64,000 bases of DNA from Corallococcus macrosporus (lineage in GTDB: Bacteria; Myxococcota; Myxococcia; Myxococcales; Myxococcaceae): contig NZ_JAFIMU010000010.1 in NCBI RefSeq assembly GCF_017302985.1, positions 186,001 through 250,000 of the forward strand. The letters are read 5' to 3'. Below are positions 1 through 64,000 of this stretch, piece by piece. Every line of letters starts with the position of its first letter. Positions within the stretch are counted from its first letter, which is position 1. The notes under the pieces were generated by a model, which saw only the letters and a program-made list of their open reading frames with translations, did not search any database and was not told the DNA's origin. Made by a program: the position numbers and the translations under genes.

Positions 1-231
1 CGAGTACGCCACCCCGCCCCGCTCGCGCTGCGGCGTCGACTGGTACAGGCGCAGCAGCTCCTGGGGCTCGGGGTACGGCAGGGGCTTGAGCAGCACCTGG
101 TACACGAGGCTGAAGACCGCGGTGGTGGCGCCGATGGCGAGCGCGAGCGTGGCCACGACCACCCCGGTGAACACGGGCTCGCGGCGCATCCGGCGCAGCG
201 ACAGGCGGACGTCTTGGAGGAGCTGGGACAT
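1..231 (-). CDS. ABC transporter permease, MacB/FtsX-type (N-terminal part, runs off the window)
   Basis: Only the first 77 codons lie in the window. The start is the ATG at 231 (MSQLLQDVRLSLRRMRREP) and the frame stays open to base 1. A short basic cytoplasmic segment is followed by one hydrophobic helix at about residues 21-45 (ending ATTAVFSLVYQVLL) and then by a periplasmic stretch with the PLPYPEPQELLRL motif. That motif is characteristic of the MacB-like core of large permeases that often occur as orphans in myxobacteria and acidobacteria. Such permeases act in the inner membrane in lipoprotein or macrolide-type export. The family call is firm for this fragment. The substrate cannot be inferred. 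Confidence 0.8.
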   Translation of the reverse strand, partial: MSQLLQDVRLSLRRMRREPVFTGVVVATLALAIGATTAVFSLVYQVLLKPLPYPEPQELLRLYQSTPQRERGGVAYS

Positions 232-391
232 GGGGTGGGTCCGGGGCTGCAACTCTAGCGCCACGGGTCTTCGCCGGGCCGGGGTCGGAGGAAGGCGGAG
301 CGGGTGTTCGCTCGTGGCACACGGCGTCCCGCAAGCGGACAGCGGCCGTTTTTCGGAAGGCAGGCGCGGGCCCCGGCGATATGGAGGGCCC

Positions 392-1174
392 ATGCGCAAT
401 GCACTGATGGCGGCTTCGTTCCTTGCCCTCGCGGGCTGTTCCCACTCGACGCCCACGGCTCCGGCGTCCTCCCCCCAGGCCCAGGCGGCGTCCGTGCCGG
501 CGCAGGCGCTGGTGGACGCGCCGGACCGCACGGAGGCGGACCGCAAGCTGGACGCGGGCCGGCACCCCGCGGCCCTGCTCGAGTTCGTGGGCGTGAAGCC
601 CGGCATGCAGGTGGCGGAGCTGATGGCGGGCGGCGGCTACACCACGGAGCTGCTGGCTCGCGCGGTGGGGCCCACGGGCAAGGTGTACGGCGAGAACCCC
701 AAGGTCGTGCTGGAGCGCTTCGCGGAGAAGCCGTGGCAGGAGCGGCTGGCGCGGCCGGTGAACCAGAACGTGGTGCGCCTGGACCGTGAGCTGGACGCGC
801 CCTTCCCGCCCGAGCTCAACGGCACGCTGGACGCGGTGGTGAGCCACATCATCTACCACGACACCGGCTGGCTGGGCGTGGACCGGGCGAAGATGAACGC
901 GGCGGTGTTCCAGGCGCTCAAGCCGGGCGGCGTCTACGTCATCCTCGACTCCAGCGGGAAGCCGGGCACGGGCATCACGGAAGGCCAGACGCTGCACCGC
1001 ATCGACGAGCAGTTGGTGCGCGACGAGGTGCAGGCCGCGGGCTTCAAGTTCCAGGAGGAGGCCAACACCTGGCGCAACCCCGAGGACACGCGCGACTGGA
1101 ACTCCAGCCCGGGAGCCGCGGGCGAGCGCCGGGGCACGAGCGACCGCTTCGCGTTCAAGTTCGTCAAGCCGTAG
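392..1174 (+). CDS. Lipoprotein-anchored SAM-dependent methyltransferase-like protein
   Basis: The 260-residue product starts at the ATG preceded by GGAGG. Residues 1-16 form a lipoprotein signal (FLALAGC, lipidated Cys16). A proline- and alanine-rich linker follows, then a class I Rossmann methyltransferase fold with the SAM-binding motif VAELMAGGGY at about residues 74-83 and an acidic strand-2 end (VYGENP). It resembles the predicted methyltransferase group COG4798. An export signal on an enzyme that needs cytoplasmic SAM is odd. Either the domain has been repurposed or the signal is not used. The next gene starts 14 bp downstream, so the two may be cotranscribed. Confidence 0.75.
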   Translation: MRNALMAASFLALAGCSHSTPTAPASSPQAQAASVPAQALVDAPDRTEADRKLDAGRHPAALLEFVGVKPGMQVAELMAGGGYTTELLARAVGPTGKVYGENPKVVLERFAEKPWQERLARPVNQNVVRLDRELDAPFPPELNGTLDAVVSHIIYHDTGWLGVDRAKMNAAVFQALKPGGVYVILDSSGKPGTGITEGQTLHRIDEQLVRDEVQAAGFKFQEEANTWRNPEDTRDWNSSPGAAGERRGTSDRFAFKFVKP

Positions 1175-1188
1175 AGGCAGACACGCAC

Positions 1189-1647
1189 ATGGCCTCTCAC
1201 AAGTTCAAGGCGAAGCTCGAAGTGGCCAACGACGTGGGAGGCCGGTTCGTGCGCTGTCCGTTCGACAGCCGCGAGGCCTACGGTGAAGCGCGGCCTCCCG
1301 TGGTCGGCACCGTCAACGGGCATCCCTTCCGGAGCCGGTTGATGGTGTACGGCGGCATCACCTACCTGGGCTTCACCCAGAAGGTGCGCGAGGCCGCGGG
1401 CGTCGAGGACGGCGCGCTGCTGAGCATCACGCTGGAGCGCGACACGGCGCCTCGCGAGATTGAAGTGCCGGAGGACCTCCAGCGTGCGCTGGACGCGGAG
1501 CCCGCGCTGCGGGACGTGTTCACGAAGCTCGCGTTCACGCACCGCAAGGAGTTCGTCCAGGCGCTCACCGAGGCGAAGAAGGAGGAGACCCGCGCGCGCC
1601 GCCTCGCGCAGACGCTGGAGAAGCTGCGCGCCAAGGTGGCGAAGTAG
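1189..1647 (+). CDS. DUF1905/YdeI-family (OmpD-associated, bacteriocin-protection-like) protein
   Basis: The 152-residue soluble protein has an N-terminal DUF1905 beta-barrel-like domain at about residues 1-90 (GGRFVRCPFD, VNGHPFRSRLMVYGG, LGFTQKVREAAGV). Its helical C-terminus, at about 95-150, contains LRDVFTKLAFTHRKEFVQAL, which resembles the YdeI tail found in many small stress-associated proteins. The molecular role of the family is not established. The gene follows the methyltransferase by 14 bp on the same strand. The ATG is preceded by GAGGCAG, a weak ribosome site. Confidence 0.75.
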   Translation: MASHKFKAKLEVANDVGGRFVRCPFDSREAYGEARPPVVGTVNGHPFRSRLMVYGGITYLGFTQKVREAAGVEDGALLSITLERDTAPREIEVPEDLQRALDAEPALRDVFTKLAFTHRKEFVQALTEAKKEETRARRLAQTLEKLRAKVAK

Positions 1648-1715
1648 ACCGGGTACGGACAGTGTCTGCTGGAGCCCCAGGCTGCCCGTCCCAGGGGTGG
1701 AGTAGCCTTCAGCCC

Positions 1716-2165
1716 ATGGCCTCTCGCATCCCGGCTCGCCCTGTCCGCAACGTCGACGATTCGAGCGCACGCCTCATCGCCTGTGGCGTGTCCATCGGGC
1801 TGTTCGTGATCGCCTGTTTCATGCCCGCGCTGATCACGCGCACCCCGCACCATGGGGGTGACTCGTCGGTGAATGGAGCGTTCCTGCTGCTCATCGGCCC
1901 CACGGCCGTGGTCTCCGGGAACTTCGGTTGGTTCGCCAATCCCCTGCTGGCCGTGGCGATCGTCATGCTCGCGCTGAGGGCGGACCGGAAGGCGTTCTGG
2001 TGGGGGGCCACGGCCTGCGTCCTCGGGGCGTCTTCGATCATCAGCACGCGCTCCTACAACGCCGACGTGCAGGGGACCGAAATCGGCTTCTATGTCTGGA
2101 TGGCCAGCCTGCTGGTGGTGCCTGTCACGGCCAACCTCCTCTCACTGCGCGACACGCAATCCTGA
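1716..2165 (+). CDS. Small multipass membrane protein of unknown function
   Basis: The predicted product has 149 residues and starts at MASRIPARPVRN. An upstream in-frame ATG at 1662 would add 18 residues that look non-coding, so 1716 is preferred. About four hydrophobic helices can be seen: LIACGVSIGLFVIACFMP, a segment around NGAFLLLIGPTAVV, FANPLLAVAIVMLAL, and YVWMASLLVVPVTANLLS. No catalytic motif is recognised. The gene ends 2 bp before the convergent methyltransferase gene. Confidence 0.55.
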   Translation: MASRIPARPVRNVDDSSARLIACGVSIGLFVIACFMPALITRTPHHGGDSSVNGAFLLLIGPTAVVSGNFGWFANPLLAVAIVMLALRADRKAFWWGATACVLGASSIISTRSYNADVQGTEIGFYVWMASLLVVPVTANLLSLRDTQS

Positions 2166-2166
2166 T

Positions 2167-3105
2167 TCAGGCGTCTTCGTCCGCCGAGCCGAACGCCTGA
2201 CCTCTCACCGCCGTAAGCAGCAGGTCGTACTTGCCGCCCAGGAACGTGCGGAAGCCGTGCTGGTGCAGGTAGCGGCGGTAGAAGGACAGGTCCTTCACCA
2301 GGAGCGACAGGTCCGGCTCACGCAGGTTGCGCACGCGCGCGCCGTACACGACCTCTCCGTCGCGGAAGCGTGAGTTGGGGAAGCCCAGCACCAGCGAGGC
2401 CTTGGGCTCCAGGTGCTCCTGCACCAGCTTGCGCAGGAGCGCGCGGTCATCCACGCCCGGGCTCTGCAACGTGCCCACCGACACCACCACGTCGAAGCGC
2501 CCCAGGTCCGAGGGCAGCGCGTTCAGGTCCGCCTGCACGAAGGCATGGCGCGCGTCCGGGAACGCCGTCCGCGCTTCCGCCAGGGCGCTCGCGCTGTGGT
2601 CCACCCCGACGAAGCGGATGCCCTCCACCTCCGCGAACGCGGCCAGCTCATCGCCCCGGTTCACCCCCAGGTCCAGGAGCCGCGCGCCCGGGGGCAATGA
2701 CAGCCGGCCCACCGCCTCCAGCCAGGGCACGAGGAAGCCCGCGTCCTCGAACTTCCGCACGCGCGCGAAGTCGGATGCGGCGCCATAGCGCTCCTGCGGC
2801 GCCTCCGTGCGCGTCCCTCCGCCCGCATGCCACGACGCCTCCGACCCCAGCGGCTCGAACGTGAGCCGCACGTGCGTTGCGTCCACCGCGCGCGGCGTGC
2901 GCAGCCGGCACGACAGTCCCTCCGCCAGGTCGCACCAGCTCCGCAGCGGCCGGTGCACCAGTCCCCCCTCCACGCGCTCCCCGGGATAGCGGCCGTGGCC
3001 CAGGTCCGGATCCGGCACGTCGATGGACACGGGCCCTGAGGGCAACCGCGCCTCCAGGTGGCGCAGCACGAGGATCAACGGCTCGGCGTGGAAGCGGCGT
3101 GACAT
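2167..3105 (-). CDS. Class I SAM-dependent methyltransferase
   Basis: The 312-residue protein (ATG at 3105; a GTG three codons upstream is an alternative) has an unrecognised N-terminal region of about 110 residues. A Rossmann methyltransferase domain follows, with SAM motif I LLDLGVNRGDELAAF, motif II end VGVDHS, and VQADLNALP and FDVVVSVGTLQS for motifs III and IV. The C-terminus (VYGARVRNLREPDLSLLVKDLSFYRRYLHQHGF) is well conserved in appearance. The substrate is unknown. It is encoded convergently to the small membrane protein, and nothing in the neighbourhood suggests a pathway. Confidence 0.7.
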   Translation of the reverse strand: MSRRFHAEPLILVLRHLEARLPSGPVSIDVPDPDLGHGRYPGERVEGGLVHRPLRSWCDLAEGLSCRLRTPRAVDATHVRLTFEPLGSEASWHAGGGTRTEAPQERYGAASDFARVRKFEDAGFLVPWLEAVGRLSLPPGARLLDLGVNRGDELAAFAEVEGIRFVGVDHSASALAEARTAFPDARHAFVQADLNALPSDLGRFDVVVSVGTLQSPGVDDRALLRKLVQEHLEPKASLVLGFPNSRFRDGEVVYGARVRNLREPDLSLLVKDLSFYRRYLHQHGFRTFLGGKYDLLLTAVRGQAFGSADEDA

Positions 3106-3129
3106 GCGCCGCACCCTACCCCGCGGGCT

Positions 3130-3273
3130 TCAGTGGGACTCCAGCACGATCTTCCCGAACGCGCCCCGGCGCAGGTGTTCCAGGGCGGCAGGCAGCGCCT
3201 CCAGCGGATAGCGCTTGTCGATGCCCGGCTTGAGCCCCGTGGCGTCCACCGCGCGCACCGGTGAGTGACGGAC
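3130..3273 (-). pseudogene. Remnant of the C-terminus of a zinc-type alcohol dehydrogenase/quinone oxidoreductase
   Basis: On the minus strand an open stretch reads ...VRAVDATGLKPGIDKRYPL followed by EALPAALEHLRRGAFGKIVLESH and a TGA at 3132-3130. This is the conserved tail of medium-chain NAD(P)H oxidoreductases, which end in a helix and a GKIVL strand. The frame is closed by a TAG just upstream at about 3274, and nothing resembling the other 290 residues of the family is present. The gene is therefore truncated to about 46 codons, directly behind the sigma factor stop codon. It is probably scar tissue from a rearrangement or deletion. Confidence 0.7.
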
Positions 3274-3281
3274 TGCCTACG

Positions 3282-4160
3282 CTACGAGGCCTCCCCCACC
3301 ACGGCCCGCCGGATGCCCTTCAGCTTGTCGGGGTTGCGCGTGACGTAGAGGGCGACGATGCGGCCGTCCTCGATGGCGAGCGCCGTCGTCTGCAGCGTCC
3401 CATCCGCCTCCAGCGTGACGTACGCGGGCAGGCCGTCGATGGTGCCCTCGTGCACGAGCTGCGCCGACTTCACGGCCGCGTTACGGCTCACCCCCGCGAA
3501 GAAGCGCAACAGCTTCTCCTGGCCATAGATGGGGTTGAGGACCGCCTTCGCCTTGCCGCCGCCGTCTGCATACATGACGACGTCCTGGGCCAGCAGTGCC
3601 TGGAGCGACTGCGTGTCTCCGCTCCGGGATGCGGCGTGGAACGCCGAGGCCAGCTCGTGCCCCTTCGCCTCCGTCACGGGGAAGCGGGGACGCGCCTCCT
3701 GCACGTGGGCCCTCGCCCGGCTGGCCAGCTGCCGGCACGCGGCGGGGTCCCGGTCAATGGCCTTCGCCACCTGCTCGAAGTCCATGCCGAACACGTCGTG
3801 CAGGAGGAACGCGGCCCGCTCCAGCGGGGACAGACGCTCCAGGGCCATCATCAGGGTCAGCGTCAAGTCGTCGCCCTCCACTGTCTCGATGATGGGCTCA
3901 GGAAGCCACGTGCCCACGTACTCCTCGCGCCGGACGCGCGCGGACTTCAGGACGTCCAGGCACAGGCGCGTCACCGTGCGGACGAGCACGGCCTCGGCGT
4001 CGCGCACGGCCGCGCGGTCCGTCTGGTGCCACCGGAGATACGCCTCCTGCACCACGTCCTCCGCCTCCGCGACGATGCCCAGCATCCGGTACGCGATGCG
4101 GAGCAGCCGGGGGCGGAGCGGGTCGAAGACGTCCGCGGGGTTCAGGTCAGGCGGCGTCAC
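3282..4160 (-). CDS. sigJ: ECF41-type RNA polymerase sigma factor (SigJ-like, SnoaL-like C-terminus)
   Basis: The 292-residue protein has sigma region 2 (LLRIAYRMLGIV...EDVVQEAYLRWHQ, residues 19-46) and region 4 (LERLSPLERAAFLLHDVFG, with helix-turn-helix up to about 152). A C-terminal SnoaL/NTF2-like extension of about 130 residues carries DGGGK (199-203) and NPDKL (276-280). Both motifs are hallmarks of the ECF41 group, in which the extension controls activity instead of an anti-sigma factor. ECF41 genes usually sit beside carboxymuconolactone decarboxylase, oxidoreductase or epimerase genes. Here the start codon overlaps the end of such a decarboxylase gene by 14 bp, so the sigma gene is probably read from the promoters it recognises (see 4654 and 5217). 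Confidence 0.9.
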   Translation of the reverse strand: MTPPDLNPADVFDPLRPRLLRIAYRMLGIVAEAEDVVQEAYLRWHQTDRAAVRDAEAVLVRTVTRLCLDVLKSARVRREEYVGTWLPEPIIETVEGDDLTLTLMMALERLSPLERAAFLLHDVFGMDFEQVAKAIDRDPAACRQLASRARAHVQEARPRFPVTEAKGHELASAFHAASRSGDTQSLQALLAQDVVMYADGGGKAKAVLNPIYGQEKLLRFFAGVSRNAAVKSAQLVHEGTIDGLPAYVTLEADGTLQTTALAIEDGRIVALYVTRNPDKLKGIRRAVVGEAS

Positions 4161-4608
4161 TGCGAGCGGTCACCGGGTGGATGGACCGGAAGCCGATGGC
4201 GAACCGGTTCCAGGAGTTGATGACACCAATCATGAGGGTCAGCTTCACGATCTCCTCTTCGGTGAAGTGCGGCTTGAGCGCAGCGTAGTCCTCATCCGGG
4301 GCGTGTGTCTGGGAGATGAGCGTCAGGGCCTCGGTCCAGCCCAGGGCCGCCCGCTCACGCTCGGTGTACAGCGGCGACTCACGCCAGCCGTCCAGCAGGT
4401 AGATGCGCTCCTCCGTCTCCCCATGCGCGCGGGCGTCGCGGGTGTGCATGTGGATGCAGAAGGCGCAGCCGTTGAGCTGGGAGGAGCGGATCTTGACCAG
4501 CTCGCGAAGGCTGGGCTCCAGCCCCAGGGCCTCCACCTTCTTGCTGAAATCCATCATGAGGTTGACGGCGTCCGGCGCGACCGCGAAAGCATTCATGCGG
4601 GTCTTCAT
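4147..4608 (-). CDS. Carboxymuconolactone decarboxylase/AhpD-family protein, copy 1
   Basis: The 153-residue product has the AhpD-like signature NGCAFCIHMHT, with redox Cys48 and Cys51 and the adjacent His pair. It also has the family helix LRELVKIRSSQ and the C-terminal FTEEEIVKLTLMIGVIN. Proteins of this fold act as peroxidases or decarboxylases. The CxxC motif favours a thiol-based antioxidant role. ATG 4608 is preferred because AGAGGA lies just upstream. The longer frame from 4647 would run into the promoter. The gene is nearly identical in layout to copy 2, and its 3' end overlaps the sigma factor start, so the two genes are translationally coupled. Confidence 0.88.
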   Translation of the reverse strand: MKTRMNAFAVAPDAVNLMMDFSKKVEALGLEPSLRELVKIRSSQLNGCAFCIHMHTRDARAHGETEERIYLLDGWRESPLYTERERAALGWTEALTLISQTHAPDEDYAALKPHFTEEEIVKLTLMIGVINSWNRFAIGFRSIHPVTARSDAA

Positions 4609-4653
4609 GTGCGGATCCTCTTTCTGGTGGGCGAAGCGCCCTTCCATCCCCAG

Positions 4654-4681
4654 GACGACGCAGCGGGTGCCGCGTGTGACA
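4654..4681 (-). promoter_or_regulatory. Putative ECF41 promoter P1 (TGTCACA-N17-CGTC) upstream of decarboxylase copy 1
   Basis: Read on the minus strand, TGTCACA (4681-4675) is followed after exactly 17 bp by CGTC (4657-4654), 45 bp before the decarboxylase start. ECF41 sigma factors are reported to recognise a TGTCACA -35 and a CGTC -10 element upstream of their linked oxidoreductase or decarboxylase genes. The same elements with the same spacing occur at P2. Binding by this sigma factor is inferred. Confidence 0.75.
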
Positions 4682-4707
4682 TGGGCATTTAAAAAGCGAT
4701 TCGGGGC

Positions 4708-5169
4708 TCAGGCGGCTTCGCTGCGAGGGGTCACCGGGTGCACGACCCGGAAGCCGAGGATGATCCGGTTCGCGATGTTGATCATGCCAATCAGGAGGGT
4801 CAGCTTCACGATCTCCTCCTCGGTGAAGTGCGGCTTGAGCGCGGCGTAGTCCTCGTCGGGCGCGTGCGTCTCGGAGACGAGCGTCAGGGCCTCGGTCCAG
4901 CCCAGGGCCGCGCGCTCGCGCCCGGTGTAGAGCGGCGACTCACGCCAGCCGTCCAGCAGGTAGATGCGCTCCTCCGTCTCCCCATGCGCGCGGGCGGCGC
5001 GGGTGTGCAGGTGGATGCAGAAGGCGCAGCCGTTCATCTGGGACGAGCGGATCTTGACCAGCTCGCAGAGGCTCGGCTCCAGCCCCAGGGACTCCACCTT
5101 CTTGCTGAAATCCTTCATCAGGCTGAGGGCGTCCGGCGCGACCGCGAAAGGATTCATGCGAGCCTTCAT
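4708..5169 (-). CDS. Carboxymuconolactone decarboxylase/AhpD-family protein, copy 2
   Basis: The 153-residue paralogue aligns without gaps to the gene at 4147 and differs at only a minority of positions. It keeps CxxC at Cys48/Cys51 (NGCAFCIHLHT), and it carries an extra cysteine in LCELVKIRSSQ, where copy 1 has arginine. Its ATG at 5169 follows GAGGAG closely. It is the promoter-proximal gene of the apparent copy 2 - copy 1 - sigma factor operon. P1 lies in the 99-bp gap between the two copies. It is probably a target of the ECF41 sigma factor, with a role in oxidative or detoxification chemistry that remains inferred. Confidence 0.88.
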   Translation of the reverse strand: MKARMNPFAVAPDALSLMKDFSKKVESLGLEPSLCELVKIRSSQMNGCAFCIHLHTRAARAHGETEERIYLLDGWRESPLYTGRERAALGWTEALTLVSETHAPDEDYAALKPHFTEEEIVKLTLLIGMINIANRIILGFRVVHPVTPRSEAA

Positions 5170-5216
5170 TAGAAACTCCTCGTTCTTGGGGGGGCGAAGT
5201 GCCCTTCCATCCCCAG

Positions 5217-5244
5217 GACGAGGCTGCGGGGGCCGCGTGTGACA
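5217..5244 (-). promoter_or_regulatory. Putative ECF41 promoter P2 (TGTCACA-N17-CGTC) upstream of decarboxylase copy 2
   Basis: On the minus strand TGTCACA (5244-5238) is separated by 17 bp from CGTC (5220-5217), and the next 16 bases are the same as at P1. The element lies 48 bp upstream of the copy 2 start and about 45 bp from the divergent flavoprotein gene. An AT-rich block (TTTAAATG) just upstream of the -35 element is also shared with P1. Confidence 0.75.
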
Positions 5245-5288
5245 TGGTCATTTAAAAGGCGAAAATGACCAGCCAGGAGGCATCCCGG

Positions 5289-5900
5289 ATGCAGACCGTG
5301 ACGGATGTGGAGACGCTTGAGCGGCTGTACGGAGTGGTCGGGCAGTCGTCCGTACTCAAGGAGGTGGACCACCTCCACCCTGCGTACCGGCCCTTCATCG
5401 AGCGCTCGCCGTTCATGGTGCTGGCCACCGGGGGCCCTGGAGGGCTGGATGCGTCACCTCGGGGGGACCCCGCCGGCTTCGTGGTCATCGAGGACGCGCA
5501 CACGTTGCTGCTGCCCGACCGCCGGGGGAACAACCGCATCGACTCGCTGCGGAACATCCTGGCGGATCCGCGAGTCGCGCTGCTGTTCTTCGTTCCCGGC
5601 GTCAACGAAACCCTGCGCGTCAACGGCCGGGCGAGCATCGTCATCGAGCCGTCGATGCTGGAGCGCTTCCCCTTCGAGGGGAAACTGCCGCGCTCCGTCC
5701 TGCGCATCACCGTGGAGACGGTCTTCTTCCAGTGCAGCCGCTCGCTGATCCGCGCGGGGCTCTGGGACCCGGCCCGCCACGTCGCGCGAGCGGAGCTGCC
5801 CAGCAACGGCGCCATCCTCGAAGCGCTTAGCCAGGGCTCCATCAACGGCGGTGAGTACGACCGCGACCTGCCGGGCCGGTTGAAGACGTCGCTGTACTGA
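5289..5900 (+). CDS. PPOX-type (pyridoxamine 5'-phosphate oxidase fold) flavoprotein, MSMEG_1061-like
   Basis: The product has 203 residues. The ATG at 5289 is chosen because AGGAGG ends 8 bp before it. The in-frame ATG at 5265 lacks a site. The split-barrel flavin-binding family is shown by FIERSPFMVLATGG, LDASPRGDPAGFV and LLLPDRRGNNRIDSLRNIL, then RVALLFFVPGVNETLRVNG and a long C-terminal region with VETVFFQCSRSLIRAGLW. Related proteins bind FMN or F420 and reduce small molecules. It is divergent from the ECF41-controlled decarboxylases across a 119-bp region, which suggests but does not prove co-regulation. Confidence 0.85.
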   Translation: MQTVTDVETLERLYGVVGQSSVLKEVDHLHPAYRPFIERSPFMVLATGGPGGLDASPRGDPAGFVVIEDAHTLLLPDRRGNNRIDSLRNILADPRVALLFFVPGVNETLRVNGRASIVIEPSMLERFPFEGKLPRSVLRITVETVFFQCSRSLIRAGLWDPARHVARAELPSNGAILEALSQGSINGGEYDRDLPGRLKTSLY

Positions 5901-5903
5901 GCC

Positions 5904-6938
5904 TCAAGCGCCCGCGTCGAACACCGTGGCCTTGCGCACGCGCACGCGGAGGGTCTGACCGGCGCGCACGCCCTCCAGCGCCGGTCCGATGACGCGCAGG
6001 AACGCGTCACCCACCGGGAAGCGGTACTCCGCGGCGTGTCCGAGGAACAGCCGCGCGGAGAGCACCAGCGGCGTGCCGGTGTCCCCCAGCTCCAGATCCT
6101 CCGGACGCACGACGAGGGTTCCCGATCCGCCCTTCGCTTCGAGGGGCAGCTCGAAGGCGAGCTCCGTCCCCGAGCAGTGGAAGGCGCCCGCGCGGACCTC
6201 GCCCGGCAGCACGTTGGCGCCGCCGACGAAGCCCGCGACGAACGGCGTGGCGGGTTGCCGGTACAGCCGCTCCGGCGTGTCCACCTGTTCGATGACGCCC
6301 CGGTTCATCACGGCGATGCGGTCCGACAGGGCCAGCGCCTCGCCCTGGTCGTGCGTGACGAAGACCAGCGTCGTGCCCAGCCGGGCCCGCAGCGCGGCGA
6401 TCTCCGCGCGTAGCTCCTCGCGCAGGGCCGCGTCCAGGTTCGACAGGGGTTCATCCAGCAGCAGCACGCGAGGCCCCGCCACCAGCGCCCGCGCGAGCGC
6501 CACGCGCTGCAACTGTCCGCCGGACAGCTCATGCGGCATCCGCGACGCATAGGCATCCAGGCGCACCCAACGCAGGGCTTCGCGCACGCGCGAGGCGACC
6601 TCGTGACGGGGCACCTTCCGGAGCACGAGGGGATAGGCGACGTTCGCCTCCACGCTGCGGTGCGGCCAGATGGCGTAGCTCTGGAACACCATGCCCAGTC
6701 CGCGCTTCTCGGGTGGAACGCGCACGCCGGGCCCGGCGACGAGGTCGTTCCCCAGCCGGATGGTGCCCGCGTCCGGATGCTCCAGCCCCGCGAGCATCCG
6801 CAGCGTCGTCGTCTTCCCGCAGCCAGAAGGCCCCAGCAGGGACACCAGCTCGCCCTGCCCCACCTCCAGGCTGAGGCCGCGCACGACGGGCGTCCCGCCG
6901 TATGCCTTGACCAGTCCCTCCAGGACGATGGCCGCCAT
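5904..6938 (-). CDS. ABC transporter ATP-binding protein (Fe3+/phosphonate-type importer)
   Basis: The 344-residue ATPase has Walker A GPSGCGKT (36-43), signature LSGGQ (138-142), Walker B LLLDEP (159-164) and the H-loop VFVTHDQGEAL. A C-terminal TOBE-like regulatory domain of about 100 residues follows, as in FbpC, PotA and PhnT proteins. The ATG at 6938 overlaps the TGA of the permease gene by one base. It energises import by the adjacent fused permease and the binding protein at 9219. The ligand is not certain from sequence: iron(III), a polyamine or 2-aminoethylphosphonate are all possible. Confidence 0.88.
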   Translation of the reverse strand: MAAIVLEGLVKAYGGTPVVRGLSLEVGQGELVSLLGPSGCGKTTTLRMLAGLEHPDAGTIRLGNDLVAGPGVRVPPEKRGLGMVFQSYAIWPHRSVEANVAYPLVLRKVPRHEVASRVREALRWVRLDAYASRMPHELSGGQLQRVALARALVAGPRVLLLDEPLSNLDAALREELRAEIAALRARLGTTLVFVTHDQGEALALSDRIAVMNRGVIEQVDTPERLYRQPATPFVAGFVGGANVLPGEVRAGAFHCSGTELAFELPLEAKGGSGTLVVRPEDLELGDTGTPLVLSARLFLGHAAEYRFPVGDAFLRVIGPALEGVRAGQTLRVRVRKATVFDAGA

Positions 6939-8596
6939 CACCGCACCTCCGGAACGCGACGTCGGGCCCACGCCAGCACGGCCTGACCCGCCACCACCAG
7001 CGCCACGAACGCGCACGCGAGCACGGCCGCGGCGGCCGGGTCCGCGTAGCTCTGCAACTCGAACAGCAAGGTGCCCAGCACCTCGGAGCCCGCGGGCACC
7101 AGCAGCACGGACAGGGTGATCTCCGTGGCGCACGCGAGGAACGCCAGCACGAAGGCCACCGTCAGCGCGGGCCGGAGCAGCGGCAGCGTCGCGTCCACGA
7201 ACGCCCGCACGGGCCCCGCGCCGCCGACGCGCGCGGCTTCCGCGAGGGAGGGATCCACCTGGGCCAGGGCCTCGGAGCTGTTGCGCTCGCCCAGGGCCAG
7301 GTACTTCGCCACGTAGCCCACGAGCAGCAGCCACGGCGTATGCGCCAGGGCCAGCACGAACGCGAAGCGGTCCAGCACCACCAGCCGCCAGTCGCGAGAG
7401 AACGCCACCAGCAGCGCGAGCGCCAGCACCGTCCCCGGCACCGCGAAGGGCCACACCGCCATGGCCTCCACGCCCGCGCCGCCGCGACGGAACGCCCGCC
7501 GCAGGAGCGCACCCGCGAGCCCCAGCCCCACCACCAGCAATCCCGCCCCGGCCGCGAGCAACACGCTGCGCCCCGTGGCCCGCACGGTGCGAGCGTCCCA
7601 AAGCACCCCGGACCAGTGCGACAGCGTCAGCGTGTCCCACGTCAGCGCCGCGCCGAAGCTGCGTTGCAGCGACGTCAACAGGATGGCGGCCAGGGGAAGG
7701 ACCACCAGCACGCCACCCACCGCCCCCACGCCCATGAGCGCCCAGGACCGCCAGGCCCCCAGCGAGATCACACGCGGAGACACGCCCTTGCCCGCGCTCA
7801 AGCGAACCCGTCCGGTCCGGCCCAGCCCCCAGGTCAGTCCCAATGCCAGCGGAGTGAGCAGCAGGAGGAACGACGCAAGCACCGACGCACGAGGCAAGCC
7901 CTCCTCGCTGCCCAGCAGCACCAGCTCATAGATGCGAGTGGTGAGGACGCGAGTGGGCGGCGATGCGGAGACCCCCAGCAGGTACGGCACGCCGAAGGAC
8001 GACGCGGCCATGAGGAACACCATCACCGAGCCCGACAGCAGCGCGGGCAACACCAGGGGCACCGTGGTGTTCAGGAGGGCGCGAAGCGGCGAAGCACCAC
8101 ACACACGGGCTGCTTCTTCGAGCGCGGGATCCACGCGCCGCAACGCCGCCGCCCCCGCGAGCAGCACCAGCGGCAGGCCCGACAGGCCCTCCACGAACGC
8201 GATACCCGCCGCGCCATAAAGGTCGAGCACGTCCGAGCCCAGCATGCGGTTCAGGTAGCCAGCGCGAGGGCTCGCGAGCGACAGCCACCCCATGCCCCAG
8301 ATGAACGCAGGGATGGCGGAAGGCAGCGTGAACAGCACGGTGAACGCGCCACGAAGGGGCAGGTCCGTGCGGAACAGGAGGAACGCCAGAGGAGCACCCA
8401 GGCACAGCGCCCAAGCTGTCGCGCCCAGCGAAATGCCCAGCGTGTTCACCAGCGCCCCGGACTCCGCCGCGAGCACCGCGCCCAATCCACCGGTCGCCGC
8501 CCCCACGCCCCGGACGAGCAACGCCACGACCGGCACCACCGCGAAGAGCATCAGCGGCACCAGCCACGCGGCCAATGCAATCCACCGGCCTCTCAT
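6938..8596 (-). CDS. ABC transporter permease with two fused permease domains
   Basis: The 552-residue inner-membrane protein contains two BPD_transp_1 permease units. Each has the cytoplasmic coupling loop EAA-G pattern (LEEAARVCGASPLRALLNTTVPLVLPALLSG in the first half, in part; LAEAARVGGAGPVRAF in the second). About twelve hydrophobic segments are visible. This duplicated form is typical of FbpB-like iron and phosphonate importers. The start at MRGRWIALAAWL (8596) is chosen because the longer frame runs into the palindrome array. Translation is coupled to the ATPase through a TGATG overlap. Confidence 0.87.
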   Translation of the reverse strand: MRGRWIALAAWLVPLMLFAVVPVVALLVRGVGAATGGLGAVLAAESGALVNTLGISLGATAWALCLGAPLAFLLFRTDLPLRGAFTVLFTLPSAIPAFIWGMGWLSLASPRAGYLNRMLGSDVLDLYGAAGIAFVEGLSGLPLVLLAGAAALRRVDPALEEAARVCGASPLRALLNTTVPLVLPALLSGSVMVFLMAASSFGVPYLLGVSASPPTRVLTTRIYELVLLGSEEGLPRASVLASFLLLLTPLALGLTWGLGRTGRVRLSAGKGVSPRVISLGAWRSWALMGVGAVGGVLVVLPLAAILLTSLQRSFGAALTWDTLTLSHWSGVLWDARTVRATGRSVLLAAGAGLLVVGLGLAGALLRRAFRRGGAGVEAMAVWPFAVPGTVLALALLVAFSRDWRLVVLDRFAFVLALAHTPWLLLVGYVAKYLALGERNSSEALAQVDPSLAEAARVGGAGPVRAFVDATLPLLRPALTVAFVLAFLACATEITLSVLLVPAGSEVLGTLLFELQSYADPAAAAVLACAFVALVVAGQAVLAWARRRVPEVR

Positions 8597-8662
8597 CGCG
8601 CGTCCCCAGCGATAAGAAAAAGAGAGCCCAGTTGGGCCACCCCGTCCAAGGCGCAGCGCACG

Positions 8663-9095
8663 AACTGGTCCAACAGTCGGACCAGTTGGGACCACCGCCC
8701 CGGCCGCCCCGGGGCCGACGGATGCCCGAGGCCACGCCCCACCTCGCCATCCACCTGTCGGACAGGTTTGGACAGTCGCCCTGGCCTGGCCGGTGCCAAC
8801 GAGCCCACATGGCCACTCCCCATCCCATCGCCCACCTCAGGGGCGGAGCGTCCCGTCCACCCGGGCAGCTGAAACGGGTCCGACTGTCGGACCCGTTGAG
8901 ACGACCGCCCCGGCCCCGCCCGGACTGACGACGTCCAACGGCCATTACGAATCTCGTCACCCGCCGTGGGCAGAAGGCCCCGGGTCCGCCCAAGCAGCGG
9001 TAACGGGTCCGACAGTTGGACCCGTTGGGAAGTCCCGGGCCGAGGGTGCCCGGTCCATCGGAGCAATGGAAACGGGTCCGACCGTCGGACCCGTT
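8663..9095. repeat. Array of five related palindromes in the 622-bp gap inside the ABC importer locus
   Basis: Four 25-bp copies lie at 8663-8687, 8873-8897, 9002-9026 and 9071-9095, and a shorter 15-bp version (ACCTGTC, G, GACAGGT) lies at 8753-8767. The consensus arms are AACGGGTCCGAC and GTCGGACCCGTT around one variable base. Copies two and four are perfect, and copy three has one G-T pair. Copy one replaces G by T in the left arm and C by A in the right arm, so pairing is kept. The flanks are partly shared as well, for instance GACC(A/G)CCGCCCCGGCC-like sequence after copies at 8687 and 8897. The rest of 8597-9218 holds no convincing gene. The reading frames there merely translate the repeats. 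Confidence 0.85.
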
Positions 9096-9218
9096 GGGGT
9101 CGGGTCGGGCAGAAGGCGGACCTCGTGGATGGTCTGAGGTCTTGGGTTCGGCTTCGCGCCTGGGGCTGGGCCACCTCGCCGCGGAGGGCCTTGGCGCCAC
9201 GGTGGAGGCGTTCGTGGA

Positions 9219-10265
9219 TCATCGCGCGAACGCCCGGCTGAAGGCTTCCTTGATGTCGCCTCCGTGCAGCAGCCCCTGCTCCAGCAGTTCCGGAGTCCAG
9301 GCCTGCGCGCGGCCCAGCAACCCCTCCACACCGGACTCTCCACGGGGGCCGCTCAGGCGCGGATCCACCGCGTGCATGTCCCCCTTCTCCACGATGATCC
9401 GCTGACCCTCAGGGGACAGCAGCACGTCCACCAGCGCCTTCGCCGCCACCGGGTTTCGCGTCGATGCGAACAGCCCCACCGGGCCGGGGATGACCACCGC
9501 GCCGTCCTCCGGCCAGATGATTTCGATCGGGCTGCCCTTCGCTTTCGCCGCCAGCGCGTTCTCCAGCAGCAGCACGCCCGCATCTACCTCGCCGCTCTCC
9601 ACCTTCTGGAGCACCGCCGCGTTGCCTCCCGCCACCACCGCGCCCTTGTCCCTCAGCCCCGCGAAGTACGCCTCTCCTCGCTTCGCGTGCAGGAACACCG
9701 CCCACGTGAACGCGGTGCCTGACGTGAGCGGATCCCCGATGGCCGCCCTGCCCTTCCAGCTTCCGTCCACCAGCGCCGCGAACGACTTCGGCGCATCGCC
9801 CGCGCCCAACCGGTGCACCAGCACCATCGTGGACAGCCGCACCGCCGCGTACCTCGCGTCCAGGTCCAGCAACGTGCGAGGAATGCGCAGCGCGTTCACG
9901 GAGGCGTAGCGCAGGAACGCTCCGTCCCGAGCCAGCCGCTCGTACAGGAACGGATCCGACGTCATCAGCACGTCCGCGCGCACCGCGCCCGCGGCCCGCT
10001 CCGCTTCCAGCCGGCTGGCCACCTTCTCGCTGCCCGCCTGGTACCAGTGCACCTGCACGCCGGGCAGCCGCTCCTTCAGCAACGGCTCCATCGCGTCCAG
10101 CACGTGCCGGTACATCGACGTGTAGACCCACACCTCACCGGACGGCGTCGCGGCCTGCGTCACGGCGGCGCCTCCCGACGGCGCGGCGGATTCGATGCGG
10201 CACGCGGCCAGGAGGATCAGCGCGAGGAGCGGACCCACGCGCCGCACAAGGAGGGGGATGCGCAT
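9219..10265 (-). CDS. ABC transporter substrate-binding lipoprotein (family 1, Fe3+/phosphonate type)
   Basis: The 348-residue protein has a lipoprotein signal ending LALILLAAC (Cys22). The periplasmic binding fold of the FbpA/PhnS type is shown by EVWVYTSMYRHVLDAMEPLL, RADVLMTSDPF, RYAAVRLSTMVLVH, IGDPLTSGTAFTW and IEIIWPEDGAVVIPGP. It most likely delivers its ligand to the permease and ATPase encoded 622 bp downstream on the same strand. The palindrome array lies between them, so transcription may be tapered there, giving more binding protein than membrane components. Confidence 0.85.
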   Translation of the reverse strand: MRIPLLVRRVGPLLALILLAACRIESAAPSGGAAVTQAATPSGEVWVYTSMYRHVLDAMEPLLKERLPGVQVHWYQAGSEKVASRLEAERAAGAVRADVLMTSDPFLYERLARDGAFLRYASVNALRIPRTLLDLDARYAAVRLSTMVLVHRLGAGDAPKSFAALVDGSWKGRAAIGDPLTSGTAFTWAVFLHAKRGEAYFAGLRDKGAVVAGGNAAVLQKVESGEVDAGVLLLENALAAKAKGSPIEIIWPEDGAVVIPGPVGLFASTRNPVAAKALVDVLLSPEGQRIIVEKGDMHAVDPRLSGPRGESGVEGLLGRAQAWTPELLEQGLLHGGDIKEAFSRAFAR

Positions 10266-10421
10266 GCGGGTGTCGATTATGCGGCACCCGCCCTCCCTGC
10301 ACACCCACCGCGCAGCGATGGCTCCTGCACATTCAGCCCGCGCGCCCGTTGTCCCCGGCCCCTCGGGGTCCCAACGTCCGCCTTCCAGACGCCACCTGCC
10401 CCTCTGGAAGGACGCCCGTAC

Positions 10422-11414
10422 ATGACCCGGAAGGAATTCCTCGCCGCGACGCTGTCGCTGATGGTCGCCCCGCCCGTGCTGGGCGCTTCGCCCACCAAGG
10501 CGAAGAACGCGCCCGCCGTGCCCCGCCGCAAGCTGGGCCGCACCGGCCAGGAGGTGTCCTGCGTGGGACTCGGGGGCTTCCACATCGGCAAGCAGAAGGA
10601 CGAGTCGGAGAGCATCGCGCTCATCCGGGGCGCCCTGGACCTGGGCATCAACTTCCTGGACAACTGCTGGGACTACAACGACGGCAAGAGCGAGGAGCGC
10701 ATGGGCAAGGCGCTGCGCGACGGCTACCGCGCCAAGGCCTTCCTCATGACGAAGATCGACGGCCGCGACAAGAAGACCGCCGCGAAGCAGATCGACGAAT
10801 CCCTCCAGCGCCTCCAGACCGACCACGTGGACCTGCTCCAGCTCCACGAGGTCATCCGCGACAATGATCCGGACAAGGCCTTCGCCGAGGGCGGCGCCAT
10901 CGAGGCCATGAAGGACGCGCAGAAGGCCGGCAAGGCGCGCTTCCTGGGCTTCACCGGCCACAAGTCCCCGGACATCCACCTGAAGATGCTGGAGACCGCG
11001 AAGCAGCACGGCTTCCGCTTCGACACCGTGCAGCTCCCGCTCAACGTGATGGACGCACACTTCAACAGCTTCGAGAAGCGCGTGCTGCCCGTGCTCGTGA
11101 AGGACGGCATCGGCGTGCTCGCCATGAAGAGCATGGGCGACCCGTTCATCCTCGACAGCAAGACCGTCACCGCGCCCGACTGCCTCCGCTACAACCTGTC
11201 CCTGCCCGTCAGCGTCGTCATCACCGGCATCGACTCGCAGGAGCGCCTTCAGCAGGCCCTCACCGCCGCGCGCACCTTCAAGCCCCTGAGCGAAAAGGAA
11301 GTCCAGGCGCTGCTCGCGAAGACGAAGGACGCGGCGAAAGACGGCGCCTTCGAGAAGTACAAGACGAGCCACCACTTCGACGGAACCGTCCAGAACCCGC
11401 AGTGGCTTGGCTGA
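10422..11414 (+). CDS. Aldo/keto reductase with N-terminal signal-like segment
   Basis: The 330-residue protein starts at MTRKEFLAATLSLMVAPP, with GGAAGG upstream. The hydrophobic N-terminus and an AxA-like cleavage region (VLGAS) suggest export or a membrane anchor, although no twin arginine is present. The (beta/alpha)8 aldo/keto reductase domain begins at VPRRKLGRTGQEVSCVGLGG. The tetrad is visible: Asp and Tyr in FLDNCWDYNDGKSEERMG, Lys in FLMTKIDGRD, and His in LLQLHEV. These enzymes reduce carbonyls with NADPH. Export would leave the cofactor supply unexplained unless the TAT system is used. It stands alone, divergent from the transporter locus. Confidence 0.85.
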   Translation: MTRKEFLAATLSLMVAPPVLGASPTKAKNAPAVPRRKLGRTGQEVSCVGLGGFHIGKQKDESESIALIRGALDLGINFLDNCWDYNDGKSEERMGKALRDGYRAKAFLMTKIDGRDKKTAAKQIDESLQRLQTDHVDLLQLHEVIRDNDPDKAFAEGGAIEAMKDAQKAGKARFLGFTGHKSPDIHLKMLETAKQHGFRFDTVQLPLNVMDAHFNSFEKRVLPVLVKDGIGVLAMKSMGDPFILDSKTVTAPDCLRYNLSLPVSVVITGIDSQERLQQALTAARTFKPLSEKEVQALLAKTKDAAKDGAFEKYKTSHHFDGTVQNPQWLG

Positions 11415-11460
11415 GCCGTTCCGGGCTTTCCTGGCAAGACGCGTTAAAACAGGCAAATAT

Positions 11461-11487
11461 GAATGCTCCCCCATCCCCGGAGCATTC
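11461..11487 (+). promoter_or_regulatory. Perfect hairpin abutting the GH16 start codon, enclosing the ribosome-binding site
   Basis: GAATGCTCC (11461-11469) and GGAGCATTC (11479-11487) form a perfect 9-bp stem with a 9-nt loop. The next base is the A of the start ATG at 11488. The only ribosome-binding candidate, GGAG, lies in the 3' arm five bases before ATG, so folding would hide it. A DNA-binding dyad is the alternative reading. Confidence 0.6.
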
Positions 11488-12846
11488 ATGCACCGCCCCT
11501 TTCGAGCAGGCCTCGTCGCCGCAGGACTCCTGACCACCCTCTCCGGCTGTTCTCCGGAGCCGGAAGCCGCCGCCCCGGTGGAGGCGGAAGGCTACGGCCA
11601 GACGCAGCAGGGCGAGCGCGCGTACGACCCGGGCTCGGGCTGGTCGTTGGCGTGGCAGGACGACTTCACGGGCACGGCGCTGAACACGGGCGCGTGGACC
11701 GCGCTGACGAGCAACTGGGATCCGGTGACCAACAACTGCAACTTCGGCACGGGCGAGCTGGAGTTCCCGCGCGCGCAGAACGTGGCGGTGGCCAACGGCA
11801 AGCTGATCATCTCGGCGGAGCGCACGGCGGACAACCCCACGGATTCGCGCTGCCCGGGGCAATACCGGTCGTTCTATTCCGGCCGCATCCACACCAAGGG
11901 CAAGGTGGAGGGGCGCTACGGGAAGATCGTCGCGAGCATCAAGATTCCGCCGGGCTACGGCATGTGGCCGGCGTTCTGGACGCTGGGCTCGAACATCCAG
12001 AGCGCGGGCTGGCCCGCCGCGGGGGAGATCGACATCCTGGAGTGGAAGTCCACGGAGCCCACGTGGATGAAGTCCGCGGTGCACTGGTACAACGGCGGCA
12101 ACGCGGACTGGGGCACGGGCGCGAGCCGTGGCGTGGACCTGTCCCAGGACTTCCACACGTATGAAGTGGAGTGGACCGCGAACACGATGGTGTTCCGTCT
12201 GGACAAGGACTTCGTGTCCACGGCGACGTTCAACCACAACGAGACGGAGTTCCAGCAGAACCACTACCTCATCCTGAACCTGGCGCTGGGAGGCGTCTGG
12301 TACGGGAACCCGGCTCCGGCCTCCGTCGACCTGGCCTGGGGCGCGAAGAAGACGATGGAGGTCGAGTGGGTGCGCTGGTACCAGCCGGGCACCACGCAGC
12401 CGCTGACGCTGACCAACCCGGGCTTCGAGAGCGGCATGACGGGCTGGAACACCTGGAGCCCGAACGGCACGGCCTCGGCGGCGTTCTCGGAGACGTACAA
12501 CGGCGGGCACTCGGGCAGTTTCCACCTGACGCACTGGACGTCGGCGGCGGCCTACGAGGCGTGGACGTACCAGACGAAGTCGGGCCTCGCGTCGGGCAAC
12601 TACAAGCTGCGCGCCTGGTTCCGCAAGGGCGGCACGTTCGACTTCGCGCGCTTCCAGGTGAAGAACTGCGGAGACTGCGCCGCGGCCATCACCAACCTGG
12701 GCACCTACGGCAACTACACGCTCGTGGAGACGCCCGCCATCAACGTCACCAACGGCTACCTGGAGTTCGGCCTGCACAGCAAGTCGCCGGCCCACAACGG
12801 CTCCAACGTCATCCACATGGATGACGTGGAGCTGATCAAGCTGTAG
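11488..12846 (+). CDS. Secreted glycoside hydrolase family 16 (beta-glucanase/laminarinase-like) lipoprotein with carbohydrate-binding domain
   Basis: The 452-residue protein has a lipoprotein signal (LLTTLSGC, Cys21). A GH16 beta-jelly-roll domain spans about residues 45-298 and has the catalytic box GEIDILEW (Glu180, Asp182, Glu185). Substrate-groove residues are seen in YGMWPAFWTLG. A C-terminal beta-sandwich carbohydrate-binding module lies at about 307-452 (LTNPGFESGMTGWNTWSPNG, ending HMDDVELIKL). GH16 enzymes hydrolyse beta-1,3(4)-glucans or similar polysaccharides and suit a predatory or saprophytic lifestyle. The start at MHRPF is chosen for the lipobox. The upstream frame from 11407 is unlikely. 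A hairpin covers the ribosome site. Confidence 0.93.
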   Translation: MHRPFRAGLVAAGLLTTLSGCSPEPEAAAPVEAEGYGQTQQGERAYDPGSGWSLAWQDDFTGTALNTGAWTALTSNWDPVTNNCNFGTGELEFPRAQNVAVANGKLIISAERTADNPTDSRCPGQYRSFYSGRIHTKGKVEGRYGKIVASIKIPPGYGMWPAFWTLGSNIQSAGWPAAGEIDILEWKSTEPTWMKSAVHWYNGGNADWGTGASRGVDLSQDFHTYEVEWTANTMVFRLDKDFVSTATFNHNETEFQQNHYLILNLALGGVWYGNPAPASVDLAWGAKKTMEVEWVRWYQPGTTQPLTLTNPGFESGMTGWNTWSPNGTASAAFSETYNGGHSGSFHLTHWTSAAAYEAWTYQTKSGLASGNYKLRAWFRKGGTFDFARFQVKNCGDCAAAITNLGTYGNYTLVETPAINVTNGYLEFGLHSKSPAHNGSNVIHMDDVELIKL

Positions 12847-12865
12847 GCCCTGCTGACTTCACCCG

Positions 12866-12893
12866 CGCGCGCCGGAGCGGACCCCGGCGCGCG
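12866..12893. terminator. Hairpin after GH16 gene, left twin of the pair bracketing the A+T-richer island
   Basis: CGCGCGCCGG (12866-12875) pairs perfectly with CCGGCGCGCG (12884-12893) around an 8-nt loop, 20 bp after the GH16 stop. No T-run follows, as is common in high-GC genomes. A nearly identical hairpin occurs at 14583. Confidence 0.65.
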
Positions 12894-12929
12894 GCCATCA
12901 CAGGTGACACATTCGTCACCCCAAACCGC

Positions 12930-13817
12930 TTATGTTTTTCTGGGCGGTTCTTCAGCAGATGCTTTGTCCTCGGAAGTCCCTGCGACGGCAGACTGTTCCT
13001 TTCGGACCGCAGCCGTGCGCACTACTTCTTCGGCATGAAGCCGTCTCAATTTGTTCTGAGCCCAACCAGATGGCACGCCGCGCTCAGCCAACATCGAAAT
13101 AATAAGCCGATCAGACAATCCGCGCTTTAAGTACAGACGCATCAAGTCTTCGGCCTCATCAGGCCCAGGCACTTCCCTGTGGGAAGACAACCCTCCCGCC
13201 TGTGTGGCTCGCAACTCCGTCTTGACCAGGTCCAAGTCTCGCTTCACCTGGAGCAGCTCTTTTCTCTCCGGAGTGATTGTCGTTTTTCCTTCACCCGCAC
13301 TAACCTTGAGAAAAGTTGGCAGAACTGACTCAAGCGGCGAAGACAAGACTTCCTTTAATGCCATTTTTATGTTGTCGCGAAGATCATTGCCCCAGTCCGG
13401 AGCGTTCTTGTCGTAGATGATTATCCGAAGAGCCCGCAAGTCAAATGGGACATCGTCCATCGATGGCGCAATCATGACCACCGGCTTTGCCGACGCGTGA
13501 GCAAGCCCTAACTCATAAAAAACGTTGGGGTTTTTCCCGGTAAGATCAGCCAAGATTACTCGTGATTTTTTTGTATACTCCCAGATGTCGCTAACAATGG
13601 ATTGTGGTCCATACAGGTCATCTGCTCGGTGTGGCTCAAGTCCAGCATCCTTTACGCCCGGAATGTAGATCGACTCGTAGTAGGCATTGAAATAACCTCC
13701 GAAAGGCATAATCACAAAACACATGTCACGCGACTTTGGACCTTTACTTGAGCGCGTGACACCACGAAGCTTCCTGCTCGCCCTGGTCTTTTGTTGCTGC
13801 TTTTTCTTTGCAGTCAC
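12930..13817 (-). CDS. Deoxyribosyltransferase/TIR-like fold protein in an A+T-richer island
   Basis: The product has 295 residues if the GTG at 13817 is used (AGGGAG lies 6 bp upstream). A GTG at 13842-13844 would add nine. A basic K/Q/R-rich N-terminus (residues 3-30) precedes a Rossmann-like domain with CFVIMPF (33-39) and ADLTGKNPNVFYELG continuing to GLAHA (90-108). This is the signature of nucleoside 2-deoxyribosyltransferase, TIR and SLOG-like enzymes, and the Glu in FYELG (about 102) is the expected catalytic residue. A coiled region (KELLQVKRDLDLVKTEL) and a small helical C-terminal domain follow. Related domains cleave nucleotides, often in defence or signalling. That role is inferred here. 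Codon use and base composition differ from its neighbours. Confidence 0.65.
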   Translation of the reverse strand: MTAKKKQQQKTRASRKLRGVTRSSKGPKSRDMCFVIMPFGGYFNAYYESIYIPGVKDAGLEPHRADDLYGPQSIVSDIWEYTKKSRVILADLTGKNPNVFYELGLAHASAKPVVMIAPSMDDVPFDLRALRIIIYDKNAPDWGNDLRDNIKMALKEVLSSPLESVLPTFLKVSAGEGKTTITPERKELLQVKRDLDLVKTELRATQAGGLSSHREVPGPDEAEDLMRLYLKRGLSDRLIISMLAERGVPSGWAQNKLRRLHAEEVVRTAAVRKEQSAVAGTSEDKASAEEPPRKT

Positions 13818-14582
13818 TGCAGTCTCCCTGTTGAACAAACACACTAGGCATCATCAAAAACAGCGGCGACCGAAGATAATTTCAAATCCTTATCCACAAC
13901 TCGCCAAGCTCCAGCGCTTCACTGTACAGCAGGAAACAAGATCCATCCAGGACATCTCAGCATAAGCACGCGCAATACCCCTCGGTGGCGGAAGCAACCA
14001 GGACTGAAATCAAAGTAAATTTCAGCTCGTGTGCCTACGCAAGTGCCAATCACACGGCGTCGAGTTCAGGAGCGGCCTCTGAATGAAAGACTTGCGCAAC
14101 AAGGCAGCTTTTCCCGCGCGTCTATCGAATCCTCATTCGTCTATGCTTCAACGGTGGAGTCGCGGCAAGTCCGTCAGACAGCCCGATGACATAAACAACC
14201 CTTCTCATAACTCGCCCGGCCTATCCCACCGTCTTTGGGCCGGAGGCATCCTTGCTTACGGCAGACTCTTCGCGACTGGACCTATGCGTCCGAGAAGGTC
14301 CTGCGCGAACTGCGCAGCGTAGCGGCGTCACTGCTCAAACTGTGAGTTTTGGCATCAAATCCAGAGATCGGCTGGGTCGCCTCAACTAGATTGTATAAGC
14401 ACGCTAGTTTGGAGGCACTATTGGAGTCGCCTTCAAGGCCGCGACGGCTACAAGACACAGGTTCGCTTTGACATCTTCGTCCTTGGCTGCTGCATCAGGT
14501 TCCAGAGGAACCTCTGACCTGCTACTTGTCAGGATCAGTAAGTCATCTCATGCGCCTTTGTGCGGGCTCATCTCCCTGACAA
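13818..14582. other. Non-coding, A+T-richer stretch with no recognised gene
   Basis: About 765 bp upstream of the deoxyribosyltransferase-like gene contain no frame that looks coding. The longest frame (14083-14322, plus strand) has no ribosome site or recognisable motif. A perfect 7-bp hairpin (AGGTTCC/GGAACCT) lies at 14497-14513, and a single sequence identical to the E. coli DnaA box consensus TTATCCACA lies at 13890-13898. The stretch belongs compositionally with the preceding gene rather than with the surrounding genome. Confidence 0.6.
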
Positions 14583-14612
14583 CCGCGCGCCGGCGCGAAC
14601 CCCGGCGCGCGG
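14583..14612. terminator. Hairpin after polysaccharide deacetylase gene, right twin of the pair
   Basis: CCGCGCGCCGG (14583-14593) pairs perfectly with CCGGCGCGCGG (14602-14612) around an 8-nt loop, 15 bp beyond the deacetylase stop. Over 30 positions it differs from the hairpin at 12866 at only two bases, both in the loop. Confidence 0.65.
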
Positions 14613-14627
14613 CTGCAACACGGCGGC

Positions 14628-15839
14628 TCAGTACGGCACGAGCACGAAGTCGTCCACGTACACGGTGCCCTGATCCGAGCCGGAGTCGTCCATCAGGTAG
14701 ATGTCATCCACCGTGCCGGACGTCGCGCCCAGCGTGGTCAGCGGGATGGAGATCTTCTGCCAGGTCCCCGCCGCGATGGGGTGCCCCAGCGCCGTCTCCA
14801 GGTTGATGCTGCCCAGCGGCGTGCCGCCGTTGTAGAGCGCCAGCCGCACCTGCTGCCCGCCCGCCGTGCCTCCGTGCACCCAGAGGTCGATGGACTGGTA
14901 CAGCGACAGGTCCAGGCCCGTATGGTGGAACATCAGCGCCTCCCAGTAGTCCGGCTCGAAGCCCACCGCCGTGGAGCCGGAGTGCACCGTGACGGCCTGG
15001 TCCAGGTCGTGCGTCGCCCAGCTCCAGTCCTGGAAGCCGCTGCCCATGGCGTCGTCGTAGACGACCGTGCCCACCGACGGCGGCGCCTCCGTGACGCCGT
15101 CCGACAGCGCCAGGCCCTGCTCCACCGTCACGGTGCGGATGCCGGACGACTTCACGTAGCTGAGGATGCTGGTGAAGTTCGTCGTCTTGTACTGCGTCTC
15201 CCGCGTGGGCGTGCCGCTGGTGAACTCGTGGAAGAGGATGATGAGCCAGCTCTTCTCCGCGATGGCCTGGTTGATCCACCCCTTCACCTGCGCCACCGTC
15301 ACCGCGCTCGACACGTCGTTGGCGCGCAGCTCGTAGACGACCGTGTCCTTGAAGTTGCGGCCCGCGTTGATGGTGCGGTGGCTCGCGTACTCCGTCTTCA
15401 GTGCCGTCATCACCGTCGCGTTGTACGCGCCGTAGGGTGACGCGAAGTCCTTGCCGCACGCCGCCCCCACGTTCGCCTGCAGCCACGCGCGCGAGTCGTG
15501 CAGCTCCGACGTCAGCTGCGCGGCCGTCAGCGTGGTGAGGTCCGCGTGCGTACGCGTGTGGCTGGCGATCTCGTTGCCCTCCGCCTTGAGCGTCTGCACC
15601 TGCGCGAGGGTCATGTAGCCCCCCCAGCCCTGGGCGACGGCGTCGGTGACCAGGTAGTACGTGGCGGGGATGGCTCGCGACTTCAGCGCCGGCCTCGCCA
15701 GCGTGTACTGCGTGCTCCAGCCGTCATCCAACGTGATGGAGATCATCCCTTCCGCGAACGGCGACGCGGCAAGGGCCGAGGAAGTGCAAAGCAACGCCGC
15801 GGCGCAGAGCGCGCGCGAAGACCAGTTCATCCAAGCCAT
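14628..15839 (-). CDS. Secreted polysaccharide deacetylase (NodB domain) with C-terminal carbohydrate-binding-like domain
   Basis: The 403-residue protein has a cleavable signal (ALCAAALLCTSSALA, cleavage near residue 25). The NodB catalytic domain has motif 1 TLDDG (36-40), motif 2 HTRTH (94-98), motif 3 in ASPYGAYN, and a late LIILFHEF strand that supplies the catalytic His. A C-terminal beta-sandwich from about residue 255 (VVYDDAMGSGFQDWSWA, DIYLMDDSGSDQGTVYVDDF) probably binds glycans. Such enzymes remove N- or O-acetyl groups from chitin, peptidoglycan or exopolysaccharide. Its original convergent neighbour was probably the GH16 gene before the island arrived. Confidence 0.9.
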   Translation of the reverse strand: MAWMNWSSRALCAAALLCTSSALAASPFAEGMISITLDDGWSTQYTLARPALKSRAIPATYYLVTDAVAQGWGGYMTLAQVQTLKAEGNEIASHTRTHADLTTLTAAQLTSELHDSRAWLQANVGAACGKDFASPYGAYNATVMTALKTEYASHRTINAGRNFKDTVVYELRANDVSSAVTVAQVKGWINQAIAEKSWLIILFHEFTSGTPTRETQYKTTNFTSILSYVKSSGIRTVTVEQGLALSDGVTEAPPSVGTVVYDDAMGSGFQDWSWATHDLDQAVTVHSGSTAVGFEPDYWEALMFHHTGLDLSLYQSIDLWVHGGTAGGQQVRLALYNGGTPLGSINLETALGHPIAAGTWQKISIPLTTLGATSGTVDDIYLMDDSGSDQGTVYVDDFVLVPY

Positions 15840-15941
15840 GTCCGGGTATTCCCCCTGTGAGGAGCTCCCAGGATATGCGCGCTCCCCCAGCGAAACCCAG
15901 ACGCCGCTTCCTCCGACCCGCGTGCTAGAAGTCGGCCGCCC

Positions 15942-16820
15942 ATGAGTCTCTTCCGCCTCCCCTCCCTGCTGTGCGTGGTGCTCGCGCTCGCGGCGGGCTG
16001 CCAGCGTCCGGCGCCCCCTGCCCCGGAGGGCCAGGCACGGCGGATCGTCTCCCTGTCGCCGTCCGTCACGGAGACGCTCTTCGCCCTGGGCGCGGGCGCG
16101 CAGGTCGTGGGCGTGTCCGACTACACCGCCCTGCCCCAGGGCACGCCCGCCCTGCCCCGGGTGGGCACCACGTTCGCGCCCAACTTCGAGGCCATCGCGA
16201 GGCTCAAGCCCACGCTGCTCGTGGATCAGCAGGTGAAGCAGGCCCCGGCGGAGGCGCTCGCCGCGCTGGCGCCGCTGAAGGTGCTGCCCTGGACGTCGCT
16301 CCAGGAGGTGGTGGGGAGCGTGAAGGAGCTGGGCCGGCTGAGCGGTCATGAGCCCCAGGCAACGGCACTCGCGGAGAAGCTGGACCGCACGCTGTCACGG
16401 CCCGCGCCCAAGGACGCGCCCCGCGTGCTGCTCGTCCTGGGCGACGCCGCGGGCACGCTGTCGGAGGTCTGGTACATGAAGCGCGCGTCGCTGCACGGCG
16501 CCGCGCTGGAGGCCGCGGGCGCGCGCAACGCCGTCTCCGACGAGCGCACCGGGCCGCCCAACCTGTCGCTGGAGGGGGTCATCGCGCTGGATCCGGACGC
16601 GGTGCTGGTGCTCGTCAACGTGCCCGCGCTGGACGCCGCGCAACAGGCCCAGGTCCTGGCCCCGTGGAGGCAGCTCACCGCGCTGCGCGCCGCGCGGGAG
16701 GACCGGGTGCGGCTGGTCATCGGTTCCGACGTGCAGTCCACCGGGCCCGCCATCCTCGACGTCGTCGAGCGGCTTCGCGCCGCCCTGGGCACCCTGCCCT
16801 CCCCGCCCCCATCGCCATGA
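15942..16820 (+). CDS. ABC transporter substrate-binding lipoprotein (BtuF/FhuD-like)
   Basis: The 292-residue protein has a lipoprotein signal (VVLALAAGC). A helical-backbone (TroA/BtuF) binding fold is shown by RRIVSLSPSVTETLFALGAG, VGVSDYTALP, FEAIARLKPTLLV and LEGVIALDPDAVLVLV. Cobalamin, heme or ferric siderophores are the usual ligands and cannot be separated here. It is the first gene of a three-gene importer operon, and its TGA overlaps the ATG of the ATPase gene in ATGA. No cobalamin riboswitch is apparent in the 102 bp upstream. Confidence 0.88.
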   Translation: MSLFRLPSLLCVVLALAAGCQRPAPPAPEGQARRIVSLSPSVTETLFALGAGAQVVGVSDYTALPQGTPALPRVGTTFAPNFEAIARLKPTLLVDQQVKQAPAEALAALAPLKVLPWTSLQEVVGSVKELGRLSGHEPQATALAEKLDRTLSRPAPKDAPRVLLVLGDAAGTLSEVWYMKRASLHGAALEAAGARNAVSDERTGPPNLSLEGVIALDPDAVLVLVNVPALDAAQQAQVLAPWRQLTALRAAREDRVRLVIGSDVQSTGPAILDVVERLRAALGTLPSPPPSP

Positions 16821-17611
16821 CGGCCGGCCTGACGCTGGACGCGGTGACGGTGCGGGCGCGGGGACGGACGCTGCTGGACGGCGTGTCCCTGCGCGTGGCC
16901 CCGGGAGACTTCGTCGCCATCGTCGGGCCCAACGGCGCGGGCAAGTCCACGCTGCTGCGCGTGGCGCTGGGCCTGCTGCGGCCGGACTCAGGCCATGCGC
17001 TCGTGGACGGCCAGGACGTGTCGGGGCTCGCCCCCCGGGCGCGCGCGGCGCGGCTCGCGTGGCTGCCCCAGCGGCTGGAAGCGGCGGAGCCCATCACCGC
17101 GCTGGAGCAGGTCGTCTCCGCGCGCTACCGCTTCCCCGAGTCCCGCCGCGCCTCCGAGACGGCGGCGCACAAGGCGCTCGCGGAGGTGGGCGCCGCGTCC
17201 TTCGCCATGCGGCCCATCACGGAGCTGTCCGGCGGCGAGCGCCAGCGCGTGGCGGTGGCGGGGCTGCTCGCGCAGGAGACCCCGCTGGTACTGCTGGACG
17301 AGCCCGCCAACTTCCTGGACCCCGCGCACCAGTTGGAGCTGTACACGCGCATGGGCCACCTCTGGCGCGCCGGACGCGGCATCCTCTGCGTCACCCACGA
17401 CGTCAACGTGCTCACCCACGCCCGCGCGCCGGGCAGCTCCGCGCCCCGCGTCGTCGGGCTGTTCCAGGGCCGCGTGGCGTTCGAGCTGCCGTACGACGCG
17501 CCCGAGCTGGGGGACCGCCTGGGCGAGCTGTTCGGCGTGCGCATGCACGCGACGTCCGTGGACGGCCACCGCGTCTTCGTGGGACTGCCCCGCAGCGGAG
17601 GCTCCCCGTGA
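16817..17611 (+). CDS. ABC transporter ATP-binding protein (BtuD/FecE-like)
   Basis: The 264-residue ATPase has Walker A GPNGAGKST (37-45), a Q-loop in RLAWLPQRLEA, signature ELSGGERQRVAVAG, Walker B LVLLDEP and the H-loop CVTHDVNVL. The D-loop reads ANFLDP. These features place it with the FecE/BtuD importers of metal chelates and cobalamin. It is coupled by ATGA to the binding-protein gene and by GTGA to the permease gene, so the three subunits are made together. It ends with a short helical tail typical of the group. Confidence 0.92.
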   Translation: MTAGLTLDAVTVRARGRTLLDGVSLRVAPGDFVAIVGPNGAGKSTLLRVALGLLRPDSGHALVDGQDVSGLAPRARAARLAWLPQRLEAAEPITALEQVVSARYRFPESRRASETAAHKALAEVGAASFAMRPITELSGGERQRVAVAGLLAQETPLVLLDEPANFLDPAHQLELYTRMGHLWRAGRGILCVTHDVNVLTHARAPGSSAPRVVGLFQGRVAFELPYDAPELGDRLGELFGVRMHATSVDGHRVFVGLPRSGGSP

Positions 17612-18543
17612 AGGTCTGGATCCTGCTGGCCGTCTGCCTGGCCGCGTGCGCGGTGGCGCCGTTCATCGGCCCGGGGTTCACCGCCGACTCGGCGGACTTC
17701 GTCCTCTGGCAGCTGCGCGTGCCCCGCACGCTGATGGCCATGCTGGTGGGCGGCACGCTGTCGCTCGTGGGCGCCGTGTACCAGTCCCTCTTCGCGAACC
17801 CGCTGGCCGCGCCCAGCACCGTGGGCACCACGGCGGGCGCCACCCTGGGCGCGCTGGTGGCCATTATCCTGGGGGCCCGGCTCGCTCCGAGTGGATTTCC
17901 GTTCATCACCGCCGCGGCCTTCGTGGGGGCGATGGGCGTCAGCCTGGTGGTGGCCGCCATCGCCGCGGGCCGCCGCGTGCGGATGAACGACGTGGTGCTC
18001 GCCGGCATCGCCTGCTCCATGGCGGCGGGGGCCCTCTCCACCGGCTTGCAGTTCACCGCGGACTCCGCGGAGCTGACGGCCGCCCTGCGCTGGTCCCTGG
18101 GCCACCTGCCGCAGGTGGGCTACACGGGCGTGCTGCTCCTCACGCCGTTCGCGGCCGTCACGCTCGTGGGGCTGCTCGCCCTCACCCGCGCGCTGGAGGT
18201 CTTCATCGCGGGCGAGGATCACGCCGAGTCCCAGGGCGTCCCCGTCCGCCGCGTGCGCACGGTGGCCATCGGCCTGGGGGCGCTGGGGGTGGCCGCCTGC
18301 GTGGCGTGGTGTGGCCCCATCGCCTTCGTGGAGCTCATCGTCCCGCACGTCGTGCGCCGGACGCTGGGGGTGAGCCGCCGCGTGCTGCTGCCCGGCTCCG
18401 TGGTGGTGGGGGCCGCGTTCCTCGCGTTGTGCGATGCGTCGGCGCGGCTGATCCTCCCTGGGCGTGAATTGCCCGTGGGAGTGGTGACAGCCGCCCTGGG
18501 CGCGCCCCTGCTCGTCTCCCTGGTCGCGCGCGCCCGCTCCTGA
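17608..18543 (+). CDS. ABC transporter permease (FecCD family)
   Basis: The 311-residue inner-membrane protein starts at GTG 17608 inside the previous stop codon (GTGA). FecCD features are LRVPRTLMAMLVGGTLSLVGAVYQ, NPLAAPSTVGTTAGATLGAL, VRMNDVVLAGIACS and the coupling region GPIAFVELIVPHVVRRTLG. It is predicted to have nine or ten transmembrane helices and to dimerise, as in BtuC. It forms the channel for the ligand captured by the lipoprotein at 15942. The family is certain, the transported compound is not. Confidence 0.92.
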   Translation: MKVWILLAVCLAACAVAPFIGPGFTADSADFVLWQLRVPRTLMAMLVGGTLSLVGAVYQSLFANPLAAPSTVGTTAGATLGALVAIILGARLAPSGFPFITAAAFVGAMGVSLVVAAIAAGRRVRMNDVVLAGIACSMAAGALSTGLQFTADSAELTAALRWSLGHLPQVGYTGVLLLTPFAAVTLVGLLALTRALEVFIAGEDHAESQGVPVRRVRTVAIGLGALGVAACVAWCGPIAFVELIVPHVVRRTLGVSRRVLLPGSVVVGAAFLALCDASARLILPGRELPVGVVTAALGAPLLVSLVARARS

Positions 18544-18629
18544 AGCCGAGCCGAGTTCGGGTATATTCCGCGCCATGTGGGGCCCCCGCCTGGGACGTGC
18601 CCCTGGAACCTCTACGAAAGGCTTTGGGC

Positions 18630-19463
18630 ATGAAGCGGCTGGGTAGCGTGGGTTTGATGCTGGGAATGCTGACCCTGGGCGGGTCCTTCGGCTGCGGTGA
18701 CGAGAAGGCGGAGAAGGCCAAGGAGCACCGGGTCAAGGGCACCAACTTCCTCGCCGACAAGAACTACGCGGAGGCGGTGAAGGAGTACGAGGAGTCGCTG
18801 AAGATCGACCCGACCCAGGAGAAGGTCTGGGAGAAGAAGGCCTTCGCGCACATGCAGGCGGGCCAGACGGACCTGGCCGCGCAGTCCGCGCTGAAGCTGG
18901 TGGACTTCGCGAAGACGCCCCAGGACAAGTCCGACGCCTACCGCAACGTCGCGGCGATGTACGCGAAGAACGGCCCGCTGGAGAAGGCGGAGCAGTACTT
19001 CCAGGAGTGCCTGAAGATCAACCCGAAGGACACCGACGCGCTCAGCTGGATCGCCGAGGTCCACGCCCAGCGCGGTGGCGCCCGCTCCATGTCCGCCCCG
19101 GCGGTCCCCTCGGAGCTGGACCTGGCGCTGAAGACGTATGACCAGGTCATCGCCATCAACCCGGACCTGCCCAACACGTACCTGAACAAGCGCATCGTGA
19201 TGTTCAAGTACATCGAGCACGAGAAGGCGCTGCAGCAGGCCGCGGAGCAGGAGGCCGTCGAGGCCGCCACGCCGCCCAAGCCGGAGAAGGGCAAGAAGGC
19301 CGTCGTGGATCCGCAGGCCGCCGAGCGCGTCGCCGCCGCCAAGGCCAGCGCCGAGGCTCACGCCAAGCGCATCACGGAGCTGACGGCCCAGGCCAACGAG
19401 TCCACCAAGCAGTTCGGCGAGGCGACCAAGCGCGCCAAGGCCGCGCAGGCTTCGAACAAGTAG
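18630..19463 (+). CDS. TPR-repeat lipoprotein
   Basis: The 277-residue protein starts at MKRLGSVGLMLG, with GAAAGG upstream, and has a lipoprotein-like signal ending GGSFGC. At least three tetratricopeptide repeats follow (NFLADKNYAEAVKEYEESL, WEKKAFAHMQAGQTDLAAQ, KNGPLEKAEQYFQECLKIN, and a fourth around LALKTYDQVIAINPD). A lysine- and alanine-rich coiled region forms the C-terminus (AERVAAAKASAEAHAKRI). TPR lipoproteins act as assembly scaffolds at the outer membrane. A TATATT -10-like box lies at 18562-18567, and no strong -35 is visible. An alternative start at 18597 would bury the signal. Confidence 0.8.
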   Translation: MKRLGSVGLMLGMLTLGGSFGCGDEKAEKAKEHRVKGTNFLADKNYAEAVKEYEESLKIDPTQEKVWEKKAFAHMQAGQTDLAAQSALKLVDFAKTPQDKSDAYRNVAAMYAKNGPLEKAEQYFQECLKINPKDTDALSWIAEVHAQRGGARSMSAPAVPSELDLALKTYDQVIAINPDLPNTYLNKRIVMFKYIEHEKALQQAAEQEAVEAATPPKPEKGKKAVVDPQAAERVAAAKASAEAHAKRITELTAQANESTKQFGEATKRAKAAQASNK

Positions 19464-19484
19464 TCCGGGTGGTGGGGACGGGGC

Positions 19485-19703
19485 CTAACGCCGGCCTCGT
19501 CCTCCCCCGAAGAGGGCCAGCAGGATGCCGCCCACGAGCGCGGCGCCGCCGCCCGCGACGTACAGCGTGGTCTGCTCGGTGTTGCGGCCGGTGATGAGCT
19601 CGGTGGCGCGTTCGGTGAGTGAGTCCCGCGCCTTGAGCCCGGTGAACAGCAGCACCCCGCCCGCCACCGCCAGCATCAACCCCACGATTCGCACAGCACC
19701 CAC
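19485..19703 (-). CDS. DUF3185 family small membrane protein
   Basis: The 72-residue protein starts at GTG 19703, with AAGGAGG four bases upstream. It has two transmembrane helices (IVGLMLAVAGGVLLFTGL and LYVAGGGAALVGGILLALF) linked by a polar loop (KARDSLTERATELITGRN) and ends in GGGRGRR. This matches the DUF3185 pattern of small two-helix membrane proteins of unknown role. It is convergent with the TPR lipoprotein gene. Confidence 0.75.
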   Translation of the reverse strand: MGAVRIVGLMLAVAGGVLLFTGLKARDSLTERATELITGRNTEQTTLYVAGGGAALVGGILLALFGGGRGRR

Positions 19704-19754
19704 ACAGCCTCCTTGAGTGGAACGGCGGCGAGGCCGGAAGGTCCGGCCCCGCGT

Positions 19755-22700
19755 TCAGCGCTTGCGCTTGCCCGGGGCACCGCGTCCCGGCTTCTTGCCC
19801 GCGCCCTTCGACCCGCCGGCCTTCTTCCCCGGCGAAGCCTTCTTCGAGGGCTTCGCCCGAGCACTCGCGCCCGAGGCCGCCTTGCGGACCTTCTTGGACG
19901 CGCCCGCGCGGCCCGGAGCCGCCCCCGTGGAGAGCTGCCCCCGCTGCGCGGCGAGCGCACGGATCCGGTCGAAGCCCGGGTGCGGTGAAGCGGCTGGAGC
20001 GCTGTCGTCGCCGCCAAAGGCCGGCGTGAAGTCCGCGCGAGGCGGAGCGGCCTCGTCATCGAAGCGGTCCGCGCCAGACGGCGCCTCCGAGGTGCTTTCC
20101 TCGGACGGGGGCAGCGCGGGACGGATGACCTTGCGCTTGCCCTTGGCCGGAGTGGCCGGCTCCGCCTTCGGTGCGGGGGCCTCTTCCGTACGGGCCTTCA
20201 GGAAGCGGGAGGTGGAACGCGCGGGGGCGGCCTCCTCGCGGCGACCTTCCCGGCTGAACCGCCCGCGCGGACGCGGCCGGGCCGTTTCTTCCTCCGAAGT
20301 GCCGTACCCGGAGAGCGCCGCGGCGTCCTCCGACGCGACGTCCTCGGCCGTGGGCGGCTGCCACCCCTTCACTCCGAACGGCGTCTGCTCCGCCTCCGCC
20401 ATCGACTTCCACTGGTCCGCGTCGGAGGCCTCCGCCGCACCGGGCTTCCGCCACGGCGTGCGGCCCGTCTTCGCGGCCTGGCGCTCGTGACGGGCCCCGG
20501 CGTGACGGCCCGGCGCTTCGTTCACGGACTCGCGGCGGCGCAGCGTCGGCCGCGCTCCGGTGGCACTCGGCAGCGGCGCCTCGTCTTCGAACTGGAGCGC
20601 CTCGAAGTCGATCTTCCGCGACGTCGTGTTCGCGGACAGCAGCCGCACGCGCAGCTTCTGCCCCACGCGCACGCGCCGGCCATTCGAATACACGAGCGAG
20701 TGCGTCCGCTTGTCCAGCTTGGAGCCCGGCCCCAGCGTCTCCGCCTTCACCAGGCCCTCGACGTGGACCTCGTCCAGCTCCACGAAGAAGCCGAACTCGG
20801 CGATGCCCGCCACCGTCGCGTCGAACTCCTCGCCCACGCGGTCCTTCATCATCAGGGCCGCGTAGAACGCCACCACCTCGCGCTCCACCGTCATGGCCGC
20901 GCGCTCGCGCTCCGAGCACTGCTGCGCCATGCCCTCCAGCCGCTCCTCCTCGCGCTCCAGCTGCGACTCCGACGGCCGCTTGCCCTTGCGCGCCCACACC
21001 GCCTTCAGGATGCGGTGCACCAGCAGGTCCGGATACCGCCGGATGGGCGACGTGAAGTGCAGGTAGTTCTCCGCCGCCAGGCCATAGTGGCCCACGCGCG
21101 TCGACGTGTAGACGGCCTGCATCATGGAGCGCAGCAACAGCTGGTTCAGGGCCCGCTGCTCCGGGTGTCCCTCCAGCTGCGTGATGAACGCGTCCAGCTC
21201 CTTGGACGACACGCCGTCTTCCACGTTCAGGTGGAAGCCGTACGCCTCCGCCAGGACGGCGAACGCGGCCAGCTTCTCCGGGTCCGGCTCGCCGTGGAAC
21301 CGGTACACCGTGGGCAGGCCCTCGTCCTGGAAGTACGTCGCCACCGCCTCGTTGGCGGCCAGCATGCACTCCTCGATGAGCCGGTGGCTGTCCTTGCGCT
21401 CGCGCTTCTCCATGCGCAGCGGGATGCCGTCCTCGCCCAGGACAATCTTGTGCTCGGGCACGTCGAAGTCGATGGCGCCTCGCGCCTTGCGCATGGCCAT
21501 CAGCGAGCGCGCCAGCGCCATCAGCTGCTCGAACTGCGGCTTGAGGAAGTTGCGGTGCGGCACGTCCTTGCCGTCCAGGACGTCCTGCACCTCGTTGTAC
21601 GTGCAGCGCGCCACGCTGCGCATCACCGCCGGGTACAGCTCGTGCGAGCGGCGCTGGCCGTGGCGGTCGAACGTCATGTCCGCCACCATGCACAGCCGGT
21701 CCTCGTCCGGACGCAGCGAGCAGATGCCGTTGGACAGCCGCTCCGGCAGCATGGGCAGCACGCGGTCCGGCAGGTACACCGACGTCGCGCGGTTGAGCGC
21801 TTCGGCATCCAGCGCGGTGCGCTCCTTCACGTAGTGCGACACGTCCGCGATGGCCACCACCAGCCGCCAGCCCCCGGCTATCGGCTCCGCGTAAACGGCG
21901 TCGTCGAAGTCGCGCGCGTCCTCGCCGTCGATGGTGATGAGCGGCATCTGCCGCAGGTCGCGGCGGTTGCCCTCCGTGGCCTCCGCCTCCGTGACCGTCA
22001 CCGCGAAGGCGTCCGCCTCGTCCATCACCTCCGGCGGGAACTCGTCGGAGAAGCCATGGGCGAAGGCCGAGCCCAGCACCTCCGCGCTCGGGTCGCCCGG
22101 CCGGCCCAGCGAGCCGGCCACCTCACCGAACAGCCCCTGCCCGGGCTCCAGCAGGTCCGCGCCCACGCCCAGCCGCACCTTCACCAGGTCGCCGTCGCGC
22201 GCCATCTGCGTCGGCGGCACGCGGATGGGGCCCGGGAGGTTCGTGTCCGTGGTCATGACCAGCGAGTGCCGGCCCTGCGCCACGTACGTGCCCACCGCCA
22301 GCTCACGCCGCCGGCTGATGACGCGCGCCAGCCGGCCCTCGAAGCGGCCCGGCCGTCCCGCGACCTCCACGAGGACGCGGTCGTTGTCGAGCGCCCGCTG
22401 CGCCTCGCCGGGCGGCAGGAAGATGTTCTCGCCCTCGCCCGACACCGGGTGCACGAAGCCGAAGCCGTCCCGGTGCATGTGGAGGATGCCCTCCACCATG
22501 GGCTGCCCGGACTCCTCGAAGCGGTCGTCCCGGAAGCCACGCTGGAGCGAGCGCCGGAAGTCGCCGCCGCGGACACCCGGACGGTCCTCCCGGAAGCCGC
22601 CCCGGCGCTCCTCGCGCCCGCTGCCTGGCGTGGGGCCGCGCTTCTTGAAGGGAGGCGTGGACGGGTCCCGGCGGGCTTCGAAGCCTTCGTCGGGCGCCCG

Positions 22701-22898
22701 GGGCGTGCGCGGGCCTTCCAGGCGGAAGCGCTTGCCGTCCTTGACGATGGCGCCCGCGCGCACCAGCTCTCGCAGGGCGCGCTTGAGGTCGGTCTGCTGG
22801 CCGGGGTTCAAACCTCCCAGGCGAAGGAGTTCCTTCAGGCCCAGGGGGTGATCGGCTTCGGCGAGCAGCTGTCGGATATGGTCTTGGGAAATGCTCAC
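19755..22898 (-). CDS. rnr: Ribonuclease R with long basic C-terminal extension
   Basis: This 1047-residue 3'-5' exoribonuclease degrades structured RNA in the cytoplasm. Domains in order are an N-terminal winged helix (1-60), an R/G-rich linker (65-130), cold-shock domains (about 135-260), and the RNB catalytic domain with the metal-binding GEDARDFDDA (325-334). An S1 domain (DATVAGIAEFGFFVEL) follows, and then a low-complexity tail of about 275 residues (771-1047) rich in A, K, R, P and E that ends in a lysine-rich block. E. coli RNase R is 813 residues, so the tail is unusually long. The gene is transcribed in the same direction as the 23026 gene and is separated from it by a hairpin. Confidence 0.95.
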   Translation of the reverse strand: MSISQDHIRQLLAEADHPLGLKELLRLGGLNPGQQTDLKRALRELVRAGAIVKDGKRFRLEGPRTPRAPDEGFEARRDPSTPPFKKRGPTPGSGREERRGGFREDRPGVRGGDFRRSLQRGFRDDRFEESGQPMVEGILHMHRDGFGFVHPVSGEGENIFLPPGEAQRALDNDRVLVEVAGRPGRFEGRLARVISRRRELAVGTYVAQGRHSLVMTTDTNLPGPIRVPPTQMARDGDLVKVRLGVGADLLEPGQGLFGEVAGSLGRPGDPSAEVLGSAFAHGFSDEFPPEVMDEADAFAVTVTEAEATEGNRRDLRQMPLITIDGEDARDFDDAVYAEPIAGGWRLVVAIADVSHYVKERTALDAEALNRATSVYLPDRVLPMLPERLSNGICSLRPDEDRLCMVADMTFDRHGQRRSHELYPAVMRSVARCTYNEVQDVLDGKDVPHRNFLKPQFEQLMALARSLMAMRKARGAIDFDVPEHKIVLGEDGIPLRMEKRERKDSHRLIEECMLAANEAVATYFQDEGLPTVYRFHGEPDPEKLAAFAVLAEAYGFHLNVEDGVSSKELDAFITQLEGHPEQRALNQLLLRSMMQAVYTSTRVGHYGLAAENYLHFTSPIRRYPDLLVHRILKAVWARKGKRPSESQLEREEERLEGMAQQCSERERAAMTVEREVVAFYAALMMKDRVGEEFDATVAGIAEFGFFVELDEVHVEGLVKAETLGPGSKLDKRTHSLVYSNGRRVRVGQKLRVRLLSANTTSRKIDFEALQFEDEAPLPSATGARPTLRRRESVNEAPGRHAGARHERQAAKTGRTPWRKPGAAEASDADQWKSMAEAEQTPFGVKGWQPPTAEDVASEDAAALSGYGTSEEETARPRPRGRFSREGRREEAAPARSTSRFLKARTEEAPAPKAEPATPAKGKRKVIRPALPPSEESTSEAPSGADRFDDEAAPPRADFTPAFGGDDSAPAASPHPGFDRIRALAAQRGQLSTGAAPGRAGASKKVRKAASGASARAKPSKKASPGKKAGGSKGAGKKPGRGAPGKRKR

Positions 22899-22974
22899 GG
22901 TGGGGACGCGGCAAGGCCGCTGAGGGAACGGGTAAGCCCGAAGGGTGCGGGCGGGAACCCCCCGGCCCCCATTC

Positions 22975-23009
22975 GCCCTCCCCAGGTGACCTTGCGGTCC
23001 GGGGAGGGC
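22975..23009 (-). terminator. Hairpin between the 23026 gene and rnr
   Basis: GCCCTCCCC (22975-22983) and GGGGAGGGC (23001-23009) form a perfect 9-bp stem with a 17-nt loop, 17 bp after the stop codon of the upstream gene. There is no clear T-run, so it may act as an mRNA end or a processing site rather than a strong intrinsic terminator. Confidence 0.45.
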
Positions 23010-23025
23010 CCGTGCGTCCAGGCCC

Positions 23026-24426
23026 TCAGGGCTTGACGGTGACGTTGATCTTGAAGGAGCGCTCCACCACGCCCGGCGTGAACGCCTTGGCGAGGAAGAA
23101 CTCCACTTCGAAGCTGCCGGGGTTGCGCGGCGTGAAGAAGAACTCGCGGGTGGCCGGGCTGCCGTTGGGACCCGGCTCGAAGTTGGCCTCGCGCAGACCC
23201 ACGCGCTTGGCCAGCGTGGGCTCGATGGCCCAGGTGGAGCCGGGCTGCTCCTGCAGGCGCACGGTGAGGCCGTGGTTGAGCTTCACGTCCACGGACGTGG
23301 GCACCTCGCCCTCGATGTGGACCAGCTCCATCTCGTCGCGCGACACCGAGCGGGCCTCGGACGGACGCGGCTCCACGGTCTCCGCCGTGATGCGGCCGCC
23401 CCAGCCGGACGTCTTGTCCACCACGCCCGTCACCTGGAGCGTCTGCCCCACGTGCTTGCGCAGGCTCTTCACGGCCGCCTTGCCTTCAATCGCGAAGGAC
23501 ACCTGCTGGCGCGTGCCGCCGTTGGACACGACGAGCACGAAGTCCTCGCCCATCATCTCCAGGTTGCCCCGGATGCTGGCGAAGCCCTTGACGCCCGCGC
23601 CCATGCCCGCGGCGATGGCCATGGAGACCTCGCCGGGCGACAGGTAGCGCAGCTTCGGCTCCGTGTCCGCGGGCGGCGGCGCGACCTCTTCCACCTCGGG
23701 CTTCTTGGCGGAGTACTTGCGCACCTCCACCACGCCGCTGTGGTTGGTGGTCTTCTTGATGAGGCCGACCACGGAGACCTTGTGGTCCACGTACGCCGGC
23801 AGCACTTCCTGATCCGGTCCCTGGAGCAGGAACGTCAGCTCGCGCTTGTCGCGGCCGACGACGACCAGGTGGGGCATCTCGCCGCTGAGGATGAGGCGGC
23901 CCTTGAGGCTGCCCTCCCCCATCACGCCGCGGCCTTCGCCGGCCGTGAGCAGCTGCTCCATCTCACGCTTCGTGAGCGGCTCGCCGACGGGCGGCAGCTT
24001 CGTGGCGCGCGGACGCGGCTTCTCCACCTGGGGGCCGGCGGGGACGGCCGACGGGGCCTTGCCCCCCGCCTTGCCAGCGCCCTTCTTGCCAGCGGCGGCA
24101 GGCGCGGGGGCCGCGGCCTTCGCGGCGGCCTTGCCAGCCTTCGCGGGAGGCGCCGGGGGCGCGGGAGGCGCCGCCTTGCCCGCCGCCTTCTTGGCGGCCG
24201 CGGGGGCCTTCTCCACCTTCTCCGCCACCGCCTTCTTCGCCGCCGCGACCTTTCCCTTCGCCCCTTCCGCCACCGCCTTGACGACCTTCGTCGCGGCCGT
24301 CGCCACCTTCTTGGAGGCGTTTCGGATCAGATCCAGGCGGGCCGCGTTGTCCTTCTTCGCGGCAGGCTTCGCACCGGCTTTTGCAGCGGGAGTCGGCTTC
24401 TTCGCCCCGGACTTGGGCTTGGCCAT
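23026..24426 (-). CDS. Histone-H1-like N-terminus joined to OB-like and chagasin-like domains; unknown function
   Basis: The 466-residue protein starts at MAKPKSGAKKPTPAAKAG, with AAGGAG upstream. Residues 1 to about 145 are almost entirely K, A, P and G with histone H1-like repeats (AAKKAV, KKAAGKAAP), and suggest DNA or RNA binding. Residues 155-355 contain two beta-rich modules (RLILSGEMPHLVVVGRDKR..., FASIRGNLEMMGEDFVLVV...GQTLQVTGVVDK) that resemble OB-folds. The last 100 residues have the pattern of an immunoglobulin-like or chagasin-type domain (NHGLTVRLQEQPGSTWAIEP, EFFFTPRNPGSFEVEFFLAK). No signal peptide is seen. Function is not recognised, and the domain reading is tentative. Confidence 0.7.
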   Translation of the reverse strand: MAKPKSGAKKPTPAAKAGAKPAAKKDNAARLDLIRNASKKVATAATKVVKAVAEGAKGKVAAAKKAVAEKVEKAPAAAKKAAGKAAPPAPPAPPAKAGKAAAKAAAPAPAAAGKKGAGKAGGKAPSAVPAGPQVEKPRPRATKLPPVGEPLTKREMEQLLTAGEGRGVMGEGSLKGRLILSGEMPHLVVVGRDKRELTFLLQGPDQEVLPAYVDHKVSVVGLIKKTTNHSGVVEVRKYSAKKPEVEEVAPPPADTEPKLRYLSPGEVSMAIAAGMGAGVKGFASIRGNLEMMGEDFVLVVSNGGTRQQVSFAIEGKAAVKSLRKHVGQTLQVTGVVDKTSGWGGRITAETVEPRPSEARSVSRDEMELVHIEGEVPTSVDVKLNHGLTVRLQEQPGSTWAIEPTLAKRVGLREANFEPGPNGSPATREFFFTPRNPGSFEVEFFLAKAFTPGVVERSFKINVTVKP

Positions 24427-24557
24427 CGACGCTGTCTCCTTGGAAATTTCCCGTGTGCTATCAACGGGTTGGCGGGACGCCCCTGCTGTTGGACGCGAGC
24501 CTCGCGATCACGGTTGCTTGTAACGATGATCAGCTGGGCTGTCAAACTAACACTTGA

Positions 24558-24584
24558 TTTTCCCACGGACTTTGGGTGGGAAAA
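24558..24584 (+). promoter_or_regulatory. Perfect inverted repeat just upstream of moeA
   Basis: TTTTCCCAC (24558-24566) and GTGGGAAAA (24576-24584) form a 9-bp perfect dyad with a 9-nt centre, ending four bases before the moeA ATG. The only purine-rich ribosome-binding candidate (GGTGGG) overlaps the right arm. It could be a translational hairpin or the operator of a repressor acting on moeA and the divergent gene. Confidence 0.55.
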
Positions 24585-24588
24585 CATC

Positions 24589-25818
24589 ATGAGTGACGCC
24601 CCCGCATTGCTGCCGGTGGAGGAGGCCCGAGCGCGGATCCTCGGGCTGTGCACGCCACTGCCCACCGAGTGGGTGCCCGGAGATGACGCCCTGGGCCGCG
24701 CGCTGGCCGAGGACGTCCTCGCCCGCCGCACGCTGCCCCCCTGGGACAACTCCGCCATGGACGGCTACGCGGTGCGCGCCCGGGACCTGGCGGGCCCCCT
24801 GCCCGTGCGCCTCGCCGTGGGCGAGACGGTGTTCGCCGGCAGGCGCCCCACCCGTGAGGTCGTCCCCGGCACCTGCGCGCGGATCATGACAGGCGCCCCC
24901 CTGCCCCCGGGCGCGGACGCGGTGGTGATGCGCGAGCGCACCCGCGCCGTGCCGGACGCCCCGGACGCCGTGGAGATATTGGAGGCCGTGGAGCCGGGGA
25001 ACTTCATCCGCCCCCGGGGCGAGGACGCCAAGGAAGGCGACGTGCTGCTGCGGCGCGGCACCCCGCTGGGCATCCCGGAGCTGGGCCTCGTGTGGGCGCA
25101 GGGCCAGGGCACGGTGCCGGTGCCCCGCCGGCCGCGCGTGGCGGTGCTGTCCACCGGCGACGAGCTGTGCCGCGTGGACGAGCCCCCCGGCGACGGCATC
25201 GTGGACGTCAACGCCCCCGCGCTGGCCCTGGCGGTGCGGCGCGCGGGCGGCATCCCCACGCTCCTGGGCATCGCCCGGGACACGCGGGAGGCCGTCCAGG
25301 AGGCCCTGTCGCGCGTGGAGGGCTTCGACGTGGTCCTCACCAGCGCCGGCGTCTCCGTGGGTGACCACGACTTCGTGAAGGACGCCCTGGAGGCCCTGGG
25401 CGTGGAGCAGCGCTTCTGGCGCGTGGCCATCAAGCCCGGCAAGCCGCTGGTGGTGGGCCAGCGGGGCCACACCCTGTTCCTGGGCCTGCCCGGCAATCCC
25501 ACGTCGTCGCTGGTGACCTTCGAGCTCTTCGTGCGCCCCGCCCTGCGCCGGCTCCAGGGGCTCACGGACGTGGAGCCCCCGCGCGTCTCCGGCCGCCTGG
25601 AGGGGCGCCTGTCGAAGGCCCCGGGGCTTGCCCACTTCGTGCGCGTCACGGCCACCTGGCGGGCGGGCGAGCTGTGGGCGAAGCCCCTGGGGACTCAGAC
25701 GTCGGGGGCCCTGCGTTCAGCTTCGGCAGCCACACATTTGCTTCACTTCCCCCACGACGCTAGCAGCCTGACTGATGGCTCCCATGTGGAGCTGCTCCCC
25801 CTGTCGTGGGTCGCTTGA
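24589..25818 (+). CDS. moeA: Molybdopterin molybdotransferase MoeA
   Basis: The 409-residue enzyme inserts molybdate into adenylylated molybdopterin. MoeA domains are clear: an N-terminal part with LPPWDNSAMDGYAVRARD, the ARIMTGAPLPPGADAVVMRE block, and the MogA-like domain with VLSTGDEL and GVSVGDHDFVKDAL. These are followed by KPGKPLVVGQ, LGLPGNPTSSLVTFELFVRP and a C-terminal beta domain. The length is normal for the family. Its pathway partner moaA is at 62041, and the cluster is not contiguous. The ATG at 24589 lies just behind a perfect inverted repeat. The divergent gene starts 162 bp away. Confidence 0.95.
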   Translation: MSDAPALLPVEEARARILGLCTPLPTEWVPGDDALGRALAEDVLARRTLPPWDNSAMDGYAVRARDLAGPLPVRLAVGETVFAGRRPTREVVPGTCARIMTGAPLPPGADAVVMRERTRAVPDAPDAVEILEAVEPGNFIRPRGEDAKEGDVLLRRGTPLGIPELGLVWAQGQGTVPVPRRPRVAVLSTGDELCRVDEPPGDGIVDVNAPALALAVRRAGGIPTLLGIARDTREAVQEALSRVEGFDVVLTSAGVSVGDHDFVKDALEALGVEQRFWRVAIKPGKPLVVGQRGHTLFLGLPGNPTSSLVTFELFVRPALRRLQGLTDVEPPRVSGRLEGRLSKAPGLAHFVRVTATWRAGELWAKPLGTQTSGALRSASAATHLLHFPHDASSLTDGSHVELLPLSWVA

Positions 25819-25940
25819 GCAACGCAGTCCACGTCCGCCGCATCCAAACAGGCGGGTTTCACCACACCCCTCCGGGTGTCACCTTGACTTGCATCCAGGG
25901 GGGCGAGAAGTAACAGCCCCCTACTGGGAGACGACCTACC

Positions 25941-26615
25941 ATGTCCGACACGCGCTCACCCCAGGTCCTGCCGACCCGCAAGCCGACCCAGCACCTGGAG
26001 CGGTACTCGGAGGCGGACGTGCCCACGGCCCGCGGGGTCCTGAAGACCATCGTCTTCCGCGACAAGCGCAACGGGCGCGAGCACGTGGCGCTGGTGGTGG
26101 GCGAGCCCAAGGGCCTGGAGGGGGTGCCGGTGCGCATCCACTCCGAGTGCCTCACGAGCGAGGTCTTCGGCAGCCTCAAGTGCGACTGCCGCGAGCAGCT
26201 GGACCGGGCCCTGGACTTCGTGGCCCAGAACGGGCTGGGCGTGGTGCTGTACCTGCGCCAGGAGGGCCGGGGCATCGGCCTGGGCAACAAGATCAAGGCC
26301 TACGCCCTGCAGTCCAAGGGGCTGGACACCTACGAGGCCAACCGGCAGCTCGGCTTCGCGGACGACTTGCGCTCGTATGACATCGCTGCGGAAATGCTGC
26401 GGTCGCTGGATGTGCGGTCGGTGGACCTGATCACCAACAATCCGCTGAAGATCGCCGGGCTGGTGGAGGAAGGCGTGGCGGTCCGGCGCCGAATCCCTTC
26501 CCGGACCGAGCACAATCCGCATAACGTCGACTATTTGAAGACGAAGCGCGAGCGTACGGGGCACCTGATTGAGCTCTTCGCGGAGGACGACGACACCGAA
26601 GCCAAGGCCGGCTGA
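25941..26615 (+). CDS. ribA: GTP cyclohydrolase II
   Basis: The 224-residue enzyme opens GTP to a diaminopyrimidine, the first step of riboflavin synthesis. It is the stand-alone RibA form without a DHBP synthase domain. The zinc site is seen in HSECLTSEVFGSLKCDC. GTP-binding and catalytic segments are LRQEGRGIGLGNKIKAYALQ, the Tyr/Glu in DTYEANRQLGF, and LITNNPLKIAGL. The 122 bp upstream contain a TTGACT hexamer and a short hairpin (ACACCC/GGGTGT), but no FMN riboswitch was recognised. Its 3' end overlaps the next gene if the early TTG start of that gene is used. Confidence 0.95.
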   Translation: MSDTRSPQVLPTRKPTQHLERYSEADVPTARGVLKTIVFRDKRNGREHVALVVGEPKGLEGVPVRIHSECLTSEVFGSLKCDCREQLDRALDFVAQNGLGVVLYLRQEGRGIGLGNKIKAYALQSKGLDTYEANRQLGFADDLRSYDIAAEMLRSLDVRSVDLITNNPLKIAGLVEEGVAVRRRIPSRTEHNPHNVDYLKTKRERTGHLIELFAEDDDTEAKAG

Positions 26616-27471
26616 GCGCCCGGTCCGGCGGAGCACCGCGCGCTTCGAGGTGCGCTTCTGGGGGGTGCGCGGTTCCATCCCCGCACCCGGCCCCGCGACG
26701 AAGCGCTACGGCGGCAACACGCCGTGCGTGGAGGTCCGCTGCGGGGACGAGCTGCTCATCTTCGACCTGGGCTCCGGAGCGCGAGGCCTGGGAGATGCGC
26801 TGGTGGCGACGCGAAAGCCCGTCAAGGCGTCCATCTTCATCTCGCACTACCACTACGACCACCTGCAGGGCCTGCCGTTCTTCTCGCCGATGTTCAATCC
26901 GGCGAACGACGTGACGCTGTACGGGTCGCCTCGGGACGGCAAATCGCTCAAGCAGATATTGGCCGGGCAGATGGTGCACCCCTACTTCCCGGTGACGGCG
27001 GAGGACGTGTTCCGCACGCGCCTGGCGTACCGGGACGTGGTGGTGGGCGAGGACATCCCGGTGGGCAAGGCCACGGTGCGCACGCTGGAGCTGAACCACC
27101 CGGGCGGCAACGTGGGCTACCGGGTGGACTTCGGCGGGCGCTCGCTGGTGTACGCGACGGACGTGGAGCACGGCACCGCGCTGGACGCGAAGCTGTTCGA
27201 CTTCGCGCGCGGCGCGGACGCGCTCATCTACGACTCCATGTACACGGAGGACGAGTACCGCGGCCGCACCGGGCCGGCCCGCACGGGCTGGGGCCACTCC
27301 ACCTGGGAGGCGGCGGTGCGCGCGGCGGACGCCAGTGAGGTGAAGCAGCTGGTGCTCTTCCACCACGACCCGGGCCGCGACGACGCGAGCATGGACAAGC
27401 TGCTGCGCGAGGTGCGCAAGCACCGCAAGGCGACCATCGCCGCGAAGGAAGCGATGGTCATCGAGCTGTAG
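26569..27471 (+). CDS. MBL-fold metallohydrolase (cyclic phosphodiesterase/PhnP-like)
   Basis: The protein has up to 300 residues. The TTG at 26569 overlaps ribA by 47 bp. The GTG at 26650, giving VRFWGVRGSIPAPG, is a likely alternative start and matches the usual family N-terminus. The metallo-beta-lactamase core has HYHYDHLQG (the HxHxDH metal site), a second His in LELNHPGGNVGY, Asp in VYATDVEH and a final His pair in LFHHDPGRDD. Members hydrolyse cyclic phosphodiesters or similar bonds. The substrate is unknown. It ends 5 bp from the convergent LipB-Nudix gene. Confidence 0.82.
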   Translation: MSSSRRTTTPKPRPAERPVRRSTARFEVRFWGVRGSIPAPGPATKRYGGNTPCVEVRCGDELLIFDLGSGARGLGDALVATRKPVKASIFISHYHYDHLQGLPFFSPMFNPANDVTLYGSPRDGKSLKQILAGQMVHPYFPVTAEDVFRTRLAYRDVVVGEDIPVGKATVRTLELNHPGGNVGYRVDFGGRSLVYATDVEHGTALDAKLFDFARGADALIYDSMYTEDEYRGRTGPARTGWGHSTWEAAVRAADASEVKQLVLFHHDPGRDDASMDKLLREVRKHRKATIAAKEAMVIEL

Positions 27472-27476
27472 CGGAG

Positions 27477-28562
27477 TTACCGCCTGGGCGCGTTGAGCGC
27501 CCGGGTCACCGTCTCGCGCAGGCCCCGGAAGGGCAGCCGCGCGAGCGCCGTGGGCACGTCCACCCACTCGAAGGCGTCGTGCTCCGGGCCCAGGCGCACC
27601 TGCGTGTCCGGCGCGGCGTGCACCGCGAAGCCGTGCTCCTCCACCAGGCGCGGCGGCAGCGCCTCCCCCAGCGCGAACGCGTGGCGGTAGGCCAGGTCCA
27701 CCACGGGGAGCTGGAGCCCCGTCTCCTCCGCCACCTCGCGGCGGGCGGCCTCCACGGGGGACTCGCCCGGCTCCAGGCGCCCCGTCACCGTCTGCCAGAA
27801 GCCGCCGCGCTCCGGCGTCCGGCGCAAGAGCAGCACGCGGGCCTCGGGGCCCCGGCCGTGCACCACGGCGACGCTCACCGTGCGCAGGTCCACCGTGCCG
27901 TCCACGCGCCGGGCGTCGAAGACCTGGGTGAACTCGCGGGCGAGCGCCTCCTCCACGTCCGGGACGGACACGGGGTGGCCCAGCTCGCGCTGCATGGACG
28001 TGACGCCCGCCTCGCGGATGCCGCACGGGACGATGAGCTGGAAGTGCTCCAGGTTCGTGTTCACGTTGAGCGCGAAGCCGTGCGTGGTGAGCCAGCGCGA
28101 CAGGTGCACGCCAATGGCGCCAATCTTCCGCGCGTCCGGCGAGCCCTCGTGCCCCAGCCACACACCCGGCCACTTGGGGATGGCGCCCGCCGTGAGGCCG
28201 AAGCCCGCGAGCGTCTGGATGAGGCCGCGCTCCACGTCGCGCACGTAGCGGCGCACGTCGCGGCGGTCCTCCGGCAGCAGGAGGATGGGGTAGCCCACCA
28301 CCTGTCCGGGGCCGTGGTAGGTGACGTCGCCGCCCCGGTTGGTGTCGAACACCTCCACGCCTTCCTGCGCGAGGTGCGCGTCGGTGGCGGTGATGTTCTC
28401 GCGCTTCGCGGCGCGGCCCAGCGTGAGGACGGGCGGGTGCTCCAGCAGCAGCAGCGCGTCGCCGATGAGCCCCTGCAGGCGGGCCTCGCCGAACAGGTGC
28501 ATCAGCTTCAGTCCGTCCTCGTACTCCACCCGGCCCAGGCGGAAGACGGTGAGCGTGTTCAT
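27477..28562 (-). CDS. lipB: Fusion of octanoyltransferase LipB with a Nudix hydrolase
   Basis: The 361-residue protein has two enzymes in one frame. Residues 1 to about 215 are LipB, which moves octanoyl groups from acyl carrier protein to lipoyl domains. Motifs are RGGDVTYHGPGQ (76-87), catalytic Lys146 in RKIGAIGVHLSRW, and Cys180 in IVPCGI. Residues 225 to about 355 form a Nudix domain with a complete box from Gly261 to Leu283 (GRLEPGES, then REVAEETGL). The gene overlaps the upstream P-loop gene by 4 bp and lies in one direction with E2 and lipA. The Nudix substrate is unknown. A house-cleaning or acyl-nucleotide role is only a guess. Confidence 0.92.
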   Translation of the reverse strand: MNTLTVFRLGRVEYEDGLKLMHLFGEARLQGLIGDALLLLEHPPVLTLGRAAKRENITATDAHLAQEGVEVFDTNRGGDVTYHGPGQVVGYPILLLPEDRRDVRRYVRDVERGLIQTLAGFGLTAGAIPKWPGVWLGHEGSPDARKIGAIGVHLSRWLTTHGFALNVNTNLEHFQLIVPCGIREAGVTSMQRELGHPVSVPDVEEALAREFTQVFDARRVDGTVDLRTVSVAVVHGRGPEARVLLLRRTPERGGFWQTVTGRLEPGESPVEAARREVAEETGLQLPVVDLAYRHAFALGEALPPRLVEEHGFAVHAAPDTQVRLGPEHDAFEWVDVPTALARLPFRGLRETVTRALNAPRR

Positions 28563-30256
28563 GGTGATCCCTTTCGCCCCCCTCGAGGGTTGTGGGATGG
28601 CGCGGCGGGCGTCTGCGCGGCTTCCAGGCTCCAGCTGCCCGCGTAGACGCGCGACAGGAGCGCCTGGAGCTCATGCCCCGCGCGCGGGGAGCGGACCGCT
28701 TCCGCGGCGAACGCGCCCAGGACTTCTTCCGACAGCGTGACGGCCGGCTGGCGCAGGGCCAGGGAGCGGCGGGCCACCTCGACCAGCTCCGGCACCGTGG
28801 GGCGGCGCACCGGGAGCAGCACCTGCACGCGCTCCAGCAGTGACACGGGCACCAGGCCCTGCACGGCTTCGATCATTCCCGCGGTGGTGGGCACGGGCAG
28901 GCTGCCGCCCTCCCCTCGCACCCACAGGCCCAGGGACGACACGGCGCCGCGAGCGCTCATCACCACCGCGCGTTCCCGGTGGCTGGCGAGGAACGCGGTC
29001 AGCGCGGCCTGCCCGCCGGACTCCAGGCGGTCCACGTCCTCCACGAGGAGCGGCTCCGTGCCCGGCGTGGACTCCAGCGCCTCCACGGTCGTGAGCACTC
29101 CCTGGCCGCGCCGCTGGAGCGACTGGAAGAAGAGGCTCTTGCCGCAGCCTTCCGGGCCCACGAGCAGCAGGCAGCGCGCGCCCGCCTGGAGCGTGCGCTC
29201 CAGCAGGGTCTTCACCTCGTCGTGGCCCACCATCTCCACGGTTCCCGTCTGGCGGGGCTCCTCCACGACGGGCTTGCGCACGGGGGGCGGCGGGACGACG
29301 TCGCCCAGGAGGCCCTGGGACTCGCCCAGGCAGCCCTTGCAGATGAACGCACCGGCCGGACCCGCGACCAGGTCGCCGACTTCTCCACGGGGGCGGCAGC
29401 AGAACGAGCACCACGCATCCAGCGCCGGATCCGCGCGGGTCGGACCGCGCTCGATGATGCGCTTCTCGCGCCGGCGGCCCCGTGCCGGCTCAGCGTGCAC
29501 GGGCGACATGTCCTCGTCCGGCGGACGCAGGAGGCCCCCGGGAACGACGACGTCTTCCGCGCCCGAGGCACGCAGCAGCCCCGTCGCAGGGGCCAGTTCA
29601 TCCTCTTCCGGCGGAAGCAGCATGCCGCCCGGAACGACGACGTCGTCGTCAGGAACACTGCGCTGGCCATCCGTGCTGGCCGCAGCGGTTCCATCCGAGG
29701 CAGGCCGCGAGGCATCGCCGGATGCGACAGCGGCCAGACTCGCGGCCGATTGCCGCTGGCCACCAGAAACGGGGGTCTCGTTCTCCGCGCTCGGGCCATC
29801 GGCCTCCGCCGTGCTCGTGGAACGAGGCCCGTCATGCAGGGTGACAGCTTCGGCCGACGACGGAGCACCGATGGCGGCGATCCTTCCGGCGAGCTTCGGC
29901 AGGCCGGGCTCGCTGGGCAGCGCCGCGCCACCGGTCACGGAGGACTCCTCCAGCGTGTGCACCCGGGCGTCCGCCTTGTCGTTGAACGCGGCGGACACCT
30001 CATCGCTCCAGCTCACGGCGCGGAAGGCCATCGCGTCCTTGCCTCCGGCCATCGCCGCGGTGAAGGCGGGGCTCACGTCCGGGGCGCGGGCCTTCAGCTG
30101 GCGCGCCTGCCGCAACAACTGCGAGGCGCGCGAGGTATGCCCGGAGCGCTGGTAGAGGGCGGCGGCCTGCTCCAGGCACTCCGCCGCTCGCGTGCGGTCC
30201 CCCTGGAGCTCGGCGGTCTGCGCGGCGCGGATCAACTCACGGGGATTGTCGGCCAT
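28559..30256 (-). CDS. TPR, ClpX-type zinc finger and AAA-like P-loop protein of unknown function
   Basis: The 565-residue protein has an N-terminal TPR-like helical hairpin (6-55) and a long disordered, acidic and alanine-rich middle. The middle contains two copies of DVVVPGG(M/L)L(L/R)PP(E/D)ED (205-220 and 235-249). A four-cysteine zinc finger like that of ClpX follows at about 283-309 (WCSFCCRPRG, GAFICKGCLGES). A P-loop NTPase domain has Walker A GPEGCGKS (367-374) and Walker B-like LLVEDVDRL, and the C-terminus has AAA+ lid-like helices. It is coupled to lipB by a 4-bp overlap. It could be an unfoldase adaptor or regulatory ATPase. No family name is recognised. Confidence 0.7.
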   Translation of the reverse strand: MADNPRELIRAAQTAELQGDRTRAAECLEQAAALYQRSGHTSRASQLLRQARQLKARAPDVSPAFTAAMAGGKDAMAFRAVSWSDEVSAAFNDKADARVHTLEESSVTGGAALPSEPGLPKLAGRIAAIGAPSSAEAVTLHDGPRSTSTAEADGPSAENETPVSGGQRQSAASLAAVASGDASRPASDGTAAASTDGQRSVPDDDVVVPGGMLLPPEEDELAPATGLLRASGAEDVVVPGGLLRPPDEDMSPVHAEPARGRRREKRIIERGPTRADPALDAWCSFCCRPRGEVGDLVAGPAGAFICKGCLGESQGLLGDVVPPPPVRKPVVEEPRQTGTVEMVGHDEVKTLLERTLQAGARCLLLVGPEGCGKSLFFQSLQRRGQGVLTTVEALESTPGTEPLLVEDVDRLESGGQAALTAFLASHRERAVVMSARGAVSSLGLWVRGEGGSLPVPTTAGMIEAVQGLVPVSLLERVQVLLPVRRPTVPELVEVARRSLALRQPAVTLSEEVLGAFAAEAVRSPRAGHELQALLSRVYAGSWSLEAAQTPAAPSHNPRGGRKGSP

Positions 30257-30355
30257 CGCGCGTGCCCGCCTTCAGCGTTGCTGTTCCGGAAGTCCCCCGC
30301 GTCCCGGCCGCCCCCCGGAGCTGGAGCGGTCGGGCGAGCCCCACGACGCGTGTCC

Positions 30356-31627
30356 TCACGCCATCGCGAGGAACAGCAGGTCCGGCGCCTCCAGGTACTT
30401 GATGATCTCGTACACGAAGCTCGCCGCGACGTCGCCGTCGATGACGCGGTGGTCGCAGGACAGCGACAGGTTCATCATGTCCCGGACGACGACCTGGTCG
30501 TTCTTCACCGCCGGGCGCTTCTTCAGCTTGTGAACGCCCAGGATGCCCACCTCGGGGTGGTTCAGGATGGGCGTGGCGAACAGGCCGCCGCTCTGCCCCA
30601 GCGAGGTGATGGTGAAGGTGCCGCCCGTCAGCTCCTCCATCTTCAGCTTGCGGTCGCGCGCCGCGACGCTCAGGCGGGAGATCTCCTTCGCCAGCTCGCC
30701 CAGCGTGAGCTGATCCGCGTTGCGCACCACCGCCACCGTGAGGCCGTCCGGCGTGGCCACCGCGATGCCGATGTTGTACTCGCCGCGCACCACCAGCTCC
30801 TGCGTCGACTCGTCGAAGTTCGCGTTGAGGTGCGGGAACTTCTTCATCGCCGCGATGGTCGCCTTCACGATGAACGGCAGGTAGGTCAGCTTCGTGCCGT
30901 CCCCTGCCGCCGCCAGCTGGCTGTTGAGCCGCGTGCGCAGCGCGACCAGGTCCGTGGCGTCCACCTCCTCCACGAACGCGAAGTGCGGCATCGTGAACTT
31001 CGAGCGCACCATCTTCTCGGCGATCTTCTTGCGCAGCCCGCGCAGCGCGATGCGCTCGTCGCCCTTGCCCGAGGACACGGGCGGCGCCGCCGGACGCGCG
31101 GCCTGGGGCGCGGGAGCCGCGACCTCGTTCTTCTTCGGCGCGCCGGTGCCACCCTCCAGCGCCGCCACCACGTCCGCCTTCGTCACGCGGCCCTGAGGCC
31201 CCGAGCCGGAGATCTCCGCCAGGTCCAGGCCGTGCTCGCGCGCCATGCGGCGCGTGACGGGCGTGGCCAGCACCTTCGTGGCGGAAGCGGGAGCCGCGGG
31301 CGCCGCCGCCTGCGCGGGGCTCGCAGCCGGAGCTCCGTGCGCCGCCGGGGCGCCATGGGCAGGGGCGGCCGCCGCGGGAGCGCTCCCCTCCAGCTCCATC
31401 GTCACCAGCAGCTGGTGCACCTTCGCCATGTCGCCCTCACGGCCGTGCGTCTTCACGACGCGGCCGGCGTGGGGGGTGGGCACGGTGACGGTGGCCTTGT
31501 CCGTCATCACCTCGCAGAGCACCTGGTCTTCCTTCACCAGGTCGCCCTCCTTGACGTGCCACTTGACGAGCTCGCCCTCCGCCACGCCTTCACCGAGGTC
31601 CGGGAGCTTGAATTCGAAAGTCGCCAT
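30356..31627 (-). CDS. 2-oxoacid dehydrogenase E2 (dihydrolipoamide acyltransferase)
   Basis: The 423-residue E2 core of a 2-oxoacid dehydrogenase complex has one lipoyl domain (lipoylated Lys44 in EVMTDKATV) and an alanine- and proline-rich linker. A peripheral subunit-binding domain (ATPVTRRMAREHGLDLAEI) and the catalytic acyltransferase domain ending with the DHRVIDG active-site motif follow. The single lipoyl domain and the MTDKATV sequence favour a branched-chain or pyruvate E2 rather than the succinyl type, but the substrate is not decided. It lies between the LipB fusion and lipA, the enzymes that lipoylate it. The E3 partner lpdA is at 48626. Confidence 0.92.
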   Translation of the reverse strand: MATFEFKLPDLGEGVAEGELVKWHVKEGDLVKEDQVLCEVMTDKATVTVPTPHAGRVVKTHGREGDMAKVHQLLVTMELEGSAPAAAAPAHGAPAAHGAPAASPAQAAAPAAPASATKVLATPVTRRMAREHGLDLAEISGSGPQGRVTKADVVAALEGGTGAPKKNEVAAPAPQAARPAAPPVSSGKGDERIALRGLRKKIAEKMVRSKFTMPHFAFVEEVDATDLVALRTRLNSQLAAAGDGTKLTYLPFIVKATIAAMKKFPHLNANFDESTQELVVRGEYNIGIAVATPDGLTVAVVRNADQLTLGELAKEISRLSVAARDRKLKMEELTGGTFTITSLGQSGGLFATPILNHPEVGILGVHKLKKRPAVKNDQVVVRDMMNLSLSCDHRVIDGDVAASFVYEIIKYLEAPDLLFLAMA

Positions 31628-31671
31628 GAGCGGGAGTGTCTCTCTGTGGGTTGGGGAAGGGGTGCGTCCGG

Positions 31672-32601
31672 TCAGCCGAGTCGCTCGACGCGCTCGCGCT
31701 CCATCAGGCCCTTCATGAAGAACTCGGCGGCGCGGTAGCTGGAGCGCACCAGCGGCCCGGACGCCACGTAGAGGAATCCGTAGGACTCCGCCAGCGTCTT
31801 GTAGGCCTCGAACTGCGCGGGCGTCACGAAGCGCTCCACGCGCAGGTGGTACTGCGACGGCTGCAGGTACTGGCCCAGCGTGAGCACGTCCACGCCCACG
31901 TCGCGCAGGTCCTTGAACGTGCGCTCCAGTTCCTCATCCGTCTCGCCCAGGCCCACCATGACGGACGTCTTGGTGTAGACCTTCTCCGGGCGGTTCTTGA
32001 GGTACTCCAGCACGCGCAGGGACTGGCGGTACGTGGCGCGGCGGTCGCGCACCGTCGGCGTCAGCCGCTCCACCGTCTCCACGTTGTGCGCCACCACGTG
32101 CGGCTTCGCCTCCGCCACCGTGGCCAGGTCCTCTTCCTTGCCCTTGAAGTCCGGGATGAGGACCTCCACGAGCGTGCGCGGGCTCTCCTTGCGCAGCTCC
32201 CGGATGGCGGACGCGAAGTGGCTGGCGCCCCCGTCCGGACGGTCGTCGCGGTTCACCGACGTGACGACGATGTACTCGAGGTTCATCTCCTTCACCGCCT
32301 GCGCCAGATGGATGGGCTCCATCGGGTCCAGCGGCGGGGGCGCCCCGACCTTCACGTGGCAGAAGCGGCAGGCGCGCGTGCACACCTCGCCCATCAGCAT
32401 CACCGTGGCGGTGCCTCCGCCCCAGCACTCGGCGATGTTCGGGCAGCGGGCCTCCTCGCACACCGTGGCCAGCCCCACCCGCTTCACGATGGCCTTCACC
32501 CGCTCATAGCCCTCGCCATGCGGCAGACGCACCTTCAACCACTCGGGTTTACGGGTGCTCTCAGAGACCTGTGGGAGGGGGAACCGGTCGGGAGTCGCCA
32601 T
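31672..32601 (-). CDS. lipA: Lipoyl synthase
   Basis: The 309-residue radical SAM enzyme inserts two sulfurs into protein-bound octanoyl groups. The auxiliary cluster ligands Cys48, Cys53 and Cys59 are seen in CEEARCPNIAEC. The radical SAM cluster ligands Cys74, Cys78 and Cys81 are in CTRACRFC. Further family motifs are VTSVNRDDRPDGGA, HNVETVERLTP and the C-terminal RSSYRAAEFF, whose Ser binds the auxiliary cluster. The gene is 44 bp upstream of E2, probably in the same transcript, so lipoate synthesis and its substrate protein are made together. Confidence 0.96.
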   Translation of the reverse strand: MATPDRFPLPQVSESTRKPEWLKVRLPHGEGYERVKAIVKRVGLATVCEEARCPNIAECWGGGTATVMLMGEVCTRACRFCHVKVGAPPPLDPMEPIHLAQAVKEMNLEYIVVTSVNRDDRPDGGASHFASAIRELRKESPRTLVEVLIPDFKGKEEDLATVAEAKPHVVAHNVETVERLTPTVRDRRATYRQSLRVLEYLKNRPEKVYTKTSVMVGLGETDEELERTFKDLRDVGVDVLTLGQYLQPSQYHLRVERFVTPAQFEAYKTLAESYGFLYVASGPLVRSSYRAAEFFMKGLMERERVERLG

Positions 32602-32759
32602 GGGTCGCGGGCCTTCTAGAGGGTGGGTGAAAGCAGGGTCAAGCGTGAAGCCCTAACGCGAGGCGTTAGCGCGGGCCAGCCTGGAGGAGAACTTCCGGCA
32701 GGTGTAACGCGGTGGACAGGGCGCGGCCACGCGGGGCGGGCGTGCCCATCCTCCAGCGC

Positions 32760-33518
32760 ATGGCGGCCATCCACCTGGGGACCAGCGGGTACGTCTACAA
32801 GCACTGGAAGGGGCTCTTCTACCCGGACGGGCTGCCGGCCCGCCGCTGGCTCCCCTACTACGCGCGCGTGTTCTCCACCGTGGAGCTCAACGCCACGTTC
32901 TACCGCCTGCCCACGGAGGCCGCCGTGGACGGCTGGCGCGAGCAGGTGCCCCCGGGTTTCCTCTTCGCGTGCAAGGGCAGCCGCTTCCTCACGCACCTGA
33001 AGCGGCTCACGGAGGTGGGCGAGGGCGTCGAGCATTTCTTCTCGCGTGTCCTGCGCCTGGGCGGCCAGCTGGGGCCGGTCCTCTGGCAGCTTCCGCCCGG
33101 CATGACGAAGCCGGATCCGGAGCGGCTGGAGCGCTTCCTCGCCCACCTGCCGGGCGGCGTGCAGCACGTCTTCGAGTTCCGGCAGGCGGCCTGGTACCAC
33201 CCGGAGGTGCTCGCCGTGCTGGAGGCGTACGGCGCGGCGGTGTGCGAGCACGACCTCGTGGACGCGCCGGTGCCCCACCCCACGGGCGGCTTCCGCTACC
33301 TGCGCTTCCACGGCGCTTCGGGGCGCTACGAGGGGCGTTACGGCCGGCGCGCGCTGCGGCGGGTGGCGGACGACTTGAACGCCTGGCGCGATGCAGGACG
33401 GACCGCGTGGGTGTTCTTCAACAACGACCTGAAGGGCCATGCGCTGCTGGACGCGTTCGACCTGGCGGAGCTGCTGGGCGAACCGCTGCACCGGCCGGAG
33501 CTGTCCGCCGTCACATAG
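32760..33518 (+). CDS. DUF72 family protein
   Basis: The 252-residue protein starts at MAAIHLGTSGYVYKHWKG (ATG 32760). A GTG at 32712 would add 16 poorly conserved-looking residues. DUF72 features are the TIM-barrel start HLGTSGY, FSTVELNATFYRLP, FACKGSRFLTHLKRL, LWQLPPG, FEFRQAAWY, and the late FRYLRFHGASGRYEGRYG and WVFFNNDLKGHALLDAF. The family is widespread. Its enzymatic activity has not been settled. It is divergent from lipA and convergent with the OmpA gene, with a hairpin at their shared 3' ends. Confidence 0.9.
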   Translation: MAAIHLGTSGYVYKHWKGLFYPDGLPARRWLPYYARVFSTVELNATFYRLPTEAAVDGWREQVPPGFLFACKGSRFLTHLKRLTEVGEGVEHFFSRVLRLGGQLGPVLWQLPPGMTKPDPERLERFLAHLPGGVQHVFEFRQAAWYHPEVLAVLEAYGAAVCEHDLVDAPVPHPTGGFRYLRFHGASGRYEGRYGRRALRRVADDLNAWRDAGRTAWVFFNNDLKGHALLDAFDLAELLGEPLHRPELSAVT

Positions 33519-33521
33519 ACA

Positions 33522-33557
33522 GCGGCGCCCGGTCCTGGATGGGGGACCGGACGCCGC
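33522..33557. terminator. Bidirectional hairpin between convergent DUF72 and OmpA genes
   Basis: GCGGCGCCCGGTCC (33522-33535) pairs with GGACCGGACGCCGC (33544-33557), giving 14 positions with one mismatch and an 8-nt loop. It begins 3 bp after one stop codon and ends 21 bp before the other, so it can serve both transcripts. Confidence 0.6.
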
Positions 33558-33578
33558 CGGGACCGCGTGCCCGGGGGA

Positions 33579-35072
33579 TCACTGACCGAGCACCTGCACC
33601 TCGATGCGGCGGTTCTGCACGCGGCCCTGAGGGGAGTCGTTGGAGGCGATGGGATCCGCGTCACCCTCGCCACTGACTTCGATGCGGTCCTGCGGGATGC
33701 CGTCGCTCACCAGCTCGCGGCGGACGCTCTCCGCGCGGGTCTCCGACAGCTGGCGGTTGGCGTCCGCGTTGCCGGTGGAGTCCGTGAAGCCCTTGATGCG
33801 CACGCGCGTGTCGGACTTCTCCTTCAGCACGTTGCCCAGCTCGTCCACCATGCGCTTGCTCTTCGAGGTGAGCTGCGACGAGCCCGTGCGGAACTCCACG
33901 CCCTCCAGCACGAAACCCTGCTCCGCGCCCGGGCCGGAGATGGCCTCACGCAGGCTGCTGGGGTCGCTCACGCGCATCTTCTCCTGGCCGGAGCCGCCGG
34001 TGCCCGCGCTCTCCTTCTCCACGTCGCCGGAGCCGCCAGTGCCCGCGTCCTGCGCCATGCTGGAACTCTCGCCGCCCGCAGCGCCGGAGCCACCCGTGCC
34101 CGCGTCCTGCGCCGCCACGTTGGCGCCCGCGCCCGACTGACTCCCGGAGCCGCCGGTGCCTTCCGTTCCCTCCGTGCCGGAGCCACCCGTCGCGGGCGGG
34201 ACCACGACAGGCGCGGGAGTCGTCGGCCGCACGGGCTCTGGCGTCTGCGCGACGCGGTCCTGCGCCGCGGGTGCTGTCGTGCGGGTCACCTGCGGGGCCC
34301 GGGTGCGGTCCGCCCGGCGTCCGCGCAGGGCGCCCCACGCGAGCACGACCAGGGCGAGCAGGGCCAGCGGAATGGCCCAGCCCGCGATGCTCTTCTTGCG
34401 CTCCGGCGGACGGTTGTAGGTCTGCCGGTGCATCGGCTCGCGCACGGTGTGGGCCTCGCGCACGGGGCCCGGCTCGCGGGCCTGGGCCACGTCGCGGTGG
34501 GGCTCGATGACCTCCGCGACGGCGTGGCGCGCACCGCCGAAGCCCAGGATGCCGCCCAGCCCGGCCGGCAGCGCGGCGGCGATGTTGTTGCGCTGGCCGT
34601 TGAGCAGTTGCATCAACCCGGACGACCCCATGCGCTGGTCGCGCACCTGCTTGCCCAGGACGCCCATCAACATGGGCGCGGCCAGGGACAACAACCGCGT
34701 CGCCGAGCCGGCGTTGCGCATCCCTCCGAAGCGCGTGAGCCCCTCGGTGATGCCGCCCAGCTTGTTGCCGAAGATGCCGCTCAGCATCCCCTTCCCGCGC
34801 TCCTCTTCCTCCATCAGCCCCTCGCCCATGCCGCCGGTGCGCGCGGGTGCGTCGGGGCCGGTGAAGCCGCCCTCGTTGAGCTTCGTCAGCAGGCGGTGGG
34901 CACCGGCCTCGTTGCCGCCCTGGTCCGCGACGCCCGCGGCCACGGCGGCGATGGCGCCCGGCAGCGCCTTGGTGGTCGCCTGCGGGTCCTCGCCCAGCGA
35001 GCCACTGATCTTCTGGAGCAATCCCTTCTGCATGAACTGTGAGCCGACTGCTTCGATCAGATTGAACGCCAT
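33579..35072 (-). CDS. DUF937-transmembrane-OmpA domain protein with Gly-Ser-Thr linkers
   Basis: The 497-residue protein starts at MAFNLIEAVGSQFMQKG, with GGGAGG upstream. An N-terminal DUF937 domain lies at about 1-165. A single helix, AGWAIPLALLALVVLAWGAL, follows, and then a disordered linker with six GTGGSG-type blocks. A C-terminal OmpA peptidoglycan-binding domain (about 375-497) has LTSKSKRMVDELGNVL, RIKGFTDSTGNADANRQLSE and GEGDADPIASNDSPQGRVQNRR. The OmpA part should bind peptidoglycan in the periplasm, with DUF937 on the cytoplasmic side. The role is probably envelope anchoring. The protein is atypical in length and linker. Confidence 0.88.
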   Translation of the reverse strand: MAFNLIEAVGSQFMQKGLLQKISGSLGEDPQATTKALPGAIAAVAAGVADQGGNEAGAHRLLTKLNEGGFTGPDAPARTGGMGEGLMEEEERGKGMLSGIFGNKLGGITEGLTRFGGMRNAGSATRLLSLAAPMLMGVLGKQVRDQRMGSSGLMQLLNGQRNNIAAALPAGLGGILGFGGARHAVAEVIEPHRDVAQAREPGPVREAHTVREPMHRQTYNRPPERKKSIAGWAIPLALLALVVLAWGALRGRRADRTRAPQVTRTTAPAAQDRVAQTPEPVRPTTPAPVVVPPATGGSGTEGTEGTGGSGSQSGAGANVAAQDAGTGGSGAAGGESSSMAQDAGTGGSGDVEKESAGTGGSGQEKMRVSDPSSLREAISGPGAEQGFVLEGVEFRTGSSQLTSKSKRMVDELGNVLKEKSDTRVRIKGFTDSTGNADANRQLSETRAESVRRELVSDGIPQDRIEVSGEGDADPIASNDSPQGRVQNRRIEVQVLGQ

Positions 35073-35246
35073 GTGATGCCTCCCGGTCGGGTCCCGCACC
35101 GGGATGGCCGGTGCGCGAAGCCACCTCCCCACCGGACCGCGCGGGGCTGAGGGCTCTGGTGCAATCGATACGGAGCACACCGGGTGCTGATAAGCCCTGG
35201 CGCCGAGTCAGGAGGAGAACGCCGGAGGGCCGTCCCGCCCCCGCGT

Positions 35247-36446
35247 TCACTTGTCCGTGAGCTTCCCGGGGAGGGCGCGCGGGAAGTAGTGCGCGAGCAA
35301 CTGCTCCGCGGTCCATCCCTGCCGTGCGAGCAGGGCCGCGCCGGCCTGACAGAGCCCGACGCCGTGACCATGGCCCTGCCCTTCGAGGAGCGCCTGGTCC
35401 CCACCGAACGTCATGGAGAACCGCGCGCTGCGGATCCGGTCCCACCCGGTGCGGGCTCCGAGCGCGCGGAAGAACGCATCACCGCGGGCATCGCGTCCTG
35501 AAGCGCGGTCCACGACGCGCACCACCGCGCCGCTGGAGTCCCGGTCCAGCAGCAGGTCCACCGCCTGCGCGGGGCCACCGAGCGCATCCGACGCGGCGGC
35601 GGACACCAGCGAGCGTGGCACGACCGCGCGCCAGGGAGACGCGGGGCAACGGTCCGGCACGGCGGCGGCACCGGTGAGGTCCGGCGCACCGAACACCGCC
35701 ACGGGCTCGGCCGTGTGTCCGCCGCAGCTTGCATGGAATGGCGAGAGCGCGATGGATCCATCCGGAAGGCGCAGCACGAGTCCTTCGGTTGCGCGGGCGG
35801 CATCGCGAGCACGGCGCAGGTGGCGGGCGAAGCCTTCGCCGCGAAGGACCTGGCAGTGCGTGAGATCACAGGCCCGCGCCTCGTCATGCCGCTTGCCGGA
35901 AGCGAGCACGTAGCTGCGGGCAGTGATGGCCTGGGCGCGAAGTGCTTCGAAGGGAGTGTCGACCTCGGTCTCGCTGGCGGTGACGGCGGCGACATAGGTC
36001 TCCAGCGCGAAGCTGGCGACGACGATCAACTCCCCCTCCCGGGCCGCCAGCGACAGCGAGGCCTCGTAGCGGCGGTCCAGGCCCCGGCCCCGGACATGCC
36101 AGCGGCCCGCATCCAGCCGCAGGGCCTGAGCCTGGGGACGTCCGTCCACGACGAGCGTGTTCCCCGACGCCACGACCTCCAGCGAGCGCGGACCATCCAG
36201 CCGCAAGCGCGAGGGCCGGTGCTTGGAGAGGATCCGCACGTCGACCTGTGCGTCGGCCGTGGCCTTCGGCTCACGCGCGAGGGCGTCAGGCTTGGAGGAC
36301 GAGCTCGTGCGATAGGCCGGTGCAGCAGCAGTCGGCGACCGAACATGAGTGGCCGCCGCTGAGGGCTTCGGTGCGCTCCACCCGGCACCAGGCGGCGTGC
36401 CCGCCACCAGCGCGGCGAGGAGCACGGCGATGCCCGCCGCGTTCAT
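35247..36446 (-). CDS. SpoIID/LytB-domain protein (peptidoglycan-active)
   Basis: The 399-residue protein has an N-terminal signal-like helix (GIAVLLAALVAGTPPGAG). A SpoIID domain spans about residues 150-390. Key segments are VASFALETYVAAVTASE, the catalytic Glu region ETEVDTPFEALRAQAITARSY, SPFHASCGGHTAEP, and the C-terminal GHGHGVGLCQAGA signature. SpoIID proteins are lytic transglycosylases that cut stripped glycan strands, or amidase enhancers. Its ATG overlaps the end of the PBP1C gene by 4 bp, which ties a glycan-cleaving protein to a synthase in one operon. This is unexpected outside sporulating Firmicutes but known from Gram-negative genomes. Confidence 0.9.
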   Translation of the reverse strand: MNAAGIAVLLAALVAGTPPGAGWSAPKPSAAATHVRSPTAAAPAYRTSSSSKPDALAREPKATADAQVDVRILSKHRPSRLRLDGPRSLEVVASGNTLVVDGRPQAQALRLDAGRWHVRGRGLDRRYEASLSLAAREGELIVVASFALETYVAAVTASETEVDTPFEALRAQAITARSYVLASGKRHDEARACDLTHCQVLRGEGFARHLRRARDAARATEGLVLRLPDGSIALSPFHASCGGHTAEPVAVFGAPDLTGAAAVPDRCPASPWRAVVPRSLVSAAASDALGGPAQAVDLLLDRDSSGAVVRVVDRASGRDARGDAFFRALGARTGWDRIRSARFSMTFGGDQALLEGQGHGHGVGLCQAGAALLARQGWTAEQLLAHYFPRALPGKLTDK

Positions 36447-38746
36447 CGGACCCGGTACCGCGTCACCGCCAGGGGTTCGGAGCCTCCGGGCGCCCAGAGT
36501 TCCAGGCGGCGCTCCCCTTCCACCGCCGGCAGCCGCGTCACGAAGGGCGGGCGCAGTTCGATGCGGCGGCCGTCGTCCGTGCGCAGCTCCAGCAGCTTCG
36601 CTCCCTTGGGCGCCATCACCCGCACCGGCACGGCCTGCGCGCTTTCGGGCAGCTCCGGCTCCACGAGGAACTCATCCCCGTTCGCCGGCAGGATGAAGCC
36701 GGGCTGCATCCCCGGGCCTTCCTCCGCGCTCACCGACGTGGACGTCAGTCCCTCCGCCTGCGCCCACGCGAGGTACGCCGGGCCCACGTCCAGCGCGCCG
36801 TCGCTTCGATGCATCGTGCAGGCGTGGCGCGGCGCCGTGCCCGGCAGGTAGACCTCCTTCATCGCGCCGGGACAGTTCGGGCCCGCGCGCTCGCCGGACA
36901 GCGGGCAGATCTCCGCGGACTCGAAGTGGCTGCGGTCCACCAGCGGCGCGGCGCGCAGGCCCCGCATCGCCAGCGCCATCACCCGCGCGAACACCGGGCC
37001 CGCGCCCGTGATGCCGGAGACCCCGCGCATCGGCGTGCCGTCGAAGTTGCCCACCCATACCGCCACCGTGCGCTCGCGCGTGAAGCCCGCCGCCCAGTTG
37101 TCCACGTGCGCCCGGCTCGTCCCCGTCTTCGCCGCCACGCGGAACGGCAGCCGCAACGCGTTGTCCAGACCGAAGGCCGGTGCCCGCGCGGCCTCGTCCG
37201 CCAGCACGTCCGTGAGCAGCTCCACCGGCCGCGCCGCCAGGAAGCGGTGCTCCTGCATCTCCTGCGGAATCCGCAGCGCCCTGCCATCCGGCCCGAACGC
37301 CGCGCGCACCTCCAGCAACGGCCCCACCACTCCACCCCGCGCCAGCCCCCGGTACGCCCGCGCCAGCTCGCGCAGCGTCACGTCCCCGTTGCCCAGCACG
37401 ATGCCCACGCCGTAGTGCGACGCGCTCTCCGTGAGGCTCTGGAAGCCCGCCTCGCGCAGCACGCGCAGCACCTGCTCCGGCCCCAGCGCGTCCGCCACCC
37501 GCACGGCCGGGATGTTGTAGCTGGACGCCAGCGCCGCCCGCAGTCGCACCGGGCCGTGCACGCGCCGATCGTAGTTCTTCGGCACGTACGCGCCGCCCGG
37601 CGTCGCCAGGTGCACCTCCACGTCAGCGAGCACGCTCGACGGCGTGAACCCCTTGCTCAGCGCCAGCCCGTACGCGAACGGCTTGAGCGCCGACCCCGGC
37701 TGCCGCAGCGAGCGCACGCCGTCGTTCTGTCCGCCCTTCTCCTCGTCCAGGAAGTCCGAGGAGCCCACGTACGCGAGCACCTCGCCCGTCGCGTTGTCCA
37801 GGACGATGGCCGCCGCCTCGCCCACGCGCCGGTGCGCCAGCCCGCGCAGCTCCTCCGTGATGGCCCGCTCCACCGCCGCCTGGAGCGCCGGGTCGATGGT
37901 CGTCTCGATGCGCGACGCCCCGTCCAGCCCCAGCTCCGGCAGCCGCTGGAGCAGCGCCGTCGTCAGGTGCGGCACCTCGAACACGCGCTCCGGAGGCACC
38001 AGGTCCAGCGGCGTCTCCTCCGCCGCCTTCGCCTCCTCCTTCGTCAGGAAGCCTTCCTCCACCATGCGCGAGAGCACGTCGCGCATCCCGGCCATCGCCA
38101 TCTCCGGCCGCCGGTACGGATCCCTCCGCGCGGGCGAGCGCGCCATCCCCGCGAGCAGCGCCGCCTGTCCCGCGGACAGCCGCTCCGCCGGGCGCCCGAA
38201 GTACCGCCGCGCCGCCGCCTCCACGCCGAACGTGGAGTTCCCCAACGGCACGCGGTCCAGGTACTCCAGCATCACCTGCTCCTTGGACAGGTGCGCCGTC
38301 AGCCGCAGCGCCCACAGCGCCTCGCCGGCCTTGCCCCACCACGAGCGCTCACGCGGCACCAGCCTGCGCGCCAACTGCTGCGGAATCGTGGAGGCGCCGG
38401 ACACGATGCGCCCGGCCGACACGTTGTCGCGCGCCGCCCGGGCCACCGCCACCACGTCCACGCCTGGATGCGACGTGAAGCGCTGATCCTCCGCGGCGAT
38501 GAAGGCCTGCCGCACCTTCGGGGGAATGCGTCCCCCCGGAAGGCCCACACTGCGTCCGTCCTCGCGGGAGAGCACCTCGCGCAGGGCATGGCCCGTGCGG
38601 TCGGTGAGCACCAGCGAGGACAGCGCCTCGCGGGACAGCAACGTCCCCGGCAGCGGCCACGCGATGAAGCCCGCGCAGCCCACCACCACGAGCACCGTGA
38701 GGACCGCCACGGCGCGCGACAGCCCGCGAAGCGTGAGGCGCTTCAT
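36443..38746 (-). CDS. pbpC: Penicillin-binding protein 1C
   Basis: The 767-residue bifunctional peptidoglycan synthase has an N-terminal membrane anchor (AVLTVLVVVGCAGFIAWPL). The GT51 glycosyltransferase has EDQRFTSHPGVD, GASTIPQQLAR and LGNSTFGVEAAARRYFG. The transpeptidase has SxxK in GSALKPFAYG, SSYN (SxN) and KTGTSR (KTG). A C-terminal BiPBP_C domain (residues about 670-767) is characteristic of PBP1C. The ATG overlaps the stop of the macroglobulin gene (TGATG). In E. coli pbpC is also coupled to yfhM, the alpha-2-macroglobulin gene. The two are thought to guard and repair the wall when the envelope is breached. Confidence 0.95.
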   Translation of the reverse strand: MKRLTLRGLSRAVAVLTVLVVVGCAGFIAWPLPGTLLSREALSSLVLTDRTGHALREVLSREDGRSVGLPGGRIPPKVRQAFIAAEDQRFTSHPGVDVVAVARAARDNVSAGRIVSGASTIPQQLARRLVPRERSWWGKAGEALWALRLTAHLSKEQVMLEYLDRVPLGNSTFGVEAAARRYFGRPAERLSAGQAALLAGMARSPARRDPYRRPEMAMAGMRDVLSRMVEEGFLTKEEAKAAEETPLDLVPPERVFEVPHLTTALLQRLPELGLDGASRIETTIDPALQAAVERAITEELRGLAHRRVGEAAAIVLDNATGEVLAYVGSSDFLDEEKGGQNDGVRSLRQPGSALKPFAYGLALSKGFTPSSVLADVEVHLATPGGAYVPKNYDRRVHGPVRLRAALASSYNIPAVRVADALGPEQVLRVLREAGFQSLTESASHYGVGIVLGNGDVTLRELARAYRGLARGGVVGPLLEVRAAFGPDGRALRIPQEMQEHRFLAARPVELLTDVLADEAARAPAFGLDNALRLPFRVAAKTGTSRAHVDNWAAGFTRERTVAVWVGNFDGTPMRGVSGITGAGPVFARVMALAMRGLRAAPLVDRSHFESAEICPLSGERAGPNCPGAMKEVYLPGTAPRHACTMHRSDGALDVGPAYLAWAQAEGLTSTSVSAEEGPGMQPGFILPANGDEFLVEPELPESAQAVPVRVMAPKGAKLLELRTDDGRRIELRPPFVTRLPAVEGERRLELWAPGGSEPLAVTRYRVR

Positions 38747-41700
38747 CACTTCGAAGCGACCTCGTCCGGCATCAGCACCGGGAAGCGCCCACCCTCGGAG
38801 CGGCCGAACACCTCCGGCGCGTACATCTCCTCCGCGTGCGCGGGCTTGAGCACGAAGTCACCCGGCGTCGTGGCCCGGGCGACGAAGCTCGTCACGTGCA
38901 CGCCAGGGGGCAGCTCGTCGGCGAAGAACACCACGCGGTCATCCCGCATCTCCGTGTGGTTGAACGGCGACCAGAAGCGCGTCGCCCAGACGTTGTTGGG
39001 CTCGTCCGTCTCCGACAGGTCCTCCTCGCTCTCGTACTCGTAGCCCTCGCCGGGGCCCTCCTCCTCACCGGAGCCGGCGGGGCCCGGGAGGCTCGCCGTG
39101 CTGGCCAGCGACGTGTCCACCGGCTCCAGGCCCGCGGGCAGCGGCACGTCCACCGCCACGAAGTTGCGCCGCATCGGCGTGGCCACGCGCACGCGCACGC
39201 GCACCAGCTCACCCGCGCGCGCCGCCTTCGCCTGGCCGCCGCCCGAGTACGGCTCGAACCAGCGCTGGACGATGATGCCCCGGTCCAGCGGATCCACCGG
39301 CAGCTGCGCGGGCGCGTAGCGCAGGAGCGCCCCGTAGTAGAGGTTGCCCGTGCCGTTCACCCCGAAGGTGAAGGGCTGCGCCTTGTCCGCCGCGCCCAGC
39401 TTCTCCACCGGCACCTGCACCGTCTTCACGCCCATGTCGCGGCCCTTGAAGTCGGCGGAGGCAATCACCTGTCCGCCCAGCTTCACCACCGCCTCGAAGG
39501 ACGGCACGGCCGTCTCCTTGCGGCGGACCACCTCCGACAGGGCCATCAGCGTGAAGGCCGCCTCCTGCGTGTTGCGGAAGCGCCCGTCACCCTCGCGCGC
39601 GGAGGCCAGGTAGCGCCCCATCTTCGACACGTAGGGGTGATCCGGCTGCACGTCCACCAGCGTCTGGAGCACGATCGCCGTGGTGCGCGTGTCGGAGGAC
39701 CAGAGCGGCGCGTACGTCTTCGCGTCCGTCTCCTGGAAGTGCACGCCGGCGGCGGTCTCCTGGGCCGTGTTGAGCAGCTCCTGGAGCATCTTCTGGCCCT
39801 GCGTGCGGTTGCCCTTCCCCACGAAGATGGCGTCCGTCAGCATCGCCCGCGCGAAGAGCGGCAGCTTCTGCCGCTGCTCGAACAGCTCGTTGTAGTACGA
39901 CGGCCGCGGTGCCCCCATGCGCGCCAGCGTGTAGAGCGCGAAGACCCGCGTCTCCGGCCCCACCTCGCTGCAGCCGTAGGCGCACTGCGAGCACACGCCC
40001 GCGGCCACCTTGTCCGCCAGGAACTTCTTCGCCTTGTCGAGCACGCCCGCGCTCACCGCGTAGCCGACCTCCTTCGCCCGTGCGAGCGCCAGCGTCGCGT
40101 ACGCGGAGGCATACGACGACGAGCAGTCGCTGGAGGCCCAGAAGCGGAAGCCGCCGTCGTGGTTCTGGAGCGCTTCAATCTTGCGCACCGTCGCCGCCAC
40201 CACCGTGTCCGGATCCAGCGTGCCCTGCGTCTTCAGCGCGTCCTCGCTGAGGAAGCCCCGGACGAACGCCTGCTTCTGCTCGTCCGAGCCGCCGGTCCAC
40301 GCCACGCCGAACTTGCCGGACAGCTCGCGCAGCGCGACGAACGGCACCAGCCGCGACGACATCTGCTCCAGGCAGCCATAGGGGTAGTCCACGAGCTGGT
40401 TCATCGACTCGTCGAACCCGCCCATCACCGTGGAGGACATCGTCACCGTGAGGCCGCCCATGCCCGGACGCACGCCGCCCGGCGGCTTGAGCCCCTCCAC
40501 GCGCTCGCTCGTTGTGTCGCCGTAGGTGGCCACCGCCTCCATGCCCACGGGCAACTGCACGGGGATCTTCTGCTCCACCGCGTCCGTCTCCCCGCCGCCG
40601 GCGACGGCGAACTGCAGCACCGCGGTGCCCGGCTGCTCGGCCACGAAGGTGAAGCGCACCTCGCGGGCCTTGCCGTCCAGCGACACCGTCTTCTCCGCGG
40701 GGCCCTCCACGCGCACGCCCGTGAGCTTCGCGGTGACCTTGGCCTCCTTGATGGCCGGGTTCGTGGTGTGGATGACCACGCCCGCTTCCGCCTTGTCGCC
40801 CACGCGCACCAGCCGGGGCAGCGCCGGCAGCGCCAGCAGCGGCTTGGCCACCTGCACCTTGCTCTCACCCACGCCGAAGCGGTCCGCGTCCGTCACGGCC
40901 ACCGCCATGATGCGGAAGGTGGTCAGGTTGTCGGGCAGCGTGAACTCCACCTTCGCGTTGCCCTGGTCGTCCGTCTCCACCGACTGGAAGACCGCCGTCG
41001 TCTTGAAGTTGGACCGGATGCCGGAGCCCGTCGTGTCGGAGCCGCCGGAGCCGCCCGGCCGCGAGCCCTTCTCGCCGTACAGCTTGCGCAGCACCAGGTG
41101 GATGAGCGGCTCACCGATGCGCACCGACAGGCCGCGCTCCTGGAACATCGCGTCCAGCGGATCCGGCGCCTTGTAGCCCGTCAGCCGCAGCACGCCCTCG
41201 TCCACGGCCCACAGCGTCACCTCGGACTTCGCGCCCTGGCCCGCCGCGTCCTTCACCGCCACGTTCACCGTCACCTTGTCGCGCGGGCGCTTCTCCTGCG
41301 CGTCCGGCGTCAGCGCCACCGACAGGCGCTTGGACTTCTTCTCCACCCGCAGCTGCGTGTAGCCCACGCGGACGGCGGGACGGCCCGGGTCGTCACCGGA
41401 CTCGATGCCCTTGGCCGCCTCCACGCGGCCGCGCACCAGCACCACGCCCACGAAGACGTTGGGGATGGCGCCCTCGCCCAGCGGGATGTCCAGCGCGGTG
41501 GCGCTGCCCTTGAGCTTCACGCGGCGCACGCTGAGCACGCCCTCGCGCTCCACGGTGACGAGCGCGTCCGCCTGCGGGTATGGGCTCTTCACCAGCACCT
41601 TCGCCGTCTCACCCACGTCGTACAGCTGCTTGTCCGCCACCAGGTCGATGCGGTCCGTGTCGTTGCGTTGCCAGGACACCCAGCCGGAGCCGGTGACGTA

Positions 41701-44643
41701 GAGCGAGTCGCGCGTCGTCGCCTTGCGGCCCTTCGCGTCCGTGGCCACCGCCTCCAGCACGTACAGGCCGGGCTCCGCCGGGGTGAACTTGCACTGCTGC
41801 GGCGTCGCCGCGCTCTTCACGCCGCACTTCGCGGCCTCCGTCTCCACGGGCTCCGTGACGGTGAACCACTGGCCGCCGTCGCCCTTCTTGCGGATGGACT
41901 TCCACTCGCGGCGCTTGATGTTCACGTCCACCGCGACGCCGTCCTGGCGCTTGCCCTCGGGCGACACGGCGACCACTTCCAGGCCCACCTCCTTGCCCGC
42001 TTCCGCGAAGCCGGTGGAGAGCAGGCGCAGGCCCGCGTAGACGTCCGCGGGGTGCACGATGATGAGGTTGCGGTTGGCGACGCGCTGGCGGTTGACGTCC
42101 TCCACCTCCGCCTCCAGCGTGTACTGCCACGTCTTGCCGCCCGGCGCGTCCGCGGTGCCCAGCGCCAGCGCCAGTTGGCCCTGCGCGTCCGTGCGCCCGT
42201 CACCGGAGCCGAACGAGTCGCTGCTGTGCTCCGGCTGCTCGTCGTCCCACCACCAGGTGTTCACGCCGAAGGTGAAGGCCTCGTTGCCCGGAGGCGTGAA
42301 GAAGGAGCTCTCGCGCTGCACGTTCCAGCGCACCTGCGCGTCGCCCATGGCGCCGCCGAACAGGTAGCGCGCGTCCACGCGGGCGGTGAGCGGCTCGCCG
42401 GCGGTGACGTCCCGCTTGGGCACGGCCACGTCCACGCGGAACTGCGGCGCGCGGTACTCCTCCACGCGGAAGGTGCCGCCGTAGCTCAGCGACTCGCCGC
42501 CGACCTTCAGCTTCGCGGCGATGTCGTAGAAGCCCAGGGGCAGGTCCTTGCCCAGCTTGAGGTCCGCGCGGAAGGTGCCGTACTTCGTGACGGGGGCCTC
42601 CGTTTGGAAGATCTTCTCGCCGCGCGAGCTGGTCACGGTGATCTGCGCCTTCGCGTTCGCGGGCGGCGACTTGAGCACGCCCAGGCGGCGGTAGCGCGCC
42701 ACGCCCTTGAGCATCACGTCGTCACCGGGGCGGTAGATGCCGCGGTCGGCGAACACGAAGCCCAGGCTGTCCGGGACGCGGCCCTCCCACGCGCTCTGCA
42801 GCGAGAACGCGCCGGGCGACATGCCACCCTCCCACGTGGACAGCGTCACGCCGATGTCCGTGTCCTTCACCGCGGACACCATGGCCCACGGCGTGCTCCA
42901 GGAGGACTCCTCCTTGGGCTTGAGCATCTCCGACAGGCCCGGCACCTTCGCCAGGCCGTTGGCGTCCGTCGTGCCCGTCCAGTGCTCCGTGCCCTGCTTG
43001 TCCCAGAGCGTCAGCTGCGCGTCCGGCACCGGGGCGCCCGTCGCCAGCGACGTCACCCACACCACGCCGGAGGCGGCGCCCAGCTTCGCGTGCACCGCCA
43101 GGTCCGTCACCTGCCCGATGACCCGGCGCGGGTACTTCTGATTCAGCGACGGCGCGTTGAGCCGCGCGAGGAACAGGCCCGTCTTCGCCCCGCTGAACGC
43201 CGGGCGCAGGTCGAGCGGCGAGGTGCGCTGCACATTGCGCTCGGCCTGCGTGCTCACCGTCGTCCGGTAGGGCTCCGAGGACGGCCACTCGTTGGTGTCC
43301 ATGAGCTGCGCGAGCTGCGCGGGGGACAGCGACCACACCTCCGCCTGCACCTCCGGGACGTTGGTGGTCGTCAGCGGGATGGAGCCGTCACCGGACGCCT
43401 CCACCAGCGCCTCGCGCGAGCCCGAGTCGAAGGACGGCTCCACGTCCGACAGCTTCGCCTGGCCCTGGAAGGCGGGGCCCGTCTGGCCGAAGAGATCCTT
43501 GTAGCCCGCGGCGACCTTGATCTTGTACGTGGTGCCGGGGCGGTAGCGGCCGGGCAGCGACACGTAGGGGAACTTCACCTCGGAGCCCGACCACGGCAGC
43601 TGCGTCTGCACGCGCTCCCAGTCGATCTCCGCCTTCGGCTCCAGCGTCACCTTGCCCTTGAGCGAGGCGACGTCCAGCTCGTTGGACGTGAAGAGGATGA
43701 GCGGGCCATAGGAGCACTGCTCCTCGCCCCAGGTGAACACGCACGCGCCGGTGGACTCCACCTTGAGCGCGCCATAGGTGGAGTACGGGCTGCGCACCGC
43801 CTCGCCCATGGGCAGCGGGCCGTCCGTGCCGGTCAGCTCACCGTCCACCACCAGGGTGAACTGCGCGCCCGCGGGCAGCTTCTGCGCGGGCTTCAGCTCG
43901 TACTTCACGCGCCGGTCCTGGGACTTGCGCTCCGGGCCGCTGCCGACCTGCGTCTCCTTCATGTCCGCGTACGCCGTCGCCTTCACCAGCGTGAGCGGCA
44001 CGGGGGCGCCGCTCGCGGGCTCCAGGCGCGCGTGCTGCGCCAGGTCCTTCACGGCCTGGTTGAAGGTCAGCGTGAAGACCTGCTCCGGCTGCACCCAGCG
44101 GAACTGCGGCTCCGGCTGAGAGGACTGGAGGGACGGGCGCGGCGTCTCGAATTGGAAGCTGTACGGCTCCGCCAGCGTGGTGCCGTCCATGGCCTTGAGG
44201 CCCGCGGGCACCGTCACCGTGTACTGCGTTCCCAGCTTCACGGCGGAGCCCGGCACGAACTCCACGCTCGCGGAGCCCAGCCAGCGCCACTCGCCTTCCA
44301 GCGCGGGAGCGATCTTCGCGGGCGCCGCCAGGCCGCGCTCCGCGGCGACGGAGCCCAGGGCGATCATCGGCTTGGTGAAGGTGATGGTCGGCCGGACGTT
44401 GCCGTAGGCCTGGCCTTCGGGCCGCACGGCCGCGATGGCGAGCGGGCCCTGCGCCGCGGCGTCCTGGGCGTCGATCTTCAGCGCGGGAGGCTCGGGCAGC
44501 GGCTCGACGGCGATGCCAGGGGACTTGGAGGACGGAGTCGGCGCGGTGCCGGTCTCCGAAGGGCCGCCCTTCGCGTCCTTGTCGCCCCGCGAACACGCGG
44601 TCGCGACGACAAGGCAGAGGGCCAGCAGGGAGAGTCTGCGCAT
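38746..44643 (-). CDS. Bacterial alpha-2-macroglobulin lipoprotein (YfhM-like) with intact thioester
   Basis: The 1965-residue protein has a lipoprotein signal (LCLVVATAC, Cys17). It consists of serial macroglobulin (MG) domains, with a bait-region and alpha-2-macroglobulin core around 1150-1300. The thioester site GCLEQM has Cys1424 and Gln1427. A toroidal helical domain around the thioester (LVDYPYGCLEQ, FRFWASSDCSSSYASAYATLALA) and a C-terminal MG10-like domain follow. In such proteins proteases cut the bait and become covalently trapped, protecting the periplasm. A disordered acidic insert (EEEGPGEGYEYESEEDLSE) lies near the C-terminus. It is the first gene of an operon with pbpC and the SpoIID gene. 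Confidence 0.95.
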   Translation of the reverse strand: MRRLSLLALCLVVATACSRGDKDAKGGPSETGTAPTPSSKSPGIAVEPLPEPPALKIDAQDAAAQGPLAIAAVRPEGQAYGNVRPTITFTKPMIALGSVAAERGLAAPAKIAPALEGEWRWLGSASVEFVPGSAVKLGTQYTVTVPAGLKAMDGTTLAEPYSFQFETPRPSLQSSQPEPQFRWVQPEQVFTLTFNQAVKDLAQHARLEPASGAPVPLTLVKATAYADMKETQVGSGPERKSQDRRVKYELKPAQKLPAGAQFTLVVDGELTGTDGPLPMGEAVRSPYSTYGALKVESTGACVFTWGEEQCSYGPLILFTSNELDVASLKGKVTLEPKAEIDWERVQTQLPWSGSEVKFPYVSLPGRYRPGTTYKIKVAAGYKDLFGQTGPAFQGQAKLSDVEPSFDSGSREALVEASGDGSIPLTTTNVPEVQAEVWSLSPAQLAQLMDTNEWPSSEPYRTTVSTQAERNVQRTSPLDLRPAFSGAKTGLFLARLNAPSLNQKYPRRVIGQVTDLAVHAKLGAASGVVWVTSLATGAPVPDAQLTLWDKQGTEHWTGTTDANGLAKVPGLSEMLKPKEESSWSTPWAMVSAVKDTDIGVTLSTWEGGMSPGAFSLQSAWEGRVPDSLGFVFADRGIYRPGDDVMLKGVARYRRLGVLKSPPANAKAQITVTSSRGEKIFQTEAPVTKYGTFRADLKLGKDLPLGFYDIAAKLKVGGESLSYGGTFRVEEYRAPQFRVDVAVPKRDVTAGEPLTARVDARYLFGGAMGDAQVRWNVQRESSFFTPPGNEAFTFGVNTWWWDDEQPEHSSDSFGSGDGRTDAQGQLALALGTADAPGGKTWQYTLEAEVEDVNRQRVANRNLIIVHPADVYAGLRLLSTGFAEAGKEVGLEVVAVSPEGKRQDGVAVDVNIKRREWKSIRKKGDGGQWFTVTEPVETEAAKCGVKSAATPQQCKFTPAEPGLYVLEAVATDAKGRKATTRDSLYVTGSGWVSWQRNDTDRIDLVADKQLYDVGETAKVLVKSPYPQADALVTVEREGVLSVRRVKLKGSATALDIPLGEGAIPNVFVGVVLVRGRVEAAKGIESGDDPGRPAVRVGYTQLRVEKKSKRLSVALTPDAQEKRPRDKVTVNVAVKDAAGQGAKSEVTLWAVDEGVLRLTGYKAPDPLDAMFQERGLSVRIGEPLIHLVLRKLYGEKGSRPGGSGGSDTTGSGIRSNFKTTAVFQSVETDDQGNAKVEFTLPDNLTTFRIMAVAVTDADRFGVGESKVQVAKPLLALPALPRLVRVGDKAEAGVVIHTTNPAIKEAKVTAKLTGVRVEGPAEKTVSLDGKAREVRFTFVAEQPGTAVLQFAVAGGGETDAVEQKIPVQLPVGMEAVATYGDTTSERVEGLKPPGGVRPGMGGLTVTMSSTVMGGFDESMNQLVDYPYGCLEQMSSRLVPFVALRELSGKFGVAWTGGSDEQKQAFVRGFLSEDALKTQGTLDPDTVVAATVRKIEALQNHDGGFRFWASSDCSSSYASAYATLALARAKEVGYAVSAGVLDKAKKFLADKVAAGVCSQCAYGCSEVGPETRVFALYTLARMGAPRPSYYNELFEQRQKLPLFARAMLTDAIFVGKGNRTQGQKMLQELLNTAQETAAGVHFQETDAKTYAPLWSSDTRTTAIVLQTLVDVQPDHPYVSKMGRYLASAREGDGRFRNTQEAAFTLMALSEVVRRKETAVPSFEAVVKLGGQVIASADFKGRDMGVKTVQVPVEKLGAADKAQPFTFGVNGTGNLYYGALLRYAPAQLPVDPLDRGIIVQRWFEPYSGGGQAKAARAGELVRVRVRVATPMRRNFVAVDVPLPAGLEPVDTSLASTASLPGPAGSGEEEGPGEGYEYESEEDLSETDEPNNVWATRFWSPFNHTEMRDDRVVFFADELPPGVHVTSFVARATTPGDFVLKPAHAEEMYAPEVFGRSEGGRFPVLMPDEVASK

Positions 44644-44747
44644 GGTGGGGCTCACAGAGTTCCAGGGCGGGCACTCGTGGATGCCCCCCCTGAAAAATGA
44701 CGCGAGCACCGTACCATGGGGCCCCCCGCCCCGCCTTCACTCCCGTG

Positions 44748-44960
44748 TCATCCCGGCAGCAGTGGATCCGTGCCTCGGATTCCGAGCGCTTGAGAGTTCC
44801 GGACCGGGACGGGAACGCGGGTGTAACGCGGCCGGCCATCCAGCATAGGGGGGCCATCCGCGAGCACGGACGTGGGCGCGAAGGCCCGGGCAATGGACAC
44901 GACGCAGCCGCCCAGCAGCTTGCGCCAGTGGGACTTGGGACGGCGAGAGGGTGACGCCAT
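44748..44960 (-). CDS. Possible small basic protein, unknown function
   Basis: A 70-residue frame starts at MASPSRRPKSHWRKLLGG with a well-placed GGAGG six bases upstream of ATG 44960. It continues with GCVVSIARAFAPTSVLADGP, then PMLDGRPRYTRVPVPVRN. A basic N-terminus followed by a moderately hydrophobic stretch could be a signal or amphipathic helix. Codon third positions are G/C-rich like real genes. No family is recognised, and the support is the ribosome site and composition only. It lies between the repeat-containing gene at 45068 and the macroglobulin gene, on the same strand. Confidence 0.45.
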   Translation of the reverse strand: MASPSRRPKSHWRKLLGGCVVSIARAFAPTSVLADGPPMLDGRPRYTRVPVPVRNSQALGIRGTDPLLPG

Positions 44961-45067
44961 GGGTGCCTCCGGCCCGGATGGGGAGACACCAAGGTGGAAG
45001 GGGGGCCGCCCACCGGCCATCGCACCGGTGCGCGAGCACCCCTTCCTTCAACGGACAGTGCCGGGCC

Positions 45068-46507
45068 TCAACCGTGGAGCAGCGTGGCGCCCGCGGCGAG
45101 TCCCAGCAGGAAGGCCACGACGACGAGCAGCAGCACCCAGCGCGCGGCGACGCCCGTGGCACGCGGGGTCTGCGGGCCCACGGTGGCGCGGGTGGGCGCG
45201 GATTCATCCGGCACGAGGATGCGGACCTGGATGGCGGCGGTGCGCAGCACCTCGTCCACGTCGGTGAGGAACTTCTCGTACTCCTCCGGGACGAGCTCCA
45301 GCGGGCTGCCGTGCTGGAACTCGTAGCGCTTGGCCACGGCCTCGTGGTTGCGCAGCGAGGCCTGTCCCTTGGCCACGTCCACCCAGCCCGCGACGAGCGC
45401 CGGCGCGATGCCCTTGCGGTCCACCAGCGAGATGGCCTGCCGGGCCTGCTTGCCGCCCGCGGTGCTGGGGCCCTCGGGTTCGTCCACGCGCAGGATGCGG
45501 TGCGGGGAGCGGCCGTAGATCTTGTGCTGGAGCTCGGCCTTGAGGCGCTCCGCGAGCAGCGCGGAGTGGGTGGCGAACATCGTGCGCAGCTCGGGCGTCT
45601 GCGCGGCCTGGCTCGCCGCCTGCGCGGAGGGAAGCGGCGCGAAGATCATCGGCTCCGGGCGGCTGGCCTTCGCCGGACTGTCGGCGCGCGGCGCGCGAGG
45701 CGGTTCGGAGGCGCTTCCGTCCAGCTCCGCGCCCCGGCCCGCGTGGATGATCTCCGGCAGCGCGAACTCCTCTTCCTTCGCGGCGTCACGGCCACTGCCG
45801 CGAGGGGCGCCACCCGCGCGGGGAGGACGGACGATTTCGGGAAGGCCCTGGCCTTCCTCACGCGCGCCACTCCGGCCCGGACGAATGATCTCCGGAAGGC
45901 CTTCACCTTCCTCGCGCGCGCCACTCCGGCCTTCACGTGCGCCGCCACGACCGGGGCGGACGATCTCAGGAAGCTCCTGTCCCTCTTCGCGCGTCACCGC
46001 CCGGCCCGGGCGAGCCACTTCAGGCCTCCCCTGCCCTTCCTCGCGCGCACCGCCACGTGAGGATCGCCCGCCCTCTCCCGCACCTCCACGCGATGGACGG
46101 AAGGCGGTCTGCGGAGCGGCGAAGCCCTCGTCATCGCCGCCCTCGAGGCCCAGGTCCTCGAGCGCAGGGGGCGGAGGCGGGGGCTTGAGGCCGTCCACGC
46201 GGGTTTCCTCGACGAGGTCCTCGTCGGGAACCGGGGGCGGCGTCATCCGCGTTTCCAGGCCCGTGAACTCGGCGGCGCGCGGGGCCGCGCTCGTGGGTGG
46301 CGCGACGCGCGTCTGGTTGCCCCAGGACTTCCGGCCAGAGCTCCCCGCGGACGCACGGGCCGCCTCCGCGTCCCGCTGCGCGGTAGGCGGCACCTGGGTC
46401 CGCTCGGTGCGGACCTCCTCCGTCTCGTCCAGGTCGTCGTCGAGCGGCGCGACCCGGGTCTCATCGACCCGATCCGACTCGTCGTTCCTGCGGTGCCCCT
46501 TGGCCAT
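45068..46507 (-). CDS. Disordered repeat protein with C-terminal membrane anchor, unknown function
   Basis: The 479-residue protein starts at MAKGHRRNDESDRVDETR. The first 135 residues contain four short (E/Q)TR(V/M) motifs in acidic surroundings. Residues 155-258 hold five copies of a unit close to REEGQGLPEIVRPGR (the last is degenerate, KEEEFALPEIIHAGR), spaced about 17-25 residues. A folded region follows at about 300-445 (LRTMFATHSALLAERLKAEL, EFQHGSPLELVPEEYEKFL), and a single C-terminal helix (WVLLLVVVAFLLGLAAG) ends the protein. The layout suggests a tail-anchored protein with a cytoplasmic repeat array that may be phosphorylated or bound by a partner. No family is recognised. Confidence 0.75.
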   Translation of the reverse strand: MAKGHRRNDESDRVDETRVAPLDDDLDETEEVRTERTQVPPTAQRDAEAARASAGSSGRKSWGNQTRVAPPTSAAPRAAEFTGLETRMTPPPVPDEDLVEETRVDGLKPPPPPPALEDLGLEGGDDEGFAAPQTAFRPSRGGAGEGGRSSRGGAREEGQGRPEVARPGRAVTREEGQELPEIVRPGRGGAREGRSGAREEGEGLPEIIRPGRSGAREEGQGLPEIVRPPRAGGAPRGSGRDAAKEEEFALPEIIHAGRGAELDGSASEPPRAPRADSPAKASRPEPMIFAPLPSAQAASQAAQTPELRTMFATHSALLAERLKAELQHKIYGRSPHRILRVDEPEGPSTAGGKQARQAISLVDRKGIAPALVAGWVDVAKGQASLRNHEAVAKRYEFQHGSPLELVPEEYEKFLTDVDEVLRTAAIQVRILVPDESAPTRATVGPQTPRATGVAARWVLLLVVVAFLLGLAAGATLLHG

Positions 46508-46571
46508 GTGCGTGACCTCTCGCGTCGGACCATAGCGCTTCGTCCGGCCGCCGGGGATGGGCCGTGCCCGG

Positions 46572-47528
46572 TCAGTAGGCTGGCCAGTCCGGGCACACAA
46601 TTTCGATGGAGCCCCCCATCCAGGACGCATAGGCCGCGTCGTCCGCGACGGTGTACGGCTTGCCGTACGTCCGCTCGAAGTGCTCGGCCCAGTGCGGCTG
46701 CGAGCCATCCAGGTCCGTGAAGCCGTACTCGCGCGCCAGCGTCCACGACGCGACCACGCGCCCCGCCCTCCGGTGGACGTCCGGATCCGCCGCCAATGCC
46801 GCCACCGCGCGCCCCACGTACGACGGCGTCTCCGACGCGATGAAGTCCGGGACCTTCTTCACCGCGTCGCGCCAGTTCGACTCCTTCACCCCGAACCCAT
46901 CCAGCATCTCCTCCGAGCGCAGGAACCCCGGCGTCACCGCCAGCGCCGTGATGTTCGTGCGGCGCAGGTCGCGCGACATCGCGAACGCCAACCGGATGAC
47001 CGCCATCTTCGTCACGTCGTACGCGACGCCGCCCCGGTACCCGAACGAGTCCCCGTCCGTCACCTCCACGATGAGCCCCTTGTCGCGCTCCAGCATCAAC
47101 GGCACCGCGTAGCGGCTCGTCACGATGTGCGTGCCCACGGCACGGTCGAGCATGAGCCGGGCCTTCGCTGGCGACTGCTTCCAGAACGGCAGCCCCAGCT
47201 CGTGCAGCGTCTCTCCGCCCCAGATGTCGTTGACCAGCACGTCCAGCTTCCCGGCCTCCGCGCGGACGCGCTGACAAAGCGCCTCCACCTCCTCCTCCAC
47301 GGCGTGGTCCACGCGCACCGCGATGCCCTTCCCGCCCAGCGCCGTCACCTGCTCCGCCGTCTCTTCAATCGTCTCCGGCCGCGAGTCCCCGCTCGCCAGC
47401 CGGCCCCGCACGCTGCGCCCGGTGCAGTACACCGTGGCCCCCGCCGCCCCCAGCATCGTCGCGATTCCCCGGCCCGCGCCCCGCGTCGCTCCCGCGACCA
47501 GGGCCACCTGTCCCTCGAGTGGCTTCAT
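46572..47528 (-). CDS. Short-chain dehydrogenase/reductase
   Basis: The 318-residue Rossmann-fold oxidoreductase has the cofactor loop GATRGAGRGIA near the N-terminus, an Asn-region LDVLVNDIWGG and the Tyr-Lys pair in VAYDVTKMAV. The residue after strand 2 (CTGRS) favours NADP. The C-terminal 80 residues, with SWTLAREYGFTDLDGSQP, are longer than in classical SDRs and resemble the DHRS1-like subgroup. The gene is divergent from a WYL-domain regulator with a dyad in between, which probably controls it. The natural substrate cannot be told. Confidence 0.88.
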   Translation of the reverse strand: MKPLEGQVALVAGATRGAGRGIATMLGAAGATVYCTGRSVRGRLASGDSRPETIEETAEQVTALGGKGIAVRVDHAVEEEVEALCQRVRAEAGKLDVLVNDIWGGETLHELGLPFWKQSPAKARLMLDRAVGTHIVTSRYAVPLMLERDKGLIVEVTDGDSFGYRGGVAYDVTKMAVIRLAFAMSRDLRRTNITALAVTPGFLRSEEMLDGFGVKESNWRDAVKKVPDFIASETPSYVGRAVAALAADPDVHRRAGRVVASWTLAREYGFTDLDGSQPHWAEHFERTYGKPYTVADDAAYASWMGGSIEIVCPDWPAY

Positions 47529-47570
47529 GTCCGTGCTCCCCTTTCACGCGCCACCTTGCACGCCCAATCC

Positions 47571-47585
47571 TGACAACCCCTGTCA
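47571..47585. promoter_or_regulatory. Inverted repeat TGACA-N5-TGTCA, candidate operator of the WYL regulator
   Basis: TGACA (47571-47575) and TGTCA (47581-47585) lie in the 102-bp region between the divergent SDR and YafY-type genes, 43 bp from the SDR start and 45 bp from the regulator start. The position and symmetry fit an operator bound by the regulator dimer. Binding is inferred. Confidence 0.6.
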
Positions 47586-47630
47586 TGATTCGCGGCGCAG
47601 GCTGCACCCCACCTGGAACCCGGAGGGCCC

Positions 47631-48629
47631 ATGCGCGCGGATCGCCTCGTCCACCTCTTGATGCGCCTCCAGGCCCGCCCGCGCAGCACCGTGGGCGAGC
47701 TGGCGCGCGAGCTCCAGGTCTCCAGCCGGACGGTGCACCGCGACCTCGACGCCCTCTCCACGTCGGGCGTCCCCGTCTACGCGACGCGAGGCGCGGCGGG
47801 CGGCGTGGCGCTGATGGAGGGCTGGCGCACGCAGCTCACCGGCCTCACGCGTCCGGAGCTCCAGGCCCTGGCCACGGTGGGAGCCCCCGGCGCGCTGGAC
47901 GACCTGGGCCTGTCCACGCCGCTGCGCACGGGCCTGGTGAAGCTGGCGGCGGCCCTCCCCGCCCTCCAGCAGCCCGCGCTGGAGCACGCGCGCCAGCGGC
48001 TCCACGTGGACGCCTCTGGCTGGTTCACCGGCCGCGAGCCCCTGCCGCACCTGGGCAAGCTGCGCGACGCCGCCTGGCAGGACCGCCGCGTGTCATTGAG
48101 CTACGAGGACTTCGACGGCGCCCGCTCCCGCCGGACGGTGGACCCCTACGGGCTCGTCATCAAGGCGGACCGCTGGTACCTCGTCGCCGGGACGGACAAG
48201 GGCCCCCGCGTCTTCCGGGGCGGGCGCATCGCGGACGTGCGGCTGCGCCCCCAGGGCTTCACCCGTCCCCACGGCTTCGACCTGCCCGCGTTCTGGAAGG
48301 ACTGGTGCGCGAGGTTCGCCGTGGAGCGTCCCCGCTACGACGTCACCCTCTCCTGCACGACGGAAGGCGAAGCGGCGCTGCGGAAGGTGCGTCCCCCGGC
48401 CGACGGTGAGCGCATCGACAAGGCGCCCGCGGCACGCGGTGGGAAGCGGAAGGTGACGCTGGACTTCGAGCGGGAGGCCATCGCGGTCTCCCAGCTGTGC
48501 GAAATCGGGGCGGGCGTGGAGGTGCTCGCCCCGGAACCGCTGCGCCTGCGGCTGGCCGCGCTGGCGGCCTCACTGCAGGCGCTCTACGGCGGGCCCGGCC
48601 AGAAGAGGCCGGGCCGCCGCGCCCGCTAG
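47631..48629 (+). CDS. YafY-family transcriptional regulator (HTH plus WYL domain)
   Basis: The 332-residue regulator has an N-terminal winged helix (STVGELARELQVSSRTVHRDLDAL, in part residues 19-42). A WYL domain at about 130-215 includes the name-giving RWYLVAG and the upstream RTVDPYGLVIKAD, and a WCX-like C-terminal extension (FAVERPRYDVTLSC, VSQLCEIGAGVEVLAPEPLR) follows. WYL regulators sense ligands or nucleic acids and usually repress a neighbouring gene. The divergent SDR is the likely target. It overlaps the 3' end of lpdA by 4 bp on the opposite strand. Proteins like this are often misannotated as DeoR regulators. Confidence 0.9.
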   Translation: MRADRLVHLLMRLQARPRSTVGELARELQVSSRTVHRDLDALSTSGVPVYATRGAAGGVALMEGWRTQLTGLTRPELQALATVGAPGALDDLGLSTPLRTGLVKLAAALPALQQPALEHARQRLHVDASGWFTGREPLPHLGKLRDAAWQDRRVSLSYEDFDGARSRRTVDPYGLVIKADRWYLVAGTDKGPRVFRGGRIADVRLRPQGFTRPHGFDLPAFWKDWCARFAVERPRYDVTLSCTTEGEAALRKVRPPADGERIDKAPAARGGKRKVTLDFEREAIAVSQLCEIGAGVEVLAPEPLRLRLAALAASLQALYGGPGQKRPGRRAR

Positions 48630-50023
48630 AAGTGCAGCGGGTGACCCAGCGTGGCCTCGGCGCCCTCGTGCATGATCTCGGAGAGCGTCGGGTGCGCGTG
48701 GATGGTGTGGGCCAGCTCCTCGGTGGTGATCTCCAGCTTCATCGCGACGCAGGCCTCGGCGAGCAGCTCCGTGGCGTGCGGCCCGATGATGTGGATGCCC
48801 AGCACCTCGTCGTACTTCCGGTCGGAGACGATCTTGATCATGCCGATCGACTCGTTGGAGATGGCCGACTTGGTGACGGCGCCGAAGGGGGCGATGCCCA
48901 CCTTCACGTCGTAGCCGCGCTCCTTGGCCTTCTTCTCCGTGAGGCCCACGGACGCCACCTCGGGGTAGCAGTACGTGGCGGACGGGGTGAGGTCGTAGTT
49001 GATGGGCGCGGGGTTCTTCCCGGCGATGTGCTCCACCACCATCACGCACTCGGCGCTGGCCATGTGCGCCAGCATCGGCGTCGGGATGACGTCGCCAATG
49101 GCGTAGACGTTGGGCTCGCTGGTGCGGCACATCGTGTCGACCTTGATGAAGCCGCGGTCCACCTGGATGGACGTCTTGTTGAGGCCCACGTCCTCGGTGA
49201 CGGGCGCGCGGCCCACCGCCGACAGGAGGATCTCGGCCTCCAGCGTCTTGGTCTCCTCGCCCACCTTCATGGTGACGCGCACGCCGTCCGCCGTGTGCTC
49301 CACCTTCTGCACCGCGGAGCCCGTGTGCACGTCGATGCCGCGGCGGCGGAAGATCTTGTCCAGCTCCTTGGAGATGTCCGCGTCCTCGATGGGGAGCAGC
49401 GCGGGCATGTACTCCACGATGGCCGTCTTGCTGCCCACGTGGTTGAACACGGAGGCGAACTCGCAGCCCACCGCGCCGGCGCCCAGGACGATGATGCTCT
49501 TGGGGATGCGGTCGATGGTCAGGATGGAGTCACTGTTCATCACCCGCTTGTGGTCCACCGCCACGTTCGGCAGGGACTTGGGCACGGAGCCCGTGGCGAT
49601 GATGATGTTCTTCGTCTCCAGGGTCTGCTTGGAGCCGTCCTCCGCCGTGACCTCCACCTTGCCCTTGCCGGCGATGCGCCCGTGGCCCTTCACCACGGTG
49701 ATCTTGTTCTTCTTCATCAGGAAGTCGATGCCGTTGGCACCCTTGGTGACGACCTTGTCCTTGTGCTTCTGGGCGTTGGCCCAGTTCACGGTGGGGTTCG
49801 CCACGTCGATGCCGAAGTCGGACGACTCCTTGATGTGGTGGAAGAGCGACGCCGTCCACAGGAGCGACTTGGTGGGGATGCACCCGCGGTGCAGACACGT
49901 CCCGCCCAGGCGCTTGTCCTTTTCGATGATGGCCGTCTTCAGCCCGAGCTGGGCCGCGCGGATGGCGCCCACATAGCCGCCAGGACCCGAGCCGATGATC
50001 ACCACGTCGAAAGTCTCAGCCAC
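48626..50023 (-). CDS. lpdA: Dihydrolipoyl dehydrogenase (E3)
   Basis: The 465-residue FAD enzyme reoxidises dihydrolipoamide in 2-oxoacid dehydrogenase complexes. The FAD site is VVIIGSGPGGYVGAIRAAQLG, and the redox disulfide is Cys43/Cys48 in GGTCLHRGCIP. The NAD-binding segment is IIVLGAGAVGCEFASVF, the second FAD motif is VYAIGDVIPTPMLAH, and the active-site His-Glu dyad is in HAHPTLSE. The LHRG sequence between the cysteines differs from the common LNVG but occurs in functional homologues. The gene is far from E2 and lipA (16-17 kb) but clearly their partner. It is convergent with the WYL regulator. Confidence 0.96.
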   Translation of the reverse strand: MAETFDVVIIGSGPGGYVGAIRAAQLGLKTAIIEKDKRLGGTCLHRGCIPTKSLLWTASLFHHIKESSDFGIDVANPTVNWANAQKHKDKVVTKGANGIDFLMKKNKITVVKGHGRIAGKGKVEVTAEDGSKQTLETKNIIIATGSVPKSLPNVAVDHKRVMNSDSILTIDRIPKSIIVLGAGAVGCEFASVFNHVGSKTAIVEYMPALLPIEDADISKELDKIFRRRGIDVHTGSAVQKVEHTADGVRVTMKVGEETKTLEAEILLSAVGRAPVTEDVGLNKTSIQVDRGFIKVDTMCRTSEPNVYAIGDVIPTPMLAHMASAECVMVVEHIAGKNPAPINYDLTPSATYCYPEVASVGLTEKKAKERGYDVKVGIAPFGAVTKSAISNESIGMIKIVSDRKYDEVLGIHIIGPHATELLAEACVAMKLEITTEELAHTIHAHPTLSEIMHEGAEATLGHPLHF

Positions 50024-50104
50024 ACACGCCTCCGGTCATTTTTGCGGATGGAACTCGCGGGCGCTGATAACCCCCGGTCCCGGTTGGAATCAAGGAGTTT
50101 GCTC

Positions 50105-51241
50105 GTGCGTCGCTTCCCGCTCCACACGCTTCTCTTGATGCTAGTAGCGCTGCTGGCGTTCGCGCGCCTCTATTACGTGACGCATCAAACCCCGCCCGCT
50201 CCGGCCCCCGGGCAGGCGCCGGGCGCGAAGCCGCCGGTGAAAATCACGCCGCCCGACCTGGGCCCCGCCGCGTGCCGGGGCCTGGACGCCGTCCTCGGGG
50301 ACCTGCTCTCTCCCGACGGAGGCGCCTCCACCTCGGGGGACGCGGGGACCGCCTGGAGCGACGCGCGCCGTCAGCTCGGCGACTGCCCCACCCCTCCCGC
50401 CGCCGCCTGTGCGAGGGGCCCGGCCCTGGCCTCCCTCGCGCCCCTCACCGCGAGGGACGGCGTGCCCCGCGAGCTGCTCGCCACCCTCTGCGAGCGCTGT
50501 GCGCCGGCCGACAATCCCTGCGGCCAGGCCGTGACGCGCGCGTTGCAGGAGGCCGCCCGCCGGGGGAACCCGGACCTGCAGGAGGCGCACTGGAGCCTGG
50601 AGCACGCAGGCACTGCCCTGGGCGCGGCCTGCCAGGAGCTCGTGCGCCAGGCCGTGGGGCCCGCGGCCGTGACGGGGGCGGACGTGGAGCCGCGGCTGCT
50701 GGCGATGCTGGAGGAGCTGGCGCCCACGTGCGTGACGACGGGCCAGCTGCCCGCGCCGCTCCTGAACGCGGCGGCGGTGCAGCAGGGCTCGCGGGCGCCC
50801 CGGCTCGCGACGCTGCACACGCAGGGCGCGGTGGAGGCCAAGGCCATCGAGCCGGATCAGCAGAAGGGGCCGGGAGACGCGTTCCGCGCCTTCGACCGGG
50901 ACGAGCTGTCGGGGGTGAAGCTGTCCATGGCCGAGGTGGGCTCGGACGGCGCGCTGCGGCTGGAGTACGCGCCCACGCTGAAGTACGCGGTGTCGTTCCA
51001 GGTGCTCGCCACGGGACCGGGCTCGCTGCGGGCACACATCCGCGCGCCGGACGGCGTGGGGCGCCAGGAGCCGGGAGGCACGGGTTTCTTCGTGGATCCC
51101 ACCGTCTGCCGCTTCCGCGGCACGGGCAGGTGGGAGGTCTGCAAGCCCGCGGTCCCCCTGCTCGACGTGGACGCGGTGAGCGTCGTTCCGGAGCGGCCGG
51201 CGGTGGAGCTGAAGGAGCTGGAGATCATCGGCGCCCGGTAG
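50105..51241 (+). CDS. Single-pass membrane-anchored protein of unknown function
   Basis: The 378-residue protein starts at GTG 50105, with AAGGAG seven bases upstream. It has an N-terminal helix (LHTLLLMLVALLAFARLYYV) and a proline-rich linker. A cysteine-containing helical region (CRGLDAVL, GDCPTPPAAACARGPALA, LCERCAPADNPCGQAV) and a beta-rich C-terminal domain (VKLSMAEVGSDGALRLEYAP, YAVSFQVLATGPGSLRAHI, VCRFRGTGRWEVCKP) follow. The domain probably faces the periplasm, and disulfides are likely. No family is recognised. It is divergent from lpdA, with an 81-bp gap holding the ribosome site. Confidence 0.7.
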   Translation: MRRFPLHTLLLMLVALLAFARLYYVTHQTPPAPAPGQAPGAKPPVKITPPDLGPAACRGLDAVLGDLLSPDGGASTSGDAGTAWSDARRQLGDCPTPPAAACARGPALASLAPLTARDGVPRELLATLCERCAPADNPCGQAVTRALQEAARRGNPDLQEAHWSLEHAGTALGAACQELVRQAVGPAAVTGADVEPRLLAMLEELAPTCVTTGQLPAPLLNAAAVQQGSRAPRLATLHTQGAVEAKAIEPDQQKGPGDAFRAFDRDELSGVKLSMAEVGSDGALRLEYAPTLKYAVSFQVLATGPGSLRAHIRAPDGVGRQEPGGTGFFVDPTVCRFRGTGRWEVCKPAVPLLDVDAVSVVPERPAVELKELEIIGAR

Positions 51242-51260
51242 CGCGGGCGCCATGACGCAC

Positions 51261-51287
51261 GCGGCGTCGGAAGCACTCCGACGTCGC
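51261..51287. terminator. Bidirectional hairpin between convergent genes
   Basis: GCGGCGTCGGA (51261-51271) and TCCGACGTCGC (51277-51287) form an 11-bp stem with one G-U type pair and a 5-nt loop. It lies between the stop codons at 51241 and 51299 and can end both transcripts. It has no long T-run. Confidence 0.6.
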
Positions 51288-51298
51288 TCGCGTGGGTC

Positions 51299-51742
51299 TC
51301 AGGCGATGAGGCCGCGGTCGCGCGCCTGGCGGAAGATGGACGACGCGTCCTTCTTCAGCGCGGTGGAGACGTCCTTCACGATGGCGTCCGCCGACTTGGC
51401 GACCGACAGGTAGTTGTCGAACGTGCGCGTGAGGATGAGCACGCCCGAGATGATGACTCGCTGGAGGTTGTGCTGCAGGTCCGTGCCCTCGTACACCAGC
51501 CAGGACTGCTCACAGTAGCGGCGGCCCTCGGCCACCATCTGGTTCAGGTGCGCGCGCTCGGTCGCGTCGGGAACCTTCGCCTTGGGGCTGATGGACGCGA
51601 TGTACAGCACGTTCTGTCCCAGCCGCTGCGTCGCCTCCTCCATCTGCGCCATGATGGCCTGGACGTCATCCTTCGTCGGCGGGTTGTGCCAGCGCGAGAA
51701 GAGGACGCGGTCGATGAGTTCGGATTGGTACGTGGCAGACAC
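51299..51742 (-). CDS. Conserved-looking cytoplasmic protein of unknown function (STAS-like size and layout)
   Basis: The 147-residue product starts at GTG 51742, with GGAGG four bases upstream. The longer frame from 51859 is unlikely. The alternating beta-alpha pattern LIDRVLFSRWHNPPTKDD, VLYIASISPKAKVPD, CEQSWLVYEGTDLQHNLQRV and ISGVLILTRTFDNYLSVAK resembles SpoIIAA/STAS-type folds, but no signature proves it. There is no signal or membrane segment. It lies downstream of the histidine operon in the same direction, after a 222-bp gap. Confidence 0.65.
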   Translation of the reverse strand: MSATYQSELIDRVLFSRWHNPPTKDDVQAIMAQMEEATQRLGQNVLYIASISPKAKVPDATERAHLNQMVAEGRRYCEQSWLVYEGTDLQHNLQRVIISGVLILTRTFDNYLSVAKSADAIVKDVSTALKKDASSIFRQARDRGLIA

Positions 51743-51964
51743 GAAGCCTCCGGGATGCGAACGCTGATGACGACGGGGCCGCTTCGTCGGGCACGGCCCG
51801 TGTCGCAGGCCGGAATCTGTACCAGGATCACAGAAGCACTTGAAGAGTAGCGGACACACGCCTGCACCTTTGGCGCGCTTGTGTGCCAGTCACGCTGTGA
51901 GGATGCAGTGCTGCTGGACAACTCCGCCTGGGTCGCAACCGACACGCCGGGCAATCCGGGGAGT

Positions 51965-52582
51965 TCAGGGCACCTTTGGACGTGCGCGCGCGGCCAGGAC
52001 GGCCTTCACGTCCTCCAGCGTCAGGCCCAGGGGACGCACCGCCACGAGCACGTGGTACAGCACGTCGGCGGCCTCCTCGGCGGCCCGGTGGGCATCCGCG
52101 TCCGCGCAGGCGGTGACGAGCTCCGCTGCCTCCTCCCCCAGCTTCTTCAGCCGCAGGTTCCGGTCCTCCAGCAGGCGCCGCGTGTAGCTGGGCTTCGCGC
52201 CTTCCGGCACGGGGCCCGTCGCGCGGGCGGCGAGCGTCGCGTCCAGGTGCGCGAGCGCGTCCCAGCGTCCCTCGCCGAAGCACGTCTCCTCGCCGGTGTG
52301 GCAGGCAGGGCCGGCCTTGCGCACGCGCGCGAGCACCGCGTCGCCGTCGCAATCCGCGGTGAGCGAGACGACCTTCTGGGTGTTCCCGCTGGTGGCGCCC
52401 TTGTGCCAGAGGCCGCGCGTGCGGGAGCGGTAGTGCATCTCGCCCGTCGCGAGCGTGCGCTCCATCGCCTCGCGGTCGGCATGCGCCACCATCAGGACGT
52501 CGCCGGTGTTCGCGTCCTGCGTCACCACCGTCACCAGCCCCTGGCCCTTGTCGAAGTTCAACCTGGAGAGGTCCAGCGTCAT
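51965..52582 (-). CDS. hisIE: Bifunctional phosphoribosyl-AMP cyclohydrolase / phosphoribosyl-ATP pyrophosphatase
   Basis: The 205-residue enzyme performs histidine steps 2 and 3. The HisI part (1 to about 115) has [35 protein letters not shown] and the zinc-binding [11 protein letters not shown] and [12 protein letters not shown]. The HisE part (about 120-205) has the MazG-like helices [20 protein letters not shown] and [26 protein letters not shown]. It is the last gene of the operon and overlaps hisN by 4 bp. Confidence 0.96.
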
Positions 52583-53364
52583 GACCGCACTCCCTTGCCC
52601 AGCACGTCGCGCACCTGCTTCGCCAGCGCTCCGTTGGTGGCGATGCCGTCACCGCCGAACGCCGTGCGCCTTCCCTTCCAGTCGGTGAACACGCCGCCCG
52701 CCTCCTCGATGATGGGTTGCAGCGCCGCCGCGTCCCAGGGCGACAGGCCCTCGTCCACCATGGCCTCCGCGCGGCCGGTGGCGACGAGGAGGTAGCCGTA
52801 ACAGTCCCCCCAGGTGCGGGAGAGCGACGCCTGCTGGGACAGCTCCCGCCACGCCGCGCCCTTCGCGGGGTTCTGGAGGAAGCGCTCGTCGGTGATGAGC
52901 ACCACGGCGCGCTCCAGCGAGTCCTGCTCCGACACGTGCGCCGCGGATCCGTTCCAGAAGCAGCCCAGGCCCGGGGACGCGACGACCAGCTCGTTCACGG
53001 CGGGGAAGTAGGCCGCACCCGCGAGGATGTTCTCCCCTTCCGCCACCGCGACCAGCGTGCCCCACAGCGGCACGCCCCGGATGAACGTCTTCGTGCCGTC
53101 GATGGGATCCAATATCCAGCGGCGCTTCGCGCCCGCACGCGACTCACCGAATTCCTCGCCCAGGATGCCGTCCTCGGGGAAGCGCGCCTCCAGCCACTCG
53201 CGGGCGGTCCATTCGGCGGTGCGATCCGCCACGGTCACGGGCGTTCCATCGCTCTTGGTGTCCACGGCGATGCCGCGCCGGAAGAAGTCCAGCGCCACGT
53301 CACCGGCCTTGCGCGCCACGTCGGCGGCGGCCTCCATCAGGTCTCTCGGGTCCGCGTTCTTCAT
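52579..53364 (-). CDS. hisN: Histidinol-phosphate phosphatase, inositol monophosphatase type
   Basis: The 261-residue phosphatase of the IMPase superfamily has metal-binding motifs [23 protein letters not shown] and, near the C-terminus, [18 protein letters not shown]. Its place inside the operon between hisF and hisIE, with 4-bp overlaps on both sides, supports histidinol-phosphate as substrate. It supplies the activity that gammaproteobacteria carry in the N-terminal half of HisB, which is absent from the HisB here. The length matches HisN proteins. Confidence 0.93.
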
Positions 53365-54122
53365 GTCGTGCTCCGGATGGAGATGCCGTTGTCCTTCAGC
53401 AGGGACTTCAAGGCGCCCACGGTGGTGAGGCCGTCGTGGAGGATGCCCGCGACGAGGGCCGCGTCCGCCGCGCCGACAGTCAGGGCATCGCGCACGTGCT
53501 CCGCGCGGCCCGCGCCACCGGAGGCGATGACCGGCACGTCCACGGCCTCCGCCACCGCGCGCGTCAGCTCCAGGTCATAGCCGGTGCGCGCGCCGTCCCG
53601 GTCGATGCTGGTGAGCAGCACCTCGCCCGCGCCGCGCCGGACGCACTCCTTCGCCCAGGCCACCGCGTCCAGGTCGGTGGGACGGCGGCCGCCGTGCGTG
53701 TAGACGCGGTAGCGGTCACCCTCCCGCTTCGCGTCGATGCTGGCCACGACGCACTGGGCGCCGAAGCGCTCCGCGCAGCCGGTCAGCAGCTCCGGGGTGG
53801 CCACCGCCGCGGAGTTGATGCTCACCTTGTCCGCGCCGGCCCTGAGCGCTCGGCCCACGTCGTCCACGGTGCGCACGCCGCCGCCCACCGTGAGCGGGAT
53901 GAAGAGGCGCTCCGCGGTGCGCTGGACCAGGTCCCACAGCGTCTGGCGCTCCTCGGCGCTCGCGGAGATGTCCAGGAAGGTCACCTCGTCCGCGCCGGCT
54001 TCTTCGTAGCGCCGGGCCAGTTCCACCGGGTCGCCCACGTCGCGCAGGCCCTCGAACTGGACGCCCTTCACCACGCGGCCGCCCTTCACGTCCAGGCAGA
54101 CGATGATCCGTCGGCGGAGCAT
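53361..54122 (-). CDS. hisF: Imidazole glycerol phosphate synthase cyclase subunit
   Basis: The 253-residue (beta/alpha)8 barrel starts at [20 protein letters not shown]. Catalytic Asp11 is in CLDVKGG, and the second catalytic Asp is in [15 protein letters not shown]. Phosphate-binding loops are [10 protein letters not shown] and [12 protein letters not shown]. It accepts ammonia from HisH and forms IGP and AICAR. The ATG overlaps the hisB stop by one base (TGATG). The long upstream frame to 54698 is spurious because it runs through hisB. Confidence 0.97.
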
Positions 54123-54667
54123 CACTTCACCTCCAGGGAGACGCTGCCCTTCATGCTGAAGACGACGCCGGAGTCCACCATCGCGTCGCGCAGCGCGAGC
54201 CCCAGCGCCTTGAAGGCCGCCTCGGTGAGGTGGTGGCTGTCCTTGCCGCGCAGCACCCGCAGGTGGAGCGTGATGCGCGAGTGCTCGCAGAACGAGCGCA
54301 TCCAGTGTTCGTACAGGCGGTTCTTCAACGGGCCCCGGTAGTAGAAGCGCCCGCCCGCGTCCAGGCACGCCTGCACGAGCGCGTCGTCCATGGGCAGGGT
54401 GCGCTCGCCGTAGCGCGCGGCCGTGGCGGGGATGACGCGCTGGACGGCGGTGCCCAGGGTGATGGCCACGTCCTCCATCAGGTGGTGGCGCAGGTCGCCG
54501 CGCGCGTGCAGGGTCAGGTCCAGCCCCGCGTAACGCGCGAAGGTGGCGAGCATGTGGTCGAAGAACTTGAGGCCCGTGTCCACCCGGGCCACGCCTGTTC
54601 CGCGCGCCAGCTCCACCGTGACCTGTGTCTCCTTCGTTTCCCGGACGACCGTGGTGACCGTGCTCAT
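54122..54667 (-). CDS. hisB: Imidazoleglycerol-phosphate dehydratase
   Basis: The 181-residue monofunctional enzyme starts at [20 protein letters not shown]. Metal-binding and catalytic motifs are [42 protein letters not shown], the [21 protein letters not shown] segment in part, and [12 protein letters not shown]. It is slightly shorter than the 195-residue average because of a compact N-terminus. The phosphatase domain seen in E. coli HisB is missing, and that role is supplied by hisN. The ATG lies within the hisA stop overlap (ATGA). Confidence 0.96.
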
Positions 54668-55380
54668 TCCGTGAACTCCCGCGCGACCGCGCGCGCATCC
54701 AGCCGTCCTGTGTAAAGCGCCATGCCCACCACCGCTCCGTGCGCGCCCAGCTTCGCCAGTGCGCGCAGGTCCTCCAACGTCGTCACGCCGCCGGAAGCCA
54801 GGAGCCGGTGCCGGCTCGAGCGGGCGACCTCTTCCATCAGCGGAAGGTCCACGCCGCCCAGCTGTCCCTCCTTGTGCACCGCCGTGACGAGCATCCCGCC
54901 CAGCGGCAGGGGTTCCAGCGCGGACAGCACGTCGCGGATGTCGCGCGCGCTGCCGGCCGTCCACCCCCGAGTCACCACCTCGCGGCCCTTCACGTCCGCG
55001 GCGACCACCACTCGGCCGGGGAAGCGCTCCGCGACCTCGGTGAGCCAGGCGAGGTCCTCGATGGCGCGAGTCCCCACGACGACCGAGGACGCCCCACCCG
55101 CGAGCACCGCCTCCACGCGCGAGGCATCACGAACTCCGCCACCCACCGTGAAGGTGAGGCCCGGGGCGTGCGACACCAGTCGCGCCACCACGTCCGCGTT
55201 GGAGCCCTTGCCCAGCGCCGCATCCAGGTCCACGACGTGGAACGTGCGGAAGCCCAGCGCGAGCCACTGCTTCAAGGCATCCAGCGGATCGTTCACGCGC
55301 ACGCGCTCCGCTTCGTAGGAGCCCCCCACGAGCTGCACGCACGCCCCTTCCCGCAGGTCGATGGCCGGAATGGCGATCAC
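54664..55380 (-). CDS. hisA: ProFAR isomerase (1-(5-phosphoribosyl)-5-amino-imidazolecarboxamide isomerase)
   Basis: The 238-residue barrel starts at GTG 55380 ([20 protein letters not shown]). Catalytic Asp8 is in PAIDLREG, and the second catalytic Asp is probably in [16 protein letters not shown]. Phosphate loops are [12 protein letters not shown] and [13 protein letters not shown]. It converts ProFAR to PRFAR. It is coupled to hisH by a GTGA overlap and to hisB by ATGA. Confidence 0.96.
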
Positions 55381-55970
55381 GAGGCCACCTCCTGGAGGAA
55401 CGCCTGCACGAAGCGAACACCCGCCTGGGAGGACTTCTCCGGGTGGAACTGCACGCCCAGCACGTTGCCGCGTCGCACGGACGCGGGGAACCGGTCGCCC
55501 TCGTGGGTCGTCCAGCCCACGACTTCGCGCGAATCGGCGGCGCGGCACACGAAGCTGTGCGCGTAGTACACGGTGGACAGCCGCGTGGACTCCAGCGCCC
55601 GGTCCTCCTCCACGTCGTTCCATCCAATCTGCGGGACGTGCCGCGCGGACAGCCGCGTCACCCGGCCCGGGAAGTAGCCAAGTCCCTTCCCTGCCCCCTC
55701 GTCGCTCTCCTCGAAGAGGAGCTGCATGCCCAGGCAGATGCCCAGGCACGGCAGGCCCGCGTCCAGTGCCTTCCGCATCGCTTCGCGTCCTGGAGCCAGC
55801 CGCGCCGCCGCGGATCCGAACGCTCCCACTCCGGGCAGCACCAGCACGTCGGTGTCCAATGCGCGCAGCGGATCCTCCTGCACGCGCACCTCCGCTCCAG
55901 GCGTGGTGGCCAGAGCCTTGATCAGCGAGTGCAGGTTGCCCGCGCCGTAGTCGAACAGGGTCACTCGCAT
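55377..55970 (-). CDS. hisH: Imidazole glycerol phosphate synthase glutaminase subunit
   Basis: The 197-residue class I glutamine amidotransferase starts at MRVTLFDYGAGNLHSL. The oxyanion region LVLPGVGAFGSA, nucleophile Cys in CLGICLGMQLLFEES, and the His-Glu pair in GVQFHPEKSS are all present. It feeds ammonia to HisF. The ATG overlaps the hisC TGA by one base, and the stop overlaps hisA by 4 bp. Confidence 0.96.
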   Translation of the reverse strand: MRVTLFDYGAGNLHSLIKALATTPGAEVRVQEDPLRALDTDVLVLPGVGAFGSAAARLAPGREAMRKALDAGLPCLGICLGMQLLFEESDEGAGKGLGYFPGRVTRLSARHVPQIGWNDVEEDRALESTRLSTVYYAHSFVCRAADSREVVGWTTHEGDRFPASVRRGNVLGVQFHPEKSSQAGVRFVQAFLQEVAS

Positions 55971-57007
55971 CACAGCACCTCCTTCAAGGCCTTCAGCGCC
56001 GAAGCCATCAGGGGCCAGGGACCGCAGCCGATGCGCAGCGCATCGCCCACGCCCGTGAGCCCTTCGAACACCCGCACGTTCACGTTGCGCTCCCGCAGCG
56101 CCTCGCCCACCCTGCGAGCCTCCGGCACGGGGACGAGGAGGAAGTTCCCCTCCGAAGGCAGCGGCTCCAGGCCCAGCGCCTTCAATCCGCCGCGCAGCCG
56201 CTCGCGGTTCTCCACGGCCTCCGCCGCGCAGGCCTCCATCCACGCGACGTCCTCCGTGAGCGCGGACACCGCCACGGCCTCGCCCAGCGTCGTGTGCTTG
56301 TAGGGCCCCCGTGCCTTCTCCACCTCCGCGACCAGCGACGGCGCACCGACGCCCCACCCCACCCGCAGGCCCGCGAGCCCGAACGCCTTGGACATCGTGC
56401 GCGTCACCAGGACGTTGGGCCGGGTCCTCGCGAGGTCCAGGAAGTCCCCGCCCCGCGCGAACTCCACATAGGCCTGATCAATGAGCACCACGCCGCGGGC
56501 CTCATTCACCAGCCGCTCCACCGCCGAGCGAGAGGCCACCGTGCCCGTGGGGTTGTTCGGCGTGCACACGTAGATGAGCTTCGCCCCCGTGGCGAGCAGT
56601 CCCTCCACGTCCAGGTCATGGTCCGCACGCAGCGGCACGGGCACCGGCTTGAGCGCGCTCAACCGGGCGAACATGGGCACCATCACGAACGTGGGATCCG
56701 GAAAGGCGACCACGTCTCCGGGCTCCAGGAAGGCCCGCAGCGCGCAGTCGATGACGTCGTCCGAACCACACCCCGTCGTCACGCTCTCCACCGCGACGCC
56801 CGCGTAGCGAGCCACGGCGCGCTTGAGGTCGGGCGCGTAGCCCGCGGGATAGCGGGAGAGCTTCAGGAAGCCCTCCTCGCGCAACACGCGGTCCGCCGAG
56901 GGCGGTGCGCCGAAGAGGTTGGTGTTGTCGCTCAGGTCCACCCGGCACGGCTTCTTCGCCGGGGAGTACAGCGGGATGTCCCGATACGTTTCGCGGAAGG
57001 GAATCAC
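55970..57007 (-). CDS. hisC: Histidinol-phosphate aminotransferase
   Basis: The 345-residue PLP enzyme of fold type I has substrate and cofactor motifs DLSDNTNLFGAPPSA, VTTGCGSDDVIDCALRAF, YVCTPNNPTGTVA, VLIDQAYVEFA and the PLP lysine in TRTMSKAFGLAGLRVGWG. A C-terminal FLLVPVPEARRVGEAL and LRIGCGPWPLMASALKAL follow. It forms histidinol phosphate from imidazole acetol phosphate. It overlaps hisD by 4 bp. Confidence 0.96.
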   Translation of the reverse strand: MIPFRETYRDIPLYSPAKKPCRVDLSDNTNLFGAPPSADRVLREEGFLKLSRYPAGYAPDLKRAVARYAGVAVESVTTGCGSDDVIDCALRAFLEPGDVVAFPDPTFVMVPMFARLSALKPVPVPLRADHDLDVEGLLATGAKLIYVCTPNNPTGTVASRSAVERLVNEARGVVLIDQAYVEFARGGDFLDLARTRPNVLVTRTMSKAFGLAGLRVGWGVGAPSLVAEVEKARGPYKHTTLGEAVAVSALTEDVAWMEACAAEAVENRERLRGGLKALGLEPLPSEGNFLLVPVPEARRVGEALRERNVNVRVFEGLTGVGDALRIGCGPWPLMASALKALKEVL

Positions 57008-58305
57008 GGCACCCTCCAGGCCCGCGCCGCGGCCGCGTGGGCGAAGAGCCCCTCGCTGTCCGCAAGCGTCCCCACGTCATCAGCCATCGCCGCCGCGGCA
57101 GCGGGCGTCACGCTCTGCCACGTGGTCCACCGGTAGAAGTCCAGCACGCTCAGCCCCGAGTAAGCCCGGGCCAGGCCCGCGGTGGGCAGCACGTGGTTCG
57201 CGCCCGTGAGGTAGTCGCCGAAGGCCACCGACGCGCGCTGTCCCACGAACACCGTGCCCGCGTTGCGAACGCGCGACAGGTCCTCCGAGGGCTTCGACGT
57301 CGCGAGCAGCAGGTGCTCCGGCGCGAAGTCCGCGACGAAGGGCCACGCCTCCTCCAGCGAGTCGATGCGCAGCACCGCGCCCCGGCTGCCCAGCGCCGCG
57401 AGGACGATGTCACCGCGTCGCGCGACGCGGGCCTGCTGCTCCACCGCGTCCCGCACCGCCTGCGCCAGCGGAGCACCCACCACCAGCGCCACGCAGCAGG
57501 CCTCGGGGTCGTGCTCCGCCTGCGCCAGCAGCTCACGCGCCACGGCCTCCGGGCGAGCACTCCCGTCGGCGACCACGAGGATTTCACTCGGGCCCGCGGG
57601 AGCGTCGATGGCGACGGCGTCCACCACCTGGAGCTTCGCCGCCGCCACGTAGGCATTGCCCGGTCCGACGATGCGGTCCACCCGGGGAACGCTCTGCGTG
57701 CCGTAGGCCAGCGCGGCCACCGCACCCGCGCCACCCAATGCGAAGACCCGGTCCGCGCCCGCCAGCGCCGCCGCCGCGAGCACTCCCGCGCTCGGCAGAC
57801 CGTCCGGCCCGGGCGGTGAACAGACGATGACCTCCCCCACGCCCGCCACCTTCGCGGGCACCACGCCCATGAGCACGCTGCTGGGGTACACCGCCCTGCC
57901 GCCCGGCGCGTAGACGCCAACGCGGCTCAGTGGATCCGGCCGGCGGCCGACAACGACGCCGGGCTCCGTCTCTACCTCGATGGCCTGGGGCCGCTGCGCC
58001 GCGTGCGCCCGGGCGATGTTGCGTGCCGCGCGGGTCAGCGCCTCGCGCACGTCGGACGGAATCGACTCCAGCGCCGCGTCCCACCGTGCGCGAGGAACCT
58101 CCAGGGCCTTCAACTCCACGCGGTCGAACTCGCGAGCGAAGTCGAAGAGGGCCCGGTCACCTTCCGAGCGAACGCGCGCGATGAGCGCCTGGACGCGCGA
58201 AGCCACCTGGGCGTCCGACTCCCCCGTGCGCGCCAGCAGCTTCCGCCGCGCGTCGGGCTCCAGTAAAGCCAGGGCTCCCTGATACTTGAGGACGGAGGCG
58301 CTCAT
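57004..58305 (-). CDS. hisD: Histidinol dehydrogenase
   Basis: The 433-residue zinc enzyme makes the last two oxidations to histidine. Motifs are RVGVYAPGGRAVYPSSVLMG, VCSPPGPDG, VDRIVGPGNAYVAAAKLQV, APAGPSEILVVAD, LLAQAEHDPEA (zinc and catalytic region), and APEHLLLATS with the catalytic Glu-His. YLTGANHVLPTAGLARAYSG follows near the end. The length is normal. It overlaps hisG by 4 bp, as every other junction of this operon does by 1 or 4 bp. Confidence 0.97.
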   Translation of the reverse strand: MSASVLKYQGALALLEPDARRKLLARTGESDAQVASRVQALIARVRSEGDRALFDFAREFDRVELKALEVPRARWDAALESIPSDVREALTRAARNIARAHAAQRPQAIEVETEPGVVVGRRPDPLSRVGVYAPGGRAVYPSSVLMGVVPAKVAGVGEVIVCSPPGPDGLPSAGVLAAAALAGADRVFALGGAGAVAALAYGTQSVPRVDRIVGPGNAYVAAAKLQVVDAVAIDAPAGPSEILVVADGSARPEAVARELLAQAEHDPEACCVALVVGAPLAQAVRDAVEQQARVARRGDIVLAALGSRGAVLRIDSLEEAWPFVADFAPEHLLLATSKPSEDLSRVRNAGTVFVGQRASVAFGDYLTGANHVLPTAGLARAYSGLSVLDFYRWTTWQSVTPAAAAAMADDVGTLADSEGLFAHAAAARAWRVP

Positions 58306-59159
58306 GCCATCAACCTCTCGATGCGCGTGACGAGGATGCCTTGCCCGCCCAGCGCCTTCAGCGCGTTGACCGTGCGGTAGAGCGTCTTCGACGAGACCAC
58401 CGCGTGCACCGCCACGAAGTGGCCGCCGTTCATCACGTCCACCACCGTGGGGCCGTTGAGGCCGGGCAGCACCTCGCGCACCTGCTCCAGCGACGTCTTC
58501 GGGACGTTGGCCATCAGGTAGCGCCGCCCGCGCGCCGCCAGCACCGACCCCAGCGCCTGCGTCAGCTCCTCCAACGCACGCCGGGCCTCCGCGCCGTTGC
58601 CGGGATACGCCACCAGCCGGGCGCTGGACTCCAGCACGGTGGACACCTCCCGCAGGCCGTTCATCTTCAGCGTGGAGCCCGTGGACGTGAGGTCCACCAC
58701 GATGTCCGCGATGCCCAGGTGCGGAGCGATCTCCGCCGCGCCGCTCACCGGCACCACCGTCACCTTCTGTCCGCGTTGCTGGAAGAAGGCCTGCGTCAGC
58801 CGGGGGAAGCAGGAGGCCACCCGCATCCCGTCCTTCACGTCCTCCACGCGCGTGATGCCGCTCTCGTCGCGCGCGGCCACCACCAGCCGGCAGCGGCCGA
58901 ACTCCAGGTCCATCAGCGACTCCAGCTCGCGCCCGGCCTCGTTCACCAGGTCCCAGCCGGTGACGCCCGCCTGCGCGGCGCCGTCCGCGACGAACTCCGG
59001 GATGTCCTGCGCGCGGACGAAGATGGCCTCGAACTCGCCGCCCAGGGACGCGGTGAGGGCCCGCTCACCGCGAGCGCGCACCTCCAGGCCCGCGTCGTTG
59101 AACAGCTCTCGCACTTCCTCGGACAGACGTCCTTTGTTGGGCAGGGCAATCTTCAACAT
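58302..59159 (-). CDS. hisG: ATP phosphoribosyltransferase, long form
   Basis: The 285-residue enzyme commits PRPP and ATP to histidine synthesis. It has LKIALPNKGRLSEEVRELF, PEFVADGAAQAGVTGWDLVNE, the PRPP site ADIVVDLTSTGSTLKMNGL, and a C-terminal ACT-like regulatory domain of about 70 residues (LEQVREVLPGLNGPTVVDVM). The long form is feedback-inhibited by histidine and needs no HisZ. It is the first structural gene. A histidine-rich leader and an intrinsic terminator lie just upstream, so transcription into the operon is probably attenuated. Confidence 0.97.
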   Translation of the reverse strand: MLKIALPNKGRLSEEVRELFNDAGLEVRARGERALTASLGGEFEAIFVRAQDIPEFVADGAAQAGVTGWDLVNEAGRELESLMDLEFGRCRLVVAARDESGITRVEDVKDGMRVASCFPRLTQAFFQQRGQKVTVVPVSGAAEIAPHLGIADIVVDLTSTGSTLKMNGLREVSTVLESSARLVAYPGNGAEARRALEELTQALGSVLAARGRRYLMANVPKTSLEQVREVLPGLNGPTVVDVMNGGHFVAVHAVVSSKTLYRTVNALKALGGQGILVTRIERLMA

Positions 59160-59192
59160 GGATGGGCTCGGGGGACTGCGATGGCGGAAACG

Positions 59193-59223
59193 AAAAAAGG
59201 CCCGTCCTGGGGGGACGGGCCTT
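59193..59223 (-). terminator. Intrinsic terminator between hisL and hisG (attenuator)
   Basis: On the minus strand AAGGCCCGTCC (59223-59213), a 5-nt loop, and GGACGGGCCTT (59207-59197) form an 11-bp perfect stem that runs directly into six T residues. It ends about 34 bp before the hisG ATG and 36 bp after the leader stop codon. A leader segment, GACGGG at 59300-59295, is complementary to CCCGTC (59219-59214) in the ascending arm and could form the competing antiterminator. Confidence 0.92.
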
Positions 59224-59258
59224 CGGTCACTGCGGCATCTGCCGGAAGTGGGTGCGTT

Positions 59259-59351
59259 CTAGTGCGTCACCCAGGCATGCGCGCGGCGAACGGTCCCGTC
59301 ATGGGCCGGCCGATGATGCGCATGGTGGTGATGCAGGGACGTGGAACGCAC
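59259..59351 (-). CDS. hisL: Histidine operon leader peptide
   Basis: The 30-residue frame starts at GTG 59351 (MRSTSLHHHHAHHRPAHDG, then TVRRAHAWVTH) and ends at TAG 59261-59259. It holds nine histidines, including four in a row and six within seven residues. That composition has no other plausible reason in front of a histidine operon than sensing charged tRNA-His by ribosome stalling. No Shine-Dalgarno sequence precedes the GTG. A promoter-like pair (TTGACG-N17-TAACCC) ends seven bases before it, so the mRNA is probably leaderless. The frame stays open further upstream, but that part lacks features. Confidence 0.88.
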   Translation of the reverse strand: MRSTSLHHHHAHHRPAHDGTVRRAHAWVTH

Positions 59352-59358
59352 GGCACTA

Positions 59359-59387
59359 GGGTTAACGACCGGAGGCCCCGGCGTCAA
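59359..59387 (-). promoter_or_regulatory. Putative sigma-70-type promoter of the histidine operon
   Basis: TTGACG (59387-59382) is followed after 17 bp by TAACCC (59364-59359). Transcription would start about seven to eight bases later, at or next to the GTG of hisL. The -35 element is good and the -10 element is weak, matching three of six consensus positions. This is the only promoter-like pair I found in the 293 bp between hisG and the divergent thiO gene in the minus direction. Confidence 0.55.
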
Positions 59388-59452
59388 GTCACCCCGGGTC
59401 ATCGCCTGTCTTGACGCTTGCAAACCCGTGCTCGCTTGAGCACAAGCGGCGC

Positions 59453-60568
59453 ATGGCAACCTCCGACGTCCTCGTGGTGGGCGGTGGCGTGATGGGCTGC
59501 GGCATCGCGCTGAAACTCCGTCAGGCTGGTGCGCGCGTGACGGTGCTGGAGCGCTCCATCCCCGGCGCCGAGGCCTCCAGCGCCGCCGGCGGCATCCTCG
59601 CGCCGCAGTGGGAGGCCGACGGACCGGGCCCCTTCTTCGAACTCTGCCTGCGAAGCCGCGCCCTCTATGGAAGCTTCGCCGCCGAGCTGCGCGAGCTGTC
59701 CGGCGTGGACATCGCGTACCGGCCGTGCGGCCTGCTGCGCGTCGCGTTCGACGAAGCGGACCTCCATCACGTGGAGTCCACCGTGGGCTGGCAGCACGGC
59801 ATGGGGCTGCGCGCCGAGCTGCTCGATGGCAAGGCCGCGCGCGAGCTGGAGCCGCACCTGGCCCCCACCGCCGTGGGCGCCGCGCACTTCCCGGATGATC
59901 ACCAGGTCGACAACCGGCTCCTCGTCCGCGCGCTCACCATGGCCGCCGCGCGCGTGGGCGCGGTGTTCCGCAGCGGCTACGTGCGCGGCGTGGTGCACGA
60001 ACACGGCCGCGCGGTAGGCGTGGACCTGGATGGCGAGGTGCTGCGCGCGGACGCCGTCGTGCTGGCGGCAGGCTCGTGGTCGTCCCTGGTTCAAGGTGCG
60101 GGCGTGTCGGCGCAGGCGGTGCGTCCGGCGCGCGGGCAGATGGTACAGCTGCAGACGCGGCTGCCCCTCCTGGAGCGGGTGGTGACGTCCGCGAAGGGCT
60201 ACCTGGTGCCGCGCGCGGACGGGCGGATCATCGCCGGGAGCACCATGGAGCACGTGGGCTTCGACAAGCAGGTGACTGCGGCGGGCCTGGCGCGGATCCT
60301 CGACATGGCGCTGGAGCTGTGTCCGGACCTGGGCAGCGCCCCCATCACGGAGACGTGGGCCGGCTTCCGTCCCTGGACCCAGGACGCGCTGCCCTACATT
60401 GGAGAGGGGCCCACGCCCGGTCTGTTCCTGGCCACGGGCCACTTCCGCAACGGCATCCTCCTGGCCCCCATCACCGCGAAGCTCGTCGCGCAGGCCGTGC
60501 TGGGGGAGAAGCCCTCGGTGGATCTCACCCCCTTCCGGTACGACCGGGAGACGCGGGCGCGCGGATGA
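59453..60568 (+). CDS. thiO: FAD-dependent oxidoreductase, glycine oxidase ThiO-like
   Basis: The 371-residue D-amino-acid-oxidase-type flavoprotein starts at MATSDVLVVGGGVMGCGIAL. The FAD dinucleotide loop is GGGVMG. ERSIPGAEASSAAGGILAPQ is typical of ThiO, and VRPARGQMVQLQ, GYLVPRADGRIIAGSTMEHVG in part, WAGFRPWTQDALPYIG and LATGHFRNGILLAP complete the pattern. ThiO oxidises glycine to dehydroglycine for the thiazole ring of thiamine. thiC (63590) is close by, but the two are not in one operon. Specificity for glycine is inferred. The gene is divergent from the histidine leader. Confidence 0.88.
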   Translation: MATSDVLVVGGGVMGCGIALKLRQAGARVTVLERSIPGAEASSAAGGILAPQWEADGPGPFFELCLRSRALYGSFAAELRELSGVDIAYRPCGLLRVAFDEADLHHVESTVGWQHGMGLRAELLDGKAARELEPHLAPTAVGAAHFPDDHQVDNRLLVRALTMAAARVGAVFRSGYVRGVVHEHGRAVGVDLDGEVLRADAVVLAAGSWSSLVQGAGVSAQAVRPARGQMVQLQTRLPLLERVVTSAKGYLVPRADGRIIAGSTMEHVGFDKQVTAAGLARILDMALELCPDLGSAPITETWAGFRPWTQDALPYIGEGPTPGLFLATGHFRNGILLAPITAKLVAQAVLGEKPSVDLTPFRYDRETRARG

Positions 60569-60740
60569 CGCAGGGCGCCTGCCCGCCCTACGCGCGGAGG
60601 CGGGGAATGCGCCGAGGACCCGCGACGTTCACCCCGGCGCCAGGGCTCGCACCCCACCCTGGATGGCAGGGAGGCGAGGGGGTGATGATTTCTCGCACTC
60701 GTTCGCCTTTAATCCCTGGAAACCTCTAGAATCTTCCACC

Positions 60741-61973
60741 GTGGAAGCCATCCCCCCCGCACCGCCCAGAATCCTGATCGTCGACGACGACGACTCCGTC
60801 CGCGACGTCATCTCCGTCCTTCTCCGCGAGGAGGGCTACAACTGCGTCGTGGCCAACGGCGCCGAGATGGCGCTCGACGTCGCGGGTGAAGAAGAGACGC
60901 CGCTCGTCATCAGCGACATGAAGATGCCGGGCCGCGACGGGCTGTGGCTCCTGGAGAACCTGCGCGAGCGGCTGCCGGACACGTCCGTCATCATGCTCAC
61001 CGGCTACGGCGACACCGAGTCCGCCGTGGACTGTCTGCGCCGGGGCGCGGTGGACTACCTGCTCAAGCCACCCAAGCTCACGGACCTGATCCGGGCCATC
61101 GAGCGTGCGCTCGCCAAGCGCCGCATCGAGATGGCGCGCAAGCGCTACCAGAAGAAGCTCGAGGGCAAGGTGCGCGACCGCACCGCGGAGCTTCGCAGCG
61201 CGCTGCACAACATCGCCAACACGTACCAGAACACGCTGCTGGCGCTGGTGGCGGCCCTGGACGCGCGCGAGCACGAGACGAGCGACCACTCCCAGCGCGT
61301 GGTCAGCTACACGAGCGCCATCGCCAGCCGCATGGGCATCCACGGCAAGGAGATGGAGGAGATCGGCCGAGGGGCGCTTCTGCACGACATCGGGAAGATC
61401 GGCGTGCCGGACGCGGTGCTGCTCAAGCCCGGCAAGCTCACCCCCGACGAGTGGCTGGAGATGCGGCGTCATCCGGAGATCGGCTTCCAGATGATCCAGA
61501 ACATCCCCTTCCTCTCCACCCCGGCGGACATCGTCCTGTCGCACCAGGAGCGCTATGACGGCGCGGGCTACCCCCGCAACCTCCAGCGCAACGAGATCCA
61601 CATCGGCGCGCGCATCTTCGCGGTGGCGGACACGCTGGACGCGATGACGAGCGACCGGCCGTACCGCAAGGGCACGACGTTCGCCAACGCCATCCAGGAG
61701 ATCAAGCGCTGCGCCAACACGCAGTTCGACCCGGACGTGGTGAAGGCGTTCCTGGACATCGGCGAAGAGGGCCTCATCCGCATCAAGAAGGAGATGGCGG
61801 AGAAGAAGCTCAACCCGATGCAGGCCGCCGCGGACGCCGCGGAGTCCGAGGCCGAGCTGGCGCGGCTCACCGACCTGGATGACGAGCCGGACTCTCCGCC
61901 GGTGGGCAGCACGGCCACGCCCATTGGCGCGCCGCCCGTCGTCATCCGCTCCGCGTCCGGCACCGAGGGCTGA
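60741..61973 (+). CDS. Response regulator with HD-GYP phosphodiesterase output domain
   Basis: The 410-residue protein starts at GTG 60741 (VEAIPPAPPRILIVDDDDSV). The receiver domain (10-125) has the acidic pair VDDDD, the phosphoacceptor Asp in VISDMKMPGRDG, and Lys in YLLKPPK. A coiled helix links it to an HD-GYP domain (about 175-345) with LLHDIGKIGVPDAVLLKPGKL in part, SHQERYDGAGYP and RIFAVADTLDAMTSDRPYRKG. HD-GYP enzymes hydrolyse cyclic di-GMP. No ribosome site precedes the GTG. A TAGAAT box eight bases upstream (60727-60732) hints at a leaderless transcript. The C-terminal 60 residues are disordered. No sensor kinase is adjacent. Confidence 0.93.
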   Translation: MEAIPPAPPRILIVDDDDSVRDVISVLLREEGYNCVVANGAEMALDVAGEEETPLVISDMKMPGRDGLWLLENLRERLPDTSVIMLTGYGDTESAVDCLRRGAVDYLLKPPKLTDLIRAIERALAKRRIEMARKRYQKKLEGKVRDRTAELRSALHNIANTYQNTLLALVAALDAREHETSDHSQRVVSYTSAIASRMGIHGKEMEEIGRGALLHDIGKIGVPDAVLLKPGKLTPDEWLEMRRHPEIGFQMIQNIPFLSTPADIVLSHQERYDGAGYPRNLQRNEIHIGARIFAVADTLDAMTSDRPYRKGTTFANAIQEIKRCANTQFDPDVVKAFLDIGEEGLIRIKKEMAEKKLNPMQAAADAAESEAELARLTDLDDEPDSPPVGSTATPIGAPPVVIRSASGTEG

Positions 61974-62040
61974 GCCTGCCCGCCGGAAGCGGTGCCTTTC
62001 CCTGGCAGGGTTGCTATCCATGAAGGCGGAAGGCCCCGTG

Positions 62041-63045
62041 ATGACCGCCCCCCTGCCCGCTTCGAATCCGCTCGCCCCGCCGCTGTGTGACGCCCAGGGG
62101 CGGCGCATGACGTACCTGCGGCTGAGCGTCACGGACCGCTGCAACTTCCGCTGCACCTACTGCTCGCCCGCGTCGTGGGGCGGCAAGAGGGACCTGCTGG
62201 ACGCGGGAGAGTTCGAGCGCATCGTCTCCGTCTTCGCGCGCATGGGCATCCGCCGCGTGCGCCTGACGGGCGGCGAGCCGCTTGCCCGGCCGGACATCCT
62301 GGAGATTGCCCAGCGCATCGCGGCGGTGACCGGCGTGGAGCACCTGGCCATCACCACCAACGCCAGCCGCCTGGAGTCCCTGGCCGAGCCGCTGCGCGCC
62401 GCGGGCGTCACCCAGCTCAACCTGAGCCTGGACACGCTGTCCGCGGACGTCTTCCGGCGCATCTCCAAGCAGGGCGACTTCGCGGCGGTGCTGCGCGGCA
62501 TCGACGCGGCGGCGGGCGCGGGCTTCCAGTCGCTGAAGCTCAACGTCGTGGTCATGCGCGGCGTCAACGACGCGGAGGTGCCGGAGCTGGTGACGTACGC
62601 GCACGCGCGCGGCATCACCCCGCGCTTCATCGAGCTGATGCCCTTTGGCCAGGGCACGCCGGTGCCCACGGCGGAGCTGCTGGAGCGCCTGGCGGCTTCA
62701 GGACGCGTCCTCACCGAGGAGCCCCAGGAGAGCGCCGCGTCGCCCACGTCCGGCCCCGCGCGCTACTGGCGCACGGAGGGTGGGCGCGTGGGGTTCATCT
62801 CCCCGCTGACGCAGAACTTCTGTGGCGGCTGCAACCGGGTGCGGGTGGCGTCCAACGGCGACCTGCGCAGCTGCCTGGGTGGGCGCGCGCAGGCCCCGCT
62901 GCATCAGCTCATCCGGGGCGGCGCGACGGATGAGGAGCTGGCCGTGGCCGTGCGCCGCGCGCTGGGAGAAAAGCCGGAGGGGCACCGCTTCACGGAGGCC
63001 GGAAACGGCGCCACGCTCCTGCCCATGATGGGCATTGGCGGCTGA
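62041..63045 (+). CDS. moaA: GTP 3',8-cyclase MoaA
   Basis: The 334-residue radical SAM enzyme starts molybdenum cofactor synthesis by rearranging GTP. The start at 62041 is preferred because GGAAGG precedes it. An ATG at 62020 would add seven residues. The N-terminal cluster is CNFRCTYC, and the SAM motif is VRLTGGEPLARPD. The C-terminal cluster uses FCGGCNRVRV and the Cys in LRSCLGG. The protein ends in GG, as activating the enzyme in this family requires. moeA, another gene of the pathway, is 36 kb away at 24589. Confidence 0.95.
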   Translation: MTAPLPASNPLAPPLCDAQGRRMTYLRLSVTDRCNFRCTYCSPASWGGKRDLLDAGEFERIVSVFARMGIRRVRLTGGEPLARPDILEIAQRIAAVTGVEHLAITTNASRLESLAEPLRAAGVTQLNLSLDTLSADVFRRISKQGDFAAVLRGIDAAAGAGFQSLKLNVVVMRGVNDAEVPELVTYAHARGITPRFIELMPFGQGTPVPTAELLERLAASGRVLTEEPQESAASPTSGPARYWRTEGGRVGFISPLTQNFCGGCNRVRVASNGDLRSCLGGRAQAPLHQLIRGGATDEELAVAVRRALGEKPEGHRFTEAGNGATLLPMMGIGG

Positions 63046-63048
63046 CGG

Positions 63049-63459
63049 CTACTTCACCAGCCGCAGGTTCACGGGGTAGCGGTACACCTGACCCTCGTTC
63101 GCCTTGATGCCGCCGATGACGCTGAACACCAGCGACGCCAGCGCGACGATGGGCACCAGGATGAAGCCCACGCCCACGCACATCAGGATGCCGGAGATGA
63201 ACATCGCGATGAGCGTGGTGATCTGGAAGTTGAGCGACTCCACCGCGTTGCCGCGGACGAAGGACGACTCCTTGCCCTTGGTCAGCATCAGGAACAGCGG
63301 CACGGCCCAGCCCAGGAAGCCCGCGCCCACCACCAGGCCGGCGATGGCGCCCAGATGGGACAGCATCCCCATCACCTTCTCATCCTGCGTCGCCGTGGGC
63401 GAGCCGGTGATGAACTGGCCGAACTGCTGATCCTCACGCTGCTGGGGGTCCATGTCCAT
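63049..63459 (-). CDS. DUF4870 family membrane protein
   Basis: The 136-residue protein starts at [16 protein letters not shown], with GGAAGGG upstream. Hydrophobic helices are seen at [28 protein letters not shown] (in two parts), [22 protein letters not shown] and [19 protein letters not shown]. The polar segment [17 protein letters not shown] between helices is the DUF4870 signature. The function of the family is unknown. It is convergent with moaA, with 3 bp between the stop codons. Confidence 0.87.
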
Positions 63460-63552
63460 GAGAGCCCTTCCGGTAGGTCCGAGGGGCGCGACGGATGCGC
63501 CCGATGGGGCGCACCATGACATGCCGTGTCGGTGCCTGTCATCCAGCGGACA

Positions 63553-63573
63553 GGGGCCACGCCAGGAGGCCCC
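63553..63573 (-). terminator. Hairpin downstream of thiC
   Basis: On the minus strand GGGGCC and GGCCCC (positions 63573-63568 and 63558-63553) form a 6-bp GC stem with a 9-nt loop, about 17 bp after the thiC stop codon. No T-run follows, so the call is tentative. Confidence 0.4.
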
Positions 63574-63589
63574 CGCCCGCTGGCCGGCT

Positions 63590-64000
<411 letters not shown>

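Follow-up and report, generated by a model that had tools for sequence, protein, structure and literature searches.

A histidine biosynthesis operon is found on the minus strand of a 64,000-nucleotide stretch of the Corallococcus macrosporus genome (contig NZ_JAFIMU010000010.1), which is referred to here as the window. Its first structural gene is a long-form hisG, and it is followed by hisD, hisC, hisH, hisA, hisB and hisF, of which hisD, hisH and hisF exceed the curated profile cut-offs; for hisC, hisA and hisB the assignment is by best match, with scores under the respective cut-offs. At the hisG start (window 59160-59190 and homologues), no obvious Shine-Dalgarno sequence was seen in 11 loci inspected. 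A preliminary description of the DNA in front of hisG had claimed two paired promoter-like elements, a frame of 30 codons of which nine encode His, and an 11-bp terminator followed by six T, and all of these elements are present. The upstream neighbour of this leader, thiO, is divergently oriented, and its transcript therefore does not run into the leader terminator. In the direction of transcription, the features are as follows.

59382..59387, minus strand: -35 element TTGACG; the spacing of TTGAC is kept in relatives
59358..59364, minus strand: -10 region TAACCCT; the spacer to the -35 element is 17 nt
59259..59351, minus strand: leader peptide ORF with GTG start; 30 codons, 9 His, stop codon TAG at 59261-59259
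59252..59351, minus strand: possible 5'-end stem, GTGCGTTC (59351-59344) with GAACGCAC (59259-59252); mixed support
59313..59333, minus strand: putative regulatory His run HHHHAHH, codons 7-13, from the sequence and the stalling simulation
59291..59308, minus strand: 1:2 hairpin, CGGCCC with GGG-A-CCG, directly 3' of the His run; sequesters region 2
59295..59300, minus strand: region 2, GACGGG, the 5' core of the antiterminator within the ORF; complementary to region 3
59225..59291, minus strand: X hairpin, formed by the C-terminal half of the ORF and the sequence that separates stop codon and terminator
59214..59219, minus strand: region 3, CCCGTC; complementary to region 2 and at the same time the 5' arm of the terminator
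59193..59223, minus strand: intrinsic terminator, AAGGCCCGTCC/GGACGGGCCTT plus six T, from the terminator scan and covariation
58302..59159, minus strand: hisG, 285 aa, the long form with the HisG C-terminal domain; first structural gene; TIGR00070 and TIGR03455 above cut-off
53361..58305, minus strand: hisD, hisC, hisH, hisA, hisB and hisF, downstream of hisG, from profile matches

The leader ORF (VRSTSLHHHHAHHRPAHDGTVRRAHAWVTH) ends within the loop of the X hairpin, a structure that lengthens the antiterminator, and the last base of its stop codon is the first G of GAACGCAC. The terminator stem consists of 11 perfect base pairs (12 pairs according to the scanner), with the six T at 59198-59193. 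The window leader as a whole is exceptionally stable (z = -5.3, with 0 of 200 shuffles equally stable), and the terminator scan found one terminator compared with 0.4 +/- 0.6 in shuffles. The pairing of GACGGG with CCCGTC, which had been put forward in the preliminary description, exists as a complementarity and lies within chance for a single sequence: GACGGG occurred in 104 of 5000 shuffles, any 6-mer complementary to the terminator arm in 653 of 5000, and the helix score of the part behind the His run was matched by 45% of shuffles. This 6-bp match is weak by itself because shuffles of so GC-rich a sequence often reach it. A strict consensus promoter scan of 59100-59460 called no promoter. 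The case presented here is thus built on comparative conservation and not on the window sequence by itself.

Distribution of the leader and conservation of its RNA

The window HisG was searched in 96 genomes of the family Myxococcaceae, 73 of which gave a match, and upstream DNA was taken from all 73. A His-rich frame, the core and the terminator were found in 71 of them, and the two exceptions (G049 and G085) carry a HisG that is merely 35-36% identical to that of the window. Frame and terminator, whose joint absence from relatives had been named beforehand as evidence against attenuation, are therefore both kept in nearly the whole family. The leader occurs in Corallococcus, Myxococcus (including M. 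xanthus AM003, L164), Pyxidicoccus, Hyalangium, Archangium and Citreicoccus as well as in metagenome-assembled genomes (MAGs), and a His run lies upstream of hisG in 30/30 named myxobacterial loci. Five to nine His are encoded per leader in 70 family leaders and six in L143. Of the 71 family leaders, 70 have the core G[AT]CGGG and one has ATCGGG.

The window HisG also led to 50 non-myxobacterial loci, nearly all labelled Gemmatimonadota or Eisenbacteria, with HisG 65-75% identical to the window HisG. After one locus with 20 nt of upstream DNA (L190) had been dropped, all 49 loci whose upstream DNA was long enough had a His frame with 4-8 His, typically HHHAHHGHGPTGRG, at a distance of about 138-219 nt ahead of hisG. 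Two labels in the collection look wrong: L159, labelled Comamonas sp. KCTC 72670, has a Myxococcus-type hisG and leader, and L204, a MAG labelled Candidatus Kuenenia, has a Gemmatimonadota-like hisG and leader.

The reading frame in which the core is embedded differs between the two main groups. It is in frame 0 (Asp-Gly) in 70/71 myxobacterial leaders, and of the 48 non-myxobacterial leaders with a CGGG core, 44 have it in frame 2 (typically Thr-Gly) and the other 4 in frame 1; it is therefore the RNA, and not the peptide, that has been conserved. The 560 His codons of the 71 family leaders are CAT in 417 cases and CAC in 143; in hisG, hisD and hisC of the window, CAT occurs once and CAC nine times.

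A covariance model, R1, was built from 64 leaders. Its single match in the Corallococcus macrosporus genome is the leader described here, and 71 family genomes have a match at E <= 2.7e-8; the match that ranks next, with an E of 0.0015, looks like chance. At E <= 1e-4, 0/124 remaining Myxococcota genomes were matched. With the same threshold and strict filters, R1 was found in 94 of 298 Gemmatimonadota genomes and 7 of 47 genomes of the Eisenbacteria group, numbers that include genomes represented in the model itself (at least G195, G196 and G197-G199). Twenty matches, mostly among the weakest and none of them a model row, were inspected; each has a His-rich frame, and hisG follows directly in 18, the other two being one cut by a contig end and one that is a second copy in G293. 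This second copy (L243, G293:C210:21750-22740) lies 9.5 kb from the one at hisG and is followed by a gene for a class I/II aminotransferase (PF00155), as though a duplication had placed the switch before a further gene.

In an unrooted HisG tree, a branch (97/87) sets the main myxobacterial HisG proteins apart, and HisG of three myxobacterial MAGs falls among Gemmatimonadota rows. Rooting with the short-form HisG of another family was rejected, this protein being too distant. The three Myxococcaceae MAGs whose HisG groups with Gemmatimonadota (L182, L206 and L208) have leaders (by place L066, L068 and L067, respectively) with an altered core, GUCGGG or AUCGGG, and their placement may reflect transfer or mis-binning. 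We lean towards a single homologous family that reached several phyla along with long-form hisG, by inheritance or transfer, with a leaderless start, an antiterminator strand supplied by the C-terminal half of the ORF and an RNA core that was kept while its frame changed. The suggestion that this attenuator had been overlooked is supported, in the form of a cross-phylum family rather than of a myxobacterial one only.

For other Myxococcota with a HisG match, upstream DNA was taken at 41 of 42 loci (G138 was omitted at a contig edge, and L137 had less than 200 nt). Short His frames of 13-18 codons were seen in at least four of the 41 (L129, L130, L136 and L139), a lower bound because the scan demanded 4 His in 10 residues; L136, with 3 His, was spotted by eye. 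Scan matches in L112, L128 and L141 were judged to be no leaders. The four short leaders resemble the family leader in their His-rich ORF, in a downstream hairpin with which an antiterminator helix of 7-11 bp can form and in TTGAC 36-38 nt before the ATG, the hairpin of L130 having no T run directly behind it. No R1 match was listed for them at E <= 0.01, and they are apparently unrelated to the Myxococcaceae leader.

The position of the promoter is conserved along with the RNA. TTGAC lies 35-38 nt upstream of the leader start codon in 67/71 family leaders and 34-39 nt upstream in 44/49 Gemmatimonadota/Eisenbacteria-type leaders, and the family leaders (n = 71) show T at -13 in 82%, A at -12 in 82% and T at -7 in 83%. 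An SD-like motif was found in only 2/71 and 1/49 leaders of the two sets. The transcription start is set from the -35/-10 position by standard promoter geometry, so with this spacing the transcript would begin at the leader start codon. The leader ORF is accordingly predicted to be leaderless, with transcription starting at the GTG or within about two bases of it.

Base pairing, covariation and simulated ribosome stalling

Pairing was evaluated in an alignment of 64 leaders (A5), from which 6/49 near-duplicates and 50/71 family leaders were left out; another alignment, A4, left out L066-L068. RNAalifold on mixed alignments gave fragments only, because the variable part is misaligned in outgroup rows, and was complemented by pair counts in A5 and by arm-swap permutations (25 representatives of the 71 leaders, 20000 permutations). 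In A5, terminator pairs form in 97.9% of cells, and the covariation score, a check proposed in the preliminary description, was reached by 0/500 shuffles. The 1:2 hairpin is paired in 85.6% of cells, with a covariation score of 0.256 versus 0.143 in shuffles (0/500 for 64 rows), but two of five measures (352 and 73 of 500) are no better than in shuffles, and double changes are more numerous when the partners are slid by +2 or +3 than in the true register. Antiterminator pairs form in 86.2% of cells compared with at most 47.7% when slid. Covariation in the antiterminator core is no better than chance (79/500 shuffles reach the score), as the core is nearly invariant; an A-U to U-A change is seen in 3/56 rows only, and L066-L068 carry such a swap naturally.

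In the arm-swap test, permutations as good as the true arrangement numbered 3/20000 for the X hairpin, 0/20000 for hairpin I and 0/20000 for the terminator, with 1308/20000 for the inner X stem alone and 5284/20000 for the antiterminator core. Within 19 ingroup leaders, the counts were 243/20000 for the X hairpin and 19117/20000 for the antiterminator core. Five of six negative controls were unremarkable, but the sixth, hairpin I with one arm reversed, gave a low count too (110/20000), which means that relatedness inflates the test and that these figures are optimistic. The X hairpin has a mean z of -1.72, with z below -1 in 61/71 family leaders. For the stem that had been proposed between the 5' end and the region behind the stop codon, the complementarity stands (6/20000), but when the start codon is left out it loses its significance (2494/20000). 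For the antiterminator, complementarity in single sequences lies mostly within chance: at most 5% of shuffles reached it in only 13/49 non-myxobacterial and 10/71 family leaders.

The effect of a ribosome was simulated for RNA transcribed as far as region 3, the ribosome footprint being blocked. In this model, the probability of the antiterminator in the window leader is zero with no ribosome, 0.84-1.0 with codons 7-13 in the A site, 0.79 at codon 14 and 0.33 at codon 15, and does not exceed 0.03 from codon 16 to the stop codon, where the 1:2 hairpin dominates (0.83). Values beyond the core were zero by construction in the first stalling test, which was repeated with joint folding. The earlier proposal that a ribosome stalled at the His run would free an antiterminator is supported by the modelled stalls at codons 7-13. 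Only this first His cluster is predicted to regulate, and the His codons 17, 25 and 30 are not. Stalls at the non-His codons 3-6 likewise favour the antiterminator (0.69-0.81), so His specificity would come only from where the ribosome waits.

Across 71 family leaders, the antiterminator reaches a probability of at least 0.5 in 71 when the ribosome is placed at the best His codon, in 4 with no ribosome and in 5 with the ribosome at the stop codon. Among 42 Gemmatimonadota-type leaders (7/49 were skipped), it is favoured in 40 when stalled and in 22 with no ribosome, so that termination without translation would not be general in leaders of this type. When the full transcript is folded at equilibrium, the terminator persists even with the ribosome at His 9, and the switch must therefore be kinetic.

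Proposed mechanism, alternatives and relation to known attenuators

Altogether, the leader is predicted to be a ribosome-mediated transcription attenuator of the his operon, with a probability of roughly 0.88. Its anatomy and conservation, the covariation of the terminator and the 1:2 hairpin, and the thermodynamic fit are shown by the analysis. Histidine attenuation by a leader peptide, as proposed in the preliminary description, is the best explanation for them, and the leader family extends to two further phyla. Ribosomes would load onto the leaderless mRNA at the leader GTG. When charged tRNA-His is plentiful, the ribosome would pass HHHHAHH and cover region 2, which would be caught behind it in the 1:2 hairpin, and terminator 3:4 would form before hisG. 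When His-tRNA runs low, it would halt on codons 7-13 and open the 1:2 hairpin, so that the freed region 2 and the C-terminal half of the ORF could pair with the RNA from the stop codon through region 3. The terminator would be prevented by the long antiterminator so formed, and readthrough would allow the his operon to be transcribed. RNA carrying no ribosome would be terminated.

That the terminator belongs to another transcript, the His frame being a chance GC-rich repeat and the hisG promoter lying behind the terminator, is the least probable of the alternatives weighed here. It would agree with the absence of a consensus promoter from the strict scan and with the insignificance of the lone 6-bp complementarity, but the divergent orientation of thiO speaks against it, as does the joint retention of promoter spacing, His frame, core and terminator, with few promoter exceptions, in 71/73 family genomes and two further phyla. 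Another proposal, also very improbable and ranking just above it, sees in the C-terminal half of the peptide (DGT..RRAHAWV) a trans-acting small protein, acting besides or instead of attenuation in cis. HAHAWV is strongly conserved in most of the myxobacterial family, and a precedent has been proposed for S. meliloti peTrpL (PMC7298713); the conserved codons, however, are also the arm of the X hairpin, and the Gemmatimonadota peptide differs although the RNA core stays.

Retention of the RNA core across frames, and an X hairpin larger than a minimal attenuator requires, would also suit attenuation by a sensor other than the ribosome, such as a protein or small molecule acting on the 1:2 or X hairpin, or Rho. 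This is the least improbable of the three and still a very unlikely reading, as in both main groups a His run directly precedes the core, the fold is predicted to change over when a ribosome stalls on this run, and no Rfam riboswitch or T-box matched at the gathering score. For the ribosome-mediated attenuator, the expectation is that lack of histidine opens the operon and plenty shuts it, and that the last three His codons are irrelevant. Myxococcus xanthus, which carries the leader (L164), is genetically tractable.

In enterobacteria, the hisL leader encodes a His-rich peptide before hisG and contains a competing terminator and antiterminator. The leader described here is like hisL (RF00514) in its His-rich peptide before hisG, its competing hairpins and the same signal, but unlike hisL its ORF is predicted to be leaderless, has 30 codons, provides the antiterminator strand with its C-terminal half and has its stop codon in the X-hairpin loop. 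At the gathering score, no Rfam family, including His_leader (RF00514) and T-box, was matched in the window or in 20 loci, and RF00514 was absent among seven relaxed matches up to E 10 in 59150-59450. A relaxed match to Thr_leader (18.3 bits, with a cut-off of 55) covers the terminator only.

Attenuators of histidine genes have been predicted in Firmicutes (PMC9413887), including hisZ/hisS* leaders (PMC2965389). They are alike in being independently predicted His leader peptides outside gamma-proteobacteria, but concern other phyla, and myxobacteria and Gemmatimonadota are not named in the accessible portions of these papers. The amino acid attenuator motifs of Rfam are described as largely gamma-proteobacterial with few transfers, in an analysis that did not cover delta-proteobacteria (PMC3766115). 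No report of a His attenuator in myxobacteria or Gemmatimonadota was found in the portion of the open-access literature covered, and Vitreschak 2004 and Lopatovskaya 2010 may mention one. A predicted amino acid attenuator is now placed in Myxococcota, Gemmatimonadota and Eisenbacteria, with a covariance model to find more, and it offers a natural example of RNA pairing preserved while the overlying codons change frame. A leaderless leader ORF, if true, would couple the response to leaderless initiation.

Leaderless leader-peptide attenuators have been described for S. meliloti trpL (PMC7298713) and for the leu, trp and ilv leaders of Streptomyces lividans (PMC8079986). As is predicted here, their ORFs open at the 5' end of the transcript; they respond to other amino acids, and their start was derived from transcript data, whereas here it is derived from promoter spacing. 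Since leaderless leader peptides are already known, the hisG leader would represent a new case and no new principle. What is new are the lineages, the predicted leaderless start, the antiterminator strand borne by the ORF and the probable cross-phylum homology, and in kind the leader would be a known one, a leader-peptide attenuator.
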